A stretch of DNA of 64,000 nt, from the NCBI RefSeq assembly GCF_009389715.1, contig NC_052404.1, positions 4,728,913 to 4,792,912 of the forward strand, in the 5' to 3' direction. This DNA is from Phoenix dactylifera. Its lineage: Eukaryota; Streptophyta; Magnoliopsida; Arecales; Arecaceae. Shown here one piece after another: positions 1 to 64,000 of this stretch. A model generated the notes under the pieces. That model did no database searches, was not told where the DNA came from, and saw nothing but the letters and a program-made list of their open reading frames with translations. The translations under genes were made by a program, and so were the position numbers. How positions within the stretch are numbered: position 1 is the first letter of the stretch; each line of letters starts with the position of its first letter.

Positions 1-406
1 AACAAATGAGTAAATGAAATAGTTGATTCTTATTTTGTGAAAACAAATGGGATCCAATCAATGCCAGCTAAGCAAAGTGTAATGGAAAAAGAATTAAAAA
101 GTAAATGATAGAGTTTGAACTAAGGGACAAATTATCTTGCTTCTGTTGTACAAAAGAATGCAAAGAAATTCAAGAATGTCCAAAGTAACAAAACTTTAGA
201 CGTTTCTCTGCTTTCTTTTTATCCACTAACATATAGAGTTTCTTTTAGTGAAAGTACTGTTTAGCCTTGTGTTCGTGCAAATTGTCAGCTATAAGACCAA
301 CATTATATTGCATAACCATATGTTGCTTGGTTAGCAGGTCATATGTGAGAGATTAACCTAGTAGAGCTTAAGAAATTGATTTGGATGCATTTAAAACTTA
401 AGAGGA

Positions 407-420
407 GGGGGGGGGGGGGG
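407..420. repeat. Poly-G tract (14 G)
   Basis: An uninterrupted run of 14 G on the + strand, seen directly. It lies about 370 bases upstream of a longer C run on the same strand, so the two could pair as a hairpin stem in single-stranded form. Confidence 0.95.
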
Positions 421-791
421 AGAGTATGGTGTTGTATGGTTATTGAGATGCATGGTAATGACTTTTGATAATACCTAAATTTACATGGTTTAGTCATATT
501 TGATGCAATACCAGATCAGGTGTTTGGTAAGACAAGCATCTCATGAATTAAAAGTTGAAATACGTGTGATGCCGATGAATCCATTTTTTCTCACTATGGT
601 CTCAGATCATATCTTATTAATAACCATTTGTTTATCCTCCGATCATACATTCTCATCTCAAAAAATATCGCATCACACCTCACCTTCTCCATCCTTCCTT
701 TTCTTTTCCTTCTTTCATCCTTCCTCAGTTCCACCCCCTGTTCCTCTCCTCATCCTCCCTGCACTCCCTCTCCAACCTCCTCTAGACAGCC

Positions 792-792
<1 letters not shown>

Positions 793-826
<34 letters not shown>
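793..826. repeat. Poly-C tract (34 C)
   Basis: An uninterrupted run of 34 C on the + strand. Such long mononucleotide runs are length-unstable, and the exact count in an assembly is often wrong. The preceding 100 bases are pyrimidine-rich (CCT/TTC). Confidence 0.95.
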
Positions 827-829
<3 letters not shown>

Positions 830-1493
830 ATCTCCTAGCAAATAATAACATGAATTAAAATAAAAATAGTTAAAAACGTCCGTCATGGAAAAAAAAAATC
901 AGGATTAATGTAGATGGTTTTCACAATTTCAACAAACAAACAATGCCCTAGAGTATTAAAATTTGATCACCAAGGGCATAGACTAGAAATGATGCAAAGA
1001 AAAGGGGGTCTGATATTCAGGTTGGACTGTGAGACAAGAGGATTGTGTGAAGGGGTAATACTTTGGATGGATCCAACAGAATTAGTGGGAAGTGAAGATG
1101 CTTCCATTTGGGATGATTGGCCGTTGGCTTAGATGTTTAGCAATGGTCAAATAGGATATGTAAAGCTTACCCTACATAAATGAGTATTCTTCTCTATGAG
1201 CATACTCACATACATATGTATGTATGCACATCTTTGGTACATGATTTAATGATTTCAAAAAAATAATGGGTCATTCAAATTGAAGATTGAAACTATTGAT
1301 ATTGATGTAGAGCTCAAAGATATATGTAATTAAAAATTCACGACTTTTAGAGATATCTAACCTATGATCAAGCGGTGCAAAATTTGATGATATTTGTTGT
1401 ACTAGTGTTCCAAAATACATGATAGAGCATTTATTTTGAGAATCCACTTTGTGATTATGATCTTAGCATCATAAAACATGCAACTCAACTCAG

Positions 1494-1695
1494 CTAAGCC
1501 TTAATCCCAAATTGGTTGGAGTCAGATACGTGAATCCTTTTCCTCCATTCCACTCGATTTAGGGCCACACTTTCTGAAAGATGTCGAGATATCATATCCT
1601 TTCTTACTACTTTATCCCAATCACTCCGTCGTATTAGTGCATCTCTTGGCTTATGTTGTACATGTCCAAACCATCTAAGTTGTCCATGTTAAAAC
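1494..1695 (-). mobile_element. LINE reverse transcriptase C-terminus, remnant
   Basis: Read on the - strand this stretch is open for about 65 codons. It has the signature end of a plant non-LTR retrotransposon polyprotein: RWFGHVQ, then P-R-D-A-(L)-I-R-R-S-D, a lysine/arginine-rich stretch, EWRKRIHV, and a stop at 1494-1496. This RWFGH...RR block is known from the C-terminal end of RTE/L1-like plant LINE proteins. Nothing of the upstream polymerase domain follows at the - strand 5' side, so it is a short truncated remnant. It sits antisense inside the presumed KEG intron. Confidence 0.75.
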
Positions 1696-2139
1696 ATCCA
1701 TTGATTGAAAATCAATAGATTTCAATGCTTAGATTATAAGAATACATTGTCATTGTCAATGAAGCTATTCATTTTTTGCACCCACTTGATTCGTAGGTTC
1801 GAGGCCACTATAACATGTAACTTTTGGTTTCTAGACATTTTTCATATTGTATATCATGATTAATAGTATGAATCTCCAATTTGGAGGGTCTATAATTGAT
1901 TTTGAATCATTAAATATTTTATAAAAAAATAATGTTTATCTAATTCTCCCTATCTCTTGAAGATATACATGCATACATATGTATATACATAGATAACATA
2001 CATATCTGCAAATAAGAAGTTTGTTAAGCCATGTACTACATAAGTTAGCTTTAAATGCATTTTTTTTGTTATTTGGTTTGTGCCATTATTGTGTTGAAAG
2101 GTGTGGCAATCACTGTATGAGAAGTTGTGAGAATACAAA
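1696..2139. other. Intron sequence, nothing recognised
   Basis: AT-rich sequence between the LINE remnant and the microsatellite. I see no open frame, inverted repeat or RNA feature that I could support. Confidence 0.4.
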
Positions 2140-2556
2140 CATAATATGCATATATGTATGTGTAAATGTATGTACATATGTACATTAAATGTACATGTAT
2201 ATATTTATATGTTTGTGCATGTGCCTGCATGCTTGTGTGCATCTCTCATCTGTACATACATACAAATATGCATACATGCATACATATGTGCACACATTTA
2301 TACATGTTCGCACACACATACATACACACACACATACATACACACACATACATACGTACATACATACATTTGTGTGTGTGTATATATATATGTATATATA
2401 GATTTGTATATGTATATATATATATGTATATATAGATATGTATATGTATATGTATGTATATATATAGATATGTATATGTATATGTATGTATATATATAGA
2501 TATGTATATGTATATGTGTGTATATATGTATATATGTGTATACATATATATATATA
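2140..2556. repeat. Compound (TA/CA/CATA)n microsatellite, left part
   Basis: About 400 bases of alternating purine-pyrimidine repeats: TATG, CATA, ACAC and TATA blocks in changing phase. All six frames yield long but meaningless Tyr/Ile/His/Cys strings. The array is interrupted at 2557 by a small LTR element and resumes at 2954, so the element landed in an existing microsatellite. Confidence 0.9.
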
Positions 2557-2953
2557 TGTCATAAACCCACATTGACTAATAAAAGGGGTGCCACATGGTT
2601 TACTATCTTGGGCCAATCCTTCTCCGAATAGCTTAAGCTTTTGGGCTATGAGTCCATGACAAGTAGTATGAGAGCTAAGCCTATTGTGTGTCACTGCCTT
2701 TATTAGTCATGTGGGCCGCTTACTAAGGGATACCAGGGTCGAGGAGGCTTTGGTAGGGTCGAATAGGACCCAGGCTATGGGTGGGCTCCCTCTCTCTTGC
2801 GTAGGAGACAACTATGGTGAGGGCGTCACGAGATTAGGTGGAGAAGATTGTCACAGTCCCACATTGACTAATAAAAGGGCTGCCACATGGCTTTATTAAC
2901 TTGGGCCGGTGCTCCTCCCAATAGCTCAAGCTTTGGTTTGTGAGTCCGTGACC
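2557..2953 (+). mobile_element. TRIM (terminal-repeat retrotransposon in miniature)
   Basis: Two direct repeats of 105 bases each, 2557-2661 and 2849-2953, flank 187 bases of internal sequence. Both begin TGTCA and contain CCCACATTGACTAATAAAAG; the first ends TGACA, the second TGACC. Directly inside the left repeat, 2664-2675 reads TAGTATGAGAGC, two mismatches from the TGGTATCAGAGC primer-binding site that pairs with initiator Met-tRNA. A purine-rich stretch (GGTGGAGAAGA) precedes the right repeat, where a polypurine tract belongs. Flanking bases are atata and atatg, a near-match for a 5-bp target duplication. There is no coding capacity, as expected for a TRIM. The two LTRs differ at many positions, so the insertion is not recent. 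Confidence 0.8.
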
Positions 2954-3165
2954 ATATGTATGCATATGCGTGTATATTTATATATATGTGTACATATATA
3001 TTTTATGTATGTACACGTGTGTGTGTGTACGTATATATATATGTATGCATGTTGTAATACAGATGAGAAACGCGCACAAGCATGCAGGCACATGCACACT
3101 GCACATACATATACATATAATGTACATATGTACATATATATTTATGCACTTTGTTTATCTGTAAG
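2954..3165. repeat. TA/CA microsatellite, right part
   Basis: Continuation of the alternating purine-pyrimidine array (TATGCA, GTGTGT, ACATAT blocks) after the TRIM insertion. No gene. Confidence 0.85.
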
Positions 3166-3357
3166 TATAGATGTGATCCTGTAATTTTCATCAAAGGGCA
3201 TCTAAACATTTTCCAATATGCTATGTCTAACTATTGATACACAGAGGTGACTGGAATTGCTTTAAAGATTATACTTCACTATGATTTTCTCAATGATGGT
3301 TTTCTCTTTCAAGTTTGCATTCCCAAATGAAAGTAATGCTTATTATTCTTTTATCAG

Positions 3358-5772
3358 GTTTGGATGGCGTGGACCATCACGAGATAGCATAGGAACGGTT
3401 CTCTGTGTTGATGATGATGGGATACTAAGGGTTGGCTTTCCTGGAGCATCTAGAGGATGGAGAGCTGATCCTGCTGAGATTGAAAGAGTTGAAGAATTCA
3501 TGGTTGGTGACTGGGTCCGCATTCGCCCTGCACTGACAGCTGCTATACATGGTATGGAAGCTGTAACTCCTGGAAGCATTGGGATAGTATATTCTATCAG
3601 ACCAGATAGCAGCCTTCTGCTGGGTCTTTGCTATTTGCCTAATCCATGGCATTGTGAACCTGAAGAAGTTGAACCTGTTGAACCATTCAGGGTAATGAGA
3701 TGTATAATGTATAATTTGCTTTCTTTTTTTATTTTCGTTTTCTTTTTTTCCCCTTTCAGTACATTCTGCTATTCGTCTGTCGATTTTGTTTCTATTTCTG
3801 ATTATATCCTCGGTCCTTCCAGATTGGTGATCAAGTATGTGTAAAAAGATCTGTTGCAGAGCCTAGATATGCTTGGGGTGGTGAGACACATCACAGTGTG
3901 GGAAAAATTATAGACATAGAGAATGATGGTCTACTCATAGTTGACATTCCAAATCGATCATCTACATGGCAAGCTGATCCTTCTGATATGGAAAAAGTTG
4001 AGAATTTTAAGGTATGGTCCCATTATCATTTATTACTGCCACTGTTATTGTCTTACGTCAGATCTGCATTTCTAAGTCTTTTTCTTCCCCAATAATGCTG
4101 GTGTGTAGGTGGGTGACTGGGTTAGAGTTAAAGCTTCGGTACCATCTCCAAAATATGGATGGGAAGATGTCACACGAAATAGTATTGGAATAATCCATAG
4201 TCTAGAAGATGGCGGTGATATGGGTGTTGCTTTCTGCTTTAGGAGCAAGCCTTTCTGTTGCTCGGTGGCGGACATGGAGAAGGTGCAGCCATTTGAAGCA
4301 GGCCAAAGAATTCATGTGATGCCATCTATATCTCAGCCACGACTTGGATGGTCGAATGAAACTGCTGCAACTATTGGGACGATATCAAGAATAGACATGG
4401 ATGGAACTTTGAATGTTAGTTACATGTATTATTGCTATTTTGCTATATTATTAATGTTTGGTTTTTGTGGCATGTTTATTTGACTTTGCTTATGAAATTT
4501 TAACTGATGTTCCATGTGCAGGTTAGGGTGGCTGGCAGAAGTAGCTTGTGGAAAGTTGCTCCAGGTGATGCTGAGAGACTTTCAGGCTTTGAGGTTGGAG
4601 ACTGGGTGCGTCTGAAGCCAAGCCTCGGGGCTAGACCCACTTATGACTGGAACAACATTGGGAAGGAAAGTATAGCTGTGGTGCATAGTATACAAGACTC
4701 TGGTTACTTGGAATTGGCTGGCTGTTTTAGGAAAGGAAAATGGACAACTCATTATATGGATGTTGAGAAGGTCCCATGTTTGAAAGTTGGTCAGCATGTT
4801 CGGTTTCGCACTGGTCTAGTTGAGCCCAGATGGGGCTGGAGAGATGCTCGGCCTGATTCTAGAGGTATCATAACTGGTGTGCATGCAGATGGAGAAGTGA
4901 GAGTGGCCTTTTTTGGTTTTCCAGGGTTTTGGAGAGGAGACCCTGCAGACCTTGAGAAGGAGGAAATGTTTGAGGTCGGGGAATGGGTGAGGCTCAGAGA
5001 TGATGCAGGCAGCTGGAAGTCCTTGAAACCTGGAAGCACCGGTATTGTTCATGGAATAGGGTACGAAGGCGACTTGTGGGATGGAACTGTGCATGTTGCG
5101 TTTTGTGGTCAGCAGGAAAGGTGGGTGGGACCGACCAACCAGCTCGAAAGAGTAGATAGGCTTGTTGCAGGACAACGGGTTAGGATAAAGAAATGTGTGA
5201 AGCAGCCCAGATTTGGATGGTCTAAGAGTCATGCAAGCATAGGAACAATATCATCCATAGATGCAGATGGAAAGCTAAGAATATACACACCAGCAGGATT
5301 CAAGGCATGGATGATAGACCCAGCAGAGGTGGACAGAGTCGAGGAAGAAGAGGAAGTGCGTGTTGGAGACTGGGTAAAGGTGAGAGAAACTGTTACGACG
5401 CCAACATACCAGTGGGGCGATGTAAGCCATGCCAGCATGGGGGTAGTGCACAGAGCAGAGGATGGGGAACTCTGGGTTGCATTCTGTTTCAGTGAAAGGC
5501 TATGGGTATGCAAAGAGTGGGAGGTGGGAAAGGTTCGACCATTCAAGGTGGGAGACAAGGTAAGGATAAGACCAGGTCTAACAGTGCCTAGGTGGGGATG
5601 GGGCATGGAGACATTTGCGAGCAAGGGTGAGGTGATGGGAGTGGATGCTAATGGGAAGCTACGGATCAAGTTTAAGTGGAGGGATGGAAGGTTGTGGATA
5701 GGGGATCCTGCGGATATTGTTCTTGATGAAAGTTCAGACGCAACCAGCAACACCGATGACTGCCATTCCTAG
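3358..5772 (+). CDS. KEG: KEG-type RING E3 ubiquitin ligase, C-terminal HERC2-like repeat region (partial)
   Basis: Four exons read in phase: 3358-3691, 3823-4011, 4109-4414, 4522-5772, ending in TAG. All introns start GT and end AG. They give about 692 residues, the C-terminal part of a protein that is about 1,600 aa in Arabidopsis KEG. The visible part is eleven copies (the first partial) of a 60-75 residue repeat with a GDWVR or GQRVR start, a PxxGW turn, SIGTI/SIGIV and a closing W-x-DPA-D/E-E/M-E-K-V block. KEG joins RING, kinase and ankyrin domains to such HERC2-like repeats; the first three must lie upstream of the window. The family ubiquitinates ABI5 and related ABA regulators and acts in trans-Golgi/endosomal traffic; that role is family knowledge. 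No frameshift or stop is visible. The last exon is long (1,251 bases). Confidence 0.92.
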
Positions 5773-6533
5773 GGAATTCAGTAGTTCTTTTACTCTTTTA
5801 TTTGTTCCTTGTTTAATTGTCAAAATTAAATGTCTCGACCTTGAGCTGGTTTAGAAGGTTCCTGGCACATCTATCAGATCGTGGCCGCAGAGACATCGTT
5901 TTGGCAATAAGAAGGCCGGTTTTTCTTCATGAAGGTTTAGAGGTCAAGTTTGTCCGGCTGGTCTGTACTCGTAAATTTATCTATGAGCTTTTATTACCAT
6001 CTGTCTAGATCATACTAATGTACAGGTTGTTAGACCTGAACGTTAAATTGAAATGGTCCCGTGTATTTTATGCGTGGTGCTATATTAATTTTCTTTAGAT
6101 GCCAAAGTTTTCCATTCATTACTCGTAAAACATGATGTATATGGTAAGCTTTATATTGAAGTCTTGTTATATATGTATTTTTATTATATTGGGTGACTTG
6201 CGAGTTAGGAATTGGATGACTTTGATGTGCGGACCAATGCAATAAAAGGTGATGGTAGGGTCGTTTACCAACAAATGTGTAATAAATGTTTGGTGTTTTG
6301 TCCTCTTCTAACATAACCTTTTTTTTTTTTTTTTTCCCTTCTTTTGTTGTTGTTGTTTATATTCTAATGTGCCCCTTGCTCGCACCCGTGGAACCATGGT
6401 TCTTCGTAGTCGCTAGGGGCGGGCGCTAGAGGCACTGGAGAAAAAAAATGTGGGATGGTAGTTTTCTATTTTGTCATATCTTCTAGCGTTCATCTTTGTA
6501 AAAAAAAAAAAAAAAAATTATGTACTTTTTTGC
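5773..6533 (+). other. KEG 3' UTR and spacer to the MULE
   Basis: Downstream of the KEG stop the sequence stays non-repetitive to about 6300. AATAAA hexamers at about 6239 and 6280 are plausible poly(A) signals. A T run (6320-6336) and an A run (6500-6517) follow. No further gene. The MULE boundary begins within about 250 bases of the probable KEG transcript end. Confidence 0.5.
6523..6533. repeat. Left target-site duplication candidate of the MULE
   Basis: The 11 bases TACTTTTTTGC here recur as the 12 bases TACTTTTTTTGC at 18258-18269 (one extra T). They bracket a unit with matching inverted ends. MULEs typically duplicate 8-11 bp. A T-run length change in one copy would explain the one-base difference. 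Confidence 0.6.
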
Positions 6534-6612
6534 GTAAATTAATTCCCGACCCTCCCCTTGACTGCTGTGTAATGCTAAGTCCCTGTTGACCCAAACCATG
6601 TTTACCGGTCCA
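6534..6612 (+). repeat. Left terminal inverted repeat of the MULE (imperfect, about 80 bp)
   Basis: Matches, in inverted sense, the 80 bases ending at 18257: AATTAAT near the tip, AGTCCCTGTT at 6578-6587, CCGGTCC at 6605-6611. Between these anchors the two ends have diverged. Confidence 0.6.
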
Positions 6613-6810
6613 CGATTAGGGATAATCTTAATTACCGGTCCATAACAGAGGTTTGTTTTTTTCTTTTTTCCCGAAGCTGCCCTTTCGTTGCCGTTAAGGT
6701 TGAAAATGTGGAATCAGTTGGGAAATGGACCGCAAAGAGGGGAATATGGCTCGGATTCTCCATTGGAATCGTGGAGAAACTGGATTTCTCCATTGTCAGC
6801 GATTCGCGGA

Positions 6811-7212
6811 GATCATTCGCATGGGATGGACCGGCTTCTTCGATTTTGCTTCTTGGATCCGGAAGAATGAAGCGGAAAGGGGAGACTTTGAAGCGGAAGA
6901 AACTACAGTTCAGATTGTTGATGGATATTGTGAGTTCCATTGCTGATCATTCGCATGGGATGGACCGGCTTCTTCGATTTTGCTTCTTGGATCCGGAAGA
7001 ATGAAGCGGAAAGGGGAGACTTTGAAGCGGAAGAAACTACAGTTCAGATTGTTCATGGATATTGTGACTTCCATTGCTGATCATTCGCATGGGATGGACC
7101 GGCTTCTTCGATTTTGCTTCTTGGATCCGGAAGAATGAAGCGGAAAGGGGAGACTTTGAAGCGGAAGAAACTACAGTTCAGATTGTTCATGGATATTGTG
7201 ACTTCCATTGCT
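6811..7212 (+). repeat. 134-bp subterminal tandem repeat, three copies
   Basis: Copies at 6811-6944, 6945-7078 and 7079-7212. Copies 2 and 3 look identical; copy 1 differs at two bases near its end (GTTGATGG against GTTCATGG, GTGAGTT against GTGACTT). Each copy contains GGGATGGACCGGCTTC, and a close relative of it also occurs twice near the right end of the element. The array lies in the probable leader of the transposase gene. The unit length is not a multiple of three, and the open frames across it are not credible proteins. Confidence 0.95.
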
Positions 7213-7476
7213 GATTTCATATTCGAAATAAAGTTGCTATCCCTCTTTTCTCCTCTGTTTCCCAGCTTTGATCAAATGAAAACCCTGTTTTAGCTGCTGG
7301 ATTATCTTGATGTTTTTCTGCCATTGCTCATATACTGTTTGGAGACCTAAACGTGTGACTCTCATTGATGATATCATATTCGAGAAATAGTTGCTGTGTC
7401 AGCATTCCCTTCGCTTCATCGTTGTAATAGCATTCGGAACTTCAATCATTTCCCCTTTTTTCATTTTTCTATTGTC

Positions 7477-9920
7477 ATGGATTCCAAAAAAACAAATAGC
7501 CCTGTTTTCATGGCTATTTGTTCTTATGGTGGCGAAGCTATTATTATTTCCATCTCCGAAGACACAAATCTCGATCAAATTTACAAAGAAATAGTGGATA
7601 GGTGGAGACATCTGTCTGATACAATGGTAGAAGTTAAATATTTTATTCCAAACAAGTCTAGAATGGTTGTTTCGCTCCTGGGGGATAATGATGTTCGGAA
7701 AATGCATCAAATACACGTCAACTTAAATGCGCCGGTGATCGAGTTGGTTGTTAGTCATATTCCATGCTTGATCGAAGCAGCCGATGTCGTAATTGATATG
7801 AGGTAATGCAGTAGTTAATTGCATCTTTTTCTATTTTGGTAATCTTAGTTTAACTCTTTGTTGTATTGCATATTTCACATATTAGTTTTTTCATGTTAAT
7901 CACTAATTTAATAGTTAGTATGCTGAATTTTTGTTAAACTAATTGTAGGGATAGTGGCCCAGCCCAAAATGTTGAGTGCAGTTGCCGATCAAAAATTTTT
8001 TCAAAAGGTAGCTCAAGTAATTTCGGTCGAGTTGTTGAAGAAACAAGAGCGGCAATCGAAGAGCAACCTAGTCAAAGAAATTCTTTGGATGCTTGGAAAA
8101 CTTCTATTGAGGGTGTTGGTCAGGAGTTCAATGATGTGGAAACTCTTCGCGACACGATTCGCAACTTTTGCATTGCAAATTGTAGAGATTTTGTATTTGT
8201 GAAGAACGATCGCCTGCGAGTGACCGTGGAATGTGCATACGAAGGATGTGAATGGCGTATCCATGCTTCCCGACTTGGAAATCAAGAAAGCTTTGCAATT
8301 AAAAAAATGAATAGTCAGCATACATGTGGCGGAGGGTTGCAAGTCCGGTCGCATCCTAAGGCTTCGAAACGTTGGGTTTCAAACATAGTTAAAGAAAAAC
8401 TTCAAGATATGCCGTTATATAGGCCTACTGATATCGTAAAGGATATTCGTCGAGAATATGGTGTTGAATTGCCGTATCATCAAGCTTGGCATGGCAAGGA
8501 GGTGGCTATGAAGGACCTTTATGGTCACAGATCAAAATCTTATGACCGGATACGCTGGTATTGCGATGCCATTCTTGAGACCAACCCTGGCAGCATAGCG
8601 AAGTATGAAACTATTGAAGGTCGATTCAGACGCCTATTTATTTCATTTCATGCTTCAGTAGTGGGTTTCATAAGAGGTTGTAGACCTTTGATTTTTATGG
8701 ATGGAACATTTATAAAGCATAAGGATGGAGGAGTAGTTCTTGGTGCGACTTCCAAAGATGCGAACGACGATATGTTTCCTATTGCTTACGGTGTGGTCGA
8801 TACGGAGACGGATGACAATTGGGACTGGTTTTGTCGGAATTTGAAAGAAGCAATTTATAGTTGCATTGAGTGGCGAAGTGAGCAGATCACATTTATGACG
8901 GATAGACATCAAGGAATTATTAAATCAGTGCCGAAGTACTTTCCTGGTAGTTACCACTCATATTGTTTCCGTCATGTGAAAGACAACTTCAAGAATCAGG
9001 TATGTATAGTCATATTTTTAATTTTCAGCATAGAATATATCTAACTAATTTAGGATGTTGATGATCTCATCCTTTTATTATTGTTAATGCAGGTGCTTGT
9101 CCATTATTGTGCAAGTGAGAGAAAAAGGCTGCTCGATTTACTAAATGCTGCTGCTTATACTCCAAGGCTGAATGTTTTCCACAAAATAATTAGCAAGCTT
9201 ACATTAGATGCTCCAGGGAGTAGAACTTTTCTCCTTAATGCAAATCCGAAGCATTGGGCAAATGCAGTATTTCCAGGTCCACGATGGGGTATTATGACAT
9301 CTAACGTGGCAGAGTGTTTCAATAGTTGGATCTTGGAGGCTCGCCATCTTCCCGTGCCTCAGTTGGTTGACCATATTAGGATTCAAATAATGACATTGAT
9401 GCATGAACGGCGTAATCGAGGTTACAATATTCAAACAAATCTATGCCCAGATGCAGAGAAAGTATTGCATAGAAATGCAGAAGACGGTCGGAGATTATCC
9501 GTATTTACGTCAAACATAATGATATATGACGTAAAGGATACAAACTACTCTTGCGAAGTTGACCTCCAGAATAACAAATGCTCTTGTGGCGAGTGGCACA
9601 TATTCCGCATGCCATGTAAGCATGCATGTGCATGCATTGAGAAGGCTGGTAGATCACTGTACCACTTCACTGATAATTGTTTCAAAACTGAAATGTACAG
9701 AGCAACATATGCCGAAGCTATTAGTCCAATTCCTGATATCGAGGAGCCCTATAGTGCCTCAGATGAGATTCATATTTTACCCCCAATCAGAAAGACTCGA
9801 CCAGGTAGGCCAAAAAAAAAGAGAAGACCTTCGCAAGGGGAGTTAGTACGTCATATAAAATGTGGACGCTGCGGAAAGCTTGGGCACAACAGAAGAACTT
9901 GTAATGTGGCCATCGACTAA
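7477..9920 (+). CDS. mudrA: MURA-type transposase of the MULE
   Basis: Exons 7477-7802, 7949-8999 and 9093-9920 join in phase to 734 residues with no stop. Order: N-terminal PB1-like domain (about 1-105), MuDR N-terminal DNA-binding region with a C/H pattern (about 170-235, ending SQHTCGGG), then the MULE transposase core. Candidate catalytic residues are D360 in FMDGTF, D427 in MTDRHQG and E533 in SNVAECFNSW, with the CFRHVKDNF block between. A SWIM zinc finger follows (CSCG at about 622, CKHAC at about 634), an AT-hook-like RPGRPKKKRR patch, and a CCHC knuckle (CGRCGKLGHNRRTC, about 716-729). The start ATG 7477 is chosen because the PB1 domain begins there; an in-frame region upstream is only UTR. 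All three acidic residues are intact, so the protein may be active. Confidence 0.93.
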
Positions 9921-10097
9921 ATATTTTGGAGATTAGGTGTAATGTATGGAGATCTGAATTTTTTATTTTTGTCGTAGTCATTTGCTTCTTATTTTGTTGT
10001 GGTAGAATTTTGCAGAAACAATTGATGTCAATGAAATGAATTGCATTGTTCTCTGGTTCCCCCGGCACACTCTTACTGGCACACCATGGCACACTCT

Positions 10098-10676
10098 CTT
10101 GGCACACCATGGCACACCTCTGGTTGTGCAACATGTCAGTCATATGTACTATGCAGCATACAGTAATCCGAAGCACACCGTTTATTAGTACTGGAACACT
10201 GTATTTATAGCAAATAAAAGGAGTTAACATAATATGGTACACCAAGGCACACTGTTAAACTTCACTGAAAGTTCCTGTCACCATGTTAAGTGAACTTCGA
10301 ACACAATATGTGAATCCTGGCACACATTCCATACTGGTGCACACTTCATTGGATTGCAATGGAACGCATTTAAGTATGATTGGAATCCACTTCTAGAAGC
10401 CTGGCACATAAATGTTCATTCTACGCAAACAGTAAACTATGCTTGGAACACATTTCAGTATGTGGTGTGCAGACTTATAAAAGCCTGGCACTCATTTTTT
10501 TTAGGTTTGCACCCAACAAAAATTGCTTGGAACACACTTGTTTTAGACAATGTCAGATATTTGAGTTGCTTTGAAACAATTTCAGATACTTTAGTGTGCC
10601 ATTTGCCCCGGCACACTCTTACTGTTGATGATATTGGACAAATATAAGACAGAAGCTTCTTGAAATTCAGATGATT
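10098..10676 (+). repeat. Large tandem duplication, copy 1 (about 580 bp)
   Basis: Matches 10711-11271 with offset about 613 at its start and about 595 at its end, because of small deletions in copy 2. Most bases agree, for example GGTTGTGCAACATGTCA and GACAGAAGCTTCTTGAAATT in both. The open frames in both copies are unlike any protein I know and are not annotated. Confidence 0.93.
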
Positions 10677-10710
10677 GTGTGTCTCTATACCAATTTCTTA
10701 GTAAGCAACC

Positions 10711-11271
10711 CTTGGCACACCATGGCACACCTCTGGTTGTGCAACATGTCAATCATATGTACTACGCAGCATACAGTAATCCGAAGCACACCGTTTATTA
10801 GTACTGGAACACTGTATTTATAGCAAATAAAAGGAGTTAACATAATATGGTACACCAAGGCACACTGTTAAAATTCACTGAAAGTTCCTGTCACCATGTT
10901 AAGTGAACTTCGAACACAATCTGTGAATCCTGGCACACATTCCATACTGGTGCACACTTCATTGGATTGCAATGGAACGCATTTAAGTATGATTGGAATC
11001 CACTTGTAGAAGCCTGGCACATAAATGTTCATTCTACAGAAACAGTAAGCTACGCTTGGAACACATTTCAGTATGTGGTGTGCTCACTTATAAAAGCCTG
11101 GCACTCATTTTTTTAAGGTTTGCACCCAATAAAAATTGCTTGGAACACACTTGTTTTAGACAATGTCAGATTTTTGAGTTGCTCTTTAGTGTGCCATTTG
11201 CCCCGGCACACTCTTACTGTTGATGATATTGGACAAATATAAGACAGAAGCTTCTTGAAATTCAGATGATT
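10711..11271 (+). repeat. Large tandem duplication, copy 2 (about 560 bp)
   Basis: Second copy of the block at 10098-10676, with an internal deletion near 11180. It is followed directly by a fragment (11272-11320) resembling 10421-10460, so a third, truncated copy was probably present. Confidence 0.93.
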
Positions 11272-11926
11272 CGCAAACAGTAAACTATGCTTGGAACGCA
11301 TTTAAGTATGAGTGGAACCCATACATAAATCCCAAGCACACAACTGACACTTCTATTTAAACAATTGAACACACTTCTACATTCCTGGAACACAATTAAT
11401 TACTGTTTGCACGCAGCATCGTTTGGTTGGAACACAGTAGTTGAATCCTGTCTCGGAAGTTAATGTTCAACAGAAACATGATTTTCACTTTGTACTTGCA
11501 TATTTGTCCCGTACACTCAAGGTTTGCAAAGTTGGTCATTACTTTACTCAAAACCTGCTTTTCAACTAAAATAAAAACATACCTGTAAGAAAAACAGTAT
11601 CGAAATCAATTAAATGCAGCATGACAAACCAAACCATGGCACCTAGCTTGGCACAAAATTTGTTAATGTTTGCACACATCAACGTTTGGTTGGAACACAC
11701 TTGTTGTTATCTATCCCTGGAGGTTGTGTTCAACTGGCTTCTAGCGTTTCAGAAAATTCATTGTGCCATCAGAAGCATGGCACACCATGGCACCAAAAAA
11801 AAGGATGGCGGGGAGTCACAAAAATCAACAAATACACATTGTCATTGCATCCTTTATATAGCACGACAGCAAAGAGATATAGGCAAATTAGACTTTTCTC
11901 AAAATCATTCAATTTAATCGTCATAA

Positions 11927-12122
11927 CTGTGTCAACCAGTATAATTACACAGAAATTAAAACTGTTACAAGAAAGATTTACATCTGAAGGTACTGTGTCA
12001 ACCAGTATAATTACACAGAAATTAAAACTGTTACAAGAAAGATTTACATCTGAAGGTACTGTGTCAACCAGTATAATTACACAGAAATTAAAACTGTTAC
12101 AAGAAAGATTTACATCTGAAGG
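11927..12122 (+). repeat. 66-bp tandem repeat, three copies
   Basis: Three identical-looking 66-base units starting at 11927, 11993 and 12059, each with CTGTGTCAACCAGTATAATT at its start. The array ends 16 bases before the Ulp1-gene stop, so it occupies the start of that gene's 3' UTR on the - strand. The period is a multiple of three but lies outside the coding region. Confidence 0.95.
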
Positions 12123-12137
12123 CTCTATTCTCTATGC

Positions 12138-15100
12138 CTATTTCTTCTTCTCGTCATACCACGACCAGAACCTATCAATTGTAAGACAACGAGTATTTAA
12201 CAAAAGTTTTCCTGCAACCCAGGTCCTGTACATAGAGGGATCCTTGAACTCCTCCGGTAATGCTCTGGTAGTGCCACGTATCAGTTCCTCGGCATACATG
12301 AGGACATACACCCCGCAGTCCACACTATCTAGTGGCTGTTGTGCGCACTCTCTAATTTCTCGAACGGGACAATCAGGGATATGGTATCCAATGCAATCTT
12401 CTAACCAGTGTCTCAAAAATGATGCCTGCAAGAATGTTCACAATATATTATATCTGCTTAACTTGTGATTCAATTTAAAAACAAAAACGATGTAAAAGAT
12501 TGTACAATTGATACCCACAAATTTGACAACGTCATCTGGTACATGGAAGCTCCACATCGAGTTGTAGCATTCAAAACATTGGTTCGTCAAGTCCAGAGCA
12601 ATTAGATACCAATGCCATCCCGTATTCATTGGAATAAATAAATATCTACACTGTTCGAGATCGAAAAGTTGAATTTGCCCTAACCACTTCCGAATACTAG
12701 GCTGCAAAGAATCTAAAATCTTTCTGGTAACATCAGCTGTCACATCACGAACGCTTGAAAGATGTGGAACTACAGCAGCCTATTAAATTTATAATGGCAC
12801 ACAATTAAAATGTTTCAAAACGTGGTTCCTCTAATTTAAAATGTTGATGTAAATAACCTGTATCTCGCAACGCATGTAAATACTTGGATTATCAACGGGC
12901 TCAACGTATTCTCGATGGAATAGCTCCAACACAGAAAAATACACGTTCATGACCTGTACTTCAGGAAAAATGTTAAATAAGCAAGTGATATAGATTAAAC
13001 TGAGGTACGTCTCTAATTTACGTACATCACTGCGTAGTGGCCCATCATGAAGGAGCTGGACTATGGCATCACCAGTGCATGATGGTCTCAAATTATCTGC
13101 ATCTTCCCATATTGTTTGCCTACGTATTTCATTGACATGTTTAAGGTACTTTATTTGTGAGAAATGTGAAATTGCACAGTTAATAAAAGAAACTTACTCG
13201 AAGTTGTTTCCTTGTAGAAAGAAATCAATAGCTTCTTCATAGTAAAGAGGAAGTATACCTTCCCCCTTCCCGTGATACGTTAGTTTTGGTGCCACTTTTA
13301 TTGACCTTTCAGGCGACGCCGATCTCTCAACATCAATTATGTCACAGGATTGTAGTAATTGCTAAGAACAATTAAAAGTGAAGACAACAATATAAGTTAG
13401 CAAAGACATGGGATATTGAATCAGCAGCTGACATATGGATATAGAATTTTAGGGAAAATGAAAATAATGCTATACCTCTTTAGGAGGGAGAGTTTCTTTG
13501 ACGATTGGAGTAGACCTGTGTAGCTCCATAAGTGCAGTACTTATAGGCAACAGAAACTTACTTGAGTAATCGGGCGAATCATCCAATTTCTTGACTTTCT
13601 GTTTTTTGTGTGCTCTTTTATAAGTCTTCGAAAATTGGGATATGGCTTTTGCTTTCTCCGTTGCCTTTCTCTCGCGTGCTCCAAACTTCACGCGCCTGCA
13701 TAAGGAGGAGACATATTTGGTGGTCGATCCACATTTCTTCTCGCAAGGAGTATCATGCTCCCAAATAACCTGCTAGTATTATGCAATTTCAGTAAATTAC
13801 AATAATTATTTAATTGTCAAATTATAATTTGCCTTACGATGCAAAAGTTACTCTACCTCCAAGTCATCTGCACTATGGTGCATATCCTCTTCTTCCGCAT
13901 CGCATTGATCCATAGCATCATCAAAAGGTGTTGCTTCTCGAAGGAACTTTTCACCTTGTTGGACATCAGTGGGCCAAATAACCTGATAGGAATATGCATT
14001 TTACACTTCTACAATATACACTACAAATCTATAATCAAATAATGATGTCAAGAAAATAATTACAAACCTCCACCATTTCTTCACTATGTTGCAAAACCTC
14101 TAATTCCGCTGCAGCTTGATCCAGAGCTTCACCAACTGCAGTATGATCTTCCCTCACCTGAGAATGTGTGGTATTAAAGTCATACAAAAATACAAGTTCA
14201 ACAAGAAGATTGAGTTAATAATTCGTCAAACTTTGATTACCATTGTAGAACCAGTCGCATGCTCAGTTCGTTGGTCATCCGACAAGAGGCCCTTATCTTG
14301 GAGGACCTTTTCGACTATGGACAACCTCTTATCTATCAGGACCAACCGGCGATCGTCCCCCCCTTCATCATCCCCAACAGTTTCAGGGTCTTGTAAACTA
14401 AAGCCATGTCTTCTTAAACAGCTCTCAACCAATGTCATGCGTTTCTCTATGCTTTCCATTGGATGAGGTTCCCTATGGCTAGATGAAGGTAACTAAAACA
14501 AAAGAGTTATCAAACTAACTGTATGTATTTCCTTAAAGACTGTTGAAATTATATGTGCGCAAGTTGTTTGTAAGCATGTGCTAGCAAGAATTAATGATGT
14601 GCGTAGAAAAGATAGGTGTGTGCCAAATGGAGCTAAGTGTATGCCGGCAAGTGAAAAGTGCATACCGAATGCAAGTAAATAGGTGCCTAATGGTTTAAAG
14701 TTATTGCTATTGCGAAAGAATAATGGTTACAGATATGATATATTGTGTGCCATATAGAAATAAGAACTTCCCATCAATTTACAGGACTTCCCATCAATTT
14801 ACAGGAGTGTTCCAAATGAAGAAAGATGTGTGCCGAGTTGTTGTTAGTGTGTGCTGCCAATAAATATTGATGTCTAGATGCAAGAGGAAAGAAGAAGGGG
14901 CATCGGGAAGAAGAGAAGAAAAAAGAAAAGAAAAAGAAATGCTTAACAAACGCTTAAACTGTGTATTACAGTTTCAGATACTATTATTTCTATGCTTAAA
15001 AGTGTATCGGAGTTTCATAAAATTCAGCATGCCATCTTATGCAACATTTTCTGAATATCACTTAACTGGGTGCACAGTTTAATTAACTATGTTCGCAGTT

Positions 15101-17450
15101 AATTTATCTGTGTTCGGAAACAAAGAAATTGTGTGCAGAGTAGAACTTATTGTGTGCATAATTGAAGCAACTATGTTTCAGGGTAGAATAACAGTCTTCA
15201 AACTTTGCCAAACCTTCTATTCATCAAAATTAAGTGTTCACTATTTCATTAAGAGATGTAGCAATGTAGATTTAGTGTTTACTCCATTTTAGTACCCCAT
15301 CTCAAACCACTTTCAACAATTTCAGAATAATACTTAACTGTGTGCGCAGTTTTATTAACTGTGTTCGCAGTTAATTTAACTGTGCTTTCCAACAAATAAA
15401 CTGTGTGCATAGTTGAAATAACTATGTTCCGGGATAGAATAACGGTGTTCAAATATTACTAAACCTTGTACTTATCAAAAATAGGAGTTCACTGTTTCAT
15501 TTTGGGATGTGCCAATCTGGATTGAGTGTTTATGCCCTTTTACTACCTCATCCCAACCACTTCTACAGCAATTCCCTAATAACGTTTAACTGTGTGCACA
15601 GTTCTATTTACTATGTTGACAGACAAAATAACTGAGTTCCGAAACAAATAAACTGTGTGTATAGTATCATAAACTGTGTGCACAGTTGAAATAACTGTGT
15701 TCCGGGGTAGAATAACGGTGATTAAACTTTGCCAAACCTTCTACTCATCAAAAATAGGAGTTCACTGCTTCATTTTGGGATGTGCCAATCTGGATTGAGT
15801 GTTTATGCCCTTTTACTACCTCATCCCAACCACTTCTACAACAATTTCCTAATAACGTTTAACTGTGTGCACAGTTCTATTTACTATGTTGACAGACAAA
15901 ATAACTGTGTTCCGAAACAAATAAACTGTGTGTATAGTATCATAAACTGTGTGCACAGTTGAAATAACTGTGTTCCGGGGTAGAATAACGGTGATTAAAC
16001 TTTGCCAAACCTTCTACTCATCAAAAATAGGAGTTCACTGCTTCATTTTGGGATGTGCCAATCTGGATTGAGTGTTTATGCCCTTTTACTACCTCATCCC
16101 AACCACTTCTACAACAATTTCCTAATAACGTTTAACTGTGTGCACAGTTCTATTTACTATGTTGACAGATAAAATAACTGTGTGCTGCCAAGAAATAATG
16201 ATGTCTATCTACAAGAGAGGTGTGTGCCAAATGTACATAAGTGTGTGCCGCCAATTGAAAGATACGTGCGAAAGTCTAGAATGATTGTAAGATTTCTGTA
16301 CAAACATTGAAAATGTTTTGTAAACCCTTTACCAATGCATCATCTCTTCGCATCTCTATGGAAGCAACGTCTCGTGGCCTTCCTCGCGAGAGAATGTGCA
16401 ACTCCTCCTCTCTAGGCTCTAGCTTCTCGATCACCTGTTGCAAGCGAAAACTTAAGTTTGGCATCAACTCAAATTATTTTCGATGTAACAAATAATAAGT
16501 CAAACCTGATATCGTTTTAAGTTCTTCATGATTTCAGAAATCACGTCCACCTTGCGAGGAAATGAGACATTGCTCCAACGCAGGAGACGTGGATACATGA
16601 AGGTGGGTCGTTGGCTTCCAACAAGGCTGTTCGCATGCTCAACAGCCCATGCCTGCAAAAAATCAATGTAAACATAAAATTAAAAGTAAATACATATCTT
16701 AACAATGAAATTAAAAATAGATATTAAGATGCTTACCACCAAAGCGACCGTGCAGCCGTCCATATATTTAGCCGATCCTTTCCCAGTGATATTCCTTGAC
16801 CGCACACTATCGGCTACACTAGGTATTTGTTGGCGAAGAAAAGCAAAAACAGCAAGACCCCAACTATATGAACCTAAGCGGTCTAAATCATCAAGATATG
16901 AACATAATGCCTTAGGAACGTAATAGTGTATAGTTGGAAAGAGGATAGTCACAAAGACATATAGAACCCATAACTTTGTGAAATCCTCTACATCTTGTTG
17001 TCCGCTCTTTCCAACAAGAAATTGTAATCTACTCTTTACTGCATTTCTATTGGCTTTTTTATGGTCCCCCTCAAAAAAACGGATGATGAGGTCAGACGTG
17101 ACCCTCCCCTTACTATGCAATTCTACCTCATCGCCCGTCGCACTTAGACCAAGAATTAGTGCAAAATCGCTCCCTACAAAAGGAACTAAAACCTTACTAA
17201 ACCAAAAACCCTCCTCCTCGTCATCCCAGAAGGAGAGCAGAGTGTCCAGGACAGGCCTACTCTGTTTAATATATGGCAGACCTAGCAAATGGCCAAAAGG
17301 TGTGCCGGTGATCCTAACCTTTTGCTCATGCGACAATAACGGAACTAGGGTGACCATAAAATTAACAAAATGGCTGAAATAGCACCTACCATTGACCATA
17401 TTTTTAGGGCCAACAGCATGTGCTCTGCGTTTAGTCTTAATTGGAGCCAT
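12138..17450 (-). CDS. DUF1985/Ulp1-like cysteine protease gene carried by the MULE
   Basis: Twelve exons on -, read by splice signals and phase: 17450-16737, 16652-16506, 16434-16306, 14492-14241, 14157-14068, 13982-13857, 13769-13476, 13361-13198, 13119-13026, 12953-12858, 12779-12515, 12425-12138; about 885 residues. The N-terminal third is a DUF1985 domain (TPFGHLLGLP, FWFSKVLVPFVGSDFALILGL). A charged, coiled-coil-prone middle follows, then a lysine-rich basic patch. The last two exons form a C48 (Ulp1) peptidase fold with the His motif NTGWHWYLIALDL and the Cys motif DSVDCGVYVLMY. Ulp1 enzymes cleave SUMO conjugates; substrate and purpose in MULEs are unknown. Two oddities: the usual YDS acid position reads YNS, and the obvious GT at the end of exon 11 gives phase 1 whereas the last exon needs phase 0. 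An acceptor giving a start at 12400 would restore frame at the cost of about eight residues. Confidence 0.8.
14570..16265 (-). repeat. GGMACAC motif field (- orientation)
   Basis: On + this stretch shows GTGTGCC, GTATGCC, GTGTTCC and GTGTGCAC variants every few tens of bases, for example GTGTGTGCCAAATGG near 14618 and again near 16221. These are reverse complements of the GGMACAC words downstream of the transposase gene. On the Ulp1 transcript strand they therefore read GGMACAC, as they do on the transposase transcript strand. Confidence 0.75.
15062..16190 (+). repeat. About 272-bp tandem array, four copies plus a part
   Basis: Register mark TTAACTG occurs at 15062, 15334, 15586, 15859 and 16132, giving periods 272, 252, 273 and 273. 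The last two full copies are almost identical, the first two more diverged. Each copy has CTGTGTGCACAGTT (almost palindromic), a TGTGTTCCG word and the sentence GGGATGTGCCAATCTGGATT in the better copies. The array lies inside intron 3 of the Ulp1 gene. Confidence 0.93.
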
Positions 17451-18257
17451 GAAAATTGTCTGCAACACAAATATATTCAAACACAAATTGTGAATAAAAT
17501 CAACTCAAAAATAGAAACATATAATTGAGTAAAACATAGACGGGATAATGAATGATTTTAATAAACTATAACAACGAACAGAGGACGAAAGAAATTAAAT
17601 CCTAAGCATTCGCACATTATGAAAATAAATGCCCAACAATACTATATTACAGTTTGTTGCTACGAAAACCTAATCGAGAAATTATGATCCAGGGATTACA
17701 AACCGTCGAAGAACCGGCAATATGCCTCGGAGAGGGTTTGGGAAGTGAGGTCGAACGAAGCGCCGTCGACCAACGATCAGGGCGAAGACGCGAGCGTCAA
17801 GGAAAGCTTCAGGTGTGGGAGTCGACAAAATGCCGTCGTCTCAGAGCTCTCAGTCGGAGACCGGCCGGAAAATAGAGTCGACAGAGGAACTCTCGGTCTG
17901 GAGCAAGAGTGATTTCCCGGTGGGTAGCTTGTTTACGGTCTTAGGGTTTCAAACGGGGGACACCAGATCAACCGGAATCGGTGAGGAAGATGGAAATTTT
18001 CGTGGGGAGGAGATAGGATTGCAAAATGGGGGAAAAGGGGAAGAGATGAAGCCGAATCCGTTGGGGACTTCAGGGCTAATATCGTCTCAAACAGAAAGAG
18101 AGAAACGAGATGGACCGGCTGTTTCGGGATATATCTCAGGGTTATTTTCGTCTCAAACATAACGGCACAAACGGGATGGACCGGCTGTTACAAATAGAGT
18201 AAACAGGGACTAAAAATTATAGTCCGGTCCAACACTGGACCGGCCATTAATTCCCCC
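17451..18257 (-). other. Leader region of the Ulp1 gene and right end of the MULE
   Basis: GC-richer, stop-poor sequence upstream of the Ulp1 start (ATG 17450, -). It includes a two-copy repeat of about 63 bases (about 18056-18185) with TCGTCTCAAACA and GATGGACCGGCTGTT. This looks like promoter plus 5' UTR, and its composition would also fit captured host leader sequence; that is inference. The + strand frame 17815-18162 is not convincing as a gene. Confidence 0.5.
18178..18257 (-). repeat. Right terminal inverted repeat of the MULE
   Basis: Inverted partner of 6534-6612: GGACCGG at 18178-18184, AACAGGGACT at 18202-18211, ATTAATT just inside 18257. An additional CCGGTCC...GGACCGG pair lies at 18224-18243. 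Confidence 0.6.
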
Positions 18258-18269
18258 TACTTTTTTTGC
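18258..18269. repeat. Right target-site duplication candidate of the MULE
   Basis: TACTTTTTTTGC, one T longer than its partner at 6523-6533. Confidence 0.6.
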
Positions 18270-19440
18270 TAATGGATTCAGCACTTTTTCAAAAAATAAA
18301 AAATCATATGTAGTTTTTTTTCTTAGTGAGCTTTTTTATTTATTCTCTTTTTTGTCAAGCCATCTTTTTTGCTCATCTTTTTTTTCTGTCTTTTTTTCTT
18401 CTCCAAATTCCTTTTTTTGAAAAGATTTTTTACACTTAAGAGTTCATAAATTTTGAGAAATGATATGTATATACTTTTTTATATTAGGCAAAGTTAGAAA
18501 ATTATATACTATGTATTGGTATTGATAAATACCATATTTTGAAATTGTACATTGATTTACCTAGAGATATGTATTGACTTGCTAAATGACTAATTTGCTT
18601 TGTATGTATTACTTAGCTATAAAGTGTAAATTAATAAAAAGCATATTTTGAAAATTATATATTAATTTATTTATACATGTATTGGATCACTGTTAGGTGT
18701 GTATTAAAGAAGTTTGCAGTACATATCAAAAAGTTGACGAATATGTATCACTTGTCTATGTAATGTGTATTGGTGAATATAATATTTTGGAAATTATATA
18801 CCAATTTGCTTAAAAATGTATGTCAAGTTGCTAAATGACTAATTTATATTATATCACCTGACCGTGTATTATGTACTGGTGCACATTATGTTCTGAAAAC
18901 TATATATTGATTTATCTAGAGATAATATTAGCTTGGTAAATGACTAATCTGCTTAGTGTTCATCATCTGATCATATAATATAAATCAGCAAGAATTATAT
19001 TTTATTTTTTTGATTTTTGAATCATAGATCGATAAAACTATCAGTAAAAGAAGTTTCTGATTTTTAGATTTTTTTTATAAAACTATTATTATATTTTCTG
19101 ATTTTTGTTCCTATTTTGTGAGCATGAAAGGGTGCCGTTTACGTATCAGCGATGGAATGAGCATCTAGCCAGAAGATCAATCATTCTTTCGCACGAAAGG
19201 AACCGGCCTGCAGACTGGATCGTCTTTTTTGTTGCCCGGCATGCTGGAGAAGTTCTTTGGACTACAGCAGTAGACGCTTCTTCTTCTTTATGTTTTTTAC
19301 TTTATATTTACGTTAAAGCTTTATAGATTGCCGTTTTTATTTAAAAAAAAAAAAAAAAACCGCTCTCCTCCCTATGTAAAATCCCGTCTTAGCCTCAAAC
19401 TAACGCGATACCTTTTCTTTTCTTTTTACTCCCACAGAAC
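18270..19440. other. AT-rich spacer with degenerate repeats, upstream of the MOT1 remnant
   Basis: From about 18470 to 18990 a degenerate unit of roughly 100-200 bases returns: an ATTTTGAAAATTATAT-like block, then GATTTACCTAGAGATA, then GCTAAATGACTAAT (18578, 18831 and a variant at 18935). The rest is T-rich. A 72-codon frame at 19105-19326 resembles nothing I know. No start exon for MOT1 could be found, although the bases before 19438 (ACTCCCACAG) would suit an intron acceptor. Confidence 0.5.
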
Positions 19441-20787
19441 GAATAATTTGATCAACGTGGAAGACGGCGAGACTCCCAACGGCACCCCGGCCGGCCTCTT
19501 CGCCAAGGTCCGGGCCAACCTAGCCTTGCAGTCAAAATGGTCCGAGCTGAACGGTGCCATGGGAGACCTCGGCACCTACATCCCCATCATCCTCGCCTTG
19601 GCTCTGGCCAACGGCCTCGACCTCGGCACCACCCTCAATCTTCACCGGCGTCTACAACATCCTCACCGGCGCCCTCTACGGCGTCCCCATGCCCGTCCAG
19701 CCCATGAAATCCATCGCCGCCGTCGCCATCTCCAGCGCCCCAGACTTCGCCGTGCCCGAGATCTTGGCCGCCGGGATCTGCACCTCGATCGGCCGTCATC
19801 TTCTTCCTTGGCGCCACCAGGCTCATGCAACTCGCCTACAAGCTCATCCCCCTCCCCGTCGTGCGAGGAATTCAGCTATCTCAAGGGTTATCCTTCGCGA
19901 TGACCGCCGTCAAATACATCCGGCACGATCAAGATCTCGCAAAAGGGAAATCTTTGGGCGAGAGGTCATGGCTAGGCCTCGATGGACTGCTTCTAGCCAT
20001 AGTCGCCGCCATATTTATCGTAGTAATAAATGGTGCAGGCGAGGAAGTAGAAGCTAATAACGAGCTTGCTCATGGAGGATCCGGCGAAGAACAGAGACGA
20101 CGACGGAGGCGATGGAGACAATTACTAGCCTCGGTGCCGTCCGCCGTGATTGTCTTCTTGTTAGGCATTATACTGGCTATGATTAGAAAGCCGAGCGCCG
20201 TAAAAGAATTGAAAGCAGGGCCATCAGCTTTCCATGCGGTGAAAATCTCCAAGCATGCATGGAAAGAAGGATTCATCAAAGGAGCAGTGCCTCAGATTCC
20301 ACTGTCGGTGCTGAATTCGGTGATCGCCGTGTGCAAGCTCTCGACCGACCTCTTTCCCGACAAGCCGGAGGCGACGGCGACATCGGTGTCGGTCACTGTC
20401 GGGCTGATGAATTTGGTTGGTTGTTGGTTCGGGGCGATGCCGTGCTGCCACGGAGCCGGCGGGCTCGCAGGGCAGTACAAGTTCGGCGGGCGGAGCGGCG
20501 GGTGCGTGGCGGTGCTCGGGGCGGCGAAGCTGGTCATCGGAGTGGTGCTTGGGGGGTCGATGCTGAGAGTGCTAGTGGAGTTTCCGGTGGGGTTGTTGGG
20601 GGTGCTGCTGCTGTTCGCCGGAGTGGAGCTGGCGATGGCGGCGAGGGACATCGCGTCTAAGAAGGAGGCGTTTGTGATGCTGGTGTGCGCTGCGGCGTCG
20701 CTGGTGGGCTCCGGCGCCTCCCTTGGGTTTGTTTGTGGGATCGCCGTCCATCTCCTGCTCGTGCTACGAAGGTGGTGGATGAAATGA
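19441..20787 (+). pseudogene. MOT1: MOT1-type molybdate transporter, frameshifted
   Basis: Three consecutive frames together give almost the whole MOT1 (SULTR5-like) protein. The N-terminal part is SELNGAMGDLGTYIPIILAL to DLGTTL; the next frame begins IFTGVYNILTGALYGVPMP; the third begins VIFFLGATRLMQLAYKLIPL and runs to the stop at 20787. It includes MPCCHGAGGLAGQYKFG, the second MOT1 signature, and several hydrophobic helices. One extra base near 19636 (CCCTCAATCTTC) and an extra 1 or 4 bases near 19786-19791 (TCGATCGGCC) break the frame; both shift the same way, so they do not compensate. No in-frame ATG precedes the conserved part. Related MOT1 genes are intronless with a short leader and import molybdate for Mo-cofactor synthesis. 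It could be a real pseudogene or a gene with assembly indels; the long clean third frame favours recent damage or error. Confidence 0.8.
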
Positions 20788-23700
20788 TTGGGTTTTAAAA
20801 AATTGCTGCTTATTTGGATATGCAGGTCAGTTCATACATCTCTTAGTGCCTATGCTTACTAATAATAAAAAATAGCAGCAGGAATTACATGGCTCGTCGC
20901 CTTGGAGACATCATCTAGACGAATCTAGCTGGTGTTTCCCACTTGTTGCACTGTTTACTTTCTTTTGACTTGGCATAATATACTTAATTTTGATTTTATT
21001 GAAATGAACTGCCGTTTTGACAAAAAAAAAAAAGAAAAGGAAAGAAAAAGGAATGCGGTGTTATACGCAATCTGTAGGTGTCTTAAATAATAATCAATAC
21101 AAAATAATAAATAATAAATAAATATTATATTTATTAACTAATATCTGGTCTCGTCAGATCAAGTCGTTAGAGGCCTGGACCATAATGTTGTCCTCTTAGA
21201 TCAAACCAATGCTTGTCGATTTTCACTTAAATCCGATAAAATTTTAGATGCCGAAGACTGCCACCTAGCATAGTAGAAAGCTCCTCCATCCACATTAATT
21301 TTGTAAAAATAAATAAATAATAAATTATTGAAATATAATACAAACAATTACTTATTCTATTTTGGTAGAAAGGTTTAGTGATGTAATTACACCATTAAAA
21401 ATACTTTCAAGATCTAATAGCTAATTTTTATTTTAAACTTAATTTTCTAGAATAAGACAATAGTCCTTACAATATTAACTATTAGCAATTTTAATGGAAC
21501 AAATAACCTAATACAAAAAACAATATATTATATTACAAAATTACCAATCACAAATTATATTATTATTTGAGTAGTTATCTTTTGTTAAAATTATTTGCAA
21601 AAACCATGCAGCCAAAAATACTGCAAAAAAGAAAGAAAATCAAAAGTCAAACAACAACTATTACCTCTGTCATACAGTTGTCGCTTCTCGCCTTCTAATA
21701 GGCATTATTTAGATGGTATATCCACTGCACTCCAATGCTTACTATGCACTTAGCATAAAATATAAGAACCTAAATTTTAAACATAATTAGTATCAGATAG
21801 TTGTGAATCAGAAAATTTTATAATTTTAATCTATACCTTCATACCGAATACTCACATTGCAATCATGTTTATGTAGGTAGAAAAAGAAAAAGTCATTTCT
21901 ATCGGAAAAACTTGGTGTGCTGGTGTTTCGGTCTGGAGAGTTAATTCGAACAACATGTATTGCAAACATAATTCAATTAACAAAATTACATGAAACATGA
22001 AAAAAATACTCAATTAATCTGCTCTAATAACAATATCATAACAAAAATTTACAAAAAATGAAAAGAAGATAATATTGCAAATTTCTGTATATCAATATAG
22101 AAATAAAAGTCAACTTCTTCGAATACCTTGGAATATAGATCGGCTTGAGAACTCTACAACATAGTGCAAAATCATCTACAAAGAATAGACAATTTAACCC
22201 ACTTTATTTCTTTTTAAAAGAATCATATTAAAATACATGTTACTCCATGTTACCAATCACATGCTTAATAATTGAGGTTACTAATTAACATAGTGGAACC
22301 TTGTGCAAAAGAAATGCTGAATCCAAATATTGATAGGTCAAGAAACAGGAAAAAATAGTAGGGAGGTTGAGAGAAGCAAAACTTATACATTTTTTTCTTA
22401 AAAAATAGAATTGCAATTAACATTTTTTTATACATATAAAGCTCTGTGTGATTTTCATTACTTTGCTTGCACAGAGTGCTGCAATCTTTACATTTGTTTT
22501 ACTTCCCCTGTATCATCCTTGCTGGAGGTGAAAAAAGAAAAAAAAAAATTGAAGATGATTAGCACCAACAAATATCATTTTTTTTTCTTTTCATTTTGCC
22601 TCCTAAAATATAAAAAAATTAATTCGAAATACAAATTGATCCATATTAAAATCCAACAGTTCAAACGATTGAGCTCCTTTTGTGGGAAAAAAAAACAGCT
22701 GAACTACTTCACTCAATATTATATATAATCAACTGTAATCGTGGACTACATCATCGAATAAAATTCTGGTAGCAATGGGGGCGGATGGATCATGTTATCT
22801 TGGTGACTTATTGACTATTGATCCTGATGTTTCTCCTTGTTTCTTCTTTTTCCCTTTCTCACCAAAGCCAATTCACTTTCCATTGTGTTCCCTTTCATAT
22901 CAGATGAAAGCACTAAAAAAAGAAAGGGTGAATAGCAATAAAATCTTAGAAGATGATTTTTTTTTTTGCTAGAGAGGATGACTCGAGCATGGATGGACTA
23001 AAAAGATATATATATAAAAAAAGCACATCTCAAAGTTCTCTTGGCAGCTTTCTTTCTCCAACAAGATTGAATTGGAAAAAAAATTATTCATATGGCAGTA
23101 GCCAATTCATGGATCGATCTTTACGTCCATATATCCATATTTTGATAACTATAGCTGGGGTGCATCGATTGAGCGATCACCCTTCATCGAGCTATTGACC
23201 CATCTCTGCTGAGCCTCGTTGGACCCACTCAGATCAATCAATCATCACTCAAATCTAAATGGTTTTTGGCCACCGGGGCTCAATCATCTAATTGTGAATA
23301 ATGATTTTTCACAGGGGCTCAATCATCCAGACAACAAAGATCAATGTGGAGTTCTGCTCCCTGATTCTCTACTGATTGATTCTCATCCAGCCTTGTCAGA
23401 TCAAGCTATTAGAGGCCTGTCCCATAATATTGTCCCCTTAGATCAAACCACTGCTACTGATCTTCTCAATTTTCACTCAAATCTAATAAAATTTAAGATG
23501 CTGAGCACCACCACCTAACTTAGTTAGAAAGACTCTTTATGATTCGCGAGTTGAGTGGTAAAAACCTCTACTCTAATATCTTCTTATATGCATTTGTTTT
23601 TTATATATTGAAATTTAATTTTGAATGTTATTCATGCATTTGTATATTATATGTTGTGCATTATATGTTGTATGTGCTCTGCATAAATATAAATTTCTAA

Positions 23701-24083
23701 AAATATTTGACCAATCCCACGTAGTAATTTATTGGAATATTAATTGTATTATTGTTGCATTGAAATATTTGTTGATTTTAGTTGTTGCAATGATTTGCAC
23801 TCTAGCATTACTATGATCACATGGATAAATATCTGGTCTCCTTTTGGGACTCTGGTGTGCAGATCATCGATGTATGCTGATTGGTGGCATATTGTAGTTA
23901 GGAGTTAGTTTCCTTCCAGGCCATGCAGTGAGACAATCACTACACATGTAACAAGTATATTTTTCATATGATTTTAGAGTCAATCTCCTTTTAGGCCTCT
24001 AGTGGGGCAATAATTAGCGCATGTCGCTTGATGGCATGTTTTAGTTAGTAGCTAGTCTGTTTTAGAGCTCGCCACGAGCCGAT
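20788..24083. other. AT-rich intergenic region with a dispersed repeat pair
   Basis: No gene recognised in 3.3 kb. A roughly 125-base sequence at 21148-21275 (GATCAAGTCGTTAGAGGCCTG...) recurs diverged in the same orientation at 23397-23530 (GATCAAGCTATTAGAGGCCTG...), so it belongs to a dispersed family. Several A and T runs are present. Open frames at 22411-23518 are AT-rich and unlike known proteins. Confidence 0.5.
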
Positions 24084-24530
24084 TGTGGTTATAGTTAAAA
24101 AGGCTAGGAGAAAGTATGAATAATTAAATACACTAATTTGAAATATATTTTATGTTTTGACCAAATGCAATAAATATTTTTGAAATATATATTTTATTTT
24201 CTTCAGAATGCTTTTATTTATAACCGTAAATCTTATATTATGATCATTGATTTTTTGTATATATTATGCTTGATCAAACTTGAGGTAGAAATGACTTACT
24301 ATACTTTTTATTGTGGCCATAGTTAAAAAGGCGAGAAGAAAGTATGAATAATTAAACACATTAATTTAGAATTTATGTTTTGACCAGATGCAATAAATGT
24401 TTTTAAAATATATACTTTATATTCTTTAGGATGCTTTTATTTATAACCAAAATTCTTATATTATGATAATTAATTTTCTGCGCATATTATGCTTGACCAA
24501 ATTTTAGGTAGAGATCACTTGCTAAGACTT
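24084..24530 (+). repeat. Diverged tandem duplication, about 220 bp x2
   Basis: 24084-24302 and 24303-24530 align along their length: ATAGTTAAAAAGGC, GAAAGTATGAATAATTAAA, TTTATGTTTTGACCA, GCTTTTATTTATAACC and ATTATGCTTGA occur in this order in both. Divergence is roughly one base in six, so the event is old. Confidence 0.8.
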
Positions 24531-24732
24531 TTTAGCTTACTTTTGTTTCTTTTGCTCTTTTCAGATTTCAGCAAGCAGCGCGGATGAGATCATGGGGCTA
24601 CTAGAGAACCGGCCCAGGAGTTATTCTTATGCATTAAATAAATGCTATGTAGTCGATATTGTTTGTGTTGAAAATAAGATTGGAAATTGTATTATGGATA
24701 TTATCATTTTAAGAGATTTTAGGTATCGTACT

Positions 24733-25020
24733 TTATCTGTATTGATACCTTTGCGGAATTCTTTCTTGGGCCCTGCATCTCCGATGGGTCAAATCCTCCT
24801 GCTGCGATGCCTTCGCTGGGGCGTGGCCGGAGGCAATGGAGAGGCCGGAGGCAAAGGGGATAGTGATGTCATCGGAGATGCCCATGACGACATCCCGGAG
24901 CACGTCACCTGCAGTGAAGTGCTTCTCCTTCTGGTTCAGCAGGAGCTTCTCCATCGCTCCGCTGACGTCAATATTCTCATCACCGCCCCATCTTCGAGCA
25001 CCATTCCTCTTCTTTTAATT
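24733..25020 (-). pseudogene. Vacuolar iron transporter (VIT/CCC1) N-terminal fragment
   Basis: On -, an open frame reads ENIDVSGAMEKLLLNQKEKHF then TAGDVLRDVVMGISDDITIPF. This matches the start of plant VIT1-type vacuolar Fe/Mn transporters, whose hallmark is HFTAGEVVRDIIxGVSDGLTVPFALAAGLSG. After PFASGLSIASG the similarity stops, and the remaining frame to 24733 is unrelated. The membrane helices and metal-binding domain are absent. It is therefore a truncated copy. The next - strand unit upstream is LINE-derived, which may explain its mobilisation. Confidence 0.55.
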
Positions 25021-25261
25021 TGTCGCTTCGAGCTACTTCGTTTTTCTTTTTTTGAATGGGAGAGGGAAGGGAGGTGTGAGAGAGTGATGGACTGGTCTTG
25101 TCTCAGTAGAGTTGAGAATAATTGCTTCAATCAGCCGGCATCACCACAGGGTCTGGGGATGGCACTGTAAATACCCACGAGCCCTTCTAAGTATATGGGC
25201 GTAAATGATTCCAATCTGAATTACAAATAGGCACTCTTATTTTTATTTTATTTATTTTTTT

Positions 25262-26165
25262 GGTACATCGGCAACTCATACATACCGAGTGCAGGTGCAG
25301 CTCATAAAGTCAGAAAAAAGAAGAAAAATATATGAAAGACGAGACTGAGACGTGGTTATCCCAAACAAAATCCTCTGAATGATAAGCTGTAAAGGATGCC
25401 ACGCAGTCCGCTGCGCTATTTGCCTCATGGAAGACATGGGCAGCCCGGTGGGAGACACTTCTTCAAAAGACTACGGATGTCATGTAGCAGCCGCAACCTA
25501 CCCGCCGCATGACCCGACTCATGGATCTACTCGATCACCGTGGCTGAGCCTCCCTCCAGGACAATACGGTTCATGCCTAGCACTTGCCGCACATAAGAGA
25601 TGCTCTCTCACGCAGCTCTGACCTCAGCACCTACCACAGTCTGATGGAAGACACGTCAGCCTCCAGCCGCCACAAGCCTAGCCTCCAGATCTTTGATGAC
25701 AAACTCCACATCGGCGCGTCCATCCTCTCTGACACTGCTATCGAAATTTTCCTTGAGAAAACTAAGGGGTGGGGGCTCCCAGGAAACAACGGTGGTCCTG
25801 AACGCTACAAGAGCAGAAGGAGAGCTTTAGATTTTCCTAGTCAGCCCAAAGGATGGCGATGCTGTGATGCCAAGGGCCTCCACTGCATGAAGAAGGGCCC
25901 TATCCACCACCATCCTCGGCTGCACATTTCTGTGCTCAAAGACTCGAGCATTCCTATCCAGTTAGCTGTAGTAAGCCAGATAGGTCGCCCTAATCCCCTG
26001 CTCCACCAGGGCGGGCCTCTGAGAGGACTCCTTCAGAAAGCTGTGTCAAGCCGAACTCCCAGATTTGAGCAGCTTGCTGACAACCAAAGAGCGCATGGTA
26101 GATAGACCGCTCCATCTTCGAACAAGTCAAGCAGCCCTAGAGTATGCTGACCCCAACAGGTTTAG
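25262..26165 (-). mobile_element. LINE 3' part (zf-RVT and RNase H), decayed
   Basis: Reading -, scattered frames give in order: HALFGCQQAAQIW and ARVFEHRNVQPRMVVDRALL (the zf-RVT zone of L1-type plant LINEs); WEPPPLSFLKENFDSSVRED, with VEFVIKDLEARLVAAGG, an RNase H-like start; then MNRIVLEGGSATVIE and AAHVFHEANSAADCVASF, an RNase H-like end. Several stops and frame changes interrupt it. The protein is close to that of the LINE at 45060-47894, so both are probably members of one family. The remnant abuts the 3' end of the GT61 gene. Confidence 0.75.
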
Positions 26166-26267
26166 TTAGTTAGAGGAGCGAGAGCGCATTTACAGGTTTC
26201 AGTAATTAATTTCTTATAAGAACAAAAGAATTGACTCCATTTTAGTATGTGTTTGTAGTATACTTCT

Positions 26268-29080
26268 CTACACGCTTGCATATAGCTTACAGATATGGGA
26301 ATGTGCCTTTGCGAGCACCCTACTAAATCTTCCAATATTTACTTTGATGTTCTGTCTGTCCAGGTAAATCCTCTTCGTCTCCCACCACCCTTGCCTTGTG
26401 ATGATACTAGGATCCATTAAAACCGGGCTCCGGCGATGGTACTCCTTGGAGAGGGAGCTCTCCCCCGGCCTCACCCTGTAGGCCATGTACTCCAACCCAA
26501 GCTTCCGAGCCGGCTCGCCGTAGTAAGTCTCCGCCGCCCAATCCAAGCCTAATGGCACGATCTGTATGAGGACGGAGCGGGGCCGCATGAAGAGGAAGTG
26601 GGTCATCGCTGCTCCATGCACGGCTAGCATCACGTCGGCCGCATCGAGGGCGTCGTGGATCACTGTCAATGGCATGCCTCTCTTGGGCTTCAGGACCTGC
26701 ACCTCGAAGCCGATATGTTCGCAGGCTTTCACTATCTCATCGAGGTTGAGTAGTACCCTTGATTTGCTGCGGATGATGATTGTCATCTTAGGTTTGGAGG
26801 TGCTGCAGCGTCTGTTGCTGTGGCTGGCGGAGGCCGGCGGCGGCGCCACCAATGGTGGACGGGCTTCTTGTGGTTTCAGTTGGCTGTCACCGAGTCCCTG
26901 GCCAAGTAAAGCCCGGAAATCTTGTATCCCAATACCTGCCATTCCACAAGAGATTATTAATTGATCGCACATGCTTCAAATTCTTAGTTTTTGTGGTAGT
27001 TCATCAGGCAAGCGAGGGTGGGGCAGAACTCCTCAGGCGGACTGTATGGGCATCCATGCGTGATGTCATGGAAGATTGTAGTCAAATAGGACCAGATGTT
27101 AAAGTTTCTTTGGTTTCTTTACTGTATTCGATCATGATAAAACTGTTTCCTAGGGTTGCATTAGAAACATTAAACGCTGTTTGATATTGCTTTTGTTGTT
27201 CTTTTTTTTTAATATCCAAGAAGAAAAATGTACTAGTCTGGATGAAATTTTTGTTGTTTTCTCGTATTATTTGTAAATTTTTTAGAAATTTTGGTAGCAA
27301 AACTTTTAAGGAGAATTTTCGTGCAAGTGCTTTCATCAAGATCGATCTCTAATGTAATATTTTTTTAATTTATGAGGAAACCAAAATACAAAAACAACGA
27401 CGTTACCAGATGAGCTCTAAATTTGACAAGTTTAAGAGATCCATTTTAGATTCTTCTGGGAGCTGTCAGACAGCTGCCTCACGCCTGGCGGCATGGCTTG
27501 GGTAGGTAAAAGACTAAGCTGGCATGTCATTCAAGAATTATTATTATATTTTCCTTCTCTCTACTATAAACTTCATACTTTAGTTGGCTCCACATCTGCA
27601 AGTAATCTATCCCACTCAAACGCGTTTCAAAACCGGCAAGTGGGCGGCCCAATGATTACACGGTCAAGACCAATGATGCTCGAAACCAAACAGCTCATCT
27701 TGTTGAACATCCTACTGCCGTGTAACCATTCCCAGATGGGCCCCATCCAACTTGGAAAAAGATGTGCCATCCCCTTTCGCCAAACCTCCATGCAAGGAAA
27801 TCATCAAACGTTTGAAGTTCTCTTCCTAACTTGAAGCATATTCTTTGCAATTTGAATCCACCAAATTGATAGATACGAGCATGACAGAGAGATACATAGG
27901 ATATGAAATGTACCTTCGGGCATGAGCAGTGGATCGATCGATAACTCGCCGTGGATTCTCAGGCCGACGATCATCTCCGAGAAGCAGTGGACTCGACGAT
28001 CCCTGGAGAAATCCACCACCTTGTAGTTGGTTAGCTTCCTTATGACCGGACGGTATGTGGTCATCCACCAAGAATGGTATTCCATCACCACCAGCACCAC
28101 CTCGCCGTGAAACCGCTGCGCCGTGATGAATAGTGGAATCAGCCCGTCGTTGAACTCATGGTAAAGGTTCCCTGTGTATCCTCCCGTCGAGAACACGAGA
28201 CCCGGCACGCCGTGGCGCTTCTCACAGGCCTTGGATGGGCTTCCGTTATTGATGGATGATGCCACGGGAAGGAGGGTGATGTTGTCGATCGTGCTCATGA
28301 TCTCAGTCTCCCATTTTCTTGTGTAGGGGCGTATGGTCTCGGGCACCTGCCAAGGCCCAGCGCCATAGACCGAGATGGAAGATGAGTTAGCGTCTGTTCT
28401 GATGTCTCCCCTCATGTAGCAGACGTCCGTCCGGTTATGGCTTCGATCGCAGCAAAGGAGCCCTTCATCTCCAAATGAACTCATTCTCACCATTCTTCCT
28501 GCGTAACATATCATATATAAGTTCAGCAAATGGCTTATTCGATCCCTACTTTCTTCTTTTTGTCATTGTTTCAAAATTTTCCCTACCATTGATTAGATCA
28601 GAGCATCGATGTGCAGTGTTTTCTTCACTAGCTTGGAGGTAATTTAAGTTGGAAGATATATGGGTCGTGAAGGATTCCAAGTCACTGCTCATTTCTGCAA
28701 CAACTACAAACCCAAAGGAAAGAAAAAGGAAACAAAAAGATGAATAGAACGCAGATGAAGGTGTTTTGGGCGATGGAGAGGCAGTAAAAAAAATGCTTAC
28801 ATGAATCAGTTGCTTGCGCTAAATAAAAAGAATATGACGACGAGCTAGCCAGTCTTATAACTGAGCAGATGGCGTAGAGCATCAACAGGAACAAAGGCGC
28901 GAGCCGATAAAGAGAAAGTTTCTTCTGTTCTCTCTGATCAGAGGTTGATCCCTTGGCGAAAGTTCGCAACATAGATTTGATCTTCTGCATAGGCATCTTG
29001 AAAGGCCGCCGAGTGGTCAAGGATGCAGAGTTGTCATCTGAGAATGGGTAACTCACTGTAGCTGCTCTCTTTATCTGCAT
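26268..29080 (-). CDS. GT61 family Golgi glycosyltransferase (XAT/XYXT-like)
   Basis: Exons on -: 29080-28801, 28703-28587, 28498-27914, 26935-26268; all junctions GT-AG and in phase, 549 residues, stop TAG. The N-terminus has a basic cytosolic tail and one membrane anchor (about residues 59-77, LAPLFLLMLYAICSVIRL), the type II layout of Golgi transferases. The DUF563 domain shows VFSTGGYTGNLYHEFNDGL, RDRRVHCFSEMIVGLRIHG, and in the last exon ADVMLAVHGAAMTH followed by PLGLDWAAETYYGEPARKLG. In grasses, GT61 members add arabinose or xylose to xylan; which sugar this one adds cannot be told from sequence. For exon 2, the acceptor at 28704 (TTTGTAG) is preferred over the nearer CAG because the latter would create a stop. 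The last intron is 978 bases. Confidence 0.93.
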
Positions 29081-31718
29081 CGGTCTATATCAAGTATACA
29101 TGAAGGAGAACAAAGAAGCATAAAAAGAGGAGGAAGAACAAAGGATGAATGGAATTGCAGATGTGAAGCTATAGACAGGTGCCTTCGAGACAGGTTCTAT
29201 ATCATATGAATGATAAGAAATTGAATAAATTATGCACCGCTGATACGAACTCCCTAACAACCAAAGATCCAAGTCAAAGGAAATATTAAAGGAAAGCTCC
29301 TCACATTGTCCATCTGGCGGCACGCATCCACGGTCTTTTTAAGAGAGCCAACCATAGGAGCTGATGGTTTCAAGGGAGTCTTATGGTCCAATACAAGAGA
29401 AAGCTAGCCCAGGGACCGCATAGGTGTGAACCCTGGACCGCCTACAAGTTGAGTACTGGTGGCTGGTCTGGATAACTGATATATTTAAAGGAAAGTTGGT
29501 GCATGAATACATAAAGAACGTATGGAACCCTGGGAAAAAAAGCCAGCAGAAAATTAGGTTCCTCCACATCATGAACATCTTGACATGTAACTAGTACATA
29601 TATTCCTTTATTTTGATATATAAGTAGTAAGTTTCTGATTCCCAAATTACTTTAGATTTTTTTTTTCCCTTTCTTCTTCTTCTTCCTTTTTAGTTGTGGG
29701 GTGTTGGTAGGAAACCTGAGATTTGAGAACTTCTTTTACCGGGTTTGGTATGTTCTACATTGCTTTAATAGTTCTTTTGGTCCACACGTTTTCAACTAGT
29801 GCATTACTTTGTATATCCATATATAATTAGTATGTTTGATTCCCAAATTACTTGATAACTTCCTTTTCTATGGTTTTGGTATGTTCATTGCTGCTTTAAT
29901 AGTTCTTTCATTTTTCTATCCTAGCTATATATAGACTAAGCAGAATTAATTAAAGAATTGTTTTGAAGGTTGTAAATCCCACAAACAGTAAATACATGTG
30001 TAAAAACTTAGTCTTCTAACTTTGAAATTTGCTCTAAAGCTGGATAAAGTTATACAATGGAATGGTGAACAAGCTAAGATAAGGTTAAAAAAAAAAATCC
30101 TTTATTGTTTGTAAAGAATAAGTTGATCTTTTTTTCTTCGCTATATTAGTCACTTTTGCATGTTTTTATATATGTATTCTTAGAAAGTACTTGTTTACTT
30201 ATTACATGAGATGAATTGTCCCCCTTTTAAGAAGAGATCGTACTTCTCTTGACTTCAAAATCAATAATAGAACATCTAAGTTAAAGATTCATACCATTGA
30301 TCGTAATATATACCATTAAAAATATCTAGAAACAAAAAAATACATATTTTAGTAATCTCTGGCTTATGTATTAAGTAGGTACAAAAAAAAAAAAAAAAAA
30401 TGATATAGAACCATATTTTGCTATGATATGAATATTCAAATCTATTGATTTTTAATCTATACATATTTTAAAATGCATAGATCATGATTAATAAGGTGAA
30501 TTCTTAGTTTAAATGCTTCATCATATATTTTAGCATATTAGATTATGATCAATAGTACGGATTTTTGATTTGGTTGCCCATTATTCATTTTGGAATTGTG
30601 AGAGATAAATATCCTCTCCTCCCTCTAGGAGCATAATCCATCTCCCTATTTATCTTTTTCAAAGATTTAACATTATATATATATAGCCTTGAAAATCTAT
30701 AAGATTACATAATACTATTGTAATCAGATGATAATCTTATGAAAAGTAGTGCAATCATATTATTTGAATATTTATTCATTCAATGAATTTTTTATATTTT
30801 CATTTTAAAGTACTTGATTACTCATTTACATGTCAAAAAAATATATCTATTTTTTTACTGATAATTCATATAAAATTAGGTGAATTATCATAAAAATCAA
30901 CAAAATTATTCTCTTTACATGAACGGTCAGTTTCAAATTTAGTTTGCTTTCAACGACCATATAGAATAAAAATGTTTTCCACACTTCTCTATCTGATCAT
31001 GTCATTAATAATACCTTTACAGAAAAAAAAAATCTCTGAAATAGAGGTCTCATCAGCATAGAGATTGCAAAACATAAATGGATCCTAGTCATCTGACTAA
31101 TAATATTATTTTTAGCTAGTAAAAAAATTTACCAGCTCACTATGTAGGAAAGAAAAAACAATCAAGATGAAATTTTAAGATGGGCTCAAATTTGCAGCTA
31201 AATAAGATGTGCTTCCTCCCTCCTATCTCATTTTTTTTATATTTTTTAGTTTCAAAAAATAGCTCAAAATTTACAAAATAAGAAGAAATTGCGCAAAAAA
31301 TAAAGAAAAAGATAATGACATTACTTTTTCCTTTATAAGAAATAATGACATTATTTTCTTTCAAATTAAATTTAAGAATTATTTTTGAGATAAATAATGA
31401 CTATTGTAACTGTTATAATGGTTCATCATGACTACAATGGTAGCTATTATAATGCAATAATATTTTATTTACAACCTTGATTAAAAGTAGGATTATTGAT
31501 GGGAGGTGGAAATCTTACCATTTCGAGCACGTGCCAGAGAGACGCTGATATCAACGGTTGGTAAGAAAGAAGGGGCAACGGGGCACTGCGTGACAAGGAG
31601 AGGGGGTCAAAGATCTCTCATTAGTTTCAGCAAAAAAAAAAAAGAAACAAAAGATCTCATTCCATTCCTTCTCTTCTCTTCTTCTTTGCTCTCTGACCAT
31701 CGGCAGGGGACCGGCAAA
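29081..31718. other. Spacer between divergent GT61 and UPF0114 genes
   Basis: A 2.6-kb head-to-head intergenic region, AT-rich, without recognisable genes. It must hold both promoters; I could not single out TATA boxes with confidence. A runs at 30382-30399 and 31628-31640 are simple repeats. The sequence just upstream of 31719 is pyrimidine-rich (TTCTCTTCTCTTC), as is common for plant 5' UTRs. Confidence 0.5.
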
Positions 31719-34700
31719 ATGGCTCTGCTTGCGTCCATCCGCGCCACTCCCATCTCTTCTCTCCCCCTTAAAACCCAAACAAACCCGGGGCTTCGCCGCC
31801 TCCCCGTTGCCTGTCTCTCCTCCTCCTCCTCTCATGGTGAAACCACGGCCGAGGCCTCTCATTCTACTTCCTCCTCCACTGCGCCCACCCCCTTCGTGGA
31901 CCCAATCGCGCAGAATCCCGACGCCGGGTTCAAGTACGAGCTCGCCTCGGAGCCCAGCGGGAATACCGACGACGGCCGCCTCGCGCGCTTCACTGAATCC
32001 ACTGTCGAAAGGGTCACTAAACTTTTCTCTATCTCCCTTTCTTTTTCCTCTGGAACCAAGTTAAAGTTCCAGCTTCTGGATCCAATTAAATGAGAATAAA
32101 ATCAATTTCAGCTAGTGATGCTAATATGTAACTAATCTTGTTCTGCTAATATGCTGGTCGGTGTTAGTTTGAAGTAATTGGTCCTAGGGCTTTTAATTCA
32201 CACTCCAAAAAATACGTTATAAACATGTCGAATGGTATTTTTTGGGGGTTGGAGAGACGAAAGTGGAAAATTGTTTAACATCACGTCTCATAAGAGCTAG
32301 AACTTCCTTCTAGATTATCCAAAGCGGTGGCGACTCTTGAGACCCTTGTGAAGAAAAGGCTTCTGAGGTGATAAGTGGGTTAAATCCGTAGTAGTTGGGT
32401 CAGGTGCTAGTTGCTTATAGTTTCACTTAGGTTTGTCTCTTTTGATTTCTTTTCCCAAGCTTTTTCATGCTTTATCTATTGCTGTTACTCAATGCTGTTA
32501 TATTTGATAGTCAGTTTCACCTGATTAGTATACTTGCTAATATTGTAACTTTATGTTCCGATGATGCAGGTGATTTTTGATTTTCGCTTTTTGGCCCTTC
32601 TAGCTGTTGGAGGCTCACTTGCTGGTTCTTTGTTATGCTTTTTGAATGTAGGTACTTCAATTGTATTACCATTTTTCATTGGGGAAAGCTAGTATCTGTC
32701 ATTGTAGCTAGGCAATTACATGCATGTTTTGGTTAGTAGTGCAGTTTCTTGCTGAAATATGGCATATCTTAAATCATCTATTTTGCAGAAAATTGTTTTA
32801 CTAACAGATTTACTGTCGGGGTATTGTATTCTTATCTATATACCAGGGGCTAGGACCTCAACTTGTGGTGGATATGGCTTCCTCATAACATTACATTATT
32901 TTTGTCGATGAGTTTCTTCGAGTAGAACATTTCTAGTTTTATCTACCAAGACTACTTGACGTAAATGGATGTTCCATGCCTGGTCATGTTATTTGTTCTG
33001 CTGGATGGAACCAACCAGAAAGCCAATGAAGAAGCTTCTCCTCTCTTTAGGCTGTTGGCCAGATGTGAACATGATTACACAGAAATTTAACTTTTGCATC
33101 ATAGTAAGCAAGGGCTGTTTCAATAGCTAGTAATATTGTTTCCTAGTGGAATATTGATTCTCCTAATGCACGAGAACAGTAATAGGATGATGGATATATG
33201 ATTAAGTGCAGACTAAAGATGGATGAAGTGGAGATTTTCTATTATATATTATGATTAACATGCTGGCAACATTGAAGGGAGGTTGTTGCAATTCAAAAGG
33301 TGTGCAATCTTGTATGAGTCAGAAAGTAAGCAAAAAATGGAAGGGTGATCATATAAATCACATGTTGCATTTATGAGAACAATGTGATGGATGTGTTTCT
33401 AATGAGGGCATACTGGATGAAGCTTATGAGTTACATCCTAGAAAATACGTGACAGAGGTTCAGTTGAGATGGTATTGTCACAGATGCAAAACATAGGAAT
33501 CCTTTGCAGGACATTACTTTTGATTGTTTGGAAATATTAGGAAATAGAGGGATGAAGCTAAAATGTTGACAAAATGAGTGAGATAGATTTATCCAATGGG
33601 ACGATTTACCCATAGCTCTAGATAGAAAACAGTGGCAATCAAACTGGATGGTATAAGATCTGTCAGTAATGTTTATTGCAACAAATCAGAATATTCTAGT
33701 GAGAGCTCATAGTCTGATTAAATCTGAAAGTTCCAATTCCATTTGCATGCTTGAAATTTTCCATTTCCTCAAATCTATTATGTAAGAAAGACGGGATAAA
33801 AAATTTCAAGTTTCATGGTTATAAGATCTGTTAGTAATTTTTATTGGAAGAAATCAGAATACTCTAGTGAGAGCACATAGTCTGATTGCAATCTGAAGGT
33901 TTCAATTGCATCTGCATGCTTGAACTTTTCCATTTACCTAAAACCAAGCATGCACGATATCAAGGTCGGCTGAACTAGACCGAACCACCCGGTTCGGCCT
34001 TGGTTTGCCAATTAAAATCGGGACCGGCCCCGAACCGGCCGAAAAGGGCCGGAACCGGACCGAACCGGCTGGAACCGGTCGCGAACCGGAGGGAACCATT
34101 CGAAACCAGATAGTTTCGTTCGAACTTGGGGTGAACCGTTCGGTTTGGAACCACCCTTCTTTTGTTAAAAGATGTTGGGAAGGCCCGAGGCTTTCCCAAC
34201 ATTTCTTCTCTGTAATGTTTAGAGGTCTTTCAGCTTCTCCTTCCTCCCAATTTGCAAAATCACACCGATTTAGTACAATTGAAGAAAGATCTAAGCCTAA
34301 ATAAGGTGTGCTTTCTTTCACCTATCTTATTTTCTTTGTTTTTTTCCTCCAAAAAATAGCTCAAAATTTGCAAAAGAAGAAAAGATCATGCCAAAGTTTT
34401 TGAATTGGGCTTGATTTTATGATATGTTGTAGATCTATGGATGATCTAGACAATGACATAAAAATTTTTGATTTTTGGATTATATATAATTTTGAAAAAT
34501 ATAAAACATATTTTTGGATTAAAAAATAAAAAAAATAAAAAATAAAATTAAAAAAAATGTAACATTAGAAGCATATTTAGGGGCATGCAAACTACTCTTC
34601 AGAAAAATTTAGTGTCTATTTATTTAAATTTTGATGCGATCATGTGCATAGTGGTCTAGGCCTAAATTTAGAAAAAATTAAAAAATAAGTAGCCTTTGAT

Positions 34701-37700
34701 GCATGCCCACGGGCCTAATAAAATATATGTAGCATATATTATTGGGTTCTACATGGATCTAAGCTATTTTTTAGAATATTTATATTTTAATATTATCTTT
34801 TAATTTTAAAAAATAGTTAAAATTATATAAGTAATACCAAAAATTATAAAAAATTATTAGTTCATATTACATAATTCAGGAGTATTTTTTGAATTATAAA
34901 ACATATTTATCTGAATTTATGATATTTAAAAATATTTTTAAATTTAAAAATCATTAAAAATATGTAAATAAATAAATAATATGAAAAATTAGTATTATGT
35001 ATTAGATAGATCAAATGTATTTTTTGAGGTAATAGAATTATCTTCATCGTAACAAATTTTTGCTATTTTTAAATAATTGATAAATTGACGTACGTGATAA
35101 ACCCACAGGATTGAAACCATTAAAGAAAAAAGAGCCAAAGTGTGACATTGGTTGGGATCATTGGCAAAATTTTTTGGGTCCGCACCATTTGTAGTGCACT
35201 TGGTGCAACACAAAGTTTGAGAGAGGAGGGGTAATCAGGTTGAAGCAACATTTAGCTGGTGGTTATCCCGACGTATTTATATGCCGAAAATGCCCACAGG
35301 AGGTTCAACAACTGGTGAAAAAGCACTTCGCTGGTTTCAGAGCAGCAAAGGAGAGAGTTTTCAAGAAGAAGGCGGAGCTGACCGCCAAGCGATAGAGTCA
35401 CCTTTCTATTACTCCAGGGAGTTGAGGAAGCATCTGCTCTAGATGACGAAGTGGCATAGTTGCAAGTAAAAATGCTGATTCATTTGCAGTTTTAAGAAAT
35501 ATTTTTGTTGCGATTGGCAATCCCAAATGTATTTGCGGTTGCTTGGTTGCGTGATATTGAAAAATGTGTGGTAATCTTGCAAATGACCTAATAAGGTTAC
35601 CCTTTAAAACAATGAATTGTTTATTGTTTGATTATATTTGACCAATAGGTAACCATCCATATTTATTATATTTATTATAATATTATATTAATTATTTTAA
35701 TATTATATAACAATCATAATTATTATAATTGTGTTATAACATTAAAAATTATTATTAAAATTATATTATTGTATAGTATTGTAATATTATTATATACCAT
35801 AATGCATGTTATAATAAATATTCATAAGTTAAACAGTTATACTATTAATGTATTTTTGTATCATAATATTTAATGTACAATATTATGTAATAATATAAAT
35901 TGTTGCAACGAACACTTGATAGAGATTTCTATGGTCAACTTGTTACATGCTACTGATCATAATTATCTCTTACATCATACATTTGTACGTGTATCAACTT
36001 GTATCTTGGGGACAAATAAGGTCCTTACATCTAATGTTATAGCAAGCCCCCGAATTTGGAATTCTCTAGGCATGTAGAAATAGGAAAAAAAAAAGAAGAG
36101 AAAAACCACACCATGGTGGTACATGATATTTTACATGGTTTGGCACCTAGGCTTATGTCTATGAGTGGAGATGATGGAAGTATTGCTATAAGATGGAGAA
36201 CTATAAAAATTAGTGGGTTTCTGATCTAGGAGAATCACCAACTTGATGTGGACTACTCAGGCTATTACAGGGAGAGAAAACTGGACCGTCATATTGAAAA
36301 GCCGAATCGCGTGCCAAACTTTCAGAGACCCTAACTTGCCTATATGATATCCAATTGAGGTGTTTTTTTTTTTTTAGAAAAGGATAACTTTTTGAGTTCT
36401 ATGACGTGTCGCTATCTCTTGAGGGTGCGGCGTATCGAGTGATTAGCATTAAATTCCATTTTTTGGACCTCGAAGCGGGCCGCTCAAAGCAATTTTTTTT
36501 TTCAAAAAAGGATTTTATAGGATATATCTTCCAATCCGGGAAGAATTAGGTAGAAAAGTCATTGTAGAAGTCAAGATCTACCTCTTGTAGGATTTTTGCT
36601 TTTTATGTTTCGCTAGTCATGTTTATTTTGGGAATGCCGTATCCTCTTTTAACTAGGAGAGAAATCTGACTCGAATTATGCAAGGGCGGACCTTACTAGT
36701 TTAAATTTTGACAATGATAGAAAATGAGATCTAAGCAATTTTTTCGCCAATTTTTCTACTTTTTCAAAATTTCTTAAGAGATTTGAGTTGAGCAGGTTGA
36801 GAGAATTACTTCCTTCTCCTTGATTGGAGCAATAAACCCTAGTTACAAGGTCTTTCACAAGCCCTAGCATGCTGTCACTTAGAAACTCCAAAAAATAGAG
36901 ATGATTCCTAGCAAATCCTTATGGATCATATATGCATAAAAAATATATGTGCATGGACACATCCAAAAGTTTGGGTTTGTGGGCCTCAGCTTGGCTAAGA
37001 TTTAAATACAAGACACCATCATAACATCTTACTTTGAATGCTACTTGGCCTTGTTAACCTGCATCCAACCTAAACTTAGGGTTGATTTAGGTAGCTACCT
37101 GCCAAGCTAGCTGAGCTTGGTTTTGCAATTATTGACTTGATTTTGGTTGGGTTTAATTATTGTTAAAGACTTGAGAGCATTAGCCAAGTCAAAGTTGTCT
37201 AGAATTGACATAAGACAGCACTCATCCCCAGTTGATCTGAAGTGTTATAATACAACCCTCAACCCAATCTATCACAGGTTAGAAAACAATAATATGTGGT
37301 GTATTGGTTAATGTATACTTTATGATCATAGCTTCTGCATAATACATAACTGTAATAGTGTGTATTTGATTACATGCATCACAAACTAGTGGATCTCATG
37401 GTTGAAGAAAAATTACCTATATCGAGAAGTCTTCATTAGATACTATAAATTATATGCTACTAGAAATCTCTAACAAACACTTCACTCCTGTCTCAGCCTT
37501 GCCTAGTCCAGTCTAGCACATGCCAAATTGTGTTGATTATCGAGTTATATTGTGTTTGTCTTATGGTTACAGCTTTATAGATTTGATCTAGTTGGGTTAT
37601 GGTTGGGTACATCGCTAGCTGTCTTGGCTTGAGTTTGACCATAACCTAACCTACCTGGTCTAATCGCATCCTGAATCAGACCTGTTCCTCGTTTAATTTC

Positions 37701-40700
37701 TTCTTGAGCTTGAACTGCACAAACACTATGGAATTTTTAGCCCTATAGCAAATTAGCCTACTAGAAATCTAGGATTATGCAAAGCTCCCTCTTGTCTGAG
37801 TTAGCCAGGAAATAAGCTGAAGGTAATACAGGATGACATTTGATTGTGTGATGGTTAGTAAAATTTCTGAAAATTCAATAAATTATACTTAAAACCAGAA
37901 TACGTTCTTATATAGGTGGATAAATGGCTGCAAGCTAGGGTTTTGTATTTAAGGAAGTTATTGTAAAGCCTCGATTGAAGTGATATGGATCTTTTTTGCT
38001 ATCTTGTTCTAAGTTGATTGGTCTCTATTAGTTGTTTTCCTTTTGACATATTCTAAACAGTATCCTTGCTTCTTTTTATCTCCCCCAATCTACCATTTGC
38101 TATTAACTTGCTTGGGATGATCATCTTGTCTCTGTTACCAGCATATAGATTCTTTCTTTTATCAGTTCTTCATGTCATCTATAAGATATATTTTTCCATT
38201 TCATGTGAGGTTTTTATGTGGTCTAATTTTTTTGGTTCTTTCTCTCGATTACGATCTAATTATTGTAGTTCCTTTTCTGAATTAGGGTTGTGTTTACATA
38301 GTTGATGCATATAAGGTTTACTGGACAAGCTGTATCAAGGGAGTTCATACTGGGAAGATGGTACTACGATTAGTTGAGGCTATTGGTGAGGACTTCTTCA
38401 ATATCGAATGCATGACTTGTTTTCTATAATTAATTTATTGATCTAATTAATAATCTGTTATTGTTTATGAAACATTTGACAGGAAACTATGTGATTCGTT
38501 GTTAAAATCCTTCTATAAACAACATGAGTTCTGACATGTAAAGCTATTGGTTGGTTTATGGAACTTAATAGGAATGCTATTTATGTATGTGAATGGTCAT
38601 AGCTTTTTTTTCTCTTTGGTACTTGTCTAATCAGAATAGGTCATTTTCTGGTTTGCAAAAATGTCAGATTAACTTTTATATCTTGTTCTCACTGAAAGAG
38701 TAAAAAATAAACCTACCATTATAGAAGGAATCTTATTGTTTTTGGATTTATATTTCTAATTTGTAAAACCGAGTGAAAATTATCATTTGAGTTTCTTAAA
38801 AAAAAGAGTTAAAATGACTATATAGTCTCTTTCTTATTAGCATTGTTGTAGACTTTCCTAAGGAGGATCAAGGAAGAAAAGTCTTTAATTTTGGTATGAG
38901 CCAATGTATGAAAAAAGCATACATATTTTAGGGCATAAAGTCAAGTAGTGGGGTAAGTTGTCAAAAATTTTGTAGTCTTACTTGAACTACCATGTTTTCA
39001 GTACTCCAAGAACATTCTTACTGATAACAATATAATGTTGATGATGAACATAGGTGAAGACAAAAAGTTTATGTCAAGTTGACAAGTAGTGGTAAAAGGG
39101 AAAATGAAGTTACGACGTGATTTTTTTGGATATTGCTCAGTAGTAATTTTAGGTTCTAGACCAAGATGTAACTTGGAACAATAATTTTCTTTGACAAATT
39201 CTAAAACTTGCTTCTAAGCCTAATTTAGCTATCATTCATTGTCCGCAAGCAATGGTCTACATTAATGACATTTGAAAGTCTAATAAATTTATCAATGTAT
39301 GTCACATTTTGATGCTTGGATATATTGACCAAGTTTTCTAAATTTTGGTCCAAATTTCTTAATTTAAAGACAAAAGAGATAAATTTCAACATCCATTAAT
39401 TTGGTACTGTATCTGTATTGAATTTCTTCGAAACAGCATAGTCTCATTTGTTATGGCTGCCGTCTTATTAGAATTGTGCTTGTTTGTTTGCAGATGTCTA
39501 TCTTGCTGGTACTGTTATGTTGATATTTGGTATGGGTTTATATGGATTATTTATCAGCAATGTGCCTCCTGGATTACCTTCTAACATAGATCGTGCTCTC
39601 TTGGGATCTTCTTTGTTTGGAATGTTTGCTTTGAAGGTACGAGTAATCTCTACAAAATAAATTGATAATAGTCTAAATTGTTAATATACTTTACAATAAG
39701 ATGTATGATTCATTCACTTGCTCTTTACCCCTCTTGCTATCACATGTGCGCTTATGAACTGTATGTTTTACCTAAAGTGCAAGAATTTATATGGATCTCA
39801 GATATCTTGACACCTACCTATTCACAAGTCTGGTGTCTAACTGCATCTCACAACCAGAGATATTTTATATATTGCACTCTGTCTAATAATTGTAGTAGAC
39901 ATCAAATAACTTAATTTTCTTTTCTTGCATGTTCTGCACGAAAATTTCATGTCTGTTTCATTTAATTAGCATGGGTGTGTCTTGTTCATATAAACATTTT
40001 TTAGTTCATCCATTTAGTACAAATATGACATTATTATTTATAATTCCTAAACATGATTATTTAATGTGACTGGATATTATTATGCTGACACATGAAGAGA
40101 CATCATGTTTATTCACATATAACCAATTGTTGTTTTGTGTTTTTGTAAATTTGAAGTGTATTTTGTTTGTAATACTTGAAGAATATTTAATTTTATGAAA
40201 CAGATATGTTAAAAGATTTTCTTTTTTGTGGTAAAGGGAGGCTGAAAGGCCACCCAGAATATGTTAAACAGAAATTAGCAAGCATATGCTTGATAACTCA
40301 TGATTCTAGGTTCTTATTGAATAATTAAAAACATAATCCTGTGTAAAACAATTCTAACACACTTCAGAAGAGGAGGAGGTTAGAGAGAAAAATGAAAACT
40401 CAAAGCCCTAGGATAGCTTAGCCATGCATGCAAGAAATCAATGCCTTCCAATTGTACTGGTGTCTTACGGTCATGTGACCCATGAGCAGCATGATCATGG
40501 TTCACATGACAGTTTCATTCTTGATGCAAGGAGAGTTGCAAGTGAAGTTCTTGGAGAGTTCATAGGTAAAATACAAAAATATAGTGCATCTTGGCAGTTG
40601 ATATAGAAGGAAATCAAGGAAAACGGTGCTCATGTTAAATAGTCATGAAGGACAGATGAATGAGGATCTTGAAGGACAGAAAGGCTAAGGAAATTGTAGA

Positions 40701-42004
40701 AAATCCTGTATAAGGCCAAATTTGCAGCTTGTGGCGATCTATATAACTAGTTGGGTCTAGACAAGGGCAAGAGTGGATCTATACATCACCTAAGCAGAGG
40801 GAGACAGAAACTAACGGTTTGGATTAAGTTAGACACATTAAAGAAAATATTATGGTTGAAGAAAGGCTGGAAGGTTGCTTTTATAATATATTAACTGAGG
40901 AGTATGCTAGAGTAATTTGCATAGAATAGGCACACTCTGGTGTTGCTAGTCACTTCTTTGTTATTTCAAAAATATATTGTAGAGCTAACACTTAAAAGAT
41001 GCAAAAGTGTGCACTGGAGCCATGTGATATTCCAATTAAAGCTAGGAAATGCATGAGATAAAATTATTTCATTTGGTTAACTAGCTAAGTCAATGAAGTT
41101 TTATAAATAACATGATTTTTTTAATACTTTAAGAAGTTCTAATGTTTCCATTTAGTAGAATAAAGGTGGAGTACAAGATCTCTCTAGCTATTACAACTAA
41201 GTAACACCGAACCTATAGTATAGGCTCATTAATCATGTTAAGAACATTGACAACAATCTCATAAAACCATTTGGTTTTATGCATGGAAACGGGAAGTTAA
41301 TCTGAGAGCTGTTTTCTTTCTTAGCTAATTGATGAAGATGTCTTTTAACACTGTATGCCACAGTTGTCTTTGAAATGCCTTATTCATTTTGAAATTTCTT
41401 TATGCAGTTTTGTCTTCTTTTTGCTCACTGTTCAAATTTCCCAATATCGTTAGTTGAACCATGTATTACAATTTGACAAACATCATCTGCTAATAACTTA
41501 ATTATGTTTCTTAAAATCTTTTGAGTATATAATCTTTTGTTCATCAAATAGATCATTCTCATTTGTTGACAAGCATGATATGATATATTTATCCTGAATA
41601 TTGATTGGATCTGTTTGATATTAACGACGGAGTACAGATATTTGATAAATTATACCTCAGCATTTTATTGTTTGCTACAATTTGTATTAGCAAGTAATTA
41701 TTATCCCAGTAAATTCATTGAGAAACAGAGTTGAAACTGCCCAAAATTTCCGAACTTTAGTAAGGGCTGAATTAAATCTTTTGTTTCTCTGGTCATGCAG
41801 GAGAGGCCAAAATGGATGAAAATAAGTTCCCTTGATGAATTGAAAACAAAGGTAGGACATGTTATAGTCATGATTCTTCTGGTAAAGATGTTTGAAAGAA
41901 GCAAAATGGTTACAATAGCTACAGGACTGGATCTTCTTAGTTACTCAGTCTGCATTTTCTTGTCATCCGCATCCTTGTACATTCTTCACAATCTTCACAA
42001 GTGA
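31719..42004 (+). CDS. UPF0114 family chloroplast membrane protein
   Basis: Exons 31719-32012, 32570-32647, 38286-38385, 39494-39636, 41801-42004 join in phase to 272 residues. Residues 1-50 are Ser/Thr/Pro/Arg-rich without acids early on, a typical chloroplast transit peptide. Four hydrophobic helices follow: FLALLAVGGSLAGSLLCFL; VYLAGTVMLIFGMGLYGLFI; VGHVIVMILLVKMF; and LDLLSYSVCIFLSSASLYIL. The blocks GKMVLRLVEAIDVYLAGT and SLDELKTKVGHVIVMILLV are strongly conserved in plant and bacterial (YqhA) UPF0114 proteins. The family's molecular function is not established. Introns are long (557, 5,638, 1,108 and 2,164 bases). The exon 1 donor (AGG/GTCACT) is weak but the phase is right. Confidence 0.9.
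33647..33917 (+). repeat. Diverged tandem duplication, about 170-bp spacing
   Basis: 33647-33740 and 33818-33917 share TATAAGATCTGT, AATCAGAATA, TCTAGTGAGAGC, CATAGTCTGATT and TGCATGCTTGAA in order. This is an old direct duplication inside the intron. Confidence 0.75.
33960..34165. repeat. CCGG/GAACCGG-rich low-complexity block
   Basis: About 200 bases dense in GAACCGG, CCGGTTCGG and GGACCG on both strands, sharply different from the AT-rich surroundings. In many plants such blocks are terminal parts of hAT or LTR elements. The hAT-like fragment 1 kb downstream makes the former tempting, but I could not define ends. Confidence 0.6.
35135..35395 (+). mobile_element. hAT transposase N-terminus (BED zinc finger), remnant
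   Basis: One + frame reads KCDIGWDHWQNF, then CTWCNTKFERGGVIRLKQHL, then AGGYPDVFICRKCPQEVQQL. This is the BED finger (CxxC ... RLKQHLAG ... C) and following block of plant hAT/DUF659 transposases. One in-frame TAG (about 35189) and a terminal stop at about 35395 break it. The dimerisation and catalytic parts are absent. It sits within intron 2 of the UPF0114 gene in the same orientation. Confidence 0.75.
35640..35890. repeat. TTA/TAAT-rich low-complexity tract
   Basis: About 250 bases composed of ATTATA, TTATAA and TAATATT words. No coding or RNA signal. Confidence 0.8.
39637..41800 (+). other. Intron 4 of the UPF0114 gene, nothing recognised
   Basis: Ordinary AT-rich intron. A 60-codon frame at 40424-40606 contains VSYGHVTHEQHDHGSHDS and is cleaner than its surroundings, but I do not recognise it and found no flanking exon signals. 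Confidence 0.5.
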
Positions 42005-42790
42005 GCATAAAAAAGATGTGAAATGCTGGCTACATTATAGTTTTGTAAAACTATAGAAATTATCTCATCTGAGGTAAGCTAGACATTTAATAATCTTTTC
42101 ACAAGTCACATGTATATTTCTAGAACCTTGTCAATGAAAATGAAATATATCAAACTTGAAAACTCCATTCAACAAATAACGATGGTTTATTGTTCGATAG
42201 GCTAATTAATTGTAATCTTATTGGATGTTGGTTACTGACCTTCTATTTTTTGTGGCAAGTTGATATGAAGCATAATTATGAGCTCAGTAATGATCAAGAG
42301 TAAACATCGTTGATATGCTTGGTTGAGAAATGAGATAAATCAAAGTGCAACTAAAATTGGCTGTGGTCTCTTAGGTGACCACGGCACCTAATCAGGCCAT
42401 CAGCATTTAGTGTATTAACTCATTTGAAAGTTCACTTTGTAATTTATCTCTTTGATCACCATGGGTCGTGGTCACCTGTTCTATTCCATAGGCTTGACTT
42501 TTTTTATCAGCATTATTGTTGAACAAAATAGATAGGTGGTTCTAAAGGAGACCCACTTCACTCTCATTTTAGAGAAGGCAAACTGTGGCCATTCATGGCT
42601 TCCTACACCTGCGAGGGGCGTGTCAAGTCGCTTCCAATCCAAGTTGAGCCAAGCTCATGAGGCTTTAAGCTCAACTTAGTTGGTATACACTCCTACCAGC
42701 CAAAATCAATGATGGATATGCTAAATTGAGAATCCACATCATTGATAAAAATCTATTGCAATTGGGTCTCCCCCTCTTATACTTCAAAAA

Positions 42791-42821
<31 letters not shown>

Positions 42822-43279
42822 GAAAATGAAATGTGAGATGGCTTTGATATAGTTTTGCATTTTTAAAAGAAACAAAGTCTTCCAAGGTTGGCAACCAGCC
42901 TTAGCTCAGCTTGTTGGCTTATGTGGAAGAGATCTATACGAACCTCCTTATTTCTAAAGCTTGATATGCATGGATGATATTTTTTTCCCCCTCGTATGCG
43001 CAAGTTGTCCATTAACCTATACATGTACATGTTTGGATCGAGGATTGGATTAAAAAGAAACATCTAGGGGCTACGGTTGATCATGTCTGCATATATTTAT
43101 GTAGAAAATGTACACAAGGTCTTCGTAGAGGCAAATCAGGGAATAGTGATTAGCTGCAACCCACTAAAAAATAGATAGCAAATTGTAACAAAGTACAAAA
43201 GGATAGCAATTGGATTATTTTAAAATTTATAATATCACAAAAATGTAAAAGGGTTTTGATGTTGCAACCTACTTGAAAA
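42005..43279. other. Downstream region of UPF0114, no gene seen
   Basis: AT-rich spacer. It contains a (GAAA)n tract at 42786-42821 and otherwise nothing I can support. Confidence 0.5.
42786..42821. repeat. (GAAA)n microsatellite
   Basis: About eight perfect GAAA units preceded by an A run. Confidence 0.95.
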
Positions 43280-43890
43280 TACACGAGGTTCTGAGCTATC
43301 AAGTAGTTCGAGCATTTGTACTCATCAAATTTGTTCTTAATGGAAAGTCATTTTCTACGCTAACTTGTCTATTTCAACCACATAATAAGTCGGTTTTAGC
43401 TATTTATTTACTAGCATTGCAAACCATGCACATGCAATATATCGGTGGAATATCTATTTTTTTTTTATCTTGCATGAAAATCAAAATCCTGTTTAGAGCA
43501 TGAAGGAAATATGAAATAGTGCATTAAGGCATTCATATGAAAGGGCAGTTTAGTTCAAGCACTTTATGATTTTATTTAGATATTACATATTTAAAATTTT
43601 CTCTTGTTCACCCTATATGTATTTGAATTTGTTTATGTATAGATTAAAATTATAAAAATATTAAATCAAACCGCATTCTGAGCCTAATTCTAAGTGGATT
43701 ATCTAGCTAAAGTCAAGGCACTAAATTCTCTTTTTTTAGAAAAATGCATTCAATTTATCTCACTAAAAATTTTTCTAGAAAAATATTCAGCCAACGGCAC
43801 TATGGGAGAAAGTATTCAAGGTTTAGCAATAGAGGTTTCACTTTTGGACTTTTGCATGTATAATACCTCAAAACGCTAACATTGCAAATA
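43280..43890 (+). pseudogene. Copy of the SCPL last exon plus 3' flank
   Basis: HEVLSYQVVRAFVLIKFVLNGK is encoded at 43282-43348. It corresponds to [22 protein letters not shown] in the final exon of the SCPL gene 13 kb away. The similarity continues for about 500 bases downstream of the stop: CTATTTATTTACTA, GTGGATTATC.AGCTAAAGTCAAG and ATGGGAGAA occur in the same order at 43400-43810 and 56262-56620. The copy therefore includes non-transcribed or UTR sequence, so it arose by DNA duplication rather than retroposition. Upstream exons are missing. Confidence 0.8.
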
Positions 43891-44830
43891 TACTCCTTAT
43901 CTTTTAATAATTACATATGTATCATAAGCTAAATCAGTCTATTCGAACAAAGAATCCTTATTAATCTCATGGAACTAATATGAGAATGTCTTTATTTATA
44001 TTAATATATTGCATATATGACCTTTTCTATGGATATCTCTTAAAAGATCATGAAAAACTTATAGATAGCTTGAAGGATTTACTATTATAATTTTGGGCAC
44101 TAGGAAACTAGGGATTAGTAAGGGACGGCAATTGATTAAGATTGGGCCAGGTAACTTCCAACGAACCTGATCTTTTGATTAAATGAGTCAAAAAATTCCA
44201 AACCGAACTTGACATTTTCCTTAAATAGGTAATTAGATCTCTTTATATTCTTTCTTTTTTCTTTTTGTTACAACCTGACCTCTTTCCTAAATAGATAATC
44301 TGACCTGATCTATGTAATCCATCTAGTATCAGATAAGCTTAGATAGATTAAATGAGTTTTAAATAGGTTAAAAGGGTCTTAAATGATTTAAATAGTCAAA
44401 CAGGTCTTTAATAGACTTAGTTGTAAATTTGCCAATCCAGCCTAATTATTAAACGTGTCAAGATAAGTTAGGTAGGTCATAACACCAAATCTGAACTCTA
44501 TCCATTTAATAAATTGGTTAAGTCAACCTGCTTACTACCTAAATTTCTTTATACCAAAATTTGTACCCATGGATCGGTCGTTGGTCAACTTGGTGGATCA
44601 CATAATAAATTCACACCCGTGTGGATGATGTTATATTGGCAGGTGTCATTTATTTGTTTTGATATTTACAAAATCTAATTGTGTTATTTTCCTAATTGTA
44701 CAAGTGTTTTAATGCGTTTCCTTGCACATTTTTTATTTTATTATTTTGATCGTATGCTAATAAGCCCAAAATTCCGATCCAAACACTGAAGTTGTTCTTT
44801 GTCTTGAACAATGTTCCTTTTTGGCCTTTT
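43891..44830. other. Spacer, nothing recognised
   Basis: AT-rich. AAATAGGTTAAA/AAATGATTTAAATAG words recur loosely at 44220-44480, but no defined repeat or gene was found. Confidence 0.4.
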
Positions 44831-45047
44831 ACAATTGTGAGGGTCAGCCTCACATTGAACGGGCTAGCCTCTTGGCCCAGCCTAGCACCAAATATACAGC
44901 CCAAAGGCCCATCCCCATATCCAAACAGGGCGGAGCCTGCTCGAACACGGACAGAGAAGGAAAAGTCCACCACAAACTTGCCAGAGGCTAACGAAGATCA
45001 GCGTCCACTTTACTTAAAGCTCCAATGCCCCAGTTTTTTCCATTACT

Positions 45048-45059
45048 AAAGATTGCTAC
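45048..45059. repeat. LINE target-site duplication, left copy
   Basis: AAAGATTGCTAC, repeated exactly at 47895-47906 after the LINE poly(A). A third, older copy at about 47967 belongs to a local tandem duplication of the host sequence. Confidence 0.8.
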
Positions 45060-47894
45060 TGAGAGGGAGATGCGGGAGGCGGTTTGGGCGCTAGTGGAGG
45101 ATAAGGCTCCCGGTCCAGATGGGTTCCCCCCCTTCTTTTTCTGCCGATATTGGGGCATCATTCGGATTGCTGTGGTGGAGGCAGTCCAGTGTTATTTCAG
45201 TCGGGCTGGGATGCCGGAGGATCAGAAGACTACTTTCGTTACGTTGATATCGAAGTGCTAGGATGCGGCAGAGTCGAGCTACTTCATGCCCATTAGCTTG
45301 TGCACAACCTTATATAAAATTGTGGGAAGGATCTTGGTGGGGCGTATAAAGCCCTTGCTGCCCGGTATCTGCCAAGAGCAAGGTGCTTTTGTGGGCGGTA
45401 GGAATATTGCTGGCAATGTCATGTTGGCCCAAGAAATGATGTAGGATCTTAAGCAGGTCCCGAAGCGGCGAAGCTTGATGACTGTCAAGCTGGACATGGA
45501 ACGAGCTTATGATAGGATTAGGTGGAGCTTCCTCAAGCAGGCCTTGGAGAGCTTTGGGTTTCATGGGCTCTGGATCGAGTGGGTGTTGGGGTGCGTTCGG
45601 GGGCTGAGTTTTTCGCTCCTGATCAATGGTATGCTATCACCCTTCTTTAAGTCTACAATGGGGTTGCGATAGGGATGCCCTTTATCCCTGTATTTGTTTA
45701 TTATCTGCTTTGACATTTTGTCTTGGGCATTACAGGCCACATGTGTGACTCAGGAGCTAGGGGCCTATATCCCAGCCCCAGGGGCTCATTCGATATCACA
45801 CTCACTCTTTGCTGATGATTGCCTTCTCTTGGCCAGGGCGCGGGTAGTGGATGTACTGGCCCTTAGGAGGGTGTTGGCAGATTATTGCGTCGCGTCTGAG
45901 GAGAGAGTGAACCTCCAGAAGTCTACTATTACTTTCAGCCCGAGCATAGAGCTCAGGGTTAGGCGAGGGATCCTAGAATCCTCGAGATGCCAAGCAGGAC
46001 GGGACCTGGAGTTACCTGGGCATACCGATCACAGGCGGGAGGTTGTGGGTAGCTGAGTGCACTGATTTGGTGCAACGGGTCTAAAATAGGTTGGAGGGAT
46101 GGAGGGCGTCGTCTCTTTTTATGATGGGCAGATTGACGCTGGTTAGATCAGTACTTAGCTTTGGCTCCATGCCCACCTATCATATGGTAAACACGGTGGT
46201 GCCGAAGACTGTGCTGATGAGTATCGAGCGCATGCTTCAGGGCTTCTTGTGGGGGTCGTACGGAGGTGGTCATGGGGTGTATTTGGTAGCCTAGGAGAGC
46301 ATCTGTCTACCCTTTAGCAAGGGTGGCCATGGAAATCTGTCCCTTTTGGAGAGGCGTGAGGCGCTCACTGCCTGACATGCAGCCCGTTTCATGCTAGAGC
46401 CGTAGGGGTTCTGGGGTCAGGTTATGGCAGCCCGCTATGGCGGGGCGGCGGCGTGGGCTAGGGGTGGGCGAAGATGTTCATTCATGTGGTGAGAGATAGC
46501 GAGGTTTCTGCCAACTGTATCGGCACACACGAGGTGGGTGATAGGTGATGGGCTGAGCATCGATGTGGCTGGGGACCTATGGGTGGACACCCTTGCCTTG
46601 CAGCTTTGGCCGACCATGGTCAATGTCGGGGTAGCAGAGGGTCTACGAGTATGCGACCTCTTTGTCTTGGGAGGGCTGCATGGGATGAGGTCAGCTTGAG
46701 TTAGGTCTTCGGGATGCATCTTGCCGAGAGGGTCCGGTTCTTGCTGGTTCTAGGGTGTATAGGTCCAGATATCCGAGTTTGGAGTACCTTGCACAGGACT
46801 GGGGTTAGGGTGGGGGATATCTCTTGCGTCCTCCGACCGAAGCATGCGCCAGTACTGGACTGTGCATAGATCCGGCACCTGAGCCTCCACCCAAGGGTTT
46901 CACTGTTCTTATGGAAGGCGGTCTGGGACAGCCTACCAACAAGAGCAGTTCTCAGTGGTTATGGACCACGGATTCCCTTAGAGTGCGGGATCTGCGGTGT
47001 TGATGAGACGGTGGACCATGCGGTGTTTCAGTGTGCATGGGCGAGAGCGGCTTGGCGACTGGTAGGGACCCCGAGGGAGGCTTGAAGCCAGAGGGACCTA
47101 TTTTTGTAGGCCATCTGTCGATGGGCGGGTACACCATCGTTACGACTAGAGGCCGTTAGAGCGACTTGCACATCTTACCAGATCTGGCTGGCAAGAAATG
47201 CTCGAACGTTTGGTAAGTATTGCATGTCGCCGGGCTTGTGGTGGAGAGCGCCCGGACGCAGGTGGCGGAAATTAGTCATATTACATCAGCAGAAGGGCCT
47301 TTGTCAGCTCGGAATATTTGGGGTTCCCATCCTGCTCCGATAGTACCCCATTTGGTGTTCTCTACCTCCGAGCTTCCTCAAGGTCAATTTTGATGGATCT
47401 ATCTCGGATGGAGGTACACGGGGTGGCGCAGGGTTTATTATTATCAGGGACCCGAACGCAAGGGTGATGGCAGCAGGTGGTTGTCAGCTATTCGATGTTT
47501 CAGTTCCTGGTGCAAAGTTGAGGGCTGCGTGGGCAGGCCTTCGACATGTCCGGCTAGGTTTGTGAGTTCGCTCAGTCATTCTAGAGGACGACTCGGCCAC
47601 AGTTATCAGATAGATCCTGGGGGTCCGAGGAGTGCGGGTGATGGCCACCCTCTGCTTCGTGACATCTGGGCCATGACGAGGGATTGAGTAGCCTTTCAGG
47701 CCAAGCATGTCTTCCGTGAAGCTAATAGGGTTGCAAATTGGGTGGCCACCTATGTGGACAGCCATACGGGTAGTACCGTGTGGGCTACAAATGGGGAGCT
47801 GTCTCGGGCACTCCGAGATATTCTGTTTTCTGACTTTATTAGGTATATTCGTACTCGTCAAATATGAATCGCCCGTCCTAGCAAAAAAAAAAAA
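45060..47894 (+). mobile_element. 5'-truncated L1-type LINE with poly(A) tail
   Basis: The element starts inside the reverse transcriptase (KAPGPDGFPPFFF), continues through TVKLDMERAYDRIRW, GLR-stop-GCPLSPYLF and the catalytic SLFADDCLL (about 45810), then zf-RVT and an RNase H-like domain (FDGSISDGGTRGGAGF, at about 47390). It ends in an A run at 47883-47894 followed by the duplicated AAAGATTGCTAC. It lacks the endonuclease and ORF1, as expected of 5' truncation during target-primed reverse transcription. Many nonsense codons are present, several where family members would have CAG, CGA or TGG, and there is at least one frameshift near 46000. Confidence 0.9.
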
Positions 47895-47906
47895 AAAGAT
47901 TGCTAC
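47895..47906. repeat. LINE target-site duplication, right copy
   Basis: AAAGATTGCTAC after the poly(A) tail; the leading A bases cannot be assigned uniquely to tail or duplication. Confidence 0.8.
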
Positions 47907-48523
47907 GACCACCACACTCTTTCTTCACTTTTCTCCTCTTGAATGCCCCAAATTTTTTCATTACCAAAGATTGCTACAGCCACCACTCTCTTTCTTCACT
48001 TTTCTTCTCTTGATTGTCGACGGTTTAGGCTCACTACAGCCGCTAGAAATTGCAGCCAAGCCCTTGCTGGAATCCTAGGTAAGAACCTTGATCTTTTTGT
48101 CTTCACTTCCTTGATCATAGGGCCCGCCGCCGGCCGAGATTTCACCAGAATAATCCAAGGATAAGAGACGTTGTTTATCCCTTATTTTTAGATCCAAAAA
48201 CCCTTTTATTTTCTTTTTTCCAGCCTTCTTCGTTGTCGGTGCTTGTTGCTGAATATGGGGATTTGTTCTTTATGCCACTCTCGACCGTCGCTAGAGCCCC
48301 ACCACTGGAGATCATGAAGATAGGGACGAAAGGGCCAAAACCCTATTTTTTGGCTATTCTTTTTTCTTTGTCTTCTCTTTTTCCATCGCCAACTGCCCTA
48401 TCACCGAACACTGGTGTTCCTTATCATTTTCCAATGGTGGGCCACCACCGGCATCATTGGGCTGAGGTTTTGTCTCTTCTGCTTATTCTTCTTTCCCTTT
48501 TTCTTCTTCTCCTTTTAGTTTTA

Positions 48524-48547
48524 TCTCTCTCTCTCTCTCTCTCTCTC
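48524..48547. repeat. (TC)n microsatellite
   Basis: Twelve TC units inside a pyrimidine-rich stretch of the putative LTR leader. Confidence 0.95.
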
Positions 48548-48696
48548 GCTTCTTTTCTCTCTTTTCCTAGGATTTTTCTCTCTTTAGTTTGTGGGTGACC
48601 CTAGAGGGTTCCTCTCTTGTAACATACATTGTTCTCGGTGGAATGGTTCTGGCTCTTAGCTGTCAGATAGTGCATTGGCCTCCACCTTGATCCTTA

Positions 48697-49177
48697 GGGC
48701 TCGTTTGGTTCGCGGGAAGCATTTTCCTTCCTAGGAATATAATTCCTGGAAAACAAATTCCTAGGAAGAGGATGCCTAGGAAAGTACTTTTGGCATGTTT
48801 GGTTGATCATGGAAAAGTGACAAATTTCCAAGGTGCTTATGTTTGGTTGGCCATCCACTTTCCTAGGAAAGTTATATATAATTCCTATTATGCCCTTAAT
48901 AAAAATTAGATTTTCAATGCCTCTTTAATGCTTCTTTAATGCTGAAGGGACTTTTTGGGAAAAAGTAAAAATGGAGTGATTCCCGCCTCATGGGAAAGTA
49001 ACTTTCCCATGTTTCTCATGGGAAAGACTTTCCCATGAAATGTGGGAATCACATTCCCATGGGAATACAACTTTCCCTTCTCTCTCCTTTGAAAACTCTA
49101 ACCAAACAAGAGGCATCTCATTACTTTCCCGTTAACCACACTTTCCCCCCTTCTTTTCCCGCGAACCAAACGAGCCC
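48697..49177. mobile_element. Tourist-like MITE (PIF/Harbinger), 481 bp
   Basis: The left end GGGCTCGTTTGGTTCGCGGG and the right end CCCGCGAACCAAACGAGCCC are perfect inverted repeats, two bases longer than the 20 shown (22 bp). Both sides are flanked by TTA, the target duplication of PIF/Harbinger elements. There is no coding capacity. The interior carries several further inverted words, TTTCCTAGGAA and ATGGGAAAG/CTTTCCCAT in alternation. The perfect ends suggest a recent insertion into the older LTR. Confidence 0.95.
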
Positions 49178-50373
49178 TTATTGGATTTTACTAGATTTGG
49201 CCATTCTTGATTGTTGTGTCACTAGCACTTTGGTTTGGCCTTTAATCAGATGGAATGAACTTGACCAAATCGAATTGTTGGGCCTTACCGCTTGGCCAGC
49301 TCGATCCTCCTTCATTCTTGTTGAGCATAAAGTCGTATCTCCAGTAGTACCTCAATTTTTAATTGTGCTTGGTTCTAAGATAATAATAAAATTAATTTCA
49401 TTCAAATGACATTGAATAAATGAAGCCGACTTATCTAACTGAAGTGGAATTTTGAAACGAGAAGAGGTAAGTAACTTAACCCTTTAAGTATGCTTTATAG
49501 TGCCCTCAGTTTGTTAAATTTGATTATAATCTCTATTTTATGTTTATTAAATGGATCAAGTATGCTATTATTATTGCCACAATAATTCTAAAATATGTAA
49601 TGTTTTTCGATATTCTTGTAGGATGAATTTTAAAAAATTTGACCGGATAATTTATAATATATATCTTCTCAGCATAGGTATGATTTGGTCCCGTCAATGA
49701 GGATTATACATTGATCCTGTCGAACTGTAATCCAAGAAACTAGTTTCAATATCAAGCCACCAATGATTAAAATAGTGATATTTATTATCTATTATCTGAT
49801 ATTTGGTGCATTATTTATCTTTATTATATGAACCATGCCATTGGGATACATGACCATAGCCTAATGTTGGATCGAGTACCATATATATATATATATAATG
49901 TGTATATTATTTGAGATATGATTTCCTCCAAATTAGTATCATGTTATTTAATTGTTTATTTATTTAGTATGCTTAAATCCTACTTTGATGCGCTGTGTTG
50001 CTTATTAGGCTAGTGTAGCTTATTATTATTTTTTTCTATTTTCAGATCCTAAATCATGACTGCTTGGGACTTGTGAGAGTGCGCTAGATTGCTTGGAGAT
50101 ACTTGATCATTTGGACTTCTAGCTTAGTTTAGTTTAGCTTAGTTCAATTTAGTTTTGAATATTTTATTCAGTTTGAATGATAATAATTGGTTGGAACATT
50201 ATGACTCTTGTAACGTCGGGATATTTATTTATAAGAATGATTTTCGAAGATTGAAGAACTATTATTATTGCTCTGAATTATTATGATTTGATCAGTAGCC
50301 TTGCATACTTGGATGGTCCGTCCAATAGGCATGCAGTGCTTGTTACTCTCCTAATTTAGGGCGTGACGACAAT

Positions 50374-51393
50374 ATAACTCAACAATCCATGATGCTACCA
50401 AATCTACATCTTCAATTCACCTATGTTGCTACGAATATCTTTTTGACATCTTTGCCGATTTCTCCATTATTTGGCCGCGATCTATGGCAACACAATTGCA
50501 GTATGCCATGTTCATAAAGAATATAATTGTCCTTGGGATCGCTTGTGCCATGTGCAGAACGGTGCTATTCATAGATGTGAGCCCCAGTGTTTTCGTTTTC
50601 TTGTTTAGTTGTGACTCTTGACATCTATAATGTTGAATGCCAGATGGACATCACTATCTATATGGCATTGCATCCATATTTTCCACCCTATAGTGGTTAG
50701 AGCATGTAGTTGTTAAACAAGAGGTTAAAGATTCAAATCCTTGCTCTAGCAATTGTTATCTATTTGTTTAAATAAATATTATATGTATTCTATACTCTAG
50801 TTTTATATAAGAGTGATACTAAGGGAGATGCGTGGTTAGAGGATATTAGTGCAACACCCAGTTAACATAAGAGCCTTTTGAAACCACTGTAACAGCCATT
50901 TAATTTGTAACACCTGTTTATCTTTTTTTTTTCAAAAAAAAGAATACTTGGATTACGAAGTTGATTTTGTCTTTTTAAAAATTGGTTTGGTAGTGGAAAT
51001 CTAAACGTAAATCCCGATAGAGCCGGCTTCATTGGTCATTGGGCGACGAAATTGTAGGGCGACAGCGAAATGGACAAATTTTCCCAACTTTTGAAGCCAA
51101 AAGAGGTTTGGATGGCGGACCTAACGATGAGGTGGTGCTTTAGAATTTAGAAAATCAAAAACTACTCCCATCACGGATTGGAAAATCCAAGCTACCAGCT
51201 ACAAAAGTTGTTGATTTCTAGAAGAATATTTCTCGACTGCTAAGACGACTTGGACCATATAAAGTTCTGTTCTCGTGCTAAAGAAATTTCAGCAAAGTGG
51301 TATTAGAGATGAAGGCGGCCGGCCAGAGTTGGAACAAAAAAGTGATCGTTTGGTGACAAAATTCAAATCAGATCATCTGATCCTGAGGTAATC
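50374..51393. other. SCPL upstream region
   Basis: About 1 kb upstream of the SCPL promoter. It contains a candidate tRNA-derived SINE (50686-50945) and no gene. Confidence 0.5.
50686..50945 (+). mobile_element. Candidate tRNA-derived SINE
   Basis: TAGTGGTTAGAGC at 50691-50703 resembles an RNA polymerase III A box (D-arm), and AGATTCAAATCCT, about 40 bases on, resembles a B box. The spacing suits a tRNA-derived head. It cannot fold as a complete tRNA because the anticodon and acceptor stems do not pair. A body of about 180 bases follows, ending at a T run and an A run (50922-50940). Target duplications were not found. Confidence 0.35.
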
Positions 51394-51401
51394 TATATAA
51401 A
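51394..51401 (+). promoter_or_regulatory. TATA box of the SCPL gene
   Basis: TATATAAA 75 bases before the start codon, in a good position to set transcription start near 51425-51430. Confidence 0.6.
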
Positions 51402-51448
51402 CGTTCAAGTTCCCCCACATCTAGACCTTAGGAGACACCAGGAACTGA

Positions 51449-56170
<4,722 letters not shown>

Positions 56171-57750
56171 AACTACTTTAATTTAAATTTGTTCGTTTCT
56201 TAGATATATAGGTCAAAAGGTAGTTACTCGTTATCTATTTCAACCACATGTTTACTCATTAAGCCATTTATTTACTATCATTGGAAAGCATACACTTATA
56301 GTTCATAGTTGGAATATATCATTCTCTCTCTCTTGTATCAAGGTTCTATTATAAAGCACAAAGGAACTGTGGAACCATGCATTAAGCCATTCATTTAAGA
56401 GGGTGGTTAAGCTCAAGCTCTTCATGGTTTTATTCTTGAAATACGTGCTTAGTATTCTCTCTTTTGCCTTCTATATGTGTGAATTCAACTATATATAGAT
56501 CAAAATTCAAAAATTATATCAAGCCATATCATAAGGCCTACTTGAGTGGATTATCAAGCTAAAGTCAAGCACTCAATCTATAATCCTATAGACATCATTA
56601 GAAAAAGTTTCTCTATGGGAGAATATTTCAAAATCTCATTGCAACAATTTTATTTTAGCATTTTTGCTTATGAAATATCAAAAATGTTTCACATTGCAAA
56701 GAAAACAAGTCTAAAATTTATAATTCATTTGCCATGGTCTGTTTTTTCCCATTGGTGCTGTTGCACTCCTCCAAAGCTTGGCCTCACCTTTCCCATGCTC
56801 TGGAAGCATGTTGAGGCCTCCATCAACCTCAGTGTCCTCACTTGCAACGAGCTATTTATTGCCTCGAGAAAAGCCAGCACGAGAGATTAGTTCCAAAGGG
56901 TATTTGATGAATTGTCCCAAAGAGCTAATATGTGACTGAATTAGCCAAGTCAAGGACTTATAATCATGATAGCCATATAATTTCTCCAATCACATATGCA
57001 CATGAACATGGGAAATTCTGAGTATATCCTGTTTAATCTTTGTTAGATTTTAGAATTGGAACAAATAGAGGACTTTAATTGAAAATGAAAATGTTATATG
57101 CATTCTGAATCTTGAAGCATCCAAATAACTAAAATTCAGCTCCATCTAACTACAATTGCTGCAACTCTATTTACATGCAATTTTTATTGCAAAGAGATTT
57201 CTAGCTGCAAGAAACTAAATAGCCTTAGTTGATTAGAATACTGCAGACTATAATGCTACGTGAAATTTAACGAAAAAGAATTGCCCTTAAAAATACAACA
57301 CCTAAAATAAATCGTCAAGTACCACGATTGATAATAATGGCAAGGAAAATGATACCTCTTTTGTTGGACTAAATACCATGGATGGTAGACTTAAGAATAC
57401 TCACTTCCATCTTTTGTTCTGCAAGCTTTTTTAGCATAGTGGTTGCAAGGGCTTCTCGACCAATCGATTCAAATGTACATCTCCTTTGCCAGTTATGGTA
57501 ATCTTAAGACCGATCTTTTTTTGATTAGCTGAAGATTTCTATATATTTTCTCTCATCAGCTGGACCTTTCCTTTCTTTACAACTCTCTAGAACTTGATCT
57601 GCCTCTCTCTATAAGAACTCCCAACATGAGATGATGATTCCTTTCTTTGACGGTGCTTGGTATCAAACTGCTTAGATCCGTAGCAAAAATATTCTTAGTA
57701 TAACCAATTCTTCCGGTCTCAAATCAAACCATATTTTCTTATTACAATGA
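56171..57750. other. SCPL 3' UTR and downstream spacer
   Basis: The first 530 bases are shared with the copy at 43.4-43.9 kb. A frame at 56546-56890 contains a GC-richer piece (HVEASINLSVLTCNEL) that I do not recognise. The remainder is without visible genes. Confidence 0.5.
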
Positions 57751-57799
57751 TCGCAAGGGGCGTCGATGTAGAGAAAGTTCCTATTCTTAATTAGTTCCT

Positions 57800-59900
57800 T
57801 AAATTTCTTCTTCCACTAAAACTCAAGGACAAGCCTGTCTCTGACCAAAATTTTGTTTATATTGGCATGTTCATTCCCTACTCTTTTTCTTTCTAGCAAT
57901 GGAGTTTCCATATCTGCTGAAGTCGTATTAACATCTACCTCAAAGAATGGGTTGCCCTCAACAAGCATTACCCCCTATCATTTTCTGGAAACTTCAGTCT
58001 ACCATCTGCAATCATCTTTTGAATTACATTGTGGAAAATAATGCAATTACCAATGTAGTGGCTCCGCTTGTTCTGTCACTTTCTTACTCTTTCAATTCTT
58101 TGGATGGAGGTATCTTGTCATCATATCACCATATATGTTTATCCTTCATAAGGTGATCAAATATCAGATCCCTTTTGGTAATGTTGGAAGGATATTTCAT
58201 ATCATCCTTCAGAACAAACAATCCTGCAACTGGTCAATTTTGAACAGTTGGCCTATAGAAAACTTATAAATGTATGGTTTGCCGGTCATGTTCTCAGCCA
58301 TGTCAATCTCATTACATTCATCTCATCAAAACTATGCTTCTCAAATTCATCAACTTCATTACAATCATCTTCATCAAATCTATGTTGCAGTATGTTCCCT
58401 TGGTTGCCTTTTTTTGCTTCTCTTCCACAAGAATAGCCTCATATTTGACCACTTGAGTATTGAGTTGGAAGAGATCTAAAAACTCAAGTCTAGCAAACCT
58501 TTTTTTTTAACCCTAAATTTAGATTATTTTGTGCTATTTTGACAAAGTTGGCCTAATGCAAAGAAGTGTAGCAATAGTTCCTGACCCTTTTACATCTGAT
58601 CATGTCCTGCTCCACGGACTCTCTAGGTTGTTTGACCAACCTAGCAAGATCAGCAATTGATACCTCTAGTTTGATGTGATAAAATTACTCATGGAATTGA
58701 CTTTCTAAATCTTGCTAAGTCAAAACAAAGTTTGTAGTAAGTTGACATACCACATGAAGGCCGATCCGGTTTGTGAAGTAACAAACAATGAGAGCTTCAA
58801 AAAATTGTTGTTCTTGACCTCTCTGCATTGAACTAAGAACCAGCCATTATGCTTGACTGTTGAAAGATTATCATTTCCTACGAATCTTGAGAATTTTGGG
58901 ACTTTGTAACCCCTAGGAAACTCATAGACTTGATTGTACTAGTTTGGGTATGGCTATCAATATATCGGCCTTAGAGGCGGCCAACAAGCACATCTTAGCT
59001 AGCCTTTGATCAAATTGGCTACCTAGGTTAGCCCAGCATCAATAGGTATAAAGGGTTATAATATATGCTGTAGGCACCTTGACTAGCCTGGGATTACCCC
59101 CCACTATATAAGTTTGGTATGTCTAGCTATTGGATGGGAGGCGAAGGTACCTGCTGGGGTGGTTGCTCCTCAACCCTTAAAATAGAAATAGGGTGTGCTA
59201 TAGGATGATTGAACTATTGCCCCTCATCTGTTGTCCAACGAGGATGACCAACTCTAATAGTACGAACCAGTGTTTACGTAACTTCACCGACATTCCTACA
59301 AGAAGACATCTATAGATCAGGATGGCTGAAGCCTATCTTAGACTCGAAAGTTATCCTGATATTGATCGAACCATCTATGACTATATATTTGGTTTGACTC
59401 TCTAATCCTATGTTCACTTGAGGAGTCATTTCTCCTTTGCCTCGATCTTTAGATCTTGAGAACTCACCAGAACAATACTCAACCTTACCTTTCTCATAGG
59501 CCATTAGTCTTTAAAAGTTACGCTTCTTGAAGATTTTGACATTTCCATGCTGAAGGGCTTGATGGGCTAGAGATATGGCCACCTGAATTCACCATAGGAT
59601 ACTCTAGACTATGCTGTGGCGCTTGTTGTCAACCAATAGAATAGAAGCAAGTCTCTCAACCTGTTTAGCAATTTGGGTTCATAAATGGCCTTGGCCACTT
59701 GTAACGGCTTCCAATAAATCATGCTGGCTCTTGTCCATATAAAATTTTAACTGCGTGACTATATCTTGCCAAGAAATACCTGGCAAATGGATGATTTCTG
59801 CCTGAGTAAAGCTAGTCTGATTGCCAAGAACTTCAATTTCTCGTAGAGCTAGAGAACCCTATCTACTCAGTCCAATCTGGGAACTTTGAGGTTCTTCAAC
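57800..59900 (-). mobile_element. Ty3/gypsy gag region, heavily decayed
   Basis: On -, pieces in changing frames follow the order of a plant gypsy gag. MAYEKGKVEYCSGEFSRSKD lies near 59505. Then come GYKVPKFSRFVGNDNLSTVK and SQTGSAFMWYVNLL (the retrotransposon gag core, 58920-58750), LANFVKIAQNN, and KDDMKYPSNITKRDLIFDHL (about 58190). Last is HYIGNCIIFHNVIQKMIADG with LKFPEN (58065-57985), where the zinc-knuckle cysteines are partly lost. Many stops and frameshifts interrupt. Reverse transcriptase and LTRs could not be identified. Boundaries are approximate. Confidence 0.65.
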
Positions 59901-60889
59901 GTTGTGACTTCCTAGCAGCCATGATGATTGAGCATCATTTCTCCTTCATGGTGGAATCTCGATAGCTACCCTTGCAGTTCTACTTAGCGTACAAGAAAAG
60001 ACGTCTTGGTATTCCTTTCCATTAGGCAGATGGGTTGCGAGCATCTTTGGCTGGGTCGAGCAATTGCACAGACGTGTCATCAGTGTCTAAAACCAGAAAG
60101 AGGTAAAGGTATGGTCGCATGGGTCCTGACGCATTAAGCTTCAAGAACTTTCAGTACCGAAGCACCACCTTCTCAGAGGATGAGGAGATAGCCAAGGCTA
60201 AGAGTTTAGGCTAAGAACTATGAACTAAGGGTAACCTAAGGTAATGTAAATAAAGATAAATGCAAAGATAAGATAAAGGTAAACGATAGGTGTTTGATTG
60301 TAAGGGGATCATTCTTTTAAGAAACAACTTAGTTTTTGTACAACACCTTTCAATGTAACATCTACTTTTATTGCCAGTAACTATCCAGATTTGGCCTCCA
60401 TGTCCTTCTGGCAATTCCAATAGTTATATCCCATGATTTTCACTTTCCTCATTATGGCAACCACTCATGTTATCCCTAATGTCGCAACTCTTTGTTAGCA
60501 GACCGAAAGTCCAGCTCTCACAGATTCTTGGATTTTTTGTTGCTTCAAATCAAGTTAGCACCACTCCATCTATACCTCTATATATTATCGACAATCATTC
60601 CGCCTACCCAGACCGAACTCCACTAGATTTGTCATATGTTACATGGGAACCTATCTAAAATTCTCTTTTCATCCATCAAGTAATCCACATGACATCCATC
60701 TAGATGATCCCATAAGTGTCAGGATGTAGTGCAAATAGGCAGGAATATGATGGTCCAGTAAAGTTGGAAATAGAATTGAAATGCCACATTGATTAAGGTC
60801 GAGAACTAATAATTTGCATGGTCAATGACTACCATCTTTGGAGGGATCCCAACATGTCTAGTATCAGTGTTCCATCCAGTGTATAACAA
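59901..60889. other. Spacer, probably further LTR-element debris
   Basis: No gene or defined repeat recognised. The - strand continues the gag-like composition to about 60100; beyond that nothing can be said. Confidence 0.4.
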
Positions 60890-61245
60890 GGATGATATAT
60901 ATTCAATAGCACCAATCCCTAGTCATGAGTGCATTGTACTTCTTCTCGACGAGCTTTAACAAGCTCTTCGCCATGCATTTCCTGCTCTTTTATTTGGCAT
61001 GGTCTTCTGGCCAGTTCCACATCTTGACAAGTCTCTCCACCACAGATGTGGAGGTCGAGATCCAATGAGCTGCTCGTTGTTGGAATTGGAATCTAAGAGC
61101 TCCGCAGCATATGAGATGAGGTCCATCTTCAGGCCATTGAAGATGTCCCCCTTGATGCATTTGGAGTACATCACGGTTGTTCCCAGTTCAAAGTTGCTGC
61201 ATGCATCTTCAAGTACATGGCACTATGAGATCTTCTAGAACAAGC
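60890..61245 (-). pseudogene. Fragment of a plant ARM-repeat family gene
   Basis: On -, VLEDACSNFELGTTVMYSKC continues as IKGDIFNGLKMDLISYAAEL and LDSNSNNEQLIGS. After a frame change there follow TSTSVVERLVKMWNW and, beyond a stop, KCMAKSLLKLVEKKYNAL. I associate this with an uncharacterised plant protein family with armadillo-type repeats; the assignment is from memory of its KGDIFNGLKMDLISYAAELL-type block. The frameshift near 61040 and the TAA make it a broken fragment. It ends about 60 bases before a small LTR. Confidence 0.45.
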
Positions 61246-61308
61246 CTTCTCCACAAGGAGTTGTTGACCTTGACTAGCATGAGTCCAAAGAATATATTCA
61301 ACAATACC

Positions 61309-61444
61309 TGTGAGGACCCGTGCGGGCATGTGTTTAATCCTACATTAGTTATTCGTCGAGGAGATCTTGGATACTCTTACAGGACTAAGAATCTCAAAAA
61401 TATCTTTCGACTAGCCATTTTGAGTGAGGTCTTATGTTATTACA
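61309..61444 (+). mobile_element. Small LTR (136 bp) of a TRIM-like element
   Basis: Starts TGTGAGGACCCGTGCGGGCA and ends TTATTACA, with the canonical TG...CA. Two bases further on lies a perfect Met-tRNA primer-binding site. The downstream partner LTR was not found, because a CACTA element starts at 61573 and interrupts the internal region. Confidence 0.7.
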
Positions 61445-61446
61445 AA

Positions 61447-61458
61447 TGGTATCAGAGC
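61447..61458 (+). promoter_or_regulatory. Primer-binding site (initiator Met-tRNA)
   Basis: TGGTATCAGAGC, exactly the sequence complementary to the 3' end of plant initiator Met-tRNA that primes many TRIM and Copia/Gypsy elements. Confidence 0.8.
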
Positions 61459-61599
61459 GAACTCAGTTGATAGCCTATGTAGACTAGGAGACACTGCGGT
61501 ATGAGTTCATAGAGGCTGACCATGGACTGATCGTGGTGCTTATGAATGGATTTGAATGGATTTGAATCCTTACACTACAGAAAAAAGTAGCTATCCCGG

Positions 61600-61960
61600 C
61601 GCTTTGTTGGACCTTTAGCGACGCTTTTTAGCGTCGGCTAAAGTACCACCGACGCAATGCCCCTCGTCGTCAAAGCGTCGGACATACCAGAGTGGAAATA
61701 GTTTTTGCCGACGCAGGGAGAAAGCGTCGGCAAAAACCAGCATTTACCGATGCTTATTAGCGTCGGTGATAGCCCGTCGAAAAAGTTCCCTACGGGTTAG
61801 CTCCTGGTTTTTCCCGACGCTTTATAGCGTCGCTAATTTGCAACGCTTTAAAGCGTCGGCATATCCTCATTTGCCGACGCTAACATAATTATTTGAAGCG
61901 TCGGCATAAGCTTGCGGGTGCGGGCACTGTGTCCTTTGCCGACGCTTAAAAGCGTCGGGG
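61600..61960. repeat. CACTA subterminal hairpin array (GCCGACGC / GCGTCGGC)
   Basis: About seven short inverted repeats of the form (TTTG)CCGACGCT ... AGCGTCGG(CAAA), with loops from 2 to 20 bases. Examples are CGACGCTTTTTAGCGTCG at 61619, CCGACGCTTAAAAGCGTCGG at 61940, and a long one at 61873-61908. En/Spm TNPA-type proteins bind such subterminal repeats. GC content is far above the surroundings. Confidence 0.9.
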
Positions 61961-62023
61961 AATTGCTTTTTTTTGAAAAAAAATAAAAAACCAATTCATA
62001 TTATAAAACACAAATTACAAAAC

Positions 62024-62103
62024 ATACATTATAACAATATGAACCTGTATTACATTGATACATACATTATAACAATATGAACCTGTATTGCATTGATACA
62101 TTA
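62024..62103 (+). repeat. About 40-bp tandem duplication
   Basis: ACATTATAACAATATGAACC TGTATT(A/G)CATTGATACAT occurs twice in succession within the CACTA noncoding part. Confidence 0.9.
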
Positions 62104-62426
62104 ATACAAACCACTCAGATCATTCGAATTGTGAATATTGTAATATCTGATTAAAAATTTGCTTACAAAGTTTCAAATTACAATGTACTTCTGAAAAATA
62201 AAAAACATATACATATCAAACTCATTAAAGATATCTAGAATGCATCAGGGATGGAATTCAGCTCCATCATCATCTCTACAAGCGTTTGAAGTATCAGAAA
62301 TCTACAAAAAAAAAAAAAGAGAAACCTTAGAAGTTTGGAATAATGTGATACATTAACTCATATATCATAATTGATAATATGTAAAGTATTCAAATATATA
62401 TAGTTATTTACCTGAGAAGGCAGAAA

Positions 62427-63996
62427 TCATTGTAACATTGATGAAATATTCGTAAGCTGAGCTTGCAAATTTGCTTGGTTTTGCTTCAACTCTTCAATAG
62501 TTGCTTGAAGATGACGAACTTCTGCAGTGTTACTAGATTCTCTAGCATTTCTTGTATATGTGCCCACTGAAGATAACTGAGTGGGGGGTAACTCCAACGC
62601 CGTAACCCCTCACTCGCCCATTAATGCTCTGGGCCCATCAATTCAGCTAGCACTTGAGCTTCAATATGATTAGTCGCGTCGGATGATGATGACCCTCTGA
62701 CGCGCTCTGAAATAAGATTTGTTGCCGTATCCTACATCTCTCAAAAAAAATTCAAATTAATGTATGCCAATATTAGAACCAAAAAAAAAAATACGGCACA
62801 AGTCAAAGATGAATACATACAACTATATCTCTGGACTCCTCCCGAACAAAGCTGCCATCTCGGTGGGTGTGAGTCATCTTATAAAACTCCACCCTACCAG
62901 GCTCCCTCCCATTATCATCCATCTACAACAAAAAGTATATTTCAAGAGTATACATGCTATATGATAGAATAATTTAAGATAAATTTAAAGAGTTTTCAAA
63001 AAAACTTACGAATTCGGCTCTACGCCTCGCATAACTCATGGAGCCTAAAGTATGAGGGAACAGTCTGTGATGCTCGAGCAGCTCTACCAATATTGGAATA
63101 TGTCTTCCTCGAAAAACAATAAACAATGTAATTAATACAATGTATAAATTTCTAATCTATAATAATAGTAAATACAATATAAGGTATTGAAAAAATATAC
63201 ACAACCTGAGCTCTCTCGGAAACCAGTAGTGGACAAGCTCCCTCCACTGATGAGAAATTTACATCTGGAGGACAACAACGGGCCACCTCCTCTTCAGTCA
63301 TGCCCTCGTGCTTCCAATCCGCCTTTAGCTTCGCCTTATATTCTTTCCATTTGCGGTTGACGGACTTTAGCACCCATCATGGCTATTTGGCAGGAAGGAA
63401 CAAACTTTTTCTACATCAAAGTCAAAAATGTTATATCAATGTTTAAACCAAAAATAATTGAAGATAGTAAGCAGCTTCAATTCTTTACCTCAACAACTCT
63501 AAGAAGCTCACCTTATACCGAAGGAAACATTTCATTCCATTTTCGTATAGTTGAGCGGACACAATTGTCCCTTCCCGCGCAACCGATCCTAAAAACGTGG
63601 ATAAAATGCTTGCAGCATTCTTGATGGGCTGCCCCAGTTCGTTGGCAATGGACGACAATCTTCTCATCCTCAGGTAGGGTCCATACGTCCCGTGCTCGAG
63701 TGGGCCCTCGTGTTCTCCTCACTCTCCCCAGTCCATCTATAAAATAAGAAGTCCATTAAAGGCAAATGATTTAAAATCAGTTAGATTGTAAGAGAAATTA
63801 ATATAAAAACTGTAAATCAAAATACCCAGGACATCCACGTCATCCGTGTCTGGACAATCTGCAGGTGGCGCCAATGCGCAGACTGGGACCCGGACTGAGT
63901 ATGAGACTCATCGGGCTGCTGGGAACGATCAAAAGGTAGATCCCACGGATGTGTGCTGAAACTCAATATCTCTGAAAACGTTTTCCCTCGCGGCAT
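62427..63996 (-). pseudogene. CACTA-associated plant transposase (Ptta/En/Spm) gene, partial
   Basis: On -, in order: a start-like ATG at 63996 (MPRGKTFSEI, true start uncertain); GRVRRTRGPTRARDVWTLPE (63735-63676); DEKIVVHC, followed only after a one-base shift by NELGQPIKNAASILSTFLGS (about 63650-63590); VNRKWKEYKAKLKADWKHEG and VARCCPPDVNFSSVEGA (63365-63255). Last is a coiled coil, EVRHLQATIEELKQNQANLQ, with stop TGA at 62427-62429. RGPTR and NRKWKEYKAKLK are hallmarks of the second gene product of plant CACTA elements (Transposase_24-like). The frameshift near 63648 breaks it. Exon borders between these blocks were not resolved, and the gene may extend beyond 64000. Confidence 0.75.
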
Positions 63997-64000
63997 GTTG

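Follow-up and report, generated by a model that had tools for sequence, protein, structure and literature searches.

A date palm MULE with two oppositely oriented arrays of a 21-bp unit, putative docking sites for its own PMD/DUF1985-Ulp1 protein

In the VANDAL elements of Arabidopsis, VANC targets are described as arrays of same-orientation motifs in non-coding regions, the motif being YAGTATTAY for VANC21 and AGTTGTCC / AGTTGTAC for VANC6 (Hosaka et al., 2017, PMC5735166). The same non-coding regions are reported to be attacked by RdDM, and VANDAL ends are reported to be degenerate (PMC10398659). Some VANC genes are described as carrying a Ulp1 domain (KIU) and as acting on non-coding motifs of their own group (PMC13317346), and Kaonashi (KI) is presented as a non-TIR MULE in which mudrA is accompanied by a reverse-oriented gene with a ULP protease domain (PMC13317346, PMC2528002). 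A crystal structure of VANC21 has been referred to as unpublished (PMC8756742). Here we describe an element of the date palm, Phoenix dactylifera, that has a comparable layout. It lies within a stretch of 64,000 nucleotides of contig NC_052404.1, the whole of which was analysed and is referred to below as the window.

The element is a MULE of 11724 bases on the + strand (6534..18257) with degenerate ends, which were read from the sequence. The flanking sequences TACTTTTTTGC (6523-6533) and TACTTTTTTTGC (18258-18269) form a candidate target-site duplication, which is approximate, since the two copies (11 and 12 bp) differ by one T. The left boundary is backed by the sister copies L016 and L027, in which similarity begins at 6539, and the right end is common to L047 and also, over 64 bp at 77%, to L050. 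A repeat search of the MULE revealed no terminal inverted arms reaching 25 nt. The site GGACCGG/CCGGTCC is found five times near the left end (6605, 6635, 6828, 6962 and 7096, together spanning 6605..7102, with three of the five inside a 134-bp triplication) and four times near the right end (18112, 18178, 18224 and 18237, spanning 18112..18243), and it does not occur in 7300-17600. Beyond the right end there are further reading frames at 19328-20787, which we take to resemble a plant molybdate transporter (MOT1).

Two genes are carried by the element. The MURA transposase gene occupies 7396..9920 on the + strand and matches the Pfam families DBD_Tnp_Mut (7.1e-19), MULE (6.1e-18) and SWIM (1.3e-4); it also has a zinc-knuckle-like motif by eye, for which the Pfam value of zf-CCHC_2 (0.53) is not significant. 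The N-terminal stretch of MURA, at 7396-7806, is PB1-like, with a Pfam E of 0.001 that is below the cut-off. Further downstream, at 12138..17450 on the − strand, lies a VANC/KIU-like gene with a PMD/DUF1985-type N-terminal part (16506-17450) and a split C48 (Ulp1) domain (12138-12779); its introns were set by eye and with sibling tblastn, and its exons are approximate. Peptidase_C48 is recognised by Pfam in the Ulp1-gene exons at 4.5e-7 and 3e-4. When spliced, the first two exons match PMD at 1.1e-10 (41.7 bits, above the cut-off of 34.9), and an overlapping stretch matches DUF1985 at 6.6e-6 (26.6 bits, below the cut-off of 35.1). The first exon has no sequence match among sequences of solved structures, and a single-sequence AlphaFold model of the N-terminal exon is uninformative (pLDDT 35.7). 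The Ulp1 domain, compared between the window (12462-12779) and the sister loci L034, L035, L038 and L039, which represent groups A, B and C, retains the HW, Q and DCG motifs and reads YNS at the position that is presumably the site of the catalytic Asp (YDS) in C48 proteases. Read at face value, such a domain is possibly a non-cleaving SUMO binder. The element accordingly shows the traits of a KI-type non-TIR MULE, namely a mudrA-type transposase, a downstream reverse Ulp1 (C48) gene and no long TIRs, with a short, approximate candidate target-site duplication.

The preliminary description of this DNA had proposed two oppositely oriented fields of the heptamer GGMACAC, one per transcription unit, with dozens of words that share the sense of each gene's own transcript. 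Field 1 (10064..11785, + strand) lies downstream of MURA on a degraded 21-bp lattice and includes a 613-bp duplication (10098-10710, repeated from 10711 onward). Field 2 (14561..16249, − strand) lies in the intron between exon pieces 3 and 4 of the Ulp1 gene and includes a 273-bp tandem repeat at 15396-16183, with an older copy at 15036-15305. GGMACAC was counted per strand and compared with 1000 dinucleotide shuffles of each region. In 10055-11800 it occurs 23 times on the + strand and twice on the − strand (shuffle means 0.52 and 0.18, maxima 4 and 3), and in 14551-16265 it is absent from the + strand and occurs nine times on the − strand (means 0.09 and 0.34, maxima 2 and 3). Counts of this size, above the shuffle maximum in both regions, indicate that the two oppositely oriented fields are real, and the words do run with their respective genes, on the + strand with MURA and on the − strand with the Ulp1 gene. 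The term 'dozens' holds for the + strand, whose count is fed in part by the 613-bp duplication, but not for the nine words of the − strand. The long repeats of the two fields differ, at 613 and 273 bp, as had been stated.

With the wider word KGMACAC the counts are 27 on + and 4 on − in field 1, and 0 on + and 19 on − in field 2. Within the element, exons, as approximately placed, make up 5071 of the 11724 bases, and they contain none of the 28 + words and one of the 24 − words of this wider form. GGMACAC itself is absent from both strands of the MURA gene (7396-9920), and the rest of the window beyond the element, 52,276 bases, holds two on the + strand and four on the − strand. A separate set of three nearly identical 66-bp repeats is located at 11926-12123, in the gap that separates field 1 from the end of the Ulp1 gene.

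The spacing of the words had been described as irregular, which is wrong, and the two fields had been taken as independent of each other, which the analysis does not support. The autocorrelation maxima fall on multiples of 21 in each field, and when words with one mismatch are included, both show repeated steps of 21 and 42. A cyclic profile that was trained blind to the word gave a best period of 21 among periods of 19-23, with 278 and 365 bits for the two fields, compared with 80-103 bits when shuffled sequence was trained at 21 (six shuffles per field). The 21-bp unit is TTGGCACACAtTTaattATGC in field 1 and TgtGCACACAGTTAaTtcaAc in field 2. For exact words, 10 of 13 successive gaps in field 2 are multiples of 21, and in field 1 this is true of 6 of the 24 successive gaps of up to 130, where about one would be expected by chance, indicating that the lattice is degraded in field 1. 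The 21-state profile of each field was also scored against the other field; in the same-sense orientation the scores were 167 and 121 bits, in antisense −8 and −4 bits (maximum 0.5 and 4.3 bits in 60 shuffles each). Since the fields recognise one another in the same sense only, they are two diverged arrays of one 21-bp unit. As far as the sequence tells, this shared unit is approximately KGMACACAnTTA plus a variable linker, and KGMACACA(n)TTA is its conserved half. We also considered whether the arrays are a coding repeat of seven residues; the stretches are open, but field 1 contains stops (seen by eye, unscored), and this was rejected.

A search of the 773 Mb host genome with the MURA exon gave at least 135 matches. 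The longer matches with 75-100% identity among those listed form a close set of 50, and a distant set of 16 was drawn from 20 listed matches at 32-44% identity. Of the 50 close MURAs, 40 are followed within 20 kb by a PMD exon on the other strand, and this is true of none of the 16 distant ones (33-44% identity). This pairing used the stronger PMD-exon matches only, and inspection of the weaker ones by eye found none within 20 kb downstream of any unpaired or distant MURA. In ten PMD-exon matches, several of which are paired with group C MURAs, there is one TAA at an equal open-frame length of 257 aa (examples are C1:20961018, C2:11426385 and C5:12573280), which is perhaps a shifted splice site rather than decay. 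The protein of the MURA exon is 99-100% identical between the window, C2:24624937-24625851 and C405:196642-197556, a sign of recent activity of the family.

Arrays were surveyed in 30 MURA loci (L004-L033) with 1.5-kb flanks, the window's own copy being L005. GGMACAC is present downstream of MURA in 16 of the 30, with 3-9 copies on the + strand and none on the − strand in each. In group C, which has eight members, the array begins further on, and six of the seven that were examined carry it (L036 and L040-L044). Six loci in which the MURA end is shortened or other sequence lies downstream (L010-L013, L015 and L023) were set aside, and the group C locus L029 was left out of the count. Among the 23 that remained, same-oriented words are found in 22, that is, in 21 sisters and the window's own copy. 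The exception, L038 (the same locus as L030), lacks the array, with one KGMACAC on the + strand and three on the − strand, and yet keeps both genes, with MURA upstream, matches to 8 of 11 Ulp1-gene exon queries and a PMD exon just beyond. Siblings that lack the words while keeping both genes had been named at the outset as the observation that would speak against the proposal; one such sibling was thus seen, alongside 22 copies with words. L001-L003 show no similarity to the element.

The tandem repeats in which the words are embedded vary between copies, from 613 and 273 bp in the window to approximately 147 bp in L045 and 21 bp in L036 and L040-L044, with none in L038. The group C array is homogenised, with the unit GGGAACACAGTTAGCTTGTCT, and its words are all on one strand (166 + / 0 − in L036, 48-62 + / 0 − in L040-L044). 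In group B, KGMACAC in the array stretch numbers 57 + / 1 − in L035 and 59 + / 1 − in L039, where the autocorrelation peaks at 167 bp. L045 is a close copy of the window element (MURA 98% identical, exon pieces of the fetched stretch 93-100%), and its intron array is a rebuilt one that repeats about every 147 bp, holding 26 words in the gene sense and none against it. The corresponding introns of L046 and L047 have 16 words in the gene sense with one against, and five with none against, respectively. An intron word field is lacking in groups B and C, with no words in L035 and a single TGMACAC in L038. These comparisons bear out the expectation that siblings keep the word and its orientation while the surrounding repeats change, including in the rebuilt intron of L045. 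Between the genes of group C there are also many GAGTCGACTC / GTCGACC words (L036:300-1060 and L038:300-930), and a further coding-looking stretch follows the group C array at L036:6023-7001.

Ten sister-group arrays, each cut to 1600 nt as a test sequence, were then cross-scored by profile. Most model pairs gave 23-750 bits in the sense orientation, and the antisense score never exceeded 12 bits. The models of the homogenised group C array score the older arrays near zero (−11 to 12 bits), as is to be expected of over-specific models; the L045 model gave 2-23 bits on groups B and C.

It had further been suggested that the word is selected or repeatedly copied. In each of four arrays, the most informative run of eight adjacent columns, in which the word lies, exceeds the remaining thirteen columns 2.3- to 3.0-fold in information, and none of 144 uniform-decay simulations reached the observed contrast between word and linker (highest ratio 2.06), under a null that assumes a star-like history and ignores higher-order repeats. 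This contrast and the retention of the word in sisters speak for the suggestion. Against it, there is no clear sparing of the word between duplicates: comparisons of duplicates inside the window were not significant (Fisher p 0.09-1), and in some of these pairs the linker is better preserved than the words. Six tests on close copies yielded a single p of 0.04, uncorrected.

Genome-wide, two KGMACAC exactly 21 bp apart occur at 5139 places, compared with 36 for the reversed pattern. No array was found in the 4 kb downstream of any of five sampled distant MURA loci without the partner gene, each of which has 0-2 words per strand and negative profile scores, and the same is true of eleven blocks of 4 kb taken elsewhere in the window. 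These distant MURAs, the negative control here, are possibly domesticated genes and not elements. Among the places listed on contig C1, 2 of 11 array loci are near a MURA/PMD match. L050 (C1:8809000-8814000) has an array of 11 words on + and none on − with no MURA or Ulp1-gene match, and judging by its sequence it is a possible nonautonomous, gene-carrying derivative; the reading frames in it look RNase-H-like by eye. A field-2-type array at C1:15717950-15720800, between L048 and L049, is located beside a gene that by eye is NBS-LRR-like, and no MURA or Ulp1-gene match was found in the 4-5 kb examined on each side.

The orientation of the words, the lattice, its conservation in sisters, the non-coding placement, the linkage with PMD-Ulp1 and the absence of arrays from five sampled relatives that lack the PMD-Ulp1 gene lead us to consider it probable that the fields serve as docking arrays for the PMD/DUF1985-Ulp1 protein that the element encodes, by analogy the counterpart of VANC. 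We infer binding, demethylation and a reason for the 21 bp along the following lines. The protein would bind the numerous equally oriented words that lie in non-coding sequence of elements of its family and, once bound, strip silencing marks, and with silencing removed the transposase and the PMD-Ulp1 gene itself would be expressed. The array repeats would be continually rebuilt by unequal exchange or slippage. A step of 21 bp corresponds to two DNA turns, so that all words would share one face of the helix, an arrangement that would help proteins to bind next to each other. Points that count against docking arrays are that PMD and not DUF1985 passes the cut-off, that comparisons of duplicates inside the window show no significant sparing of the words and those of close copies little, that L038 has no array, that the intron of groups B and C has no field, that many arrays lie away from MURA/PMD matches, and that the distant MURAs of the control may be domesticated genes. 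A more tentative extension, which we think rather unlikely, is that a Ulp1-carrying VANC reads the two-turn (21-bp) lattice with one protein per unit, forming a filament over kilobases; array length and phase, not exact sequence, would then set the anti-silencing strength, and gene-less array derivatives would ride along in trans.

The arrays may alternatively be a neutral minisatellite, a 21-bp repeat that arose once in an ancestor and was passively expanded, duplicated and degraded, the word then being a mark of common descent. The lack of clear sparing of the words, in duplicates as well as in close copies, would be expected of such a repeat, and L038 without an array and the stray arrays away from genes also fit it. 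It does not account well for the failure of uniform decay to give the word/linker contrast in the four arrays (0 of 144 simulations, on the star-like null), for the near absence of words from exons or for the single orientation that prevails in each array, and we judge this history to be unlikely.

That the words bind an element protein had been suggested, either the transposase or a partner of Ulp1. The sequence points to the protein encoded by the Ulp1 gene; binding by the transposase is less likely, since the GGACCGG/CCGGTCC sites lie only near the ends of the element. MURA is encoded beside field 1, and L050 combines an array and a partial family right end with no match to MURA or the Ulp1 gene, as might be the case if MURA bound the words for transposition. 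The words are internal and absent from the ends, whereas GGACCGG/CCGGTCC is confined to both ends (five left, four right) and provides better candidates for transposase sites than GGMACAC does, so that a role of the words as MURA sites seems highly improbable. We attach equally little probability to the words being a signal at the RNA level, in the 3' flank of MURA and in the intron of the Ulp1 gene, that acts in processing, stability or as a small-RNA target. In its favour, the words of each field read in the same direction as the adjoining transcript, and gene-sense words recur in the intron arrays of L045, of L046 (16 in the gene sense, one against it) and of L047; against it, the array of L050 also keeps to a single orientation (11 + / 0 −) where no MURA or Ulp1-gene sequence is detectable, and groups B and C do without a field in the intron.

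Docking arrays for the PMD/DUF1985-Ulp1 protein thus remain the reading that we prefer. The layout matches VANC in the features that were tested, except that DUF1985 is below the cut-off, and we therefore file the element as VANC-like; by analogy it would work like a VANC system, of which it is a probable member. A VANC-type anti-silencing layout would in this way be extended from Arabidopsis to another plant genome, with tens of graded sister elements, among which the array-less L038, the rebuilt L045 and the homogenised L036 provide natural controls. It also gives a concrete predicted target, KGMACACAnTTA every 21 bp. The preliminary description knew of no account of such an arrangement. Similar systems are known from Arabidopsis. 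No description of a 21-bp lattice with VANC anti-silencing was found in the literature searched, which excludes Sasaki et al. 2022 (EMBO J), reportedly the key paper on KIU anti-silencing in eudicots. The lattice raises the question of whether the helical phasing of sites matters; a term search of the Hosaka et al. paper (2017, PMC5735166) found no mention of spacing, intervals, periodicity or helical arrangement in its main text.

When the known systems are set beside this locus, Kaonashi/KIU resembles it, by description, in being a non-TIR MULE with mudrA and a reverse Ulp1 gene, and differs in belonging to another plant. The TnpA motifs of En/Spm, which are short and numerous and whose binding protein is encoded by the element and also counteracts methylation, are subterminal in a CACTA element, whereas the words here are internal in a MULE. 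The VANC arrays of VANDAL21 and VANDAL6 are alike in having many same-orientation motifs, densely placed in non-coding parts of a MULE, and in having tandem repeats that are gained, lost or rebuilt between related copies. They differ in motif, and the date palm element has in addition a 21-bp lattice whose core is kept across subfamilies; this strict 21-bp lattice is its distinctive part.
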